From Polytrichum commune (lineage: Eukaryota; Streptophyta; Polytrichopsida; Polytrichales; Polytrichaceae): a DNA stretch of 64,000 bases. Position numbers and translations under genes: made by a program. Location: positions 17,112,001-17,176,000 of the forward strand of contig OX485803.1 in assembly GCA_950295325.1 (NCBI GenBank). The letters run 5' to 3'. Positions 1 to 64,000 of this stretch are shown piece after piece. The first letter of the stretch is position 1. Each line of letters opens with the position of its first letter. The notes beneath the pieces are model-generated. The model saw only the letters and a program-made list of their open reading frames with translations. It was not told where the DNA came from and searched no databases.

Positions 1-333
1 CTACAAGGTCTTACATTTGTACAACCCGATGTGTAGCAAACTATCGCATTTGAGGTTGAATTGTTTGTAGAATTAGTTTGCAGAATTTGCCATTTATTCT
101 AAAGCATAAGCTATTATCAACCAACAAGAACCCTTGTTGAAAAACGAAATCAAGTGTAGTTCCAATTCAAGTTCGTAGTTCAAGTCTAGTGCTTTGTTTC
201 TCTCTCTCTAGTTGGATACTTCCCTAGATGCTTGGCTTCGTTGCATGTATTTCATAGTTCAAGGTCAAGTGGCATAGGTCAAATTGAATCCATGGTGTAT
301 GGATGTACATTACTAGCTTGTACATGTGGCACC
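1..333. other. AT-rich DNA, no gene seen
   Basis: No open frame with coding character is visible on either strand. The sequence is AT-rich with short pyrimidine stretches, like the other intergenic parts of the window. Confidence 0.5.
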
Positions 334-500
334 CCAACTCATTGCACATGTGCATATGAATCAATATCTTGACAAACCTAAGTCCAACTCATCCCGTTGT
401 ATCTATGCATATAGATTAATATTATGGGAATTCTATGTCCATCCCGCCCAGTTGCACCTATGCATATGAATCAATATCCCATGCCAAATCAGCTATGTAC
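334..500. repeat. Degenerate tandem repeat, about 57-bp unit
   Basis: Three diverged units can be aligned on the shared core GCATATGAATCAATAT or close variants of it. The cores lie near 350, 405 and 462, and each is preceded by a CAACTC- or CCGTTG-type stretch. The divergence suggests an old local duplication. No coding role is seen. Confidence 0.55.
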
Positions 501-1421
501 ACCCATGTAATTATATGCCAATATGCCATACGTACCTATCACATGTCCATGTCATGTCACCACCTTGGCTTCATGCCCAGACCCCCCCCCCCCAACCCAC
601 CCACCCTAGTTTATCCCACCATACCCACCTTTTGCACTTGTAGTCACCCCACCTTCCCACGTTTGTTTCCTCTCTTTTTTGTCTTATGTTTGTTTTGGGA
701 GGAACAAACCCTTTGGCATATGTGACTTTTTTTCTTTGGGAAGAGTTCTATATGTACAATGTGCTTGGAATCAAATGCAATGTACAACATGTTAAAAAAA
801 CATATCAAACACATGTACAATGTGCTTTAAACTCCTTACCCCCTCCCTTCTCATATTATATGTAATTATATCAACAATGTTTCAATTATTTGCATTTATA
901 GATGTAAGTTTCTACCGTCCTTGTTGATACACTAAATGTCTTAGGAGGCGTTTAGTGTATTTTACAAAACAACATGTGGCATAATACATGGAGGATTAAA
1001 TTTGTTTGAAATACAATTTGCAATAGAATTCCAAAGAACGAAGTGTCAATTAAAAGCACACAATCCTATTACAACTAAAGCAGATATGTATAAAATGTGG
1101 GCTATCACTTTTAAGTGAAATTAATATAGAGGCTGGATCCTAGGAATTTTTTTAAACAATCACATTATTATCATTTTTGTACATAAGCTCATACTTTTGC
1201 AATTCATATGACGGATGACATTTTAGTTGCTAATATGGTTGTGTATGATATATAGATGTGGTATGGTTGTGTTTTGTTTGATGTATTAGAATGATATATT
1301 TGCAAGTGTTTGTTTTCTTTATGCTTTAGTTTCAACCGATTGCAAGGATGAATATGTAGTCTTCAAGGTTAAAATAATCTATTAGGTCTAATGTATAAAC
1401 ACGCCATAGATAAAACTTCTC
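501..1421. other. Intergenic, includes a 12-base C tract
   Basis: AT-rich sequence with a C run at 592-603 inside a CA/CCA-rich stretch. The only open frame (435-725) reads through this low-complexity tract and has no recognisable domain. I see no gene. Confidence 0.5.
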
Positions 1422-1629
1422 CATTACAATCATCCGCTGCGACTTGGCCATTGTGACCTGTGGCAAGAAATTGCATAAATATACCATTATGGTGATCAAC
1501 CAAAGGGTTTTGGATTGGCAATTGTCCAAAACTGCAACCAAAAACCTTTAATTTACAACCATAATGAATTGTTTATGTAATTTCTTGCTTTGAGTTGTAA
1601 TGGCCAAGTTGCGACAAGTGGTTGTAATG
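1422..1629. repeat. Long foldback (inverted repeat) element
   Basis: The left arm (1422-1511) and right arm (1541-1629) are reverse complements over about 90 bases with scattered mismatches. Both contain CAATTTCTTGC and ATGGCCAAGT on the corresponding strand. The spacer is about 29 bases. This structure is typical of a foldback MITE or a hairpin precursor. I found no clear target-site duplication, so the true ends are uncertain. The open frame across it is a by-product of the repeat. Confidence 0.7.
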
Positions 1630-3904
1630 AACAAATTTTCTTCTAGTGACATGGGAGTCATTGTTTTTGTTCTAGGATGGTATTATGTGTTTGACTAGTG
1701 TTGTTGTATTTTTGTAATATGATCCTCAAGCTAAATTTTTCTGCAATGGCTTGTATAGAACCGTGTGTGCAATAATATGTATGGATACAAATTATTTTTT
1801 ATTACTTAAAATAATATGTACTACAATAATTTGCAGTTACATGGGAAATATAAGTATAGTAGGGTGCAAACAAATAGCTCGTCTTAGAGAATTAAGTAGT
1901 TATAAGGAACCTTTGATTCATGCGTTGGAAGTATATAGCCCCTAAACAAATATCCCTGCACCACATGTGGTGCACAAGAATCCTATTGAATGTCCCACCC
2001 ATGCTAAATGTAGTGTTCATTGTGGACCGCACAAAAACCATAAATAGGAACATAAAATCTAAGTCTCACATGATTAGTTTCTTTATTCACACTTGAATCC
2101 AACTAATAAAGTGAAGTTCTTTGAGTCTCGTTTTGTATAATCTTCAACTTTTGAAGAAAGACTCAAATTTCTACATCTAAATGCATTTGGAAGCTCAACA
2201 ACAACAACAACAATAACTACTACTACAACTACAACAACAAGCTCACAATACTCACAATACTTTTTCTTTTTAGTTTAAATTTTTATTTTTACTTGGATTT
2301 AAGACTATTTGGTTGTGGACTTCAAGAGCATGTCATTTGTCATGATGTACATTCCATAATACTTGAACTAGATTTGGAAACTTTACACAATTATCACTAT
2401 ATGCACTAGGCAATCATCCTACGTCACCTAATATGTTGTGAATCTAGCATTGGGATAGATTTGTGTTTTTTCCTTTCGTCGACAACGATTCTCTAAGATT
2501 CATATGTTGATAGTGAGTTGGTAACTACAAGTTCATAAACTCGCACTGATTTCAAAGATACCCAGAAAAAAAAACGACAAAATCTTTCGTTGAATGGATG
2601 TGGTTGTAATAACTGATGAAATCGTACCTGAACATTGCCATAACAAATTGGAAGTTTGGCCACAAGATAATGTTGGTCGGTGGCGTTGAGGCCCAGGTAA
2701 CTTAACGGTTAGATAAGGGTTAAGTTCCATGTAGGCCGCTCGGCCCACCAAATTTGATTCGACATGTAGATGCGGCCAAATGGAATCCACATTTCCACTA
2801 ACCCTAAGTGAACCCGGTGTTGAGCCACAACTAACACGCACCCATAGAGTCCGAATTATCTCCTCCATGGTCCTTTTTGTCGTTGCATCCACCATAATAC
2901 GGTTGGTAGGACAGGCAGCCAGCTTATGCAAGGGCCAACTAACTTATAGTGGGGTGCACTAAGCGAGGTGTAAGTACGTTCCTTACCTCCGCCGTTCATC
3001 TCCAAGTGGAGAGAAGCAAAAGTCGACTAGCCATCCTTTTGAGCTGGCCGGCCCCTTGTTGCCATTCCCATATAGCTTAGCTTATCTTTAGAGGATAGGC
3101 CCCCTTACGACACCATTGCATTTCCCATGTGGGCCTCCTTTTGTCAACCTACGTGATAGAGTGGATGTAAGAACCTTTTCGGCATCCCCTAAGCACCCCT
3201 CTAAACATTAGGCACAAGGATTGACCTAGAATCATTGGCACACACACCTAGAATACCACTCTATGAAGGATATGGATTAACTCCTAACAATAAAAGGACC
3301 ACATTCATCCCCAAGCTCTCTACCTCCATTATTGGGAACTTGGAGACATGTTCACTTACGTTTCATTTTAAGAATGCATTTCTAGACATTCTTTAGGTTT
3401 CAAGAACTTCTTAATCTTGTTAAGCAACTAGATGACGGTTTCTTTCTAAAGGAAGAGGTTGCGCTTTGAAAGACCGGGTAATTTATAGTTGTTTATTGGA
3501 AACTCTTCAATTTGTAATATGAGTGCTCGCCATAAACGGGGAATCCCGAAATGGAAGGAGAATATGCATGCCTTCCTACAGAGTCCCACAGAATGCAACC
3601 CGGGAGCTAAGTAATGTTAGGTTGTACTGGGAATTTCAATATATTTTACCGTGTTTTAGATCTTTTATGCTTTGTTACAAAAGGATAGCATGCTTCTAGA
3701 AGATGAAGAAGAAGAAGCATAACCATCATAACTTTTTGTTATTGGTCAGACAAGTTTGATGAAAAACTGTGTTAATTTTTGTGGCCATAGTATTTTATTC
3801 ATCATATCTCAAGTTTCAAATATTTGGATTTCATGTGAATTTGTATGAAAGGAGCTTGGACCTCTCTCCTCCCCTCCCCCTTGCGAGGGAATCCATGGAA
3901 AATT
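1630..3904. other. Intergenic; CAA/ACT microsatellite and a GC-richer patch
   Basis: No gene is supported. A (CAA)n/(ACT)n-like microsatellite lies at about 2196-2242. A GC-richer patch at 2680-3130 has weakly tRNA-like B-box wording on the minus strand but no convincing A box or fold, so I do not call a SINE. The 132-codon minus frame at 2533-2931 crosses this patch and has no recognised domain. Confidence 0.45.
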
Positions 3905-4400
3905 CAAAACATAACAAGGTGCAAGCACGGTAAATTGGACAACTCTTGATACTTGTACGGGTTTAGGTGAAAAAAACAAATACAAAGCCAAGCAATTTAT
4001 GTTGACAAAGATTATCTCAAAAAAATCCCCCATATTTTAGAAAAGAATGCAAGTGGTGATATTAAATAATCAATTGTCAAATCTATCTATCTATATCATA
4101 GAATTACATTGAATTAATGACATTTTGCAAAAATATTTCATAATACCTCAAGTGTATAATGGATTCAAGAAAAACAAAAAAATAAATGAAGTTCGATATA
4201 GTTAAGGTCATGAAACTTACATCTAAAACCAAATCTAGCCATTTACTTTTGAGCATTACTTGTAATGGTATATTTTGAAGAACTCATCTTGGTATTCTAC
4301 ATTTGACTTAACACACTAGTACAAGTCACCATGAAAAAAAATTCAAGGTAAACAACCTTTTGCTACTACTTTTAGGCATTTGACCAAAAAAACTACGGTT
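3905..4400 (-). repeat. Dispersed repeat A, minus-strand copy
   Basis: The reverse complement aligns in the same order with 31400-31965. Shared blocks include TTGGTCAAATGCCTAAAAGT, a CAAGATGAG-TTCTTCAAAA block, TTTCATGACCTT, GTCAACATAAATTGCTTGGC and CCGTGCTTGCACC. Divergence and indels are substantial, indicating an old element. No coding domain was recognised, so the superfamily is unknown. Confidence 0.7.
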
Positions 4401-5415
4401 CTAAGATATGAGAGCATTTTTTGGTCCACTTTATCATGCTTGTACCCAAAAAGGAAAGCCCAACCAAAGCCAAGTTAAGAGAAGGCAAAGGCAATCAAAA
4501 AGTCAATAGGGATGCAAGCGGATGGCCGTGACTCAATTGCTGTTGCGAATGCATTGTGGTTCATGCTTGGTGTGTTGTAGAGTGGGCAGCGGGTTTGATT
4601 GTAGATACCAATGGTAGGATTAGTGTACATCTGAATATGAGCATACAGAAGGAGTGATTTAGATTGAGCGGAGCTAACACTAGGTTCGGTGATTTGCTTT
4701 GAGATCTGGATTTCGGTCAAGTGAAGAATAGCAGTATCAGATCCATCAAGCTTCAGAACATGGGGATTAGGTATGTGCCCACAGAAGAAGAAATATAAGA
4801 TTCATAAGAGCTAGATCAGTAGGAATGCTTTCAACACATTCTTCGTGTGCTAGGAGGTAAGAGTTCTTGAAAATCCTTGGTGTTGACATGGTAAGGTTCT
4901 TGTCCATTGCAACCAGCGGAGCCCTGCTCCGATCTAAAACACATCGAAGTTTGCGCCTTAATGCTAGATTAGTTTTAGATCTGCTTGGATCTATGATTGC
5001 TATCAAATGTCGGACCAACTTAGCAACCAACCGTAGCAGCAACAAGCTCGAAGATTCTACAGGCATTCGCCAATACAAACGAAAGGAGAGACGACTTTCA
5101 AAGGAATAGATCCAAGGAGAGACATCAAGGGAGCATCCCACCCGCCCGGACCCAACACTTCTATATCCACTAATTAGAGGACCGACATCAGCAACAAACG
5201 CAAAGAGACACAACATGGATACTGGAACGGAAAATCCACTCAAAGATATGCATAGGAGCACAGGACAAACCACACTCTCAACGTGCTGGCGCAACATATG
5301 GATTGCGATGAAGAGAGACAAAGCAAGATCTACAAGCAAGCGACAAGAACATAAGATGGGGAGATCTGTAACACCGGAGCACGCATGTTACTCATATTGT
5401 TCATCATTATAATAA
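4401..5415. other. Unassigned stretch, long minus open frame of doubtful meaning
   Basis: A 190-codon open frame runs on the minus strand at 4767-5339, and overlapping plus frames are open too. The translation is rich in Leu, Ser and Val and shows no domain I recognise. No splice signals or conserved motif support it. It directly precedes a decayed LINE-like copy and could be part of that element's 5' region. Confidence 0.35.
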
Positions 5416-6785
5416 GTGCTCTCAGCATTACCTTCCAATGCCATCAAAAATGTCCACCAATACTCACATCAAATCCTACCATATTATCATCAATATGCTA
5501 ATCTCATACTCTTTCAAAAGCTTTCCACAAAAGCCCCCTTAAGGACTACATTTGTCCCTCTCTTCTCTATATTCAACCCATTGGTCCGCCTAAAGATCCA
5601 CACAAATCATCTCACCAGAACCCTCGCTTGAGCTTTGCCATCGTCACCACCGCGGTGTGCACCTCCCAAAAGCGATCTAAAATCCTTCACATTTTAAACT
5701 CAAATTCGACCACAATCCCACATATGCTCATCAATATACCAATCCCAAGCCCCTTTCCTAACCACTACATCTACCTCTTACCACTTGACCTAATCCACCG
5801 ATGTACACAACCCTCTTATCAAAACTTTCACTAAAGCCGTGCCAACGCCAATCCTCATATGTGCACCTTCCAAAAGCAACCCAAAACCCTCCACCAAACT
5901 TCATATTATCATAATCAATCTCAACAACCACCAAGGCGAGCCACTTCATTCAACAAGAATATTGCCCAACCCTAATACCACTGACCATCTCAAAGTATTG
6001 CCACCAACATCAGCAAAGAGAGACTAAACCTCTCAAAAAGTGACCTCAATGGATACACAACTCTCCAACAAATATATCTGAGAAACTCCAAAAAAATCAC
6101 CTCACGCCCTAGCCAAGCACTCACCAATCATGCACCAAACACCAATAAGATTAATATACACACACATCCCCACACACCACCCAATACCTCACAACTATCC
6201 AAACCCCACAAAACAACATGAAAAAACTTACTTGGCATTAAAGCAACCACGCTAATACATCCACGTCTACCTCCCAATAACTTCACGGTACCCATTGCAA
6301 ACCCACAAGCCAACCCTTACAAATGACACCCTTCAACACATTCAAGTCATTCACATTGGAATCCACATCCCAAAATCACAAATACAACCACACAAACAAA
6401 CTCTTCATAACCCAAATAATAAATACATTAAAAAACTCTCCTCACAATGTCACCATCCACAAAGGTAGAGCTTACACAAACATCGTTGGAAATGACAAGG
6501 TTGATAAATTGGCCAAATAAGAAGCGGAACAACCCCGCATTTTGGACATCCCCTTCCACCTCAAATACCATATTAGCCATCTATCCCCTAGATCTCCACA
6601 CAACATGATAGCTTAGTTGGCAACCTCAAAAGCTACATAGATAAAGAGTATGTAAGTGCACTCATCTCACATACAAAAAATATGTTGCCCTATATAGACA
6701 AATGGCTCTCTAACACCAATATACACATAAAATGGTCACACCTCTTATGGGATGCCCCAAAGATAAAGAAAAAGAAAAAATAACA
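5416..6785 (+). pseudogene. Decayed LINE-like element, RNase H portion (copy 1)
   Basis: The plus strand is C- and A-rich and encodes Pro/Thr/His-rich peptides typical of this element family. Near 6440-6520 the translation has VTIHKGRAYTNIVGN followed by a DKVDKLAK-like stretch. This matches the C-terminal part of a retrotransposon RNase H domain, whose family pattern is H-K-x-R-A-H-x-x-I-x-G-N-x-x-A-D. Downstream, about 6700-6760, a YIDKWLSNTNI stretch corresponds to the linker after RNase H in the copy at 6786-8900. Many stops and frameshifts interrupt it, and the reverse transcriptase is not recognisable. It ends abruptly where the 3' end of the opposite-strand copy begins, giving a tail-to-tail pair. 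Confidence 0.6.
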
Positions 6786-8900
6786 CCAGTAATAAGGTAC
6801 CAGCATGAATACGAGCTCTTTAGCCATTTGCTGATCACGGGTGTCCCGTGATGCAGTACATAGGGTGTTATGCCTCCTTTGGGAGGTGGGCTCTGGTGTT
6901 GTACAAGTTAATTCATTTCATTAGGGTGGGGGGACAGGGGTTTGTTTATTATCTAATTTTCTTTTGTTTAGGACGAGGTATGTGAGGTATTTGATGGCAT
7001 TCTGGTGTATATTTTTCATGAGGATTTTAATAATGGTTTCTGGGACTTTCAGTTTGTTTAGTTGATCAATGGAGTGTTCGTGTATAGCACCTCTTTCTCT
7101 GACGGTGATGGTAATAAGGGGGTTTAATAAACCATCCCTTGTTTTGTATAGTGTTGATTAGTAGGTCGTATTTGGTGTGTTTGTATGTGAGGGCTTGTTA
7201 TGGGAATCTATCGTGGCAATATGTGAATTCGATGAATTGGATTGTGTGTTTGGGGAAGGTAATATAGGTGTTTGTGTTTGGTTGGGGGCTTTGATGATGC
7301 ACAATATGTCTAGTCTTGATTTGGCTTGGCATTGACATATTTGTTGTGGGCATGTGCATGCAAGGAGCCATTATGGGATTGTTTGGTATGGGGGTTGGTT
7401 GTTTAGATTACATGCATTGGTCAAAGTGAAGAACCTAGTGTGTTTGTTGACTTGTAGTGTTTGAGTAATGAGGTGGATTGCTTTGTTGTGCCTTGTGTGA
7501 TTCATAGTCCTTTTAATTTTGGTGTTTGCATGTTGATAATAAGTGGGGCCATATGTCTCTATCGTTGTTCTAACATAGTGTAAAATCGAGGATTTGGTAT
7601 TTCAGGGGCCAGAAGATATTTTTTCTATGATTACCCATGTATTGGACATATCTAAATTTTAGAGTTTGGGTAATTTGCGAATCTGGCACGTGGTTCTTCT
7701 TCCAGAAGTGGTTAGACAACTTCTGGTTTATTTGTTAATTTGATAGCCATTTGTTTACATATGAGAATTTTCTTTTGGTTGATTCAGTTTCATGGTTTTC
7801 ATGTTCTTTTGTCATGAATGTGCGGAGGTTGCGGATGGCTCCATCGTGTGTGGTTGTTGGGCAGCTTGCCAACCAGAAGGGGGTAGGGTGGGGTATGTGT
7901 ATATGCGGTGTATTGTTTGGTTTTTCTTTTAATGTCCCCTCATTGGTTACTTTACCTGCTATTTCATTACCACTAATGCATGTGTGTGCTCGCACTTTGT
8001 GTATGTGGATCATATGTGGGTTCCAATATATTTGATGTACCATGCCTTCGGTGAGTAGTTTTATATGGATGGTGGTGTTGGGATGTTGAGTGTTGTATGT
8101 GGTTGTTGATTAAGTATATGCTATCAAGGTTTTATGTGAATATGTGTGTGTCTCTTTGGGTGGTTTGTACGTTTTTGATAGCTATGAGTATTGCATTTAA
8201 CTTTGCTCATAAAATATTTTGGCATCTTGGTAGTCTTTCTGATATTTGGGTGTTATTGTTGGGGCTATATACCCCTGAGCCTGCGGTGTTGCCCTTTATT
8301 TGACCTTCAGGGTTTTTGAAGGGTGGGATAAATGACCCATCCATGTATATGCATTTTTGTGGATTATATTTAAGGGGGTGGATATGGTTATACGTGGGAG
8401 GTAGGGGTGTTGTGACAATGTTATTGGGGGGGTGTTTATTTTGGGGGTGTTTTCCATTTATTGGAGAATTTATCGTTGTAGTGTGTGAGGGTGTGTTTGA
8501 TGGGATAGGTTTCGGTGTGTGTGTTCGTTATTCTTTTTAGGACTCTTTGTAATTCTTGTGGGGTTTGTAGGTTCTTTGTTGGGATTGCTTGGTTGTGTAT
8601 GCATATGATGGATGTAAGTGATGGTTTTGTGTACACATAGTATTTCGGCCATTCTCGCATGGGGTCGTAGTGTATAGTATGTGGTGGGATGCTTACTATT
8701 GTGTGTATGTTTGCATTTGCGTTGAGTGGGAGTTTTTGTGATGTCCAGTCGGTGTGGTTGACTATTAGTATGGTGATTGTTTGTGCATCTTCCTTGGCAG
8801 CCATTCTAGCCCAATGTATGGCTTCTAAGGTTGTATTGTGGTCCATGGGGAATGCTAGGCCTATTCCATTTTTATTTGGAAGATTGTGCATGTCCTAGTG
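6786..8900 (-). pseudogene. Decayed LINE-like element with RNase H (copy 2)
   Basis: Read on the minus strand from 8891, a 151-codon open segment contains EAIHWARMAAKEDAQ and KYYVYTKPSLTSI, a block that seems to precede RNase H in this family. Near 8347-8330 the peptide YMDGSF gives the first catalytic Asp of RNase H, followed by NTAGSGVYSP. At 8011-7930 IHKVRAHTCISGNEIAG marks the C-terminal RNase H region, followed by FWLASCPTTTHDGAIRNL and a KFSYVNKWLSN linker. Frameshifts and stops separate these pieces, so the element is dead. It is the best-preserved RNase H copy here. The 3' end appears to be near 6786. Sequence up to about 9350 may belong to the same copy. Confidence 0.7.
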
Positions 8901-10205
8901 AGCCAAATAGTATGTCTCGGTTATGTGGTGAGTTATATTGTGTAAGTTGGATGGGGCAAGTTAGGGGGGATGAGTAGTATGAGTGTGTAATTTTAAACAA
9001 GTCTATGAGTAGTTTGGTAATATCCGGGTGTAGTGTGTGGTGTCAATTATTTGGTTGTAAACTTTTTGGTTTTTTCTTGGGGAGTATGGTTATGTATCTT
9101 TGGATAAGCTATAATATTTCAGTCTCAAAGTCTTGTGGAGGTGGGTGTAGGAAGTTGGTTAGGTGTGGGTGGTTGTTGTGGGAGAAGCAATTCCATAACC
9201 AGTGTAGTCTTTCTATAGTGATTGTGGTTATATATTTATTGTTGTGGTCACATATGTTGGATTCTAAACTTGTATTTGTACATGGTTGGTTTGTTGGTAA
9301 GAATGTCTTTACACATTCTCACCAACAACTTATACAAACCCTTAAATTTTGATATGGAAGATACCTAGGGAACTACCAGAAAAACCACATCCTTAACCTT
9401 TAATGTCTTATGCAACCATAATATGGTTGTGAATAGTTCACTCTGACCCCTTGGACACCATTACGGATGGTTTCCGGATTGTTCCTTTTGTTCATGTCTA
9501 GGTTTGCTATGTCATGCCATGTGGATAATTTTGATTCAACAAATTTAGCTATTTTTATATCAATTCAAGTATGGGAGTGTGCTCTCAACTAATTTACAAT
9601 GGAAGCAGTCCATGAACACTTGCTTGACATTTATCACCTCCATGGTGTAAGGGCAATATATCCTAAACATGTGTTTTGTTGATTTTCATGTTCAAATGAT
9701 TCCCAATCAATCTAAAAAATTCTATGACACTCAAACACAACATATCTTAAACACTTCCCATTGGGATATTTAGTTGAACATGTGTTGGTGGGTGTAAATC
9801 CATGTGGGAGGTGTGTTATTGTGGCAACACTACTTCAAATTGCAAAGATTTCCCAAAAAATCCTCAAACTAATGGTTTTAAGATTTGTGAGCTAATTTGA
9901 ATAGGTGTATTGCCCTAATTGTGACATAATCTTCTAAATGAGGGTTACATTTTGTCATTTGGGGAAGATTTGAGTGGAGGTTCAATCAAAAAGCCAACTC
10001 CGATTTAATTTCTAAATTATTGCCCCTGAAGACCACTATTAACATTTCTATTGTAATCTCCTACATAACAAAGCTTCAGTTTTTAAAATTTGGATAGTGA
10101 GTAGTCACATCTAACTTGCAAACATCTATACATATGGATTTGTCAAAAAAAGCATTAGATCTTCAGCTATGGTTGTTGAATTGATGACATATTTTCTAGG
10201 CAAAT
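8901..10205. other. Probable 5' remnant of LINE copy 2, then AT-rich DNA
   Basis: Up to about 9350 the GT-rich plus strand (AC-rich minus strand) continues the composition of the adjacent minus-strand LINE copy, but no domain is readable. From 9350 to 10205 the sequence is ordinary AT-rich DNA with no gene seen. Confidence 0.4.
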
Positions 10206-10880
10206 TTGAGGGAGATTGGTCGTGATAAGCTAGGGTTGGACAAGAAATGTCCCCAACATGTAATCTATGCACATCCCTCCAAAATGACACATGCCCACCT
10301 ATTATTATGTTGCACAAATAAGCACATAAACAACCTAAGGATAAACCGACACAATAAAGCAATACACATACTAGCAAACGCATTGCTTGCCCACCCCACA
10401 ACTCATTGCTTTATCCTAATTAACGCAAGCAAAACTAAGGACCACATACATGACAACACCATCCCCTCATGGCTATTCTCATGCATACGTTACCTATCAA
10501 GATGTAATTGCCCAAGCCGACTTTGACCAAATACACTATGTCTCTTAGGAGCCCCACCTACGGCTAAACCACCCTTCACACCCAGCGTAAACCTCAAAAT
10601 ACAATCATTTGAATGCAGTTACTGCAATGATAGATTCCCCATTAAAGCTTCGTACAAAAAAACTAGATAAGTATGCTATTCTACACCCACTCTTATCCCT
10701 ACTAGGGTGGATAGTACCACCAGCCATTATAATCATGGTAGGAATACGAGGCACAATGCACACAACAACTACTAAATACCTTGAAGACCTACATATCCTC
10801 AACTCCAAAAAATCCACAAACTAATGGAATCCTTCTCACAAATTGTACCTAGCAAACATTATTCTAACCAAAAGAAAATT
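10206..10880 (+). pseudogene. Decayed LINE-like element, C-terminal nuclease-like part (copy 3)
   Basis: The first open segment (10206-10526) has NNLRINRHNKAIHILAN, then DNTIPSWL and a Cys pair, a region that follows the zinc-knuckle-like segment in this element family. After one stop, L-x-P-N-T-L-C stands where a P-D-x-L-C is expected. A frameshift follows, then FECSYCNDRF, KYAILHPLLS, LGWIVPP and VGIRGTMH. The order (P-D, then E-x-[ST]-x-C-x-D, then K-Y, then G-x-R-G) resembles the restriction-enzyme-like PD-(D/E)XK endonucleases of some non-LTR retrotransposons. That assignment is by pattern only. The expected first Asp reads Asn, and stops and a frameshift show it is inactive. Confidence 0.6.
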
Positions 10881-11060
10881 AGACAAGAAACTAGCCATGG
10901 TCCCACTCAACTAAACTACCCAATACTGTTAGAATTGGAGACTGACATAAAACACATAGACCTAACACTAACCACACAACCACCCTTGAAATTAGGCACT
11001 AAGCCACGTCCGCTCCCATGCCCATGCGGACATGGGAAGGAGCCGGTGCATAGACATCGC

Positions 11061-11084
11061 ATGTCAATGTAAAAACATTGACAT
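11061..11084. repeat. Short perfect hairpin
   Basis: ATGTCAATGT, a four-A loop, then ACATTGACAT form a 10-bp perfect stem. It lies about 180 bases beyond the last recognisable coding of LINE copy 3 and could be part of that element's 3' untranslated region. Confidence 0.4.
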
Positions 11085-13329
11085 ACCTTTTCTTTTCTTT
11101 CTAAGTTAAGAGATATTGATTTCATCACAAAATTTGAACCATGAAAAGTACACATATGTGGGGCAATTTTATAATATGAACATAGAATTCCTTCCCAAAA
11201 AAACTAGGGCTGGAATTCCAACTACGTATAGTTGTCATACTCGTCTCACAAATAAACACATCTATACAAAACAATTACATTAGGCTTCCTCTATGCCATT
11301 CTTATAGGTTTACTTTTTTGGTACAAATCGAACATGTTCAGTTGCAAGAGAAAACTTTCAATGCAACCATGAAGGGAAACCTCCCACCACGGGACCCCAA
11401 GGGGAATCACGTAGCAATGCCCACCCATGACCCCACTTTTCAAGTGACCACTAATTTGGCCCAAACTAATTAGGACCACCTACATTTGATTCATTTCACT
11501 AATTAATGAGTCAAATGGCTTAAATGGAAGGAAAAAAATTATCATAAAAATCTAAAAATCAAGAAATTTCTCAACGCTCAATAATCTTTCATCCTTGTCA
11601 ATGGGGTGAAACATATGACTGATTTGCCATGCTTGCAAATTCTCAAACAACCTTTATTGAACATGAGCACAAAATGATAAAAATAGACTATTCACAACCC
11701 TAATTAGCACACTAGAAAGACACAAATTAAAATCTAGAGGTTAACATTGCATACTTAGCCGCCATGAATGAGAAATAAGTTACAAACATGGATTTGTACA
11801 TAGGACATGTTATGTGCTGATTATTGCTCCAAACTCAACAAACCACAATAGGGGGCCACATAACATTATCGAGATCCATAACAATGTCATGCGGGACTGA
11901 CAACCAGTATTCCACAAACTATTCTTGAATAATTCAAACTAAACGTGGGGAATATCCCAGAATATTCCATAGAATATCGTCCATCCCACACAAACAACAA
12001 CATAGTTATGAATCTCAATAATGTTATCCACTTGTATCCACCTCGACATAGTCTGTCCTTGCCATTTGTTAACCACAAACGCTTGCGGAAGAACCAACCA
12101 AAGGAAAAACAACACGACTTCTTTCTTAGCTCCCTCCGTGTATGAGGGAGGGCTCGAGGACGGAATGAGGCTTTGTTGGCAATTGGTTTAGCAAGCTCGC
12201 ATTCCTGTTGTCATCCACTTCGGCCCCAGCTCAGCCAAGTATCAGGAAGGAAGGATATGTCCAACCACCACCAATGGACCAGGCTGGATCAAACTAAAGG
12301 CTCATTGAGTTTCCCAAAGACTAAAGTGACGTATAGTCGACGCGCACATTCCCAATCGCAACCCCATCAGCGGTGCCGTTAGGGTACCGGAATTTTGACC
12401 ACGCTGGACTCAATAGTGTCATGACACATGTCTTGGTTCTGAGTGCTCGAACGAGCGGTTACGGCAAACTCCAGACATCGGTAGCCATGTTTGGGCCAAC
12501 TTTTGGCATCAAAAATTCACCGTATTTTCGATTCAAAGAATCAAATTACCCATAAATTTTTTACAATCCTCGCGTGTTCTCTATTGCACCACCTCATACT
12601 TCTCCAGATCCGGCACAAAATCTCTTCCGTGATCGGTTACGGGTGCCTCTCTACTCGAAGTCTGAAGCAGTTCCACCAGTCAGCATGTCCTCTCGAATCT
12701 GAGTCACCCAACCTTGAGATTCCACCGGTCACAAAAGGCGTGCCCCAAATTTGGCCGGAGCTCGGAGAGAGTCACGTATTGAATCCCCACTCAACATTTA
12801 GGAATACTTACAACCCACGAAGTGGGCACTATGATAAACCAACCTGTCCAAACTAGAAATTCGACATGCATCGTGCTCTCACAAACCCACTATAACTACT
12901 GAGATGGGATCCGAGGCCAAGCTATACTAGCCACTAAACCCTAACACCCACTTCTCCAATGCCCCCTTCCCACCTGACTTTGGCTAAGACTAAAAGTATT
13001 TCTTTAAAACCGGGTAAAGCTCCCTCGGTTATAGAGGACACGAGGAGTTCCATTAACAAAAATTGATGATAAAGTGTCGCTTCCTGCCCTAAAAAACAAC
13101 CAATCACAAGGGCGGGAGGTGACACTTTTAAAAGTCTTGTAATCTTGCCTCATGTGTTAGGTACCAATGGGAGGGAGGGAGGGTCGGTGCTTGAGGCTTA
13201 AAACCTCCACTTTTAAGCCGTGCCACATCATTTGCCAACTAGTCTGGGCACTAGATAATGTCGATGGTGTGAAGGCCGGGTTGTTAGAACCAACTGTTAG
13301 GCTTAGCTAAAGTCGGGTGGGAAGGAGGC
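11085..13329. other. No intact gene; GC-richer element-like stretch at 12130-13330
   Basis: 11085-12130 is AT-rich without coding signal. From 12130 to 13330 GC rises and the sequence becomes C-rich with several 60-120-codon frames, none with a recognised domain. Such a composition shift in this window usually marks a transposon or LTR remnant, but I could not find LTR ends, a primer-binding site or a domain. Confidence 0.4.
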
Positions 13330-13560
13330 ACAAGCATCTTAACTTGGAAGAATCACATAGTATTCCAACCACTACTGGGGACTTCATGAGAATCACCGAT
13401 CATCGTAGAGGAATCTATGAAAGAATATACCTCACATGAATGAAAGCAAAACCGAAAGATGATGTCCACATGTAACCAATTGGATTTAACATCACTAGGA
13501 TCTTGACCGACTATATGTGCCCTAAAACTTCGCGGGCAGTGGTTCATTCAATAATGTCGC
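13330..13560. repeat. Dispersed repeat D, copy 1
   Basis: Aligns with 15520-15712. Shared blocks are GAATATACCTCA, TGAATGAAAGCAAAACC, TTGGATTTA and AGGATCTTGACCGACTAT, ending in GGCACTGGTTCA or GGCAGTGGTTCA. It is about 190-230 bases long with no coding capacity. It is short enough to be a SINE or MITE, but no RNA polymerase III boxes are clear. Confidence 0.6.
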
Positions 13561-15321
13561 CCAAAAATCTTGACAAGTTTGTGTAAGGGAGACTTTCTGG
13601 GCAAGGAAATATCCTAAATATCCTACATATGATTCTTTAATCCTTTCTTGTACATAACGAAGGCTCTGTCCATGATGAAGGATACTAGATTTTAGACCTT
13701 GGTAATCCATAGTCCACCAAAGATTGAGTCGGAGGATGTTGAGAAGGTGGAAGAATCATCATCGTGTCATCACAAAAGGCGTCTCTTCTCATGTAAATAC
13801 CTCCAAAGAAAGCTCCTCCATATGTAATTGGTGGACTACAATTTTTCATTTCTTTCCTTATATAGATATGATGGCAAAAGCATGTCGATCTACCTAACAA
13901 AACTCGCATAGCATATGATAAGCAAGAGTATTTTGAGGCACTGGTGGGCACGCTCTCAACATATAGGTGGGCATGTTTCGGTCATTCAATTTTAACTTTC
14001 CTACACCTATAGTGATTAAACTCGTACATTGGAAGTCAAGAATCCACAATTTGAGAGGACCTAGACGTTCATTCGAGAAGATAGAGAATCTTCACTTTGA
14101 CAATGTTCATATGAGCTCCAAATATTATGAGAAGAATGGCTACGGACAATGTTCAAGATTGAAGCCCTCGTATGAGTTTCATTTTTGAAGGGTTCTCAAA
14201 TTTCAACTCTTCCAGTTGAAGGGCTAGTTCAAATCCAAGACATCAATCTAAGAATGTAGAAATGAAATACAAAACTAATATTAAACTTGTGCATGAATTA
14301 CTGTATATGGTACATGTTTCTAGTACAATATGAAGAATTAAGAATCAACCATCTAACTCCACTTCTTGTAGTGACAATGCCCTACGCTTGGTGATTCTTG
14401 TGGTGGGCAGATTACACTAAGAACTTCGAGTGACGTCTTCATTTTCAATATGGGGTTGCGTTTTGAAGGGTTGTTTCGAGAGAGGTATATTTTGAAGGGC
14501 CAAATCGCGTTTGAAGGGCATTGAAGACTTCAATCTCGAACACTAGCTACGGGCACAATTTTAGATTTCCAACTCTAACTGCACCGTTTTTTGTGTTATG
14601 TGAGAAGTGGGTGCAGAGCTAAGGTCCCTCGCATTGAAAAGAGGGTATATCTAACTTAAAGGGGCCGATTTGAGGTAAGGATCACGGGTAAGTGTAGTTA
14701 TTAGCATAACAACTTCTATGAAAGGTGACCTTGCAAAGTAGTTCTTGTAAAATGTGCTCAACAACACATGGCGCGTTTGACAAATGACACGTGGCACACT
14801 TCATGCACATAACAACGACACATGACACGTGGCATGCATCAAACACAACTCACTTTGCCAACAACTTAGATTTGTCAAGATGGTGATGTTGCAAAGGGAA
14901 AAGTTGTTTTTTAAAAAGACACAGTTGTTTTAAATGACATCTCAAGGGGTCCACTCTTCATATCACGTACATATTAACTTGAATGTGAAAAGGGTCATTG
15001 TTTGAGGCATCATCTTACATTGTATAGATAAGGGGGAGGTATTGTCTTTCTCCCGTGTATACATATGAAAAGGCTACTGAAAGAAAAAAAAGAAAAAAGA
15101 TTAGATGTACAAATGGGGATAATAAAGGTTTGAGATTTTTTTATTTTTTTACCATAGACATATGTTGTAGGGTCAAATTACCACGAGTTGCGTCCTATGA
15201 ATAAATAAAAGGAATGGCAAGTGGAAGCAGAATTTATGGGTGATAATGAGTTAGTTTTTCATGATAACGATTTTGTGTATGTAGTGGAGGCCATTATCGC
15301 ATCAAAATGAAAAACCTTCTA
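13561..15321. other. Intergenic with repeat B fragments
   Basis: No gene is supported. The part around 14050-14180 resembles segments near 36380 and 25380 (GAGAATCTTCACTTTGA-like wording), so it probably belongs to dispersed repeat B. The rest is AT-rich and featureless to my reading. Confidence 0.4.
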
Positions 15322-15347
15322 ATGTATGTATGTATGTATGTATGTAT
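15322..15347. repeat. (TATG)n microsatellite
   Basis: Six successive TATG units. Confidence 0.9.
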
Positions 15348-15359
15348 TTGTACAAATTA

Positions 15360-15860
15360 TCCCAATGAGTGTGTTTTATTATTTGGAATTACACATGGCA
15401 AGAACGTTTTACTTAGGGAGTTCCTCTTTTACTAACAAAAAGTTCAGTAGGTTGTTCAAACCTATACTCTTACAGTTGTGGTGAAGACAAATGAACCGGT
15501 GGTTAGTTACAAATGAACCGGTTGAGTTTGAGAAATAACCGGTTGAAGTTGGAGACTTTAAAAAAATTACCAGTCATTTTAGAAGAATATATGGAATATA
15601 CCTCAAGTGAATGAAAGCAAAACCATAAGATGCCAACATGAATCCGGTTGGATTTATAAACATTAGGATCTTGACCGACTATGCCCAAACACTTCCAGGG
15701 CACTGGTTCAAATGTTATAGAACACAAATGACTTTGGTTGGTAAAATATTACATTCCCAATAAATAGTTATAGCACTACATAACTCCGAATAGCAGTACA
15801 CACTAATTGGGGGACACAATGTAGTGAATTCCAATATCTAGGATATGTGTTACAACAACT
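15360..15860. repeat. Dispersed repeat B interrupted by a copy of repeat D
   Basis: Segments 15360-15460 and 15713-15860 align as one piece with 25960-26130, where TTCAAACATTATAGACC is continuous. In this copy about 250 bases (15461-15712), including repeat D, are placed between TTCAAAC and GTTATAGAACA. The sequence GTTCAAA flanks both sides and may be the target-site duplication. This shows that repeat D is mobile and younger than repeat B. Confidence 0.55.
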
Positions 15861-17603
15861 TAGCATAATCAATGTTGTCATAATTGGTGTTGCATTTTTT
15901 TAATTCTAGAGGTCAGAGGTGGCATTACAAAATGTTTTTTATGTTTTTTTAATTGAAAATCATCAATTACATCAATCCATGAGGTCCTCTATGGCAAATC
16001 ATTGTTGAAAATATCCCCCTCTTTTAAGATTAGTTCTTCGAGCTCTTATCTGCCCAAGTATTGATCCAAGAATGAAGACATTGCGAATGCAAACCACCAT
16101 TCACGACTTGTCCAGTGTGCCATGTGGTGCATTATGTATTCCAATATTTGTTAGTTTGTGTGGCAATACTCAAGGCTCAGACACTGCCATGATTAAGTTT
16201 GAATGTACTAAAACTATATGGTAATATGAAATAATTGATAAAGTTGAGCGTGTCTATATTTGCCCTACTGAGTTGGACTAACCATAGTCATAAATTTACA
16301 ATAAGAAAACATAAAAGAATGCCTCAAAATTTGCCAAGTATTTTAAAATACATTTTAAAATGAAATGCACCACTAGTCATAACACTTGAAAACATCTAAG
16401 GTTCTCTTATTTTTAGTGCAACCATCAGCCATTGAAAATGTAGGTGATGAAAACAGTAAAGTTCAAAAGAGTATTTTTATTTAAAAAATACTCACACAAC
16501 TTAGAAATTTTTAACTAACTTATATAGTAAGTGTAAAAAATACATCAAAACTTGATTCTACTCAAAAAGTACCTTGAGTAGACAGTGGCAAATGGCTTAA
16601 GTGGGCATGGGTGTTGCGGCCATGAAGGACTAAGAGGTAAATGGTCCTAGACGCCACTTTAAGCTCCAAGTGTAGATATTGTTATTTGATTGAAAAAACT
16701 ACATTATTGTTAACAGTTGAAAGGGGATTCCAACGCACCAAAGTTTGTCTTATTTGGATTTATACGTAAACCCATCACATGAGCATGATGCCAATGTGTT
16801 GGACTTTCTCCAAGTCAATATGTACTTACTATGCAAGATTTCAGGGTGTTGATTTTGGGTGGGATAATTATTTAGACATGCTCTCCCTGAAAACTTGACA
16901 CGGGTCATCATCTTTCTACTATCCACTCATGGGAGTTCATATCCCACATAACATTACACAGCTCCTTGGTTGCATTCCGTGGGACCAAGTATCACATGAC
17001 CATAATACTTCTTTGATTCTTGGATTCCCCATTTATGGGGAGCATTAAGGTACAGTACATATTGTGAAGTTCTCATATGTGTTATACACTATCAAGTTTT
17101 TTTTAATCGCAACTTTCTTTAGAAAGAGAATATCATGTAGCTGCTTAGTAATGCACCACATCAAAATCCTTGTTTTTTTTTTTGTGAACATTCACAATAA
17201 AAATGGACCAACTTCCATGTGAGCAAGTGTGCACGCAACACCACGTGACACAAAGGTGAACAAGATAAGTAAGTCCACACAAAATTCTTCTAGAAGGGAG
17301 ACAAGGTGAGAAGAATGAGGAAGAACCCTCCACAAAACAATTCTTGTTTAATTTTGTATTCTTCCTTAAAAAGTAACTCTCTCCTACAACTCCTAAACAA
17401 ATAAAATTCCCCTAGTCCTTATGTTGGAAGTTGGCCAAATACGTTATTTAGGATCCACTCGAATCCCACGTTTGTCATGGATGTAGTAATATAACATACT
17501 TACAAATTGAGGATTGAAACGTACTACACCGTTCATGCTATTTAGTGTCACATGCGTAATAGTGTCACTTACCCTATTTTTAGGCATAGGGTTTAGGGTT
17601 ACG
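15861..17603. other. AT-rich intergenic DNA
   Basis: I see no gene, domain or clear repeat. Open frames are under 65 codons and look random. Confidence 0.5.
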
Positions 17604-18060
17604 TCAGGGGCGGTTTACACTATGGACCATGAAGTTGGACCAGGGCTCTGCAAGGCAGCTGATTGGTTGTTGAAGTTCTCCCGGGACAACTTCGGTTTAC
17701 ACTAAGGAAAAAATGGCAGAGGGACCATGGAGGTTGAGGTCCCCAAAATATAAATTTTAAGGCCTAATAAATGCAGTGACATGGTCCAACGGGTTTTACG
17801 TTGAGAGAGGCAAGAGAGGTGGTCTGGTAGGAAAAGGCAAAGGCCCATGTCAGAGAAATACCATTTCAATAAAATTTTAATAAATTTACCTTTTAAGCGC
17901 CTTAATTATACCATAGCCCATGAGACATACCAGCACTACCTTGCCCTACCCCTTAAACCGGCTCACACGTGTTTCACCAAACAACGCGGGACATCTAGAA
18001 CTCAAGAATTCAAGTGCAGATTTGTTTTTTTGGTCTACCAAATGTAATGTTTGGAATTTT

Positions 18061-18125
18061 GGGGTGTGCAATATACCGTTGGAAAGGTCTTGAAAATACC
18101 TTTCCAACGGTATATTACACACCCC
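18061..18125. repeat. 28-bp near-perfect hairpin inside the TIR element
   Basis: GGGGTGTGCAATATACCGTT plus the next 8 bases pair with 18098-18125 with one mismatch across a 9-base loop. Weaker complementarity continues outward for some 40 bases. It could be a separate foldback insertion or a hairpin of the host element. Confidence 0.75.
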
Positions 18126-18189
18126 AATATTATTACAAAATGTAGTTGAAAAACAAAAAACAAAAATCTGTAGTGGTTTAGTGATTGTA

Positions 18190-18320
18190 GATCAGGGTAG
18201 TCAAAAGAAGTGCAATGGGAAATCTTCTAACATTAATTATCAAAGAATTGAAAATTAGTGTTGAGCAAGATAGGGTGGTAACAACATTAAATATAATCAA
18301 ACACTAAATATCCTATTTCG
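18190..18320 (+). repeat. Dispersed repeat C, fragment inside the TIR element
   Basis: Shares TTAGTGTTGAGCAAGAT and the TGACACTAAATAT-like context with 20250-20475 and 23160-23373. It is more diverged than those two copies. Confidence 0.4.
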
Positions 18321-18868
18321 TGTAGTGACAACACAAGGTACATGTCACATGTAAATTACATTGAGCATGTACAAATTAAATTGCTCATTTTATTTTATTT
18401 AAAAAAAATTGTTGTGAGAAGATTTGCAAGCCGCATCTTCGACACATTTAACAAGAAGTGAAGACAAGTGAAGCCCAAGAGAAGACAAGGAATGATCAAA
18501 CTTAATTTTTTTTCAAAATTGCCCTTTTTGGGCATGTATTAAAAAAATCAGCACCTCCACTTTTTGGTGCATGGTCATTCTTCATGGTCCACATTCGGTT
18601 TACACCTAGTGAAGGGCCCATGAACCATGAAAACTAATATTTTAGTAACTCGGACCATGGAAGTCGTCCCACGCAAAATAGGCCTCTTACGTGGGACGAC
18701 TTCATGGTCCACAGTGTAAACCGCCCCTCAATGATCAACAACTTCAAGAGTAATGTCGCTTCATGACACTTGGCGTTAAAGTGTGCTTACTATCTTGGTT
18801 AAGTATGCTCAATACATAGTACTATGAGTGTATGCCTATGTTACACAATGGTTTACAAGTCGACGAAA

Positions 18869-19772
18869 GCGTACACAAATAATAGTTGACATTAGTATGC
18901 TAAGAAATATCTTCCTCTTGCATATAAACATATGAACACATGGTGCTTGACATCAATATGCTTAATCCTGTCTTTTTTTCCCCTGCATGCAAAAACACAA
19001 ACCTATCATCACAAGTATTGCACTGTCCAATGCTTAATGTCATACTGTAAATACTTTTTCACTTACTTATGTTAGTGTATGGTTTTGTATTGGCAATTAG
19101 TGTATGTGACACTTTGAGACCTCTAGGCATCTAGTGCAAGCCTTTCACAAATTGGGTACATGACACTAAGCGTACACAAATAACAGTTGACATTAGTATG
19201 CTAAGAAATATCTTCCTCTTGCATATAAACATATGAACACATGGTGCTTGACATCAATATGCTTAATCCTGTCTTTTTTTCCCTTGCATGCAAAAACACA
19301 AACCTATCATCACAAGTATTGCACTGTCCAATGCTTAATGTCATACTGTAAATATTTTTTCACTTACTTATGTTAGTGTATGGTTTTGTATTGGCAATTA
19401 GTGGATGTGACACTTTGAGACCTCTAGGCATCTAGTGCAAGCCTTTCACAAATTGGGTACATGACACTAAGCGTACACAAATAACACTTGACATTAGTAT
19501 GCTAAGAAATATCTTTCTCTTACATATAAACATATGAACACATGGAACTTGACATCAGTATGCTCAACACTATCTTTCTTCCCCCCCTTACATACGAAAA
19601 CACAAACCTATCATCTCAAGTATTGCAATGCCCAATACTAAATGTCATACTATAAATATTTTTTCACTTACTTATGTTAGTGCATAGTCTTGTATTGGCA
19701 ATTAGTGAATGTGACACTTTGAGACCTCTAGGCATCTAGTGCAAGCCTTTCACAAATAGGGTACATGACAAT
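18869..19772. repeat. Three tandem copies of a 301-bp unit
   Basis: The units begin with GCGTACACAAATAA at 18869, 19170 and 19471. Units 1 and 2 are nearly identical. Unit 3 is clearly more diverged and runs to about 19772. Each ends in CAAGCCTTTCACAAAT plus GGGTACATGACA. The pattern implies an older duplication followed by a recent one. No open frame spans a unit. Confidence 0.9.
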
Positions 19773-20249
19773 AACTACCGTAAACAATGTACTACTATCA
19801 TCCTCGTGCCAAGCAAGTTACAAGAATCCCCTTTCCATGGAGGAATCGTCACTCGACAAGATGGGAAACATAGAATACAAATAGGCATGGGTGTGGGCTT
19901 GTCATCATTCCCTAGCCGAAACTTTTGGCCTATCTTTTGAAGCCCACCGAGAAAGTGCACTTCTGTGCTTATCTTGGGTACACTTGGGCCGTGGTATGTA
20001 TTCAAAGGCCTCCCAATGCCACTCCATCACTAGTGCAAGTTAGCCAGTACATCTAAGCTTATTAGTGTACACTACTTTAGTTATGTGGATCATAATACCC
20101 CACTACTACACTAAATATGGTATTTAGTGCCATATGTTATTTAGTGTCACTTTTTGGATGACACTGCTTATGAAGAAGTGGAAAAATATGGTCGTGGATG
20201 ATGCACGAGGAAATCATCCGTTGGTCGAAACCCTACCTTCTCTTGTTAG
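19773..20249. other. Intergenic
   Basis: No gene or structured repeat recognised. Confidence 0.45.
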
Positions 20250-20475
20250 CAACTTGTGATGAATTGTTGTCATGGATGATTGGAACCTAGATGAAAAAAA
20301 TCACTTGGTAAGTGACAATAACTGCAACACTTTAAACCTAAAATCCCCCCAAAAAATTAACAAGGAATGACAAAAGATGTTGGGTTAACGATTAGTGTTG
20401 GTGACACTCTACCACAGTCTACAATTAGTTTTGAGCAAGATGATTAGAGTTGGTGACACTAAATATCATCATTGA
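20250..20475 (+). repeat. Dispersed repeat C, copy 1
   Basis: Collinear with 23160-23373. Shared blocks are ATGGATGATTG, TAGTGACA or AAGTGACA, AATTAGT-TTGAGCAAGA and TTGGTGACACTAA. No coding domain is seen. Confidence 0.65.
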
Positions 20476-23159
20476 ATACTAAATATCAATCACATGTATT
20501 GATTAGTCATAAGGTATTTTGTGGTTTACGTTGGCTTGGGTTTTGTGGCGTTTATGTAAATTCATTTAATCATGGATGAAGGCTTTACTGTAATCATAAG
20601 CCTTCTACGAGGTTCTAATCCATAAATTTTTATGACATTATTGTAGTTGCATAGTTAAAAATAAAAATAAAAAATCAACTTTAGGTTATAGACTTGTTTG
20701 TTGTCTTTTTGCCTTCTTAATGCACAAGTTTCATGGAGATCAAATAAATTTATTCATTTTGGATGAAAGAAGGGACATGCCCTTGTCCTCTATATGTATG
20801 TGGTAAACTCATTTCAACCCGATTATAAACTTACAATTTGGATGTTAGATGTCGAGGTCAAATAGAAAAAAATATTCAAGATGAAAAATAATGTGTTGGG
20901 TCATCTCCTAAATGAATGAATTTTAGGGTCTATGAAAAACTATAATCACATGGGCTAAATTTTCATGGTGTCTATGTAAACTCATCCATTGGAAAAGTGG
21001 AAACGTCACTGAACCATTCTAAAGTCTTAAATGTTGTATTCTCAAATAACTAACTCCCATAATTTGGACACAAGTCACCATAAACTAATCTAGAGCATAG
21101 TAGTTTGGAACACATTCAAAAAACACACTCGTAAAACCTCAAAACACAATGATTATGACAAGGAACACTACCAGAGGTAAACGTTTGTGTTCTTGTTGTC
21201 GATGATAAGATTGATTAAATTTGATTATTTAGTGAAGAGCTTAACCCTAAACGCCAAAGCGACTATTATTGGTCGTCCGTTACACAAGGTGGTTTCTTAG
21301 TGTACACCGGTTCACTATTTCCATAGAGGGATTTATTTGCAAATGGGGTTTGGACAAGGGGGTAACCCTAAACTTTTGAGGTGGGAAGAATCACGAGACA
21401 TGTTCAATGTTGCCTTGGATGGGGATGATGCCCCATTGCTCCGGGCTACCAAGTCCGTCCAAATGCCTTGTGTCTAATTGGAACAATCCCACATCCAAAG
21501 AGGTAATTGCCCAAAAAAGGCCTTGCAAAAATGACGACGATGGAGTTCGAGGGGAGTTGCGAGCGAGCAATGTTATAAGCAATCGAGCTAAACTTTTGAG
21601 TGGCAAGGGCATTGTCCCCATTTGATGTGAATTTTTTCTCAAATGATAGCGTGCACAAAGATTAAACATACATTTGCACACTTCTCGTTGCAATTGCACG
21701 AATTTCCAACACTTTGGGTATCACCGACTCCCAACAATTTGACAATGGATAGAGATGTCAATGCTAAACTAGACATCTTAATAACAATTTACAAGGTGGA
21801 TGAAATCCTATCTAAAGGCCACGTGTTCATAAATCAAACAGGCCCTCAAGCTTCTTGTGGGGATTAAATATATCCTCTTCTCTTGCATGTGTGAATTCAT
21901 ATTTGTATTATAGACACATAGTTCAAATTACGGGGGCGGGGGCGGGGGGGGGGGGGAGGGCATTCTACAAGCACTTGGGATCAAAGAGTGGTAATCTAAT
22001 GCAAATGGAAGAAGAGTGCATGTGATATGCTACACCTCTACAATCATTATCTAGGCCGAGATTGGGACCAACCAATTTTTTTTACTACATAACCAACTTC
22101 AATTCAATCGGAAACTTTGATACACTCAATTTTGGTCTCATAATACCAAGAGACTAATAGGGAATGAGGGCAATATGTGTGCGTGCGGGTGACACGATGT
22201 TGCACCTACGGACAACTTTTTCTTGGCAATCAAGTTGTTCATGAAGTTGCATGAGGTTGACATTGAAGCCACCATTATAATCCAACATATGTCTCCGAAA
22301 ACCATTAGTTAATAAGCATGCATGGGAGAAGGGGGTGCAAAGGACATTGTGAGTGGCAAATGCATAGCACGACGAAGATGGCATGTGTGTTGTGGGTTGA
22401 TACAAAGAGCATTGTTATTATTTTCTACCCAAAAACATTATGTGCCATCTGAGGCTTGTATGTGTTCCACGTCATGTAGGGCCCAAGCATGACAAGATAC
22501 CCACATGACCCGTGCATAATGAATACACATTGTACATACTTTGATGTCGCGTACCACCTAAAAGATATGTACTCTTGTCAAGTGCGCACACACAAGTGAT
22601 ATCATCGACTCTTTTGTGTTGGCTAGACAATAAATTGATGAACATGTGTATTCTCTACCAAGTGGACTACAACAAGAGGGGGACAAAGGCAAAGACTCAG
22701 TCAGAGTTTCGTTTGTCTATGGTGAGGGTGTTGCTTTGACATGGGTAAGGAGGGTGTCATGGTCATTTGTCCATAGATAAAAACATGTTGTGACCTTAAA
22801 ATGGGTTTACACCCATCCTGCAATTCCATCTCCTACTTGGATGAAGCTCTTGTGCACTCCACTAATGTGGTTTACATGAGCTAGGTGTACAACGTGTGAA
22901 TGGGTGTAGGGAGTAGGGCTTGGGGTACACAAAATCCACTTAAATGAGTCCATCATGGATGAAGGGGCTCCAATAAAGCAAGTCCTCTACAAGATTGGGT
23001 CATTGAGTGTATTTTGTGAGTTGTTCGCTAAGTGTATAGGCATATCTTGGGAGTAGGGAGAATGCTTCAATGCTGAACGTTTCGCAGGGTGCCTAGTTGG
23101 ACCTCACTAGATTAATTCAAGACCTTTGCTGAGGACCTTTTGGTATCCTCTACGCCCTA
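20476..23159. other. Intergenic, includes a G-rich tract
   Basis: No gene is supported. A run of GGGGGC and G blocks at 21932-21960 is the longest G-rich tract in the window. Frames at 21391-21867 are open on both strands over about 300 bases but show no domain, and their phase relation suggests shared chance openness. Confidence 0.4.
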
Positions 23160-23373
23160 ACAAATATGCAATGAAATATTGTTATGGATGATTGAAATTT
23201 GGATGAAAATCCAACTTGGTTAGTGACAGTAATTGCCACACTATAAATCTATAATGCCCAAATGTCTTTATAAGGAGCAACAAATAATGCTAGGGATACA
23301 TTTAGGGTTGGTGACACTACACGGCCGGTTTACAATTAGTATTGAGCAAGACGAAGAGGATTGGTGATACTAA
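23160..23373 (+). repeat. Dispersed repeat C, copy 2, target of a MITE
   Basis: Aligns with 20250-20475 up to TTGGTGATAC-TAA, at which point the MITE at 23374-23906 begins. The insertion used the TAA of this repeat as its target. Confidence 0.65.
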
Positions 23374-23906
23374 GGGCCGCTTTACACCTAGAGGCCGGGC
23401 CAATTTCCCTTGAGGCCGATTGCACAAAATTTCAGCCTTTTTTGGGTTGGAGGCCGGCCTCTACTACACATTATAATAAGATTATACCGGGGGCCAATTT
23501 TCCCATATGTAAAGGCCCTCGGGCCAAGAAGCCAAGCTGATTCAAAAAAATTAGCCTAATCCAACGGATGTAGCATAATCTAAGATAGAGCCTTTAGATT
23601 CCACATAATCCAATGGATCTAGTTCACTTTAAAAAATTATACTTTATTTAACAAGATTTTTTTAGTGGAATATGACATTGGCCTCTAGGCCAAGAATTGG
23701 CCTTCCATTTTGGGTGCACCCAATTCAACGAGCTCGGGCCGTGTCATAACATACATTTTTTAATTTAAAAAATCATACCACCAAATCGGCCCGGCCTCTA
23801 GATGTAAAGGGGTTGGGGCCGATTTGAGCCTTTTGACCAATCACAAATGAGGATTTCAAGCCTCTTACACAACGAATTGGCCCGGCCTCTAAGTGTAAAG
23901 CGGCCC
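23374..23906. mobile_element. 533-bp MITE, Tourist/PIF-Harbinger-like
   Basis: The terminal inverted repeats begin GGGCCGCTTTACAC and continue through GAGGCCGGGCCAATT for 32 bases with one mismatch between arms. TAA stands directly outside both ends (23371-23373 and 23907-23909), the classical 3-bp target duplication of Tourist-like MITEs. The interior repeats parts of the TIR in both orientations near 23780-23830. There is no coding capacity, so it would have depended on a transposase supplied elsewhere. The ends resemble those of the 1.1-kb element at 17607-18727. Confidence 0.85.
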
Positions 23907-23909
23907 TAA

Positions 23910-24552
23910 GGGCCACTCCACACACGAGACTGAGAGCCCGTGACCATTACACTTCAAGCACTCTCATTTGGTGGAAAAGGCGGAGCCGGTCCAAGTTCAC
24001 TTCACACTATGCTTGAGGGACCAACGGAGTATGTGAATGCAAGATGGATGTAAAGTCTACATGGATTCCTACATGGCATTGAATGGATCATGCTTCATGA
24101 TCACTTGGATTATTTTCAAAACACACCTCTTGGAGGTAGGCCTAACACAAAACCAAACCAGGAGACCACGACACTCCGAACACTCACAACCGTTGATTTA
24201 TTCTATTCTATCATGGGCGAGGATCCGCATGAATAGAAATTCATTGAAATAGCATTCGGTCGAAGGCCCGGTCACATATGGCTTCACACTACACTTGAGA
24301 ACCCATGACCACACTACATGAGTTCGGAAGTATCTTGGAACAAGCCTTTATACACTTTCTTTTAGGCTCTCACAATTTCGTGGTCACGGCTCTTGGCTCG
24401 TGTGTGACGTGGCCCTAAACACAACATTTCATGTGAGTTAGTATTTGAGACCTCACAATCGTGTATTCATGAGTTATAATAGAGTTGACATAGGGTTTTG
24501 ACCTTGAGGTAAGAAGGGGAAAAGTGGGGGGGGGGGTTTCCAACTAGGTTAA
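23910..24552. other. Intergenic, includes a 12-base G tract
   Basis: No gene recognised. The G run lies at about 24526-24537. Confidence 0.45.
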
Positions 24553-24777
24553 TTAGTAGAGCTCCAAGAGCAACAACAAGACATGTAGGCCTGGCAAGGG
24601 GAGGATCTAAATAGTGTGGCAGCAGCTGCCAAGCCCAAGGCGGCGTCACGCTTCCCAAGAAAGCTTCCAAACCAGGTTCCCACTAAACTAGCCCCTCTAA
24701 ACTTAGCTGAACTGTCAGCAGCAGCAGCAGCCCTACTAAACCCCACACCCACATACACCCCCCTCACTTCAACGTAG
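24553..24777 (+). pseudogene. Coding-like fragment of unknown origin
   Basis: One plus frame is open except for a single TAG at 24586. It has markedly protein-like composition: LQEQQQDM, then AWQGEDLNSVAAAAKPKAAS, RFPRKLPNQVPTKLAP, and an Ala-rich LAELSAAAAALLNP stretch, ending in a stop at 24775. It is GC-richer than its surroundings. I do not recognise the family. It could be a captured or retroposed host-gene fragment. The minus strand is also open here because of the GCA/GCT repeats, so confidence is low. Confidence 0.35.
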
Positions 24778-25329
24778 CTTAAACCGCACTTGTTGTTAGT
24801 AGACCCTCCACCTAGCCCACTAATGTCTCCTTGTCATATCCTCTACCACTATGTACCCTCCAACCTCCCTAATATCACCACCAACGTGCACGAGATATGA
24901 AGGAGGTTTGGAGTGTTCACATGGATGTGTCATAATAGAGAATCAGTGTAGCAGCTCGTGACACAATGAAATTATACAAAGTCAACATGTCTTGCAGTAA
25001 TGACAACGTGATGTTGTGTGCAAGCGTGTGGTTTTGGGTTTTTGAGTGGTTTTTTTTTTTTTTAGTGTCAAGACATGTGGTGTATGGGAGGGAAGTGTGA
25101 CATTAAGGAGGGAGATTCAACCTGAGCGTTTTTGTTCCCTAGGGTTTTGGGATATAAGAAAGGGGTGGCATTACGGAGGTCAGGGGGTGTACTGCCTGAA
25201 GGTAGACATGCCTTATGCGCTTACTTGTTTTGATTGGACAACTATGGTTGAGTGGAATGTTGTTAGGCGGGGCTTCAAGAACGGATACCAAAAAGACGTG
25301 CATTTGGAAGAGGTTGAATCACGTGTTTA
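24778..25329. other. Intergenic with a 14-base T tract
   Basis: No gene is supported. The T run lies at 25050-25063. The 94-codon frame starting in it shows no recognisable domain. Confidence 0.4.
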
Positions 25330-26160
25330 GATTGTGATATAATCTAGACATAAATTTGGGGGACTTTTATGGCGGATTCAATGAGCTTGAGAATAGGAAT
25401 TTGATAATGAATAAGATATTCGTACGAGCTTCGAAAAATCACGAGGAACGCCACTACGGTCTCAATTTGGATTTGCTAACCATCTTGTACCGAATGCTTG
25501 TTTCAAATTCTAGTAGAAGTGGGCTAGTCGGAAACAATAACCATTCAACTGTGCATCTAACTTGGAGGACATGTTTATAGTAGGGTCCAATACCAAAGAA
25601 GCTCCCGAAATCGACCAATCGTATTGGTTGAGAGCAAAGTTTGGACCCAAGGAGTTTACACTAGGGTCCAAGTCCAAGGTAATGAAAAAAAATGAAGTGG
25701 CATTCATGTGGTGTCACATTCCTGTCATAATGTTGGCGATCCCCATTCCAAGAGGGTTTGCCTCCTAGGTTGAGAAACCAATCTTCGAGTTTGGGTCTAG
25801 TCTTGAACATCTTGAATAGTAAGGTCCATTAAAAGATGGTAAGAGATGTTTTGAACCCAGAGTTCGAATCCCAATATGAATACATGAGTGTTGCTAACTC
25901 TTGCTTCCTACATCGACCATCCCAAGTAGTGCGTGTTATTATTCGGAGCTACGCAACGCAATGACATCTTCATCAAGAGTTCAATTTCTACTAACGAAAA
26001 TTCAACATGTCGTTCAAACATTATAGACCATGAATGACTTTGCTTGGTAACATACGACATTCTCAATCAATAGTTATGGCACCGCGTGACTCCGAATAGT
26101 AACACGCGCTAAACGGGGACAATCAATGTAGGTCCCAAGTTCGGTGCCTACCCTCTATAT
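25330..26160 (+). repeat. Dispersed repeat B, longest copy
   Basis: 25440-25560 aligns with 36645-36740 (CTCAATTTGGATTTGCTAACCATCT-like wording and TAGAAGAAGCGGGCT or TAGAAGTGGGCTAG). 25920-26140 aligns with 36440-36620 and with the two halves at 15360-15860. Blocks occur in a different order in the 36-kb copy, so the family may be composite. No intact coding sequence. A B-box-like GAGTTCGAATCCC occurs at about 25861, without a convincing partner A box. Confidence 0.5.
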
Positions 26161-26339
26161 ATGTACACGATACTATACTACCCTTTCATGTTCATGTACT
26201 GTGTGGCTTGTCTACTGATCCTCCTCAATGGCTCATGTCCTCGGGCCCCCCTTTCACTCTTAATCTTAGGCCAAGGACGGAGATGTACTCCTTATACCGA
26301 GAAAGGAGATTCGAAGCACGTGATGGAAACTTGGGCCCC

Positions 26340-26460
26340 GGACATGGGGGTGCGTGTTCCGCTTGATTTAGTAGTAGCTATGTGGACTACTAGTGGGGTT
26401 GGGACATGGGGATGGGGGGGGGGGGTTAGTGTTTCCGCTTGATTTAGTAGTAGCCATGCC
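26340..26460. repeat. Direct duplication, 62-76-bp period
   Basis: GACATGGGG and CCGCTTGATTTAGTAGTAGC each occur twice in the same order (near 26341/26403 and 26359/26435). The units differ mainly by a 12-base G run in the second. The surrounding stretch (26200-26900) is GC-rich compared with the rest of the window but shows no gene. Confidence 0.65.
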
Positions 26461-27283
26461 ACATGGATGGTGGATGCTCGAGGTTGGGGGTGAGAGGCCC
26501 CCTATGTAAATGTAGTCCGCCGTCCTACTTAGCGGATAGTTATTTGGTCCGGCGGAGCTTCAAAGTAGCTATGTAGGAGGGTTATAAGTCGCCTCATATG
26601 TAGCCGCCTTTTGACCCAATTGAGAGGATAAAGGTGCCCTAAAAGCACGGGGAGAATTATCTAGGCTATGCTTCCGAGGCGGGAGGAGGGGGGAATGAAG
26701 TGTTATTAAGCTAGTGGCCGACCGCGTTCACATCGCCAAGCCGGGTCGCCCGTTCTTGCTTTGGCCGAGAGGGTGATTCCCATGAACTTGGGAAGATAAA
26801 TTGGAGGTCATGCCCAATACGGAACGTACGTTGGTGTCCCCACGTAGTTTTCTTTTACAAACAATGCACCAGTATGAACACGTTGCTTGCAATTGTTCGA
26901 ATGCTCCAGTTTCATGTCCTCGATTGTTGATTGCACGTGAAAGACCACTTGGGCCAATGTGCTATCCTATACATAAAATTCCAATCGAATCTTTAATGAG
27001 CTAAATGTTCTCATGTGTTTGTCGGAGTTGGATCATGCTATCTCGAGATTGTAAACTAGAGGGAATTGATCACCTAGATGATGTCTAAAACGTACAAGTG
27101 AAGGAAGACATTGTGACCAATCAAGTTCAGTTTACATCAAGAGGAGGAGGAGGAGAATAAGAAGATGAATTTCCGTCTCCGTAGGAGGTTGGAGTGAATA
27201 GAGTGTATGTTCATAGAATATCCTAAGCCATGTCCTAATGGACAATGATATTAGACCTAAAATTACTTTACCCTTTGCAAGAA
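26461..27283. other. GC-richer stretch of unknown origin, then AT-rich DNA
   Basis: 26461-26800 is GC-rich and full of CCGCC/GGCGG words but has no domain in any frame. It may be an LTR or element remnant. No gene is called. Confidence 0.35.
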
Positions 27284-27750
27284 GTAGACACTACATTAGT
27301 ATCTAGTAACTAATAACCGGTAACAATGAGAACCAACCTGCAAGCATGGTTGTTGGATTAATGCAGTTTATTACTCACAAATTGTGAGATTTTAAGAGTG
27401 TGTTTTGGTACCAAATGGACACCGGGTCATTAGCTCCCTACTAGTTGGAAATGAGTGTTTGGTCCACCTTATTTTAGTCCAGGTTTGATTCATGTGTAGC
27501 TTGTTTCAGTTGATGTGGAAGTAGACACTATATTAGTATCTAGTAACCAATAACCGGTAACAATGAGAAGCAACCTGCAAGCATGGTTGTTGGATTAATG
27601 CAGTATATTAGTCATAAATTGTAGGATTTTAAGAGTGTGTTTTGGTACCAAATGGACACCTTAGCTCCCTACTGGTTGGAAATGAGTGTTTGTTCCATCT
27701 TATTTTAGTCCATGTTCAATTCATGTGTATCTTGTTTCAGTGGATGTGGA
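27284..27750. repeat. Tandem duplication of a 237-bp unit
   Basis: Copy 1 is 27284-27520 and copy 2 is 27521-27750. Both contain TATCTAGTAAC, ACCGGTAACAATGAGAA, CAAGCATGGTTGTTGGATTA and TTTTGGTACCAAATGGACACC. Copy 2 lacks a few bases after GGACACC. Identity is high, so the duplication is fairly recent. Confidence 0.9.
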
Positions 27751-28039
27751 TGTGGATGTGGATGTACAATGAACCAATGCTACTATGTGAGCACATGCAA
27801 AAAATGTAATATTGACCTATCCTTGAACAATTGTTAATTGAGCTAAGACAATGGTTCGTGCCACTATCAAGAGGAGTTACCACATGGGTTTGAAATAACA
27901 TGGAACCCACATGGAGCTCACATCAAACAATAGTTCTCATGGTTTTTGTGTTTATATTCTTATTTTACAAATTGAAGCATAAACCTAGTGGACTACGAGA
28001 TGAATGTAATGATCCCATTGGGGTACAAATTAAGTCTCA

Positions 28040-28070
<31 letters not shown>

Positions 28071-31000
28071 CCAAACATAGTTGTTGTTTTTCACTGAGCC
28101 CCATATCTTTGGATGTGCCCAACTAAAAGTATGGGAGGCTTAGGGTTGGTTTAGACTACAATGAAGAAGTGCATCAATCATTCAAGAATTTCAACCCAAG
28201 ACAAGGTTATTTGAGGCAATGGTTGGTGTGGTGGACAAGAGGGAATAAACAACAAATAAATAATAAAAGCCTCAAGTTGGAGTTCTCTGGAGGGTGCCAA
28301 AGAAACTTGACCTCCAAAGGACTCCCCTAGCAAAAAGTATTGCCATGTTGGCAACCAATCCAATTTTACATCCATGCTCGAAGTTCTCCACCAGAGAAGG
28401 CTTGGCCGTAGTGGAAACCATGGCCGGTGAAGAACCCATTTTATGGCCAACCACATTGCTTTATACCCCTAGAATTCTTGACCGGTGGACTTCTTGACTG
28501 TAGTCCAAAGCAACACTTAATATTCAAATGGGTTGATTGGCATGTCCAACATGTGCATCATATGACATCTAAATCCGTGACATTTAAGCAAATACAACAA
28601 GTATTCAATTTCTAAAGCTCAAACATTTTTCACGTGCCTAGTAACACACATTGCATGTTCTTCTAAAATGTGAAGGTTGTAAGGCTAGAAAGTATGAACA
28701 ATATGAAGCAAAGTTGTTTGATTTGATGAACATACCTATTCATATGATTGTTGTCTTCAAATAACTTGGCAAACTTCTTGTAAGTATTGTTGGGTTTTGA
28801 AATAACTGAACTCTATAGAATTAAGGGTACATAGCCTTTAAATTGGACTTTGTGAGGTGTGTTGAGTACATGCAGGTTTATGACATACCAAGTTATGAGA
28901 GATTCAAAATAATTGAAATGCTTATGGATGTCATGTTAAGAATTGGCAGTTGAATGCTAGACGACATTAGTTTTCAATATTCATGTGTGAATATGGTATG
29001 TGGTGTTGACAAGTCAAGTTTCATTGAACGGTGACTTAATGTGAGTTTCCCATGAAATATGGGTGTCTAAATTTATAGCAATCGAAATTGAATATAATAG
29101 GAACCAAACAATGTAGAAATTGCATGAAAAACTTGCATGAACAACATTCATAATGTATATGGAAAATACAAGAGAATATTCTATAGAAATATTGTCAGTC
29201 TCATGGAACATTGTTATGAATATGAATAATGCTATGTGTATGTGAGCTTATTTGTAATGTTGAAAGATGATAGTTGGACATGAGAACTACCTTTCACAAG
29301 AATTCAATGCTTTTCTTCCAATCAAACTATGGAAAGTGTGCACAAGTTGCACACAATTTATGAAACTTTAGATTTGGTTTTGTTTCTCACAAGTAGTTAC
29401 ATACACAATCTCTTGCCACACAAAAAAATTGTACAAGTGTCATGTGATTTGCATCTCCATCTATCCTTCTAGAATTTCTCATTGTCCCCAAAAAAGGTCC
29501 CAATGCTTATTGCACACAAATGGTTGAGACTTGCCATGTGATGATATTCTATTTGGTAGAAAATGTTGGGCCAAGGATTTGTGGTGTCTACATTAACTTG
29601 TTTATTGAAAAGGTGAAAATGCAATACACTTTCTACATAGCTTGAAAAATCATATTTTACAATTTCCAAATGGTTCAACGGGGTTCAACTCCAAAATAGC
29701 ATAAGAGACCCCCAATCAGTTTAGGTGGCATGATTGGAATGAAGCGGCCCTCAATCTTAGAGGAGATTTATTTTTAATATTACCTCTTCATTGATGATGG
29801 ATGAGTTTACATATATGTCACAAAGTCCAACCCTAAAGCATTGTAAGGTGGAACAACGTACTCAAGAAATGGTCCATGTAGTAGTGTGGTAAACAATTAT
29901 GGAATCACAAGTGGATTAATCACGAGTTCACCACACATCTCTGTGGAGTTGATATAACATGGAAAACGATATTACAAATCTCATACATGATTTCATGTGT
30001 TCTTCCAAATAGTTGGGGTTCATGGTGTCTATATAAAATCATAAATCATGGATGAAGGGGTTACAATATTAGCAAAACCCCTACAAGGTGTAGGGATTCT
30101 TCATTCCAACTAGACCCCACAATACCAATTATGGAGTTGAATATTTGAGGAATACTCACCCCATGCTATATAAAGTTCATTAGATTTTTACATTCCTAAT
30201 GGACAAATTAACACGTATATCATGAATCCTTGACGCTTCCAACCCTCCACACGGACTTGGGGGGGGGGGAGGGGGGCACTACATGAGAGCAAGGAATGAG
30301 CTTGTTTTATTCCCATAAAAAAGAAAGAAAGAAGAAGAAGAAGTGAAATTTCAACAACTCATACAAACAAGAAGTTTGAAAGCATTTTCGTATAAAATAT
30401 ATTGGACGAATTTTATTGAAAAGAAAAAGAAAAAGAAGTGTTAGAACCATGACAAGGGTTTCTAGTAGTAGAGGTACCATTCATTTGCAAAATAGGAATG
30501 TTGGAGAAGGCTAAAAGTGGACAGTTGGATTGAGTTCACTTTAATTGATTCTCAAAGGGGGGGGGGGGGGAGGGGTAAGACATGACACCATTGTTACAAC
30601 AATCTCGATGACTTGCTCAAAAGCTATATTTATCACATGTTGACAACTTTACTAGGATGCAAGAGTTTGTAGAGAATCAACATTAAGAAATTTTGAGGTT
30701 TTTCAACCTCTAGTGTTATTTAGTGATTTAAATATAAAGCTCTAAGCTTGAGACATTTGTTTTCTCTTTATTTGTTTATAATTGAAGGAGCATATGGTGC
30801 TATACTGTCATGCGGTCTTTGCCATGTGGACTATATGCTTGAGGCTAGTGACATGCTTGTGTTTTTTTGCAATGATAGATGTTGAGTTTTCATAGCCCTT
30901 TGAAACTTGTATTGTTTGTTTCAATGTTGTGATTTTTTTGTAATATTTGGAGGGTTGAAGTGCTTGTTGGCACCCTGTTGGTGCCATGTTACAAAATCAT

Positions 31001-31399
31001 GTTTTGTTGTTTTCTAAGAATCTAATTGAAATAATTTTTGTATGCAATATACAATATGATAAAACAAATGCACCATCATTCATAATAAAATCAACCCGTG
31101 TATAAAAGCCACGATGTGACAATAATATAATTGAAGGGTCCCCAAAAAATCTATTGAAAAAAAACCCCACTAAATACCTCTTGCTAACACGCATGTTCAT
31201 AATTCTACACAATGTGCAGCCCCCGTCCCGTCCACACATATTCAGTTACCCAACACCTACCAAGCGGATGGTAAAAACTTGTCTCTTCTCATACACGGCA
31301 TAATACATCCCAAGTAAAATGGGTCGGAAGAATCATGAGCATGTGGAATGTTGCATATAAACACTATTGCAAGGAGCAAACACGGTCAAGTTTACAAAG
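27751..31399. other. AT-rich intergenic DNA with simple repeats
   Basis: No gene or domain seen in any frame. It contains a (TA)n run at 28040-28067 and G tracts at about 30259-30269 and 30557-30570. The open frames (under 95 codons) lack coding character. Confidence 0.45.
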
Positions 31400-31965
31400 G
31401 AAATGCTATGGTATACTAACCATAATTCTTTTGGTCAAATGCCTAAAAGTAGTAGGAAAGTGTTGTTTATTGAAATTGAAGTTTTTATCAGGATTCCCTC
31501 TATTGTTGTGTTAGATACCCAAATATAGAATATCAAGATGAGATCTTCAAAACTTATCATCAAAAATATTGCTCAAAAGGTAATGGTTGAATATGGTTTT
31601 GGACATAGATTTCATGACCTTCAATATTTTATAGTTGGATTTTTTTTCATATTCCTTGAATTTGTTATAAACTTGAGGGCACCATTACAAAAATTTGTAG
31701 AAAAAACATCAATTTTATGTAATTTTATCATTTTTTAAAAATTAGACAAATTACTTGTTCAACACATCTACTTGCACCATCTTCTAGAATATGTAGACTT
31801 TTTCTTGGAATTGGTTTTGTCAACATAAATTGCTTGGCTTTGTAGATTAATGTGTTTATGATTCTTTCCTTCACAAAACTCAAAATTAGTATATATTTCT
31901 AGATCACTTTCACGTAAACCTATACGGGGAAATGGAGTTGTGTAGTTGACCGTGCTTGCACCCTC
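31400..31965 (+). repeat. Dispersed repeat A, plus-strand copy
   Basis: Collinear with the reverse complement of 3905-4400, from TTGGTCAAATGCCTAAAAGT to GACCGTGCTTGCACC. This copy is longer. No coding domain is visible. Confidence 0.7.
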
Positions 31966-34900
31966 AATGCTCCAACGATTGATTGAATAAGTCGCCTTGG
32001 GTATAGCAACATTTACACTAAACTATGTTATTAATGTCACCAATTAATTTAGACAAAATAATGACACTTGTGATGTGCATTGTGAAATTTCAACACATCT
32101 TAAAAGATGCAACAAATTCCATGAGTCGGCACCACTAATGTTGTTGCGTGAGACTAACAATAGATACTAGGGTATTTCTTACTTAAATTTTGAAATTTAT
32201 TCAAGAATGTGTGTGGAAATTACCATATAGTGATGTTTGGATTGATACAAAAAAATTCTAAATCCGAAGGAATTTGTCACTTGTATCACTTGTATCCACA
32301 TTGGCAAAGACACTATGAAATCCTCCATGGATACTACCTTGGACGCTTGAAGTCCTAGACCAAGCATCAATCTATAGGGACTTGTGTGTGAGCATTGTGA
32401 AAAATAGGAAGTCCAAAAGAATCGATACATGAAGTTGAATTACCAACATGTGCTTTCCAAGAACTATGGGAATGAAGTGGGGTCTTACCATTAGATGACT
32501 AAAAATAATATGAATCTTGTTTGAAATTTAAGGCCATAAAACCATCTAGTGCCCGTTAACAAGTGGTAGATCACACAATCCATGTATTGCATCCAATGGA
32601 TGCTTCCTCCAACCAATTTCACTAGAGTTCTACCAATCCACCACACGTGCACATAAGTGTTGAATCCAAGTTATGAATCCTCCGACCAATTTCCTTTGAA
32701 CGTTCCAAAAACGATCCACCAATCTCATGAACTTGTAGGTAACAACCACAATTCATTCAATACTAGGCGTTATAGTGGGGCCATATCTTGTTCAAAACCA
32801 TGGCATTGGTAGAATGTTCTTGTGATAGGTTGGAACGTTCATCAATTTCCGTAGCTTGGAAGTTAGAGCCACTTCACATTAGAGATTGAGGGTCCATGAC
32901 CTTTGAATTTTTAATCTTTTAGTAATGGAATAGCTTGCAAAGGTCAAACATATGTATGACATCAAATGGATAGTGTTTCATGGTCCTCTAAAGTTTATTA
33001 TACTATCTTGGGGTAAGTCTACCGAATGACAAGACTTTGCCAATCCCTGGAATGAGTTATTGCATTTCATCAAGTGGATATCAATGAAGTAGCATTTTGG
33101 TGAGGGCCCAATTATCTATGACTATATACTGCTCTTGTAAGCATGTGCCCTCACCACAATGGTCTTGGAATTTAAAGCTTGGGACAAACTTTGGTTGGTT
33201 TTGTTGGCCTCCATAACCTTTTATTCATGGCCTTTGATTTTACTACATGAACTTAGTCCACTTAATAATTGCAATTTCAAACTTCAAAAGCTCATAAATT
33301 AACTCCAAATCTATAACCTATATTTGGTATCACAAGGTACTAGGTTCAAGTGTGCTCACCAACTAGTGAAAGTCTAGTTGGTAGCGCATCCACTTCTTTA
33401 AGGCGTGACATGGAGGTCATATTGCCATCAAAGGCTTGTTATAACAAGAAGTTGTCTAAGTTGGGTTTACAATTAGGTCTCACTCCAATCCACATGGATG
33501 AGATAGTCCACTTGGAAAGTTACACGGCCAAAGCTACATGTAACATTCTCCCCGTTTTAGGATGGTTATTCTTGACCACTTTTTTGACATAGGCCTAGTG
33601 GGATTTTTCAAGACATTCATGCCTTAAATCTTACAATTGGCAATTCTATCTATTAATCCATCTTGCAAATCATATTGTTGATATATAGGTAAATAAACAT
33701 AATCTCTTGCTATAGCCCCTTTTGGATTTGCACCGAGACCATGCAAATTACAATTGCATTCTTGTTTTGTTTGGAACCCATGGTTTCCATGGTCAAATCA
33801 ACAAATTGGTTTGAAGCGGTCCATCTCTATGGTCTTGGTGTACAATTGGTAACACGTATATATCTATATATCTATATATATCTATATATCTATATCTATA
33901 TATATAGAGTGGTTACATATATTATTATACTGATATTCCAATTTGATATCATTTGAGTCCATATACAACACAAAAATCTTCGTGCCTACGTAAAATTATC
34001 CTAGTATCAACATGGTACTAGAATGTTACGTATTGACCCAAATAACAATTGGTATGAAAAGATTGTTTCCTATTACGATACCCATAAAGTATCAATGTTT
34101 TATCTATATTACAAAGTTGATACCTATAATGTAGGTTCTTTAATATCATTATTAATAGTGTGTATTACATCATTCAAATCTATACTAGTCCAATTGGTTT
34201 AGACCACCCCTAGGTCCAGTAGTATGTGTCAAGGTGTCAAGGTTTTTTTGATAAAATTATGATAATTTGTGATAGTTTATTTGAATTTTTAATTTAATAA
34301 CTTATCTAGATATACTAATTAAATTATTAATTATAAAAATTTGGTAGGTACAAGATCTAGGCCTCAAATTTTGAAATATTGCAAGAGAGTGTGCCTTGTG
34401 TCTGACATCAAATATCCATATAGAGATGCATTTCTCACCTAGAATTCAACTTAACATACCAATACTCGTACCGTTATGTTTGCATATTCTTTGTGACATT
34501 ATTATACGATATACATATCTTACACTAAACATTCCCAAGAACACGAGTCTCAAGAAGAATCTTCAAATGTAGTGCTCATGTAGAGAATATATGGGTTTCA
34601 GGGAGGATCCAAAGGTGATCTTTGGTCAAACAATGTAGCACTATATTGTGTGGAGGGGGTCAATTGGGATAATAAACACGAATAAAATTTGGCTCCATAA
34701 TGTTAGGGATTGTTATCCACCAATGTTGTAGTAAAAATCACACAAATACAATCCCCTTGATATACATAGACATCCCTCAATAGATGTGGTCATGTTGTGG
34801 GCCCTAGTGCAATTTTGGATGTTAGATCAATTTGAGAAATGATTTAGTATATAGTTAGCAATTGCTTATCACAAAGGGTTCCATTTGAAGATCTTAAATT

Positions 34901-36369
34901 GACATTGGGATGCAAACATTATATTATGCACGAGGGGTGAGTGCGGATTTTTTTCTTCACACAATATTTTGACCGTGTCAACTGTCAAGGGTTATTGAAC
35001 CACTAATGGTATGTGCATTTTGAGCAAGGAGTCCCATCTCATCAAAACACTTAGACATTATGGTGTAAGTTTGGTACTCGAAGATTCCAAGCTCCATTGA
35101 ATGGTTTGTGTAATAGTTTGTATAATCCCCTAACAAGTATTGAAGCCAAATTTCACTTTGTCTATGAGGTTGAAACCACATATAACACATCGGCCTAATA
35201 CAAAGAGGAAGTAAAACTAAGGCTATCTATGCGTAACAATGGTGATCATGTATGCACGGTATATATATATATATATATATATATTTATTTATTTAATCTA
35301 GATCATTGAAACAAACCCAAACCTATCTAAATTTCATTCTCTCACCCAAAGTGGTACGATTAAGAGAATACAATCATTTATAGATTGTATTCAAGAGATA
35401 GTCACTTTTTGAGTCATCTTAAAATAAAACAAAATGTCCTTAAACACTTCCGTATGACATTTGTTCAATATCTACATCACATACAACCTGCTTGTGCATT
35501 AGATTTGTTATTTGGGTGGTGAAAAATAGGTAGTAGGCATTGTGGGGGTGGAAACAAAGCATGTAACAAGCTCCAAGCTCCCCTCACGCCCGTCATCATC
35601 TTTTGAAACCCTTTCATATTTACAATTTTTATTAGGTAACACGTTAGACTATTTTGGAATTTCTAAGCTTATTTCAATTTCATTTCTAGAAGAAAAAACA
35701 CTACGGGTTGTAGACTATTTGCAGAGATTTTGTGATGGTTGAATGAGAAGTATGCTTATATACGATGATTCCCTCCCTCTAGCATGGGACATGTTTTCAA
35801 TATGAATGGATGAAAGAGTATGGATGCCATGCAATTTCCTCTCGTTGAAACCCTAAATGGCTGAGGGCTGAGATACAATGACTTGAGAAATAATTGTGCT
35901 AAAATGGAACATCCCTCAGGTTGTTGTGCATCGTGAAATTTTGAAGGCACTCCCTTGGGGGTAGTGCCCGAAAATTTCAAAATTCATGACCAAGGAGCAT
36001 TCTCCTTGAGTAAAGCCCTTTCTATTTTTTTATAAGTAAACACCATACAACATGCCCTTTTTCTATGTATGAAGGGCACTTTGTGTAAAACATCATTTGG
36101 GGAAATATTCTGCACTGACATTTTGCCCTCCGTTTTTAAATGAATGCATTTTGCTCTATAATGGCAAACATTGACCAAAGTAGAAATGTCTAATTCAAGT
36201 ACTTATCTTAATCATATACCTATATTTCAACGGTATGTGGTTTTATGCGACCTCAAGAACATACCCTAAAAAGATATGTGTTTACAAGATATTAGGTCGT
36301 GTGCTCAAAATGTGATAGCCATTTATCTAAGTTCAGTAATTAACTTAAGCGGGGGGGGGGGAACCTATG
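31966..36369. other. Long AT-rich intergenic stretch with microsatellites
   Basis: No gene was found. A (TATC/TA)n tract lies at 33857-33907, a (TA)n tract at 35260-35284 and an 11-base G run at 36351-36361. All frames are short or interrupted. A tRNA-like CTAGTTGGTAGCGCATC at about 33372 has no matching B box. Confidence 0.45.
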
Positions 36370-36750
36370 ACCATTTAATAAGCATGAAAATCTTCACTTT
36401 GAGAATGAACATGACATTTATACAAGCTTAAAAAATTACCAAGAAAGTACTTATTATTTGGAATTATGCAATGTTATATCTATTTATTTCACATCTCATA
36501 TTTTACCAACAAATGTCAAATTGGTTGTTTGGACATTATAAAACATGAACAAATTTATTTGGTAAAAAAAGTACATTGATAATAAAAGATATAGCACTGT
36601 GTGAATCCAAATAGGAAGTGACACTAAATATCATAATTTAGTGTAGCTACGGCCTCAAATTGGATTCGCTAACCATCTCGTAATAGTATTGTGGTTCACA
36701 TCCTAGAAGAAGCGGGCTTGTTAGGAAACATAACCATATAGGACATATCT
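36370..36750 (+). repeat. Dispersed repeat B, rearranged copy
   Basis: 36440-36620 matches 25960-26130 (TTACCAACAA, TTGTTTGGACATTATA, ATAGCACTGTGTGA wording), and 36645-36740 matches 25460-25540. It is strongly diverged. Confidence 0.5.
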
Positions 36751-37000
36751 ACATGAACCCAAAACAAAGAAGGTCTTTGGTAGTATGTGCATTATTAGAT
36801 TGCTATGAATGCAAAACTTGGAGATTAATCATAAGTTATGTGGATGTTATTTGGTTTGTTTTTCATGTTCTCCAACTTCCACCAATTGTATTTACACAAC
36901 AATGCTCATGTTGCATTAGTAAATCTACAATGAAACATTTTCACAAATACGGGATTGAAATCCGGATCTCCCCTTATTTAGTTAAGCTTAACGGAAGTCC

Positions 37001-37650
37001 ATGTTTGTCGATTTCTTACATGGATACATAGGTCCTCCCAATTATGTTCATTATTGAGTGTAGAGTGGTTTATCATATTCGAAGACGTAGGCCAATCACT
37101 TTCAAACATACGTCTTTACGATGTTTGCTCTTTGATCCCTCACCGAACCCACATACCAATCAAATGTAGGGGTCCGACTACTACTTAAGAAATGGGCCGC
37201 TTATCAAGAAAACGCATGTTTGTGGATTTCTTACATGGATACGTAGGCCCTCCCAGTTTTGTTCACTATTGAGTGTAGAGTAGTTATTCAGTATTTGAAG
37301 ACGCAATCCAATCTCTTTCAAACATGCGTCTTTACGATGTTTGCTCTTCGATCCACACCAAACCCACATACCAATCAAATGTAGGGGCCCGATTGCTACT
37401 TAAGAAATGGACCGCTTATCAAGAAAACGCATGTTTGTCGATTTCTTACATGGATACATAGGGCCCTCCCAGTTTTGTTCACTATTGAGTGTAGAGTAGT
37501 TTATCATATTTGAAGACGCAGTCCAATCTCTTTCAAACATGCGTCTTTACGATGTTTGCTCTTTGATCCCTCACCGAACCCACATACCAATCAAATGTAA
37601 GGAAGGGGTGTGAGCGCTACATATGTAAGAAAGGGGGGGGGGGCAACTTG
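37001..37650. repeat. Three 215-bp tandem repeats upstream of the dCTP pyrophosphatase gene
   Basis: The units start with ATGTTTGT and GATTTCTTACATGGATAC at 37001, 37216 and 37431. Each contains GAGTGTAGAGT, TTTCAAACATGCGTCTTTAC or a close variant, and CACATACCAATCAAATGTA. The last unit decays into a G tract at about 37633-37643. The array ends about 500 bases before the gene's conserved start codon and abuts the GC-rich leader, so it occupies the promoter-proximal position. Whether it affects expression is unknown. Confidence 0.9.
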
Positions 37651-38150
37651 TGAAGAAAACGAGTTACGTAATTAGGTGTCTAGCAAGCGAGTTTCTTAGT
37701 ATTATTGAGGGGTGATTGGTGGGGGAGAGTGTTGTAGAGTGTAGGGGAGGGAGAGGGGAGTTGGCGATTGGAAGGCAGCGGCGGCGGTTGGCTGCTTACG
37801 TCGACCCAACCAACCAACAAACGTCCTCGCACATACAAAGACCCACCATGCGCCCTGCCATTCTCAACTCTCCACCCGCCCCTCATATTAACCTTAACTT
37901 CCTTCCTTGCTTCCCCGCTCCCCTCGCCTGCCTTCTTTCAATCGTGGGATCTGCCTCCCTTCCTCTCTCTCTCTCAGCCGCTGAATCTGCTTCAGGAGAG
38001 GAGAGGAGAGTAGAGTTGAGTGAGGATCGGAGAGAACCGTTTGGGGGTGGGAATCATTCTGGGGAACAGTTTGGGCTGCGAGTGGCTGTGAGGGTGGGAT
38101 TGCGGAAGATTGGTTGTGGGGAGACGGCCTTGGTGAAGGCGGAGGGAGGC
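37651..38150 (+). promoter_or_regulatory. GC-rich promoter/leader region of the dCTP pyrophosphatase gene
   Basis: Composition changes sharply from AT-rich repeats to GC-rich DNA at about 37690. No TATA box is evident. A pyrimidine-rich CTCTCTCTCTCAG stretch lies near 37963-37978, a common feature of plant core promoters and 5' leaders. The frame of the conserved start codon is open upstream through two further ATGs: 37716, and 37848 with A at -3. Either an N-terminally extended product is made or the leader is open by chance. The transcription start cannot be placed from sequence alone. Confidence 0.45.
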
Positions 38151-38932
38151 ATGGCCGGGAAGGAGAACGGGGCTGTGAGCAACAAGGTGATGTTGGGGCA
38201 GCCGCAGCCGCAGCAACAACAGCAGCAGCAGCAGGGTGAGGTGACACTGAATCACTTGTCGCGCAGAATGGCGGAGTTCGCCGCTGATCGCGAGTGGGAC
38301 CAGTTTCATAGCCCCCGCAACCTCCTGCTCGCTCTCGTAATTTTCTTCTCCCTGCCTTTCTTCTTCTTCTTTTATTCGTCCCCTTGTTATGTATCCAGTG
38401 CCAACTAACAGTCGGTGGGTGGTTGCTTGCTTGAGCGCACGGGTCCTTCTGGTTTTGGTGTGTTGTTGTTGCCAGTGGACTTGGATTTGTCGTTGTGGTG
38501 TGGAAATCGTATTGGCCGCCCACGCTTTTTGTTAAATGAATCTTGGTGTTTCGGGGGGTCTCGGTCGATCCTTGGCTGAATGAAAGAATGTGCGGTCGGT
38601 TGGTTCGTTGGATGTAGGTGGGCGAGGTGGGCGAGCTCTCAGAGATTTTCCAGTGGAAGGGGGAGGTGGCGCGAGGCCTGGGAGACTGGAATGAAGCCGA
38701 GAAGGAGCATCTGGGCGAGGAGCTGTCGGACGTGTTGTTGTACCTGGTGCGCCTGGCGGACGTGTGCAATGTGGACCTCGGGGATTCCGCGCTCAAGAAG
38801 CTGCAAAAGAACGCCATCAAATATCCAGTGGAGCTTTGCAAGGGGAATTCCAGGAAGTACCGGGACCTCTCATCCAAAGGCTATCGGCGGAACGCGCACA
38901 CCACCGAAAACAAAGTGTTCAACAGGGTTTAG
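38151..38932 (+). CDS. DCTPP1: dCTP pyrophosphatase 1 (MazG-like all-alpha NTP-PPase), two exons
   Basis: This family hydrolyses dCTP and modified dCTPs to the monophosphate plus pyrophosphate, cleaning the nucleotide pool. Exon 1 is 38151-38336, a 281-bp GT-AG intron is 38337-38617, and exon 2 is 38618-38932. Splicing is in phase and gives 166 residues, the usual family length. Residues 1-35 form a variable, Gln-rich tail (eight Q in a row at 21-28). The core begins at about 40 (MAEFAADREW), followed by HSPRNLLLAL, then GEVGELSEIFQW across the splice junction and LGEELSDVLLYL. Metal ligands by family position are E65, E68, E97 and D100, all present. KNAIKYP closes the core. No stop or frameshift is seen, and codon use is GC-rich unlike the surroundings. 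I chose the start at 38151 because the core begins shortly after it and GGC-ATG-G is a good context. Upstream in-frame ATGs at 37848 and 37716 are alternatives. Confidence 0.93.
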
Positions 38933-40878
38933 GCATCAAGTCCCTCTTCTCTTCGCTTCAGAAAGTGCTGCTGCTTAATACCCTATGTTGCATGTTGCAC
39001 AGATGTTGGCCAGATTCGCAATCGCCTCCAATACACCATATGATCATCCTTGTAAGTTAGAGACTGCTCACCGCCACCCCCCAAAATCTTCTCCCAAGGC
39101 AGGCTGGCCCCTTCCAAATAGAGAACGAAACGGGGAGGGACAGCAGCATTCCGTCTCATCGTCCACCGATGAACAAAGGTGTTGCACATTTTATTCGACC
39201 GTATTTGGGGCCTCCGAGGCTGCTGTGATTCCTGGAATTGGGTGCGGTGGTCGAGAGACATCTTCATAGGAATCTTCCATAGTCGGCATTTTTCTTCAAT
39301 TCTTACGGTTTGGCCTATGATTGCGAGTTTCGGTCTTGTAGCCAAGTACATAGTAATCATGCTGCGAAACCATGTACAGTGCAGCTCGTCCAAAACTAAC
39401 AGGAAGTTTGCGATGAAAGGTAAAGGAGATAGTAGGCTTGGACAAGTAGGAATTCATCTGGTTGTACAAGAGTGAACACAAACATTACATTGCATTTATA
39501 CGTATGTGTACCAGAACTTGTAGCTTTTGTTGCAATCTTTGTTCTCCATCAATGTCATCTCGTTTGGTTATATCATCTTGTCCGATATAAATGTTGGATG
39601 GTTGGCACCTACGGTAATTAAGTAGGTACCTGATGGATTTCCAGGATCAGCAGAACACATTCTCTAGCTACTCTTTTTACTCAATTCTCTTGCTCATCTT
39701 TAGCCATTTTAGTGACTACTTTCAAACGGCTTCGGCCATTGCAAATGCGGAATCTTCGGCCTGACATGGATCTGAAATCCTGCCTGACAATTGACGTCAC
39801 AACGAATTTCAGAATCCTGGCATCACTAATTCGGTCGTGCCCGGCGAGAATTCTTGTAATCCGTTAATACAATATCCCACTGAATATATTATATTGACAC
39901 GTGTATGTACGCTGTTGTGGGGCGCTCCACAAAATACATCTACACCTAAGCTGAGCTTACTCACCGTTAGCTGCGATTTCTGTCGACATGGTGTGGGGGA
40001 CTGATTTGTTAAGATTAAAAAGAGACTGGATTTCTTTCAATCCTCTGATTGATTATATACCCAGTGATTGTCGAGGATGTTGCCTGGCCAGTATCAACCG
40101 TGTCTCAGACAAAGGATTAAAGTTGCAACCGGACGAGGAAAAACAATGCAGTCTAACTTGGCTTGGGCAGTGTGCATGAACGCTTCAATGAGAAATACTG
40201 GGATAGTAAGCAAGAACAGTTGGAAGATACTTTTGAAACATGCCATATCTTGCCATTGGAACCACTGGTGAAGAAACGTGCAATTGTATCATACTTATCT
40301 TACTCTGAAATAATTTCAGGAACTTCAATCCCAAAAAAATTTACACTTAACATCTCATCATCGACCCACATTTATTGTCTTCCAATCCTTAGTACATTTA
40401 TATGATCTGCAATTTATTCTATTTTTTAATTTTATTTTACCATGTTTAAGCCAATCATGCATACCGCTAATCTGACTAAACTCCAAAAATAGGCTAAATT
40501 ATGTAAAGTGTTGGTTTAAGCATCTCTAACTTAGATGGCAGCTAGAGAGGATGTAACATGTCACTTGACGTTGCATGACAAGTCACAAACAAATTCTTAA
40601 GCATGCAAGAGGCAACTCCCATGACCTATAAAATTATTCTAGAATGTCAAACTCTTTGATTGAAGTTGACAAGAGCGAGACATCTCACCTACTAATATGG
40701 ATGTGCAATTCTCGCATACTATGTGTTCCTCTTGTACTTGAGAATGGTATGATATCCAAACTTGACACTTGATATTTTTGGGGACAATTTTGACACAAAA
40801 ACCCGTACAACCCATTATTTGTTTTTGGATGAGTTCATTTGCTTTACTATGGGAATTTGTAAGTAGATAACATAAAGT
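38933..40878. other. 3' flank of the dCTP pyrophosphatase gene, then intergenic
   Basis: GC content stays moderately high to about 39600, consistent with a 3' untranslated region and old single-copy DNA, but no canonical AATAAA is placed convincingly. A short plus frame near 40163-40330 (HERFNEKYWDSKQEQLED) has protein-like composition yet no recognisable domain, splice context or homology that I can name. No further gene is called. Confidence 0.45.
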
Positions 40879-41670
40879 ATGCTCGCTGAAAGAATTTTGA
40901 ATCTTCACATTTATAAAGCCCAAATAATGTCCACACATAAACTGGTACACCACATTAAGCCCCCACCATCGAACATAAACTACCCACACAAAATTCTCAT
41001 TGGATCATTTATTAACCTACTCAAATGGATTGAGCACCATAGTATCACAATACAAAAGATCTCAACCCCCTCCAAGATTCTGGGTAATGAGTTAGCACAC
41101 ACCTTTGACAATCAAAGCTGACTAAAAGATAGAAAGACTTGTCAAACTCCATGTATTCACATAGTCCATAGAACCCCTTTTGGTACGAATGGACCCCCCA
41201 CAACCACCCATACCAACTTCCATATCCGTAAGCACTCAATATGTATATCCATAGTCATGGAGGCGAATAACAAATTAACATTTGAACAAATAGGTCTTCA
41301 TGATTGAAACAAACCCCATATCTCAAATGCACAAAGACGAAAGTTTTCAAATTTAAATATGCACAATATACATGGGAAATCATAGTAACTCAAACATAAA
41401 AATTTAGTTGACACTATTCATAAGCCCAACTTGTACACCGTGTACAACGCTTGACAAGGATACACGGTACCATCTTCTAACCCCTTTTGCTACTCACCAT
41501 CTTGAAAGCATTAGGTCACTGAAACACAATATAGCAAAATTTCAAAATCTTGCAAAGTTACAAAATTATTCTCCATGATTGATGATGGCAAACTAAATGG
41601 CAACCCACCAGACAACACAATTCTCTTGTTGTTGGCATTGTCATTGCTCCATCATCCCCCCCCCCTACGG
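40879..41670 (+). pseudogene. Decayed LINE-like element, RNase H to C-terminal region (copy 4)
   Basis: The first open segment (40879-41121) contains NLLKWIEHHSITIQK and then ILGNELAHTFDNQ, the C-terminal pattern of a retrotransposon RNase H domain in the same arrangement as copies 1 and 2. Further on, FKFKYAQYTWEI (about 41350) corresponds to a conserved post-RNase H block of the family, and GKLNGNPPDNTI (about 41590-41630) matches the DNTIPSWL block of copy 3. Several stops and frameshifts separate these, and the C-terminal nuclease-like domain is not recognisable. Confidence 0.55.
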
Positions 41671-44600
41671 ATGTGTATTGGTTGAAACTAGTACATTTAT
41701 TGTCAATTTGTTTCTCCAAACTTCAAGGTCCCCTTTAATATTCTTAATAATCTTTTTAAATGTACACACTAGAGAAAAATAATACCACTTCCTTTTGTAC
41801 ATTATGTACGCTAATATCTCAAATAATACCCCTTCTTACACTCATATTAGTTCATACGTACTATGAAAAGTCCACCCCATGCCCCCCCCCCAAAAAAAAC
41901 CATCTATTTTATAGTGAATAAATGAAAATACTTAGCAAGGTTAACAACAAATCAATCATGGTTGAAGATGCATCGTTGAAAAACTATAATGAAGCCAACA
42001 ATGTTAACATGGTCTCAGAATTTAACACTTCAATAAGATTATTCACGTAATAAGCACAATCCTTTACGAGGGCTAGAAGCTAAAAGTAGAAAAATGTATC
42101 TCATAAAAGTTCTTAAAGTACGAGGCATGCTCACCACCCATAATTAAACTATGAACAAGCTTGAAAATCTCAAAATATCTTCTACTTTCATTAAATAAAA
42201 AAAACCTATTGAAAATAATATGTGACATCTCCCTTAAATACCAGCTATGGCTTGTCCTTAATAAACGATGTCCGTACAAGAAGCAATCCACTCTCCTCCC
42301 CTCACAAAAGTGGTGGGGGCGAAAATTTGCACACACAAGTGATATAAAATCATTGTAATATAATCAAATCCGATTGTAAGACTACAAGGAGGGCAACATA
42401 GTCTTACACCCACAATGATGAAGTCAAGTGGATTGACCAAGTTTTTCCAAAGAATGTGGTTGTCAAGAGTATATGCCGTTGGCAATCTAAGATGCATGTT
42501 GTGTGGTCTAAGATACCGCATGTGGTTGTGCAAATGCACATTGCATGTGACCTTTACAGACAGTTTGAAACATGATTGGCTTGAAAGCATACAAAAGCTC
42601 CTTGTACATCACAAAATCCATACAAGAAGGTGGAGGACAACACTCCTATGATGTTATAGCAAAATTTAGATAATTCAAGCATGAAAATGTTTGCATATAA
42701 TATGCAAACATTTTTCATGTGAAATTGTTTTCATCTAAGGAATGTAGATCAACAGTGAGCACTTTAAATTCCATGAAGAGTTTTGATAGTTTGATTGAAT
42801 TGTGGATTGTCTCTTCAAATTAACAATTGCGAATCATGTGAACCGTCAATTCAAGTCTTAGAATTGAAATTCAGATGTTGAGATAAAAATTATTACCTTT
42901 CTCTTTAACCAATCACGTAGACACTCCCGATTGTGTTAACGATCGGACCAATAGAATGGCGTCTCTATATATATTGGGCACATCATCTAATCAACTCTAC
43001 ATGTCCAAGTGTATGAAGCGTGGCCACATAAGGCCCACGTAAGTTGCCTTACATCATGCCAACCTCGTTGGTAAAACTCCATCCAACTGCAAGGAACTGA
43101 ATTTTCATAGTAACTCGAAAGTACTCCATGATTTGACAATTTTTGTTGGAGTCGACTGAATGTGACGATGGGGTCAGGTACTTAGCAACAACAAGATATT
43201 TTGCTCTGCTCCAAATTGGATTCTGTACAATGAGACTTTGGTGGATGTGACCTCAAAGACGAGACCTGTGCATGCAGGCTGAGGTGAAAAAATCAACTTT
43301 ATTAACACCGCAAGCAGCACAAGTGCTGTTTTCTATATACAATGCATATTGTACGGCCAAGGATTCGTGGTTTCTATTGTAAATTCGTCCGCTATGGAAG
43401 TGAAACACAACGAGCCATTCTTTTAGTCTGTAAGATGGCCATTTTTAGAGGAGTTGACATTGAAAATGGTACGAAAGACCCCAAATTACTCTAGTGGGGT
43501 CGACTTGGAAGGAAATGGCCATCAACCTTTACATGGATGCCACGAAATCAAAGCACCTAGTGTACCACAAAGTAACACGTGGACGATACAATTTTTCTTT
43601 TTTGTTCGTCCGTACACTAAGGTTTGCGTCTCTATAACGAATTCTTCACATGATGATCGCCGTACAAAAGAAAAAAAATCATTTTCAACTTTCATCAAAT
43701 GTCGAATCCACAGGAATCCAATTGCAATTGAGTCACTTGTGTCCATTAAGCCTTATCCCCTAAGTGCTTAAGCCCTTGAAAGTACACGTAGTTGTTGGTT
43801 GGATGCATGTTGAACAATAGGGTCAAAGTGCCGACTAAGGTTTAAAGTGGTACAAATTGAACATTCAATACAACAATATCACAAGAAGCGTTAGTGCCTA
43901 TTGAATTCAGGTGTAGCGTACGACATAGCATTGTTTGTGTACCCATCGTGGAAAACGCGGGGGACCAATCTAGTCTAGGTTATGAGGTCATAAGCTAAAA
44001 CATGTTTTCTAAAATATATTAGAAAACAACATTCTCAAGGAGTTCTTGAGAACCATCATAACAAAGAGGTTTTGAGGCACCATTGAAGGATCATATCCAT
44101 ACAGTTAAAAATATGCTTTTGCTCACCGTATGATGAAATTGGAAGTAACAAATCCAAGAAAAGTTAAACATATCTCATTAACTAACATATCACATTACAA
44201 TAAGAAACATGATAGCATTATTGGTTGAGAATATACATATACAAATTAGTGGCAAGTTGCAAGCATAATAAACAATCTTGAAATTCTCAAACTCTCAAAT
44301 TGTCTCTTGGGTAAGAACACTTGATGATATGTACGGGATGACCATGCATTAGGTTTTATAATAAAGCTTTTAAGAGGGGGTCCAATGTGATCCAATGAGG
44401 TAATGTGACCTTTTAAAGTGAAGTACACTTGTGGGAGAAGTGTTTGACATAACATTATTCAACTGCTTTAAGATCTTCCATTCTGATGATATTAGTACAT
44501 TGCTTCACCCGCATTTTTTAGCATGAATCTACTAGTGCAATGCTCCGGTGGCAAAATCAGCAGCATGCATAGTATCTCGGTTATTCCCGGCCCCATCCAT

Positions 44601-45640
44601 TGCACATAGTCAATTGAATAACGTTATCGAAGGGCTGAAATCAGTTGAAACACTGGATGTTCTAACCAAGTTTAGTTATTGAGCTCACTTACATCTATTA
44701 TATTGCAACTACGAAAATTTCATGGAAAAACATCTTTGTCTCCAAATGAAATTTTTGAAAGATAACACGATATTCAAATGTACAGGTTTTCTACACTAAC
44801 GTAGTATCACAAATGCATAATAAATGATTGAATAAGATCTAAGTAGTGTTATCACTCCTTATCAATCCAAAGATGCGTACGAATCAAGATATTTCATAGA
44901 TTTAAAACAAGAACCCCTCCCTGAATCCACTACATATTCTAGATTTTCTTATCCTTGGCATAGGGATACAAGTAAAAACCCAAGGAACATATCTCGTTGT
45001 CTATGATAGAAAGTCAATCCCGTGATTATAAATTGAAATTATTTACCCCATGATTTCTCAAAGGCATATGCAAATCCCTCAAATGGCAAGACCTTCATAT
45101 TCATACATAGTGCGATTGCAGACAAATGTGGACTATGTCAAATGTAGGAAATATGAGTTCTAAGAGATTTGAGAGGGATGGAATTGCTTTGCAATACACA
45201 AGCATTGTGAAGATTTCCACAATTTTGTGATACATGCGATCTTCATCGCCATACTCTTGTGCTTCTACGGATCCTCACGACACTGACCGTCATCTCCCCA
45301 ACATTCTATGTGTACCAAATACTACTTCATCAACAAACCTCCCTGCGTCATCTCCACCTTTGAATAATTAAGGAGAAGTTATGCTCCACATGAAGCTGAT
45401 ACTATTTGCTTCAAAGAGCCTCACTGTATCTCTCCTCCCTTGACAATTAACCTTATTTGCAAAAGTCCGAAGGCCGAGTACAAAGCAGTAGCCCATCTCC
45501 CAGTATGGCTTTTAATCTCCAATAGTTACATAGAGCAAATCTCACATTGGGACACCTACAAGGACTACTTCACCTATTCATGCCTTCATCAACTCTGCCA
45601 AGACTGTTGGCATTGAGATACGCACCATATTGACTTTGCC
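41671..45640. other. Intergenic
   Basis: No gene or domain seen. It contains C tracts at about 41657 and 41882 and the palindrome at 42680-42719. Frames at 42073-42651 and 43454-43771 are open on both strands but look random. Confidence 0.45.
42680..42719. repeat. 40-bp palindrome
   Basis: CATGAAAATGTTTGCATAT and its near-perfect inverted copy meet at a central AATA, with a single-base length difference in the A run. No function is assigned. Confidence 0.7.
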
Positions 45641-47939
45641 TTGCTTGCTCGCATACATAAGTTTCAAGCATTGCAAACTACGGGTAATATATATAATTTT
45701 TTTGATTTACTCTACTACCAACAAGGCCTACATCTACATAACTTGCTCCAACATGGTTTTTTAGATGAAATCCTATCACCCTCCTTACAAACAACATACT
45801 TCTATTCACTTACAAAGCAACATTTCACCACACCTTCCCAACAAACCACATCACAACATATTTTGTAATAATCAACTCATATTGTTGGCCTCAGCTAAAT
45901 TGCATTGGTAATCTTTACTTCCTTCAACAATACATTCCAGTCTCCCAAGTCTATTATTTTATTACCGCTCCTTCTTGACCCAAACTCTAATTTCCCAGGC
46001 CTTGGTTCTTAAACCAATGTGGCCTAACATTGTCTACAATAGTCTCTTCATTTCTCAACATTATTCCCACAATCACCACTGCTAGTCTTCCCCCCTTCAA
46101 TTGCACTTGTTTCTTTCTCCCGCCATACACATTACAACACCTTAAGACCACAATTTAGTATGCCACCCCATTGTTGCTCCTCCTACATAACCAACACCCA
46201 CCAACTTTAGCAATTCTCCTACATACACAAGACACATACTAAATAACAACCACCACCCTCCATCACACCTACATTTCACCAAATATTGTACAAGCGTCCA
46301 TATATGACTTCACACAAGTTTTAATGTAGCAGAGCCTCAAGATACCCACCTAACTTTGGTTCATGCTTTACATTAAAACCATCTTCCTCCCTCCAACTTT
46401 CTCACTCATCACCACTCACTTTCTTTATACATCCCCATAAAACACTCTCACCATATCCTCCACTCTCATCTTAACCACTCCACAAATCTTTCCAAATATA
46501 TTTTCTAGTTCTTTTCCACATTGTCCCCTCACCCCCCCCCCCTCCCATTACTAATTAATCCTCCTACCTTCCCTTCACATCAATCAAAAGTATTTATTCT
46601 GTGAACCAACCTTTCAACCTATTCTCAACCTTACACAATGCAACCTCCTACTTTATTCCAACCCCCTTCTCATTCACTACTATTTGCATGATCCACCCAC
46701 TCTGGTAATCTCAAGACCATTGGATTTAAGAGTTCCTAGGAAGTGTAGAGTTGACCGTAAATGCTAATTGTTAGATCTATAGTCGGTAGGTATTATGGTC
46801 AGAAGGGGGTGGTCCGCAAAGGTTATCACTGGGCTTACTCTCACTCTTACTATTTTTCTCTCCCCCCCCCCCACCTGTCTCTATGTAAATAGAGACACAA
46901 AATTTCTAGAAAGCTAGCAAAATGAATGTTGAACAAAAGGATTTTGATCCAAATTGGATAATTGTTGTACAAATATATGTTTGCTGGAGTGAATTGTTGT
47001 TGGATATGTGGTTGCTAGAGTGAAGGCTGCAGCCGGTTGCAGTTCCATGTTGTATTGTTGTTGATTGCACAAGTTTATTGTTACATTAACTTCTGGTGTT
47101 TGAAGCTTAAAGACATGAAGTATAAATAGAGTTAGTAGTTAGAGATAAGGTTAAAGACAAAAGTTAAAGGATAAAGCTAAAGTGATTACTCTAGTCTTAA
47201 TTGGAGTGTTGGCTTGGAGGGTAGCAATAAGTCAACCATCCAAATATTATTCCTCATAAAGGTGGCTTAACCCTCAATCTTCTTATTACTCAGCCAACCT
47301 AACCAAAGGTGGGCGGTGAAGAAATCGGTGGAAGTTAGGTACCTCAAGCAACTCCCCCTCCCCTTTGTGGTAGCAACTACTAGGTACGACGAATGAATTC
47401 TAAATAACACTAAGGTGATTTAGGTTGGATGAAGAGCGATTCATTGAGGGATAAAATGATGGACTTATGATGAACTTAAGTGGTTTGCCTGAATGAATAT
47501 TATGCATTTGGATGATTGTAGGATATAAGAGGTCATTGTTTGGAGGCACTAAATAGGTCACCCATCCAGACAATCTTGTGGGTTGTTACTTTGATTAAAG
47601 TAGCAATTGTTACCACACCATGCAAATGGACAACTAACACCTTGTTCTCATATGTAAAGTATGTCATTAAGTATATACATCGTTCAATGCTCCCATGTCT
47701 AAATTGCACCCTTGCTTATTATAAAGTTAGACTATATGTGGAATCAAACTTCACATGTGTCGTGACCCTTGTTAGTTACCCTTATCTTATCTTCACCATT
47801 TCAAAACTCTAGCAAGTGTCACGAGCACTAACCTTGCACATCCCACATACGCGCATAGTTAGTTCCCCATACCAACCTTTAAGCTCATAGACTAGTGACC
47901 AAACCCTCTTACACATGCATTCGGGACTCTCCTCTTAGT
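45641..47939. other. C-rich, possibly LINE-derived stretch; no readable gene
   Basis: 45641-46700 has the C/A-rich, pyrimidine-biased composition of the plus-strand LINE-like copies and gives Thr/Pro/His-rich peptides (ARIHKFQALQTTGNIYN), but I could not place a reverse transcriptase or RNase H motif. C runs lie at 46532-46542 and 46862-46872. A short GTCTCTATGTAAATAGAGAC inverted repeat follows the second. 46900-47939 is AT-rich with no gene. Confidence 0.35.
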
Positions 47940-48720
47940 GAGTAGACAATGGTAAGGTGCGTTCAATCTTGAGTTGATCATTGCGTTGCCGGAGCAACAC
48001 TGCATCAACCCAAAGCATATTTGGCAACTTTGCTCCCACGTTGGGCCAATGCCCGTGAAGGCCACGCAGTTCTGCCACGAGCGGGGTCGGTCAGCAACGC
48101 CGCCTCTCCATATAAGCCTCTAGGACTTTGGATAGGGTCCCTACCCCATCATCAAGTAACATTTTGTCTTTTTCCTAAGAGTTGGGGCTATGTAGACATT
48201 TTCCCTTAGCCACTGGGGCCGAAGTCCCCTAGCAACTTCAAACCTCCATAACTTTGGTGTTTGATCTCCAATGATATCAAGCAACCAATCCATCGACATC
48301 TACTCTTTGGTTACATGTTGATAGACTGCTCCTTTGCCTCATTCGGGCAAGTATTGTTGAAGTTATGGTTGTTCTAACCTTGGCAATATTGGGCGCCACT
48401 CCCAGATCACTACTGTCCCACCATAGCAACCCCTGGAATGTTGGGCATTGTCCCTACGTAGCGCCTCAGTTAAATTGTCATATCTCCTAGCTCACACCTT
48501 TGATTGGGAGTTTTTGAGCATTCTAGAATCCGGACGCCCAATTCTCATGGCCTTATCTTTATGGTTCCTAGTCTCCATGGGTGGCAGACATTTTCAACGC
48601 TTCCACACTAGGATCACTTGGGCCCTCTCACCTATGGCATCACAAGTCATGGGTGTCACTCTGGAGTCCCCCTTGTGCCCATGGTGTTGCGGGAACTCCT
48701 CATGGAGAGGTGCGTGATAA
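47940..48720 (+). other. Possible LTR-retrotransposon remnant upstream of integrase
   Basis: The sequence is GC-richer than its flanks and leads directly into the Ty3-type integrase relic on the same strand. No protease, reverse transcriptase or LTR end could be identified. It may belong to that element or be a separate LTR-like fragment. Confidence 0.3.
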
Positions 48721-48729
48721 CATGACCCT

Positions 48730-49260
48730 TGTCTGCGACCAACGCCATAATAAATATATCTTTGTAATGGTTAATCGTTTTCCAAATAGATTGAACTAAT
48801 CACCTATGCATTTCTCGATCATGTCTTAAGTCGATTAAGGGGTCCTGCAAAGGTATTGATGGACCAAGATAGAGGATTCTTCATCAAATTCCAAACCTTC
48901 ATATGCAAACAAACCTTCATAGAACATCGGACGACACTTTGGGATAATCTTGAAGTGGATGGGTTGGTCGAACGCATGGTGCAGACTATCAAGTAAGGCC
49001 TTCGAAAGTATGGGCTACAACATGGTCATCACAAAGATTGGGCCTTCCACTACCTTGGCTAGCCATGGGATATCGCTTCAACAAACAAGTTTCCATGTCC
49101 ACTTTCTCACCTTATTTTTCATTATATGGATGAACCCATGTTACCAATACCCACTCGATAGGCCATACAAAGAATGTTCAAGATGGATGATCATGAGGCA
49201 TTGTTAGCTGCATGTCAAGCATGTGCCAAGTGATTCCAATGCATCGTGCCCCAACGACGC
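48730..49260 (+). pseudogene. Ty3/gypsy-type integrase core, degraded
   Basis: HNKYIFVMVNRFPNRLN (about 48749-48799) is the start of a Ty3-type integrase catalytic core, with the first catalytic Asp changed to Asn. LMDQDRGF near 48856 carries the second Asp. A segment at 48955-49010 reads EVDGLVERMVQTIK, then GLRKYGLQHGHHKDWAF, and includes the catalytic Glu. HLIFHYMDEP and HEALLAACQACAK follow in shifted frames. At least three stops and several frameshifts are present. Integrase joins the element's cDNA to host DNA; this copy cannot be functional. No flanking LTR was identified. Confidence 0.75.
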
Positions 49261-49776
49261 TAGGATATGAGCATGCAAGCGTGAGCCTAAGAGCGGTGAG
49301 CCGGGATTGTGTGAGCCCACAATCTCAAAATTTTCAAAATGATGTAATTTTTTTATTTTTTTTGGTTAACGAATCAAAGATTGATGTTTTTTAATTAAAA
49401 AATACCAAATCTTTAAAATAACTATTACCACATGACCCATGACTATGGATTTTAGATTAAATAAACCTTGCGAGGTGATTCTATTGCATGTTTTAAAATT
49501 TATATAATGTTCAGGGAGGCCATCCCAAAGTGGGTTGACCAAGTCAGAGTACAAATAATTTAAAGGCAATTTTGAGGATAAGAGAGAGCAAATGTTGTGA
49601 AAACACCATAGGATGTGGAACATCGTATACATAATAAATTATTATTATATTATAGCAAGGGATACATATTGGATTATAAACATAATATTTGGCTTTTGGA
49701 TTTTAGGTATTTGAATATAATATATCGGTATAATTTATCTACTTGATTGCAGTCTAATATCTATCAACTAACTTGC
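49261..49776. other. AT-rich flank of the integrase relic
   Basis: No gene seen. Rich in T and A tracts. Confidence 0.4.
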
Positions 49777-50470
49777 TCACTCACATGTCTTGATGATTCC
49801 AACAGCAACAAACACTTGCTTAACTTCATCCCAACTGAGGATAGGAGCGTGAATGAATGTGTCTTTCTTGTAATCTAATTTGCATAAGTAACGGACTATG
49901 TAATAGAAGTGTTTGCAGTTTATGTACATGCCACGCTTTCCAATGAATGTGCCGTTCATACTTCCATAATGGGGACAAGTACAAGATGGAAAATTACAAA
50001 GTGTGATGTTATAAACTTTCTCGTTAGAGGCGGTATTGGACGAAAGCGTGATAATAACACCAAGTTGTGTAAGAACATAGGAACACTTAGGTCCCATGAT
50101 GCAACGCACAATTTGGTCTAGACAAAACCAAAACTCCTCGATTTCAATAGTTGTACCCTTGTACTCACACTTATGCCCCTTGTAAATAGGGGTAGCAGTG
50201 GGTTTCCCATGCCTAATAACCAACAACTTGCATTTGGCTTGTGTGTGTTTTTGAATGGCGTGACATTGTTTCTTTAATTTGTGTAAGATTCTTGCTATGT
50301 GTCATTCCGATGTATCACAATCCATTTCCACCACTATTTGGATACCTTCGTAATCATTAGATGATAACTCTATCAGAAGTTCTAGGGACTCACATTTAGT
50401 ACCTTGGATATTGATGATGATAGTATTATCAGAACAAACACTTGATGGAGACTTCACTCGTACCAGATGT
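49777..50470 (-). pseudogene. SWIM zinc-finger protein, degraded
   Basis: The minus-strand frame from 50226 to 49777 is open for 149 codons. The same frame continues upstream to about 50470 with one TGA near 50308, so the recognised coding is longer than the open frame. Residues 70-125 of the open part contain LCNFPSCTCPHYGSM, then GMYINCKHFYYIVRYLC, giving C-x-C...C-x-H, the SWIM zinc-binding signature. The ending FIHAPILSWDEVKQVF is typical of plant SWIM proteins derived from transposable elements, where SWIM usually follows a Mutator-like transposase core. No transposase DDE is readable here. In-frame stop and isolated position suggest a pseudogene. Start codon unknown. Confidence 0.65.
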
Positions 50471-51154
50471 AACAATGGGTATTTAACATTAGACGTATGA
50501 GAAACGGAAGTTAGTATTTTGGTCGAAATTGCGAAGATCTATGAGGAGATACCATAAACTTTATAGCATCATGTATGAAGAAGCCAGTAGAAGCCTTCAT
50601 GATCGTTGTATCTTGATTGGAAGATAGACTCTTTGAGAACACTAGAGTGACATGACATTTCTTCCTCTACGACAATAGAAGAAGGGGAGAATCCAAAATG
50701 GACATAAAAGACATGGGCATGCACGTATACAAAGCCTCTAGTACCCAATGGTTAAACGATGGGACCTTATGACTTATTGGAACAACAATATCCATAGGGA
50801 AAGGTTTAAAAAAGATAACCGAAAACTATGGACAAGCCTCATGAACGCAAAGACATGAGAAGAAACAAATGATAGTAATGGCGAATGGAAAAGTTGTGAA
50901 TTTAAAGAATGAGAAATTAGAGGGGTTGAACCAAATGAAAGGAAATTGTATGATATTAAATATTATACAATATTTGGTATAGAAAAATATATTGTAATAT
51001 CATTAGAAAGTAGAAGTTATGCAGCGTGAAGATATATTAATAAAATATAATGGTTGTATTAAATACAATACACAACCTTTCATTTGCAAGTAGTGGGCCA
51101 AATGAGGGATGTGACATAGTTCATATATTATGGAAGCTATTTATTTATGCAAGA
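50471..51154. other. AT-rich intergenic DNA
   Basis: No gene recognised. The upstream part of the SWIM pseudogene could extend into the first few hundred bases but is not readable. Confidence 0.4.
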
Positions 51155-51434
51155 TTTACAATTGGCACTGACAACTATTACAAGTAACAATATTTCATTT
51201 GACAATATTACAAATGGGAATATTACAATTGGCACCATTATAAATGACAATATTACAAATGACAATATTAAAACGGGTACTATTAGAATTGGAAAATAGA
51301 AATATTATAATTGGTAATATTAAATTGGCACTATCACAACTGGCACTATTACAACTGACAAATTTAAACTGGCATTATTACAACTTGCACTATTACAATT
51401 GGCAATATTAGAATTACACTATTACAACTGGCAT
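51155..51434. repeat. 15-bp minisatellite
   Basis: About eighteen degenerate copies of ATTACAACTGGCACT, with AATATT, AAATGACA and TTGGCA variants, lie head to tail. The period is mostly 15 bases with small indels. It is AT-rich and noncoding. Confidence 0.85.
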
Positions 51435-52420
51435 TAACAATTTATAATGTATGTTGACCTAATATGTGCATGTATACATGCACATAACTTAGGAATATTA
51501 AATAAACTAAGTGTAGTTGTTAACGACTATATTTTTACAACTATTAATCATGCGATGAGGTAGTTAGTGATGAAGACCATCATGTAATATAAAAGTTCAC
51601 AAACGGAAGTGAATCAGTATAGAGAAATGCATGTTGTTGAGAGTGGATGATGTAGTGGAGAGGGGAGATGAATGTGTTTAGATGCAACAGAACGTCATTT
51701 GTCCATTGTTAGCAATGGTCACTTCAGTGGAGGGTAGGAAAAAAAATAGGAAGAGAAGTAGCTTTCGTTTTTCAAGTAAGAAATAATTGTCAAGGGCTAG
51801 AATGAATAAACACGTTCCTCAAATGATAGGAGTGGACCTATCAAGCACAAAATAATTTAAAGTACGAAGATATTATAGCATGTGAAGTAATAAAGGAAGA
51901 TATTTTCGAACATGAAACCACTACATATGAAGTTCAACAACATATTATCTCTGAATGTAATGAGGATGAAAAGGAGGAAGATGATGATAAAGACATCAAC
52001 GGAGAGAAAACGACTCAATATGAAGAAGAATAACAACCATATGAGCCGGAGATGAAGGCATGAAGTACAAACAAAATGATAGGAGAATAACCATGAAATG
52101 AAAATAAATTTGAAGGTACATGATGTACATCGTGTTATGTACACCAAAAATACAATTCCAACAGTATCTAATAAAAAAAACAATGATTATATTTTAATGT
52201 TTTAGAACCAAAAAACAATCGCAAAATCTTAGAGGAAATCTAACCATATTAATTTTAGTAGAATTTGGCGATTTATATAAAATTGAAATTATGTCCAAAA
52301 ATTCCGAAAACAATTGGAGTGAATTGTAAAGAATATAATGCATAAAAATTTTATTTTAGGAAATATGTATGAATTTTAAAAAAATATAAAGATTATATTT
52401 TTTTTCATCCTGTTCAAAAG
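51435..52420. other. AT-rich intergenic DNA
   Basis: No gene is supported. The 108-codon minus frame at 51857-52183 is Phe/Leu/Ile-rich because the plus strand is A-rich, and it has no domain. Confidence 0.45.
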
Positions 52421-53690
52421 GATGCCGTTAATGGCCACCCTTTTTTTTTAATTCCAATTCTTGTCTTCTCGTTCGGGGCGGCCGTTGATGGCCTCCCTTA
52501 CTAAAGGTTCAGTCTTCATTTAACAACATGATTTTTTTTGAAATAATCTCACACAAATGAGTCATTTTCTTTCCTTCCTAGAGAATGGCCGTTAAACAAC
52601 CACTATTTTTTTCCTTTCAATTTGTTTTACAAATATAGTTTTATTCTACATATAAACACCCACTTTTATAAAAATCATTTCCTCCATACGGGTGGCCGTT
52701 AACGGCCATCCTTTTTTCATTTCACTTGTTTTGCATATGTGGTTTTTGTTTTACATATAACACTCACTTAAGGAAAAATTCCTTTCAAAAGGTTGGCCTT
52801 TAATGGCCACTCTTTTTCCATGTCATTTTGTTTTATATATGTGGTTTCTTTCACATATAAACACTCACTCCACAAAAACATTTGACTTCCTAGAGGGTGG
52901 CCGTTAATGGTCACATGGTTTATATTTCACTCTGTTTTACATATGTGGTTTCTTCCACATATAAACATTCACTTCAACAAAAAGAAATTTGTTCCATAAG
53001 GATGGCCTTTAATGGCCACCTGTTTTTTATTTCACTTTATTTTGCATATGTGATTTTTATACATATAAACACTCACTCTTATAAAAAGAAAACATTCCTT
53101 CCATATAGGTGGTCGGTAACGGCCACCCTTTTTTCATTTCATTTTCGTTTGCATATGTGGTCTCTTCCATGTACAAACTCACTTATTCAAAATTTTCTTC
53201 TTCTTAAAGGTGGTTGTTAATGGCTAGCATTTTTTTATTTCACATGTACAAACCCACTTTCATAAGAAAACAATTCCTTCGATAAAAGTGGTCGTTAATT
53301 TTTATTTTGTTTCTTTTGCATATATAGTTTCTTTACCTGTAAACATTGACATTCATCATTTTTGGTATCCTTATTTATATTTCAATTTGCTTCACATATA
53401 TACTATCTTTTATATCTGAACACTCATATTCATCATTTTTTTCTCCTTCTATAAGGGTGACCGTTAGCGGCCATTATTTTTAGGTTTCATTTTGCTTTAT
53501 ATATGTGATTTCTTACATATGTATACACTTATTTTTTCTTCTTATTATTATAATATATTCTTTAATTTTTTTTATAAGGGTGGCTCTTAACAACCACCCT
53601 ATTTTGCATTTCATTTTACTTTGCATATGTGATTTCTTTCATATGTAAACATTTTTGTTAAATTTGGTTTTCTTTTTATATGGGTGGCAC
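52421..53690. repeat. Tandem array of about 105-bp units with two palindromes each
   Basis: About thirteen units have a palindromic core whose best form is GGTGGCCGTTAACGGCCA. Cores start near 52421, 52477, 52583, 52691, 52791, 52896, 53000, 53108, 53209, 53288, 53455, 53578 and 53681. A second module, CATATGTGG, a short T-rich spacer, then CCACATATA, lies in most units about 60 bases after the core and is itself an inverted repeat. The middle units are best preserved and the array decays at both ends. The core contains two divergent AACGG words, the heart of plant MSA/MYB sites, though the flanks only partly match. The array abuts a splice-acceptor-like TGCTTTAG at 53704, so it may sit in an intron of the adjacent pseudogene. 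Confidence 0.88.
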
Positions 53691-53704
53691 TTTTTGTGCT
53701 TTAG

Positions 53705-55097
53705 ATATGAAAGTTCTACCTTATTCTAAAGATTAATTGGAGTTGCAATTACAAGCATGTTTTACGAAAGAAATTGTTAAGACCTCTTTCATTCTTGAAC
53801 GGTTGTGGTATCAACTAAGGACAAAATCAAAATTTAATATTCCACTATATCAAATGGTTTCATTGCCAGTTGTTAGGCCTTTCTTGAAAAATGATGTTAT
53901 GAATTTGGCCACACATTTTGTTGCTTGTGGTTATGTGAAGGAAATATGATTTTTTATGTGGCCTTGGAGAACAATGAGGGCCATACAATAGATGTTTAAG
54001 ATATTATAATTGAATCATGAAGTGATAATTAGGTGTGGACAAATGCTATTTTTGAGAAAATATTGCAAAATAATGGAAACCTCAAAATTTTGTCTGGCAA
54101 AATATTGATGATTTGGGACGGCAACCATCGTTTGCAAGCTTGGTTGTTCATTATTAATCGAGATCACACATATGATTCCACTTGACATTGTGATGTTGAA
54201 AATATTATTATGGACGTCAAGGACTATATTGCAATTATGTTGGCAGCTTTGCATAAAGTCAATTGGTGATTTCTTCATTTTTGTCTTTTTGTATGTTCTT
54301 TCATTTGTTTTTTTTAATGTTTACTTTCTAGAATTTTTTTTAAAAATTTTTGTCATAAAGAACCAAAAATCTCATGTTTCTACAAATGTTGTTCATAAGT
54401 TGTTTCGCATTCAAAGCATTGTTAGGCAATCACTTTCATATTTTGAAAGACTTGTCTTTAAAGAAGACATTTTTACTACTAATGCCAAAAAATCCAAACA
54501 TAGAACTTGGTTTACTTTGGTTGTTGAGGCTCGTAATGGATTTCTATACCTAGTTATTTTCTCTAAAATATCAATTTCCTTTATATATTTTTTCTACTTC
54601 TTGTATATTTCCTTTGTTCTTGTTGTTCATTTGGATTTCTACTATCATATTTTTTATTGCATCTTCATTTTTTATTATGTGTAATTTTTCATATTCTTCT
54701 ATGTTATTTTCCTTGTGTAGCTAGAATTGGGGGATGTTGTTGTTGCTGCTCAAATTTTTTTTTATGAAAAGTACTTGGATCATGCACATTGGATTTTAAG
54801 TGCAGTTGATGAATGAGTTTCCAAAATTGTTGATAGGGTGAAATTAACTTCCCATTCGGAACTGAATAAACAACTTTATATTGCATATCCTAAATCTACT
54901 ATTTTGATCTTAGAGCATGTGAATTCTTATTATGAAACTCACGATGAGAGTCCTGAGATGACTAAAAAAAAAACTTTGGATGTTGGCAACTTCAACTATG
55001 GACACTTCTATGAAAATTAAGTGACTTAAGAGGTAGAACAACTCACCTACTCTTTGTGAGGCTCTCAATTTTTCAAAACCAAAGTTCAATGATATAG
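53705..55097 (+). pseudogene. Multi-exon gene with DGNHR motif, 5' part, disabled
   Basis: The first coding stretch runs from 53705 to about 54265. It reads LELQLQACFTKEIVKTSF, YQMVSLPVVRPFLKNDVM and NLATHFVACGYVKE, then after a frameshift FYVALENNEGHTIDV and GKILMIWDGNHRLQAWLF. A second exon (about 54361-54550) holds KLFRIQSIVRQSL and KSKHRTWFTLVVEARNGF. A third starts at 54721 after a TGTAG acceptor, in phase, with LELGDVVVAAQIFFYEKYLD. The D-G-N-H-R word recalls the ParB/sulfiredoxin fold nucleotide-binding motif, but that link is only a pattern match. At least six stops and two frameshifts disable it. A Mutator-like element interrupts the third exon at 55097. I do not know the function. 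Similar segments may belong to a repeated family in this genome. Confidence 0.6.
55087..55097. repeat. Target-site duplication, left copy
   Basis: CAATGATATAG, identical to 57516-57526, flanks the mobile element between them. It lies in coding sequence of the DGNHR pseudogene. Confidence 0.85.
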
Positions 55098-55672
55098 CGT
55101 TACATTAATCACCCCCCCCTCCATGTACATGGCCCATCACGTGGGCAACGTTTCTTTTCAACCCGTCCCTGAGTCAGCACGAGCTGACCAGCAACCGGTT
55201 TAGCCGGTCATGGTAGTTCGCCATGGCAGGGTAGTTTGTCATCGTTGCAGTTGCTTGGTACTTCTCCGTCGGGCGAGCTAGGTAATGAATTCTGACTTTG
55301 GTCCTGCGATAGCATAGATCTTGTCCTGCGATTAGAGTGTTGTGTTTGTGCATTTCCCGCCATTCTTGTTTTGCATGATGTGTGCCTTGCTTGCACTGTG
55401 TTTGGAGTGGATTTTGGGTTGTGGGTTTTCGAGATGCTTAGGGTTTAGGTTGAATCTTCTTCAGTCAGTGAGTGAAAATGGTCGGGATTTGGAGTTTAAG
55501 CCTTCAACCGAGTGAAGCTACAACCAAATTCATCTTCTTCGGTTAATATCATCTTTCACTTCAAAATTTGAACGGTATGAAAAAGAAAAGTCTGGTGAAA
55601 TGTTTGGGTGTCGTCCCGACATTCTTTGCATACTTACTTGAATTTGCTTGGACATGCTCTAGTGCATCCCAT

Positions 55673-55726
55673 ATGGCTACCGATAAGGCTAACCAAGCCA
55701 AGGATGCCGCCGGGAGTGTCCTTTAG
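55673..55726 (+). pseudogene. Possible LEA-like peptide fragment
   Basis: The peptide ATDKANQAKDAAGSVL resembles the 11-mer repeats of group 3 LEA proteins (A-x-D-K-A-x-Q-A-K-D-A-A). It is only about 17 codons and ends in a stop, so it may be chance. Confidence 0.2.
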
Positions 55727-56271
55727 CAGATAGATTCAGCAATTGTTTCGATTGCACCATAGTTCAGAGTTATGCTTGAATCTTCTTCTGTCAGTGTGAA
55801 AATTCTTGGGTGTCGGAATTGAATTTACCTTCATCTTGGAAAATTCCAAAGTCTGTTGGGAAATCGGTCTTCGTCTTTGAACTCTAAAATCTGAACATTC
55901 CTAATTGCTTTAACTTGTGGGGGATTCAATTCTTTCTTAGGCATCTTGAGATTTGCGTTGTCTGAACATAGAGCTTTACTTCTTTGAATCTTATCTAGGG
56001 CGTACTACTGATATATTTTGTGTGCTCACTTGAAGTTGTGAGGGTTACATTCATTCTTGGCCATTGCTGAGATTTGGGTGGGGTGAATGTTTGGGTATTA
56101 TAAGATTCTGGTACTCTTGACGTCATTGCCTGAATTTGTGAGGGGTTTGTTCTTTCATGGTGATGATACTTGCTAATATATTCGTGTTGTCTGTAACCAT
56201 GGTTTATAAATTCACAAGAAGCACACAGAAGTGATTTTAAAACAATTGGTCTAAAAGGGAGGGTTGCCATC

Positions 56272-56578
56272 ATGCAGGCAAGGGAGAGAGCGTATGAGGA
56301 ACTGTTGCAAAAGGCGAGCGAGTATCAAAAGACAAATAAATTGGAATCTATGTTCCTTCCACCCAGACCACGTTTTGGGAATGTGGTGGTTGAAGCTCAA
56401 GCTATTGAAATCAAATTTTTTGCATTTCAATTTTTTTGCATTTTAGTTAAGTGGACGAACATTATATGTAGGTTGTGTTCTTGTTGTTGATAAGTTGGAT
56501 CAACTTGCAGGTATTGTTGGGGTCATTGGAGGAAATGGGGCAGGGAAAACCACTCTTTTCCATATGATAATGGGCCAG
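56272..56578 (+). pseudogene. EttA-type ABC-F ATPase fragment, two exon pieces
   Basis: The first piece (56272 to about 56418) reads ARERAYEELLQKASEYQKTN, then FLPPRPRFGNVVVEAQAI. This is the inter-domain linker and the start of the second nucleotide-binding domain in EttA-type ABC-F proteins. The second piece (56511-56578) follows a TTGCAG acceptor and reads [17 protein letters not shown] plus HMIMGQ, the Walker A loop of that domain, ending at a GT donor. The roughly 20 residues expected between them are missing or unrecognisable, and everything N- and C-terminal is absent. EttA-type proteins are translation factors that bind the ribosomal E site; in plants such forms would be expected in plastids. 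The fragment is enclosed in the mobile element and was probably captured from a host gene together with its introns. Confidence 0.75.
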
Positions 56579-56776
56579 GTACGGCAATTTCTTCACTTTG
56601 GTTCTTTCATATGCAAAAATGGTGTTCACTTCAACAACCAGGTCATAGAAAGTGGAATGCACATGCTTTAATGTTGTGCACGAGCTGACTGTCACCTGAC
56701 CAACTGGTGCAAGCATGGCAAGCAATGAGAACTACAAGAGGAATGCAATCTGGACAGACATAGGATTAACATCTGA

Positions 56777-57124
56777 CACACAAACGGATTCTGGCAGTAT
56801 AAGAGCAACACCCTCCTCGTCCCTATTTTAGATTATGATCATTGGACTCTTATTGTGCTCTCTAAACGCCAGTTCCTGAAATTCGACTCAGTTTATGATG
56901 GGTCCTGGCATGGAACAGAGAGACTCCATACACTTCTGGGAAGACTCTGGGCATTGCATGTTGGTGTGGAGGAGTTTGAAGAACGGGAGATTGCCGGCAA
57001 TATGCGGTCGTGGAGCCATGCTGCATGTTTGCAACAAATTGGCAAAACTGAGTGCGGTTGGATGACGATGTGGAACCACAACCTACACCACAAATTGCAA
57101 CCAAAGTACATAAACAAGACATGA
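56777..57124 (+). pseudogene. Ulp1-like cysteine protease (C48 type) domain fragment
   Basis: After an in-frame stop at 56774 the frame is open to 57124. It reads NTLLVPILDYDHWTLIVLS, then FLKFDSVYDGSWHGTERL and CLQQIGKTECGWMTMWN. The pattern fits the Ulp1/SENP catalytic core: His in DHW, Asp in FDS, the oxyanion Gln in QQ and the nucleophile Cys in ECGW. This family removes SUMO from proteins, and Ulp1-like domains occur in plant Mutator-like (Kaonashi-type) and CACTA elements. Here only the catalytic half is present and no start codon is convincing. The domain could be the element's own gene or captured cargo. All four catalytic residues remain, so decay is limited. Confidence 0.7.
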
Positions 57125-57296
57125 AAAACAAACAAACCCTAATTCAAGAAACACAACAACACATAACTAGTCACTTCCAAGGTAAGCCCCCAACCAGCGC
57201 CCCCAAACCCTAAATTGTTGAGCCTCCGACCCTGAACCCTAAGTCAACACTTTTCAGATCCACAATTTCCGACAGGACAAGATCAGTCTTGCAGCA

Positions 57297-57400
57297 CAAC
57301 AAAAATTTCGTCGACGGATGGCACTGAATTGTCGTCAACGGAGGCTTGGGAACGTTGTCGACGGAGGGCGGGGAACGTTGTCGACGGGAGCAAGGGAAGC
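57297..57400. repeat. Subterminal GTCGACGG tandem repeat of the mobile element
   Basis: Four diverged units of about 24 bases share GTCGACGG or GTCAACGG, and the last three also share a GGGAACG-like word. They are GC-rich and lie 115-220 bases from the right end of the element. Confidence 0.7.
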
Positions 57401-57515
57401 GGGCAGTTGGAAAAGACCAAGCTGCCCGACGTCGCCAAAATTCCTCGATTTCGGGCAGATTTTGCCGGGCAGCGGCCTGACGTCATACGGTGGAAAGGGG
57501 GTGATTAATGTGAGC

Positions 57516-57526
57516 CAATGATATAG
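57516..57526. repeat. Target-site duplication, right copy
   Basis: CAATGATATAG, identical to 55087-55097. Confidence 0.85.
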
Positions 57527-58118
57527 AGTTTCCTAAGTGGCTTTATAAAGCTACTTGATGAGCTCATTTTATTATTTTTATTTTTATTTGTTTTGGTTCA
57601 TTCATTTCTTTTTTCAATCATTAAAACATATTGACTTTTATTTTGTATATAGCAATTGCTTATTGAAACCGATAAGCTCTTTGATGCTATTGTGGATAAT
57701 CTGGATATGTCCATCAGTTATCTTCCAGATGGTATGGACCTTTTGCCCATTATTATTTTTATTATGTGGAGACAATGCGCATATCGTTATAGGATACTGC
57801 ATTTTTTGTTAATTTGTTGTTGATAAGGGAGTTCACAAAACCAAAACATTGACAAACAACTCAACTTCAAACCAGTCATGCAAAGGGCATTTAACAGGTA
57901 CTTCAAATATCATATTCTGTACTTAAGCCATCTCCAAATCTCCTAGTTTTTTTGATATAGAAAATGAATAGTGTATGTTCACAGAAGAGATCATGAAATC
58001 TTGGGATCTTATGCATTTTGAAAAATGTGGATTGTATTTGGATTGTGTTCTTGAAACACCTCCCACTTTTGATAATGCCCTTCGAGATTCAATTCAACCC
58101 GCCCTCAAGGATGCGAAG
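57527..58118 (+). pseudogene. Downstream exons of the DGNHR-motif gene
   Basis: Directly after the duplication the sequence continues the coding frame of the interrupted exon: CEALNFSKPKFND before the insertion and IEFPKWLYKAT after it. Three further exon-like segments follow. The first, 57653-57731, has an ATAG acceptor and reads LLIETDKLFDAIVDNLDM. The second, 57828-57897, is phase-compatible with the first and reads IDKQLNFKPVMQRAFNR. The third, 57985-58118, has a CACAG acceptor and reads IMKSWDLMHFEKCGLYLDC and DNALRDSIQPALKDAK, ending at a GT donor. The join between the second and third is out of phase, so an exon may be missing. I recognise no domain in this part. Assignment to the same gene rests on strand, order and frame continuity across the insertion. 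Confidence 0.5.
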
Positions 58119-58725
58119 GTATTTCAAAGGCATTCAAATTCATCACTTAATCATTCTAAGTCATTATTCATATTTAAGTACTTACAATGCTTGCAGACTT
58201 TGCCTTTAACCCAATTTATATAAGCTATTATGTTTACAACCCGCTTTATGTCTACAACCTACTTTTGTTGTTCTTTGTGTTTTGGACTTTGTAAATGTCA
58301 CCCTTACGATGGTGTTATGATGTATTCAAATTTTACATTGATGTACATTGTAATGAGACATCCTAACATGCTACACTTATTTTCAACATAAATTTGTTTA
58401 CACATTATATCCAATAACATTATTATTATCTCAACATTTAAACGTAAATTAGTTCATTTTTTGGTACAAAATTGGCATAGCAACATTTTCTTTTGATGTT
58501 CATTTGGACCCTTACATATAATTCCATGGTCATAGGCCCCCAACGGATTTGCAAATCATGACCGGGAAAAATTAGAAGGCTTACATGCTCACAAGCTCAT
58601 GCTCGCATGCTTGCATACTAGCATCCCCACATCGTGCCCATGACATTGGAGAATCTTAGCATTGCACAACATGGGGATACACTCCAATACGGAACCATTC
58701 CGAGAGGAGGCTATAGATCTCAAGC
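58119..58725. other. Possible intron or intergenic DNA
   Basis: It follows a donor-like GT at 58119. No further exon of the upstream gene could be identified. Confidence 0.35.
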
Positions 58726-59110
58726 ATGCACATTCATGCCCAAAGACTTCATGTATTTACACCAATTGTTTATACAAATTTTAATGTCATTAGTAGTCAA
58801 CTTACCTTAAGAGTCGAGGTTGTTTTATCAAGCATAACACTAGAATTGGTCGGAATATGTGGAAAAATTTGGAAGGACCACGGATGCAATTGTGCACCGT
58901 GCCACAAACCTAACATTGATGAGGAAATTAAACCTATCTCGAGTTTCATCAATGTTTGCTTGAAGTGTTTGCTATGTGGCTGAGCCCAAGGTGTCACTAT
59001 CATGATTTTGTGTCACACTTGTTCTATAGGATGACACATGTGATGCCTTACCCCTTGACGAGATCTGTATTAGAGTGTGATTTGTCCAAAGTGTTCTGCC
59101 AACAAGGGCA
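58726..59110 (+). pseudogene. PHD zinc-finger relic, probably retroelement-derived
   Basis: The 85-codon frame 58726-58983 contains KDHGCNCAPCHKPNIDEE and then CLKCLLCG before a stop. After a one-frame shift, ILCHTCSIG (from 59006), an interrupted H-M-x-C-L-T-P and ICPKCS (to about 59100) complete the Cys4-His-Cys3 spacing of a PHD finger. PHD fingers read histone H3 tails. Several stops show the relic is dead. A Cys-rich segment followed by a PHD finger is found in polyproteins of some plant LTR retrotransposons, which I consider the likeliest source. No reverse transcriptase is visible nearby. Confidence 0.6.
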
Positions 59111-61029
59111 TTCATAATGTACACTAGCCTAAACAAGGCTTCAGTGTTCATGCAGGGGCCGAATAAGCGGGGTTGGATATATGTAGTTTAGATTTCAAAT
59201 AAACCTAAACCCAAGGAAACTCTCATAGAAGGCTTTAAAAATGATTATTTTATCATCTAGGTGTTTTAAATAACTTTAGTTAGGACATACACAAATTATT
59301 TAGGATTTAGACTCATAATTCATATAATTATTCCGGGGGAAAAGGTTCAAAGTCCCTCAACAACAACATATGTATTCATGGCAATCACTCAAGCTCACAT
59401 TATTCACCCATGTAATAGTATCGCAATGAATTCATTGAAGTTGGACCTTACCTAGTGCACAAGCATAGGCATGTCCGTTGTCAATAATCCTGCATGAAGT
59501 AATTTAGGTAGTTGGCACTTTGGTACGATCAATAAGTTAGTCTTGTGTTCATTAGCCTTTTTAGTGTAACTTGAATTGTCAGTGCAATCGCATGTCCAAG
59601 GGTTCTACATTTCCTAATTAATTCTTAATTTGATTTTGTTTTCAAATAATATTTTTTTCACCTCAACTCTAGTTTAAATTATTGGGTGTCCACCGCATAG
59701 AACAAGAGGCCATACCATAATACTTTGGGTTTCGTTATTCACCAATATTTAGGCAATGGTCTCGGTTGTCAGCATTGCCATTATATTTGAGATACATCTT
59801 TTTTCAATGTTAAACTCTAATTACACCTCAAGAAATTACTCTTGTTGGTACAAGTCCAAATGATCAATGGCCACATTTACAAACCAACAATGGTAATTTT
59901 GAACTTGCTTTTGAATTGCTCAAAAAATATGATGCATCCAAATCCACTCAAATTGGGCAACCATAGCTTCTAAGAGAGACACTATTGTCTATACTCAGTC
60001 ATTGAAACAAATTTCTCAAAGGTAGAAAAAATAATCCTTTTCTAAGGTAAGTTAATTTCAATGCCAAGATCCCAATCCAATTTGTCAACAAGGTTTCTCA
60101 ACTCCATGACTAATGCCGATTGCGTGGATTGATTAAGAGTTCTAAATGAACAACTTGATAATAGCCAACCTAGGATTGAGGAGTGTCCACTCCTATTTCT
60201 TTCTAGAAATTAATGAACCATAATATATTCTGACACACACAACTGTGATTGAAAGACTTGAGAATCTCCTTATCAAATTTCATGCAATAAGACCATTGCT
60301 TAAGTTGGGATTTCAGCAAGCCACAACACTTTCAACTATCAACACTCAAGGCCAAGATATCACACCGTAACGGGTTAAAGACTCCAATCACAATCAAACT
60401 TAACCATGGAGGTTGAGATAAAAAATGTGCAATTCAATACAATCAACTTGGACGCAATCTAATCATTAATCAATATCATATGAGAGACTAATTGCAATGA
60501 ATCCTACATAGACTATTCAAGATAAGACATGTATTGAATATTCAATTTAAGATAAAATTTTGCAAAGTTCTTATACTATCAAAAGTGGATCCTTCATTGC
60601 TTAACAAATTAAACCATAACTATACTAGAAATCCAAATTGAACTATGATATTGCCAATCCAAGAGAAACATCCAAAATGTCCTTGAATTACTCAAACCTT
60701 TAAAACATACGTCCTTAAGGAAATAAAAACCAAGACACCAAGGAAGTCCTAAACTTAGGAAGTAGTTAAAGGAAACTACTTAACCACCCAATGTCAATGG
60801 AAAATAAATATTAAAAAAGGTTAGACTCTAATCTTATAAAAGTATTTCATTCATGCTAAACATAGGCGACATATACATACCAAGGACATATTTAGTAAAT
60901 CCAAAATATAAACAATTAGAACAATTCTAAAATTCCAAAGAATATATTGAGGGGATTAAGAAACCCTATTAGACTTCATTTGGCCCCGTACATCATACAT
61001 GAGTGTCACCTTGCTCCGAGCTCTCCTCA
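59111..61029. other. AT-rich intergenic DNA
   Basis: No gene, domain or structured repeat recognised. All frames are closed at short intervals. Confidence 0.5.
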
Positions 61030-61530
61030 TCATTTAAAGACTTCACTTGGAACTTGGAGTGTCACTTTGATATCTCATAATTAGTGCTTAAAACTTTTAC
61101 TTAGGACATTTGAAGAAACTTTAGGATTTGAAGACTTGGACATTTGAGACCTTCACTTGGATAGTGATAAATTACCTAGAAATTGTAAATTTGTGACATG
61201 ATACTTGGCATGCTTGAATGCTCAATACACTTGGATACATGAGACTTTACTTGGAACTTGACGAACTTGAGGACTTGAAAACTTGTTACAATTACTTGGA
61301 TACTTAAGATATTTGGAACTTGGAGAGTTGAGCTACTTGGACACTTGTGATTCAGAAGACATGGATTGCTTAGAACAATTTGGAATGGATACTTGAGTTA
61401 CTTAGACGTAAATGATACTTGGATATTTGAAATGCAAAGAGTTGAAAACTTGGATAATTAAGACACTTGATACTTGAATCATTTGGAAATTTACATGCCT
61501 TTAGAACTTAGATTTTGATACTTGGACTAC
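61030..61530. repeat. Degenerate ACTTGGA minisatellite
   Basis: The words ACTTGGA, ACTTGGAT and ACTTGA recur dozens of times, spaced about 10-25 bases apart on the plus strand, often paired as ACTTGGAACTTGGA. The unit is too degenerate to define exactly. Noncoding. Confidence 0.7.
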
Positions 61531-63573
61531 GCATTGTGACATTAAATGCTTAGCCAAATTAGAAAGAGATGCATAAACAAAAGCAAGATACATAGCGCAA
61601 GGCAAGAGGTTTAAAGAGGCTAAGGTTTGGAATGACTCACCATGGTTAGCATTTGCATAGGATTAGGCGTGCAACCTCATCAAGCATACTCAAAGGAAGT
61701 TACAAGGGTTCTAATCGACACGGAGGAAGGTCATCATACTTAAAGATATTCTAAATGAGATCATGGCAAGCCCTTGAGTAAGTCAAATACCCCACCTCGC
61801 CATACTTGAGCACAACTTAGAATTTCACTTCAATAAGGAATATCATATCAACTAGGTATGTTTAAATTTGATTATTTGAGGATATAAACCTTCAAATCAT
61901 GTTCAAAAACTCATGAGAAATTCTTTAATCATTAACTTCTTTAATAAGCAGACTTAAAATTTAATTGGAAGAAAATCTTAACTTCTAAGATTTTGAAGGG
62001 AATAAAAATACTTACAATTAATAAATTCATGTCAAGAATGATGTTGGATATGCAAGAATTCTTCCTAATTCTAAAGTCAACTTAACTTTGACACTAGGGT
62101 CTTCGAGAATAATTCTGAAACATTTGAGCACCTAATCCATGTGGATTCCTATAGGGTTCTTTGAACTAGAATCTCAATGAACTATAATTCTAGAAGTAAA
62201 ACCCCTTGCTCTTATAAATATGAACTTCACTATCTCATAAAGCACGTTATAAGTCATAAAAAATTTAAGATAGGAAATTCCAAAGACACTTTTGAGACCA
62301 TATTAAAGTATAGAAGTGTAATCGATGGGTCAATGTATAGAGGAGTATTTTGAGGCCTACAAGAGTTCAAGGCATACCTGGAAGATACCATACCATCACT
62401 TCAAAAAACTATGTCCACAGGAATTCGAGGCATCGATGTTTTAAAGGTAACCTAATCCCTAAAGTAATGAGATTTGTGTCAACCAGTCAATAGCGGGTTA
62501 CATCGTCTAAGGCAAAGGAAACCTACCGGCCAAACGACGACCTCAATACACCCCCCCCCCCAAAGGGCCCTTATCAACAAGTTGGCCCCATGTCCTAGCC
62601 AACTACAACTAGGTATCTTCAATGGCCTTGAACACACCTGACAACTCCTACTCTCCCATCACCACACTAGATGAAACCGGGGTCATAGGTTGATCTCTTT
62701 GTAACACATGGCTCATTCCAAACCCACATAAAATTTTCCACACAACTCCACCACAATCATCAAACTCCAATATAATAATTCACCTACTATCATTATTCTT
62801 GCCCGTAACCATATGTATAATGGAAAATTGACAAGTACACCCAATACATTGCCACCATCACCACTAGAGGTTAGCAAATTCATTCATTTACTGTCCTTAC
62901 AGTTGGTAAAAAAGGAGGAATCCACATTCTCACCTTCATAACTATGAGGCCAAATCCACCACCCTTAAGCGTCTTAGTCCGGGTGATGGTTTTGGGGATC
63001 ACATGTGTGGTATTACAACGTGTAGTACCATGAGATGTGAGTTCCACATCAATAATCTTGCTTCAAGTCACTATGCTTTATTAATGTGATCCTCTTGAAT
63101 GAGTGAATCCTTGGCCTTCTCAAGAGTCCACCCCACAGCCTTGGCTACACATGCCCTCAAAGATTTTCCTCTTGAAACTTTGGTCCTGGTTGATGATTCT
63201 TCGCTAGTGCTTGTTACTTCGTGGAAGCTATGGCTTGTCGGCTCCATGAGGCACGTACGTCTAGTGTGCTAATTCCCAATCGTCCACATCATGTCACTTC
63301 ACTTGTGTGGAGCTAACAACCCACCTTGGTGTTTTACATTAGCATGTCATTTCATTCCGTGATAAGTGCGCAAGTGTTAAGAAACACTTGTGTCTCGCAT
63401 CGCTTAGCATTACCTCCTCTTCCACAAGTTCCTCACAACTTATTCCCACGTAACTCCTTAATACAATCTCCACCCTAGCTAGCCTAACCAATTACCCTAG
63501 TTAGCTAGCCTACTAACTAACCACTATTCCTGCTCAACCCCAGCCTAACCCAGCTTAAACTAGCTTACCCCCT
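61531..63573. other. Intergenic; no readable gene
   Basis: An 11-base C tract lies at 62551-62561. From 62500 the plus strand becomes C-rich, like the LINE- and LTR-derived parts of the window, but no domain could be read. 63440-63573 is rich in TAGCTAGCCTAACC-like words that lead into the tandem repeat that follows. Confidence 0.4.
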
Positions 63574-63653
63574 GACTGCAGCTTAACCAGTTACCCAGCT
63601 GACTACAACTTAACCAGTTACCCCCTGACTGCAGCTTAACCAGTTACCCAGCT
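63574..63653. repeat. 27-bp tandem repeat
   Basis: Three units start with GACTGCAGCTTAACC or GACTACAACTTAACC at 63574, 63601 and 63627. Units 1 and 3 are identical, so the duplication step may involve a 53-bp dimer. Confidence 0.85.
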
Positions 63654-63738
63654 GAATGAGCCAACCAGCTGGGTCTTCAATCTCGGATTCTAGCAGTCTC
63701 CTCCAAATGCTAAACCACTAAATCGAGTGCTCCTATCC

Positions 63739-63848
63739 AATATAAATCCAAACACTATAAATCTAAACATCACAAGTCCAAACACTATAAAAGTGAATAC
63801 TACAAGTCTAAATACTATAATTCTAAATACTAAAAGTCTAAATACTAG
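63739..63848. repeat. 16-bp AT-rich tandem repeat
   Basis: About seven units of CTATAAATCTAAACAC type with variants such as CTACAAGTCTAAATA. Noncoding. Confidence 0.8.
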
Positions 63849-64000
63849 AGTTATGCACTTGTTTATGAATGCCTTAAATCTAAAACCACATCTAACAATG
63901 TAAAGCTAACTTCAAGACTAATTGGTCTTGGCTCTTCACCTTAAAATCTTGCACACACACGTGTCTTTATCTTACTCCCCACACACCCACACTTATAACA

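Follow-up and report, generated by a model that had tools for sequence, protein, structure and literature searches.

A Chimeric Pack-MULE-Type Element in Polytrichum commune and the Transposase–Ulp1 Gene Pair of Its Family

A stretch of 64,000 nucleotides of the Polytrichum commune genome (hereafter the window) contains an element that is, very probably, a chimeric non-autonomous transposon of the Pack-MULE type, belonging to a low-copy Mutator-like family, descended from an autonomous ancestor, assembled by stepwise capture and mobilized in trans. This model is built on the observed anatomy of the element, its terminal inverted repeats (TIRs) and target-site duplications, its relatives, the donors of its cargo and the uninterrupted sites found in paralogous repeats (Table 1). 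What was really captured is part of an EttA-like ABC-F gene, a segment that adjoins a LEA-like gene at its source, and a filler of 61 bp. The Ulp1-like domain most likely derives from a second gene native to the family, of which it is a remnant after the deletion of the transposase.

Table 1. Features of the element and of its target in the window (positions are those of the window).
Feature	Position	Strand	Remarks
Whole non-autonomous Mutator-like element	55097..57516	+	2,420 bp; from TIRs, relatives and comparison of ends
Left TIR, GCGTTACATTAATCACCCCC	55097..55116	+	
Right TIR, GGCTCACATTAATCACCCCC	57497..57516	-	minus-strand sequence
Left target-site duplication, AATGATATA	55088..55096	+	9 bp
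Right target-site duplication, AATGATATA	57517..57525	+	9 bp
Left arm, native to the family	55098..55446	+	element 1-349; in C1:20.2M, C6, C3:28.06M and C5 copies at 81-96%
LEA-side captured block	55449..56204	+	element 352-1107; 94.6% identity to C1:15993852-15994597
EttA-like ABC-F captured fragment	56206..56727	+	element 1109-1630; donor C3:18647173-18648039
Internal deletion site in ABC-F fragment	56410..56427	+	~360 bp missing vs. donor gene
61-bp filler	56725..56785	+	98% identity to C1:36637670-36637730
3' fragment of an Ulp1-like protease gene, most likely native to the family	56783..57076	+	element 1686-1979
Right arm, native to the family	57078..57515	+	element 1981-2418
Target, decayed dispersed-repeat copy interrupted by the element	53602..58628	+	homology to L027

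Boundaries and Relatives of the Element

The TIRs are 20 bp long, which is short for Mutator-like elements, and alike at 17 of 20 positions, among which is a perfect inverted pair of 15 bp (55102-55116 and 57497-57511). Directly outside both ends, the sequence-only reading had described a perfect duplication of 11 bp; the duplication is indeed perfect, but its length is reduced to 9 bp by a comparison with the ends of other copies. Within the window, the 11-bp word CAATGATATAG is confined to 55087-55097 and 57516-57526 (chance expectation of 0.04 per window; at least two occurrences in 1 of 100 shuffles). However, the left end reads GCGTCA in the three other copies read (C1:20.2M, C6:5165723 and C3:28058766) and the right end reads GAGCC in three out of three (C1:20.2M and two C6 right ends), and the element thus spans 55097-57516, the outer C and G of CAATGATATAG being chance matches by its terminal bases. 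The ends of the C5 copy are GGG and CGC. Target duplications of MULEs range from 8 to 11 bp according to PMC6446971, and duplications of this size flank the window element (9/9) and two other complete relatives (C5, 9/9; C1:20.2M, 8/9).

The terminal 15-mer has eight exact places in the genome (reversed control: 2), two of them being the window's own, and all eight lie at ends of the element or of its relatives. The proposal of a Mutator-like element with TIRs is therefore borne out, both by the perfect inverted pair and by other genomic copies with the same ends. A whole-element DNA search of the genome returned 21 matches, and the TIR with one mismatch was found genome-wide at 53+53 places vs. 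58+50 for the control; since this is no excess, the ends do not reveal any larger family. For the C6 copy, the left and right flanks agree at 3/9 positions, which indicates that this copy is rearranged, and for the C3:28.06M copy the second end was not seen within the 7.7 kb read.

The C6 copy has the order and orientation of the window element (left arm, ABC-F piece, Ulp1, right arm). It also has a transposase on the opposite strand: about 4 kb, including most of the transposase gene, separate its Ulp1 piece from its right arm, a stretch that the window element lacks. As the ABC-F piece is already present beside the transposase, the C6 copy represents an intermediate. Finally, a sister element (C1:20244888-20247634) matches the window element from the left arm through the LEA-side block into the beginning of the ABC-F fragment, after which it bears different fragments.

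Captured Cargo

The capture of an ABC-F fragment, recognized by the sequence-only reading, is confirmed by the location of its donor, an EttA-like multi-exon gene on C3, where four exon matches to TIGR03719 extend over ~8 kb. For this profile, every C3 exon taken singly is outscored by loci on C7 (249 bits) and C2 (169 bits), and no match passes the cut-off. The captured fragment is made of two exon pieces and intron sequence and holds the Walker A motif GGNGAGKTT; the part deleted from it, which corresponds to the end of one exon and an intron, is missing from both the window and C6 copies. The LEA-side block and the filler had been overlooked. The donor of the former sits just downstream of an ORF on C1 that is LEA-like below the cut-off (LEA_4: 22 bits vs. 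51.1), and it includes a diverged repeat of the end of this ORF. Identities to donors are 94–96%, and 98% for the filler. Fragments of host genes, i.e., of the EttA-like ABC-F gene and of the LEA-adjacent locus, are thus enclosed between MULE ends, which is the mark of a Pack-MULE.

The Ulp1 Piece and Its Pairing with the Transposase

The Ulp1 fragment of the window retains the catalytic H, D, Q and C while its C-terminal end is missing, and it is 95–96% identical to that of the C6 copy. Pfam returned no Ulp1 match for the window's own ORF or the C6 ORF, and in the PDB the window ORF has a match at an E-value of 0.22, so that the assignment to Ulp1 rests on relatives, such as the intact L033 (C1:63.53M), in which PF02902 reaches 27.4 bits (cut-off: 20.7). 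Larger related copies encode a MULE transposase, as PF10551 is above its cut-off of 27.6 bits in the hand-spliced exons of two relatives other than the C6 copy (55.6 and 47.2 bits); the C6 transposase is 58% and 54% identical to theirs. The SWIM domain scores 20.2 bits on the C6 copy (cut-off: 19.6) and falls under the cut-off on these two relatives. L015 and L025 seemed to hold a third gene, which was rejected: it has no Pfam match and, in C5, falls inside a nested insertion.

Across the genome, 58 of 74 Ulp1 matches lie at most 10 kb from one of 140 scored transposase matches, and the two genes are convergent in all 58 cases; in 500 trials of random placement, such proximities averaged 0.5 and never exceeded 5. 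Moreover, Ulp1 and transposase distances correlate strongly (Mantel r of 0.97 over 41 of the 58 pairs; 0/2000 permutations), and the position of Ulp1 is colinear in the C5 and C6 copies. At face value, repeated transduplication of Ulp1 by MULEs in both orientations, as published (PMC2528002, PMC13317346), might suggest that the piece was independently captured from a cellular SUMO-protease gene and then spread in the family. Yet the proximity and uniform convergence of the pairs, their co-divergence and the colinearity of the copies make this origin highly improbable. Likewise, the earlier view of the domain as captured cargo is disfavored by the convergence, the co-divergence and the identity to the C6 copy, all of which favor a native second gene.

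All four catalytic residues are retained in 58 of 66 aligned Ulp1 rows (65 of the 74 matches covered; Q allowed at either of two adjacent columns), and a stop codon lies within 14 of the 66. Tentatively, and with more doubt than confidence, Ulp1 might be a fixed, vertically inherited and always convergent second gene of a whole MULE clade in the Polytrichum commune genome, with its catalytic residues kept. Such a protease may act on SUMO or a SUMO-like modification, either protecting the element from silencing or regulating the transposase. If true, the transposase–Ulp1 partnership would exist outside, and possibly before, flowering plants, instead of resulting from repeated recent captures. 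A strict pair at 58 loci, co-diverging where tested, is relevant to whether MULEs carry Ulp1 as captured junk or as a functional component.

The Target Site

The element interrupts a dispersed repeat whose copy here is decayed, rather than an exon of a unique gene. Homology to the repeat copy L027 covers 53602-55101, 57516-57763 and 58235-58628. Of 90 candidates, 40 matches were scored, and 38 of these, distributed over six large contigs and a small one, span the uninterrupted site. The empty site with one duplication copy was found in five paralogous repeats (L018, L020, L021, L027 and L028), each with a single uninterrupted CAATGATATAG. No domain could be assigned: three L027 ORFs have no Pfam match, and ORFs in and around the host repeat yielded DndB (E of 0.098) and RnlB_antitoxin (E of 0.0072), both below cut-offs and taken as chance.

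The sequence-only reading had placed the insertion in an exon of another gene, because a frame stays open across one copy of the duplication. This frame does read through, and a 129-aa ORF in L018, L027 and L028 ends in FNDIEFPK at the target site, as would be expected if the insertion had knocked out a functional single gene by landing in one of its coding exons. Nevertheless, the joined frame is just 30 codons long between stops, the host copy has two frame changes and six stops relative to the paralogous ORFs, and two other copies, L027 and L028, are 96% identical over ~5 kb. Together with the many matches spanning the site, this leaves the knockout very little probability and argues for the decayed repeat. 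As for a stable chromosomal segment of 2.4 kb with TIRs and duplication due to chance, for which no supporting point was found, it is refuted by copies that have flanks and duplications of their own, in addition to the rarity of the duplication, the occurrence of the TIR 15-mer at element ends in 8/8 places and the uninterrupted site in paralogs.

Origin and Dating

The ancestor would have been autonomous, bearing between its short TIRs a MULE transposase gene of the SWIM type and, convergent with it, a gene for an Ulp1-like protease. An element of this family would first have captured the EttA-like ABC-F fragment from the chromosome-size contig C3, after which the window lineage would also have gained the LEA-side segment from C1 and the filler. 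The transposase would have been lost by a deletion joining the remaining 3' Ulp1 piece to the right arm, and an element of this lineage, served by a transposase supplied in trans, would have transposed into an old dispersed-repeat copy, creating the 9-bp duplication. We infer this order of events, the mobilization in trans and a capture through either repair-associated template switching or end joining. Having intact ends, located donors, the C6 intermediate and a sister with exchanged cargo, the capture can be followed in steps. To call it a complete, dateable event, as had been done, is too strong, since there were several capture steps and the distances are only rough; they leave the age of the insertion itself unbounded.

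Comparison with Known Systems

Our literature search on Mutator/Ulp1 transposons in moss surfaced only work on Ginger elements, and nothing naming Polytrichum for such elements. Among lineage markers, acr3 scores above its cut-off in this genome, and the ENA-type ATPase model does not reach its own. In MuDR, mudrA and mudrB are convergent, and mudrB is not known to be an Ulp1-type protease. The window family resembles MuDR in having a second gene beside the transposase, but this gene is an Ulp1-type protease. The two-ORF structure of the maize element (mudrA/mudrB) is described in PMC6446971.

The Pack-MULEs of rice (Jiang et al. 2004, via PMC13317346 and PMC2528002) offer a close parallel in several respects: the window element is non-autonomous, has TIRs and a duplication of MULE size, combines fragments of several host loci and shares part of its cargo with a sister copy. 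Unlike them, it has short 20-bp TIRs and a piece of its family's own Ulp1 gene. MULEs containing ULP1, including KAONASHI (KI), are known from Arabidopsis, melon, rice and grapevine (Benjak 2008, PMC2528002; review PMC13317346; Hoen 2006 and van Leeuwen 2007 being cited for them). As in KI-MULEs, the ULP-type domain is reversed relative to the transposase, but KI-MULEs have non-TIR ends, whereas the window family has TIRs. ULP in TIR-MULEs is itself on record for melon and grapevine (PMC2528002, PMC13317346); the ULP-bearing families of grapevine, as described there, are scattered and show both orientations, in contrast to the uniform convergence and the co-divergence of the 41 tested pairs observed here. 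Altogether, the window element is ordinary for the Pack-MULE type, and the strict transposase–Ulp1 pairing of its family is the more interesting part.

Ends of the Element and Its Relatives

The genome searched comprises 408 Mb in 64 contigs, seven large contigs of 42–78 Mb accounting for 406 Mb, and the window corresponds to C1:17112001-17176000 (C1, C2, C3, C5, C6 and C7 are large contigs, C53 a small one). In profile searches of this genome, the acr3 arsenite transporter gene, which flowering plants are not known to have, was present over its cut-off, and the ENA-type ATPase model had no match over its own; the former hints at a non-flowering plant without proving it.

The terminal inverted repeats noticed from the sequence alone, said to match over 15 bases, are indeed a perfect 15-bp inverted pair (window 55102-55116 and 57497-57511). 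This 15-mer occurs exactly at eight places genome-wide (control: two), two of them the window's own; all eight are ends of matches (21 in total) in a DNA search with the element, so that the six further places provide the other copies with the same ends that had been anticipated. An 11-bp duplication had also been reported: CAATGATATAG does stand at both ends and, within the window, only there (at 55087 and 57516; expectation 0.04; two or more copies in 1 of 100 shuffled windows), but the duplication itself is 9 bp long. The other copies read, C5 excepted (GGG and CGC), have GCGTCA at the left end (3/3) and GAGCC at the right end (3/3), which sets the element at 55097-57516. Genome-wide, CAATGATATAG is over-represented (173 + 173 places vs. 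42 + 44 for the reversed control), likely because the target repeat has it in each of the five copies read. A perfect 9-bp duplication, ACAAATGTA, flanks the C5 copy (11476430-11522023), and the duplication of the sister copy (C1:20244888-20247634) matches at 8/9 positions; for the copy at C3:28058766, the second end was not found within the stretch read. A related end, ACATTAAACACCCCC, has many occurrences among the places listed, including five inverted pairs spaced at 0.6–1.2 kb, which may represent a small MITE-like family.

Features of the element and related inverted pairs (blocks in element numbering, from the alignment of the element to the genome; 1 = window 55098)
Feature	Position or sequence	Source or detail
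Left arm	1-349	
Block beside LEA-like ORF	352-1107	from C1:15993852
ABC-F piece	1109-1630	from C3:18647173-18648039
Filler block	1628-1688	from C1:36637670
Ulp1 piece	1686-1979	as in C6:5185062
Right arm	1981-2418	
Element TIRs	GCGTTACATTAATCACCCCC and GGCTCACATTAATCACCCCC	17/20 alike
Target duplication	AATGATATA	9 bp
ACATTAAACACCCCC inverted pair	C2:14086505/14087378	
ACATTAAACACCCCC inverted pair	C3:18643150/18643725	
ACATTAAACACCCCC inverted pair	C3:27006005/27007172	
ACATTAAACACCCCC inverted pair	C3:32642322/32643489	
ACATTAAACACCCCC inverted pair	C6:4908739/4909658	

Origin of the Ulp1 Piece

The sequence-only reading took the Ulp1-like domain for captured cargo, which the genomic distribution of the domain makes improbable. 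Searches with proteins of the C6 copy, a relative that retains a transposase, yielded 74 Ulp1 matches (91 candidates scored) and 140 scored transposase matches (of 455 candidates). Fifty-eight of the 74 have one of the 140 no more than 10 kb away, the two being convergent in all 58 cases, as against a mean of 0.5 and a maximum of 5 in 500 random placements (three contigs entered with approximate sizes); the Ulp1 of the window is one of the 16 without such a partner. Moreover, the protein distances of the two genes are correlated, both over 41 of the 58 pairs (r 0.97; 0/2000 permutations), these being 40 fetched pairs chosen by hand, not at random, plus C6, and over eight representatives (r 0.967; 0/5000 permutations). 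All four catalytic residues are present in 58 of 66 aligned Ulp1 rows (from 65 of the 74 matches), and a stop in 14. Peptidase_C48 scored 27.4 in one relative (cut-off 20.7) and 16.9, below the cut-off, in another; a six-sequence Ulp1 profile matches 6dg4, a Ulp1-like SUMO protease structure (E 1.5e-6); PF10551 reached 55.6 and 47.2 bits (cut-off 27.6) in hand-spliced exons of two relatives. Given this pairing, co-divergence and these domain matches, the Ulp1 piece of the window most likely represents what is left of a gene resident in the family. In the C6 copy, some 4 kb, including the greater part of the transposase gene, separate the Ulp1 piece from the right arm.

Captured Blocks and Order of Events

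The element aligns to the genome in separate blocks with sharp joints. Its ABC-F fragment was rightly recognized as cargo: the donor region on C3 is an ABC-F gene with several exons, four of which match TIGR03719 (ChvD/EttA type). As no match in the genome reached the whole-protein cut-off of this model, and the totals of a C7 locus (249 bits) and a C2 locus (169 bits) exceed any single C3 exon, “EttA-like” is a fair wording for the donor, a split nuclear gene in a plant-like genome (C3:18644422-18652488). The C1 donor adjoins the downstream side of an ORF that contains LEA-type repeats and is tentatively called LEA-like (22.0 bits for LEA_4, whose cut-off is 51.1); the donor includes a diverged repeat of the end of that ORF. 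Where the ABC-F piece has its internal deletion, there is a 16-bp tandem duplication (window 56411-56442), of which the C6 copy has one unit.

In the C6 copy, left arm, ABC-F piece, Ulp1 and right arm follow the order and orientation of the window, the transposase, encoded on the opposite strand, separates Ulp1 from the right arm, and the ABC-F piece bears an identical internal deletion. Since this copy has both ABC-F piece and transposase, ABC-F uptake probably preceded transposase loss. Sister and window element agree in the left arm and the LEA-side block and through the initial 107 bp of ABC-F; beyond that point, the sister has a 218-bp piece from C3:28122978 (99%), a 711-bp piece from C5:18583583 (96%) and the native right arm. 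At block joints, source matches overlap by 3–4 bp or leave 1–2 bp unmatched, which would fit capture in the course of repair, through template switching or end joining, as PMC8277862 describes for Pack-TIRs.

The C6 locus is rearranged, the flanks of its left (5165723) and right (5189865) ends being unrelated (3/9). Two right arms of opposite orientation face outward there, 50.5 kb apart (C6:5139301-5189865), with flanks 7/9 alike; a 3.3-kb stretch is 99.8% identical between the arms, with about 8% divergence at the outer ends. A rearrangement or a composite transposition may account for this arrangement. The C5 relative contains a 36.8-kb insertion (C5:11479556-11516393) with a perfect 9-bp duplication GTATGGACC, GGGA ends and further transposon-like ORFs, possibly a giant MULE-like element; an end related to its own was matched at C3:28051132.

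Target Site and Age

When both flanks, joined across one copy of the duplication, were used as query, 40 matches were scored (90 candidates): the query flanks themselves account for two, and the remaining 38 cross the joint at 78–82% identity, spread over six large contigs and C53. The five repeat copies read directly (L018, L020, L021, L027 and L028) show one copy of CAATGATATAG with matching surroundings, i.e., the expected empty site, and in L018, L027 and L028 an ORF with an FNDIEFPK end lies at the target site. Hence, the proposed insertion into a coding exon is not supported in that form: the frame is open across the joint, but for just 30 codons, in a sequence with 38 repeat matches and, relative to the L027 ORFs, two frame changes and six stops. 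The target repeat (window 53602-58628; L027, L028) has a protein-coding ORF, with what we take to be a WDGNHRLQAW-like motif, and a second ORF on the opposite strand, with a presumably SWIM-like CTCPDF...CKH pattern; Pfam gave no usable match for these ORFs.

K2P distances of the LEA-side block are 0.037 to the donor and 0.035 to the sister, those of the ABC-F pieces to the donor 0.045 and 0.052, and that of the left arm to the sister 0.063. At the Arabidopsis rate (7e-9 per site per year), which may not be the host's, capture and split from the sister would date to about 2.5–4.5 million years ago. The capture event had been called dateable, but these figures, which concern capture and sister split, set no bound on the age of the insertion itself because capture could precede or follow arrival at the site.

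Comparison with Known ULP-Bearing MULEs

Our literature search on moss Mutator transposons with Ulp1, in a collection with few subscription journals, gave only work on Ginger elements; earlier accounts of the pairing in non-flowering plants may therefore exist. In a review, Ulp1 capture by non-TIR MULEs is put at the monocot–eudicot separation (PMC13317346). According to PMC2528002, the ULP domain of KI-MULE is reversed relative to the transposase, TIR-MULEs with ULP occur in melon and grapevine, and the ULP-bearing families of grapevine are scattered and have both orientations.
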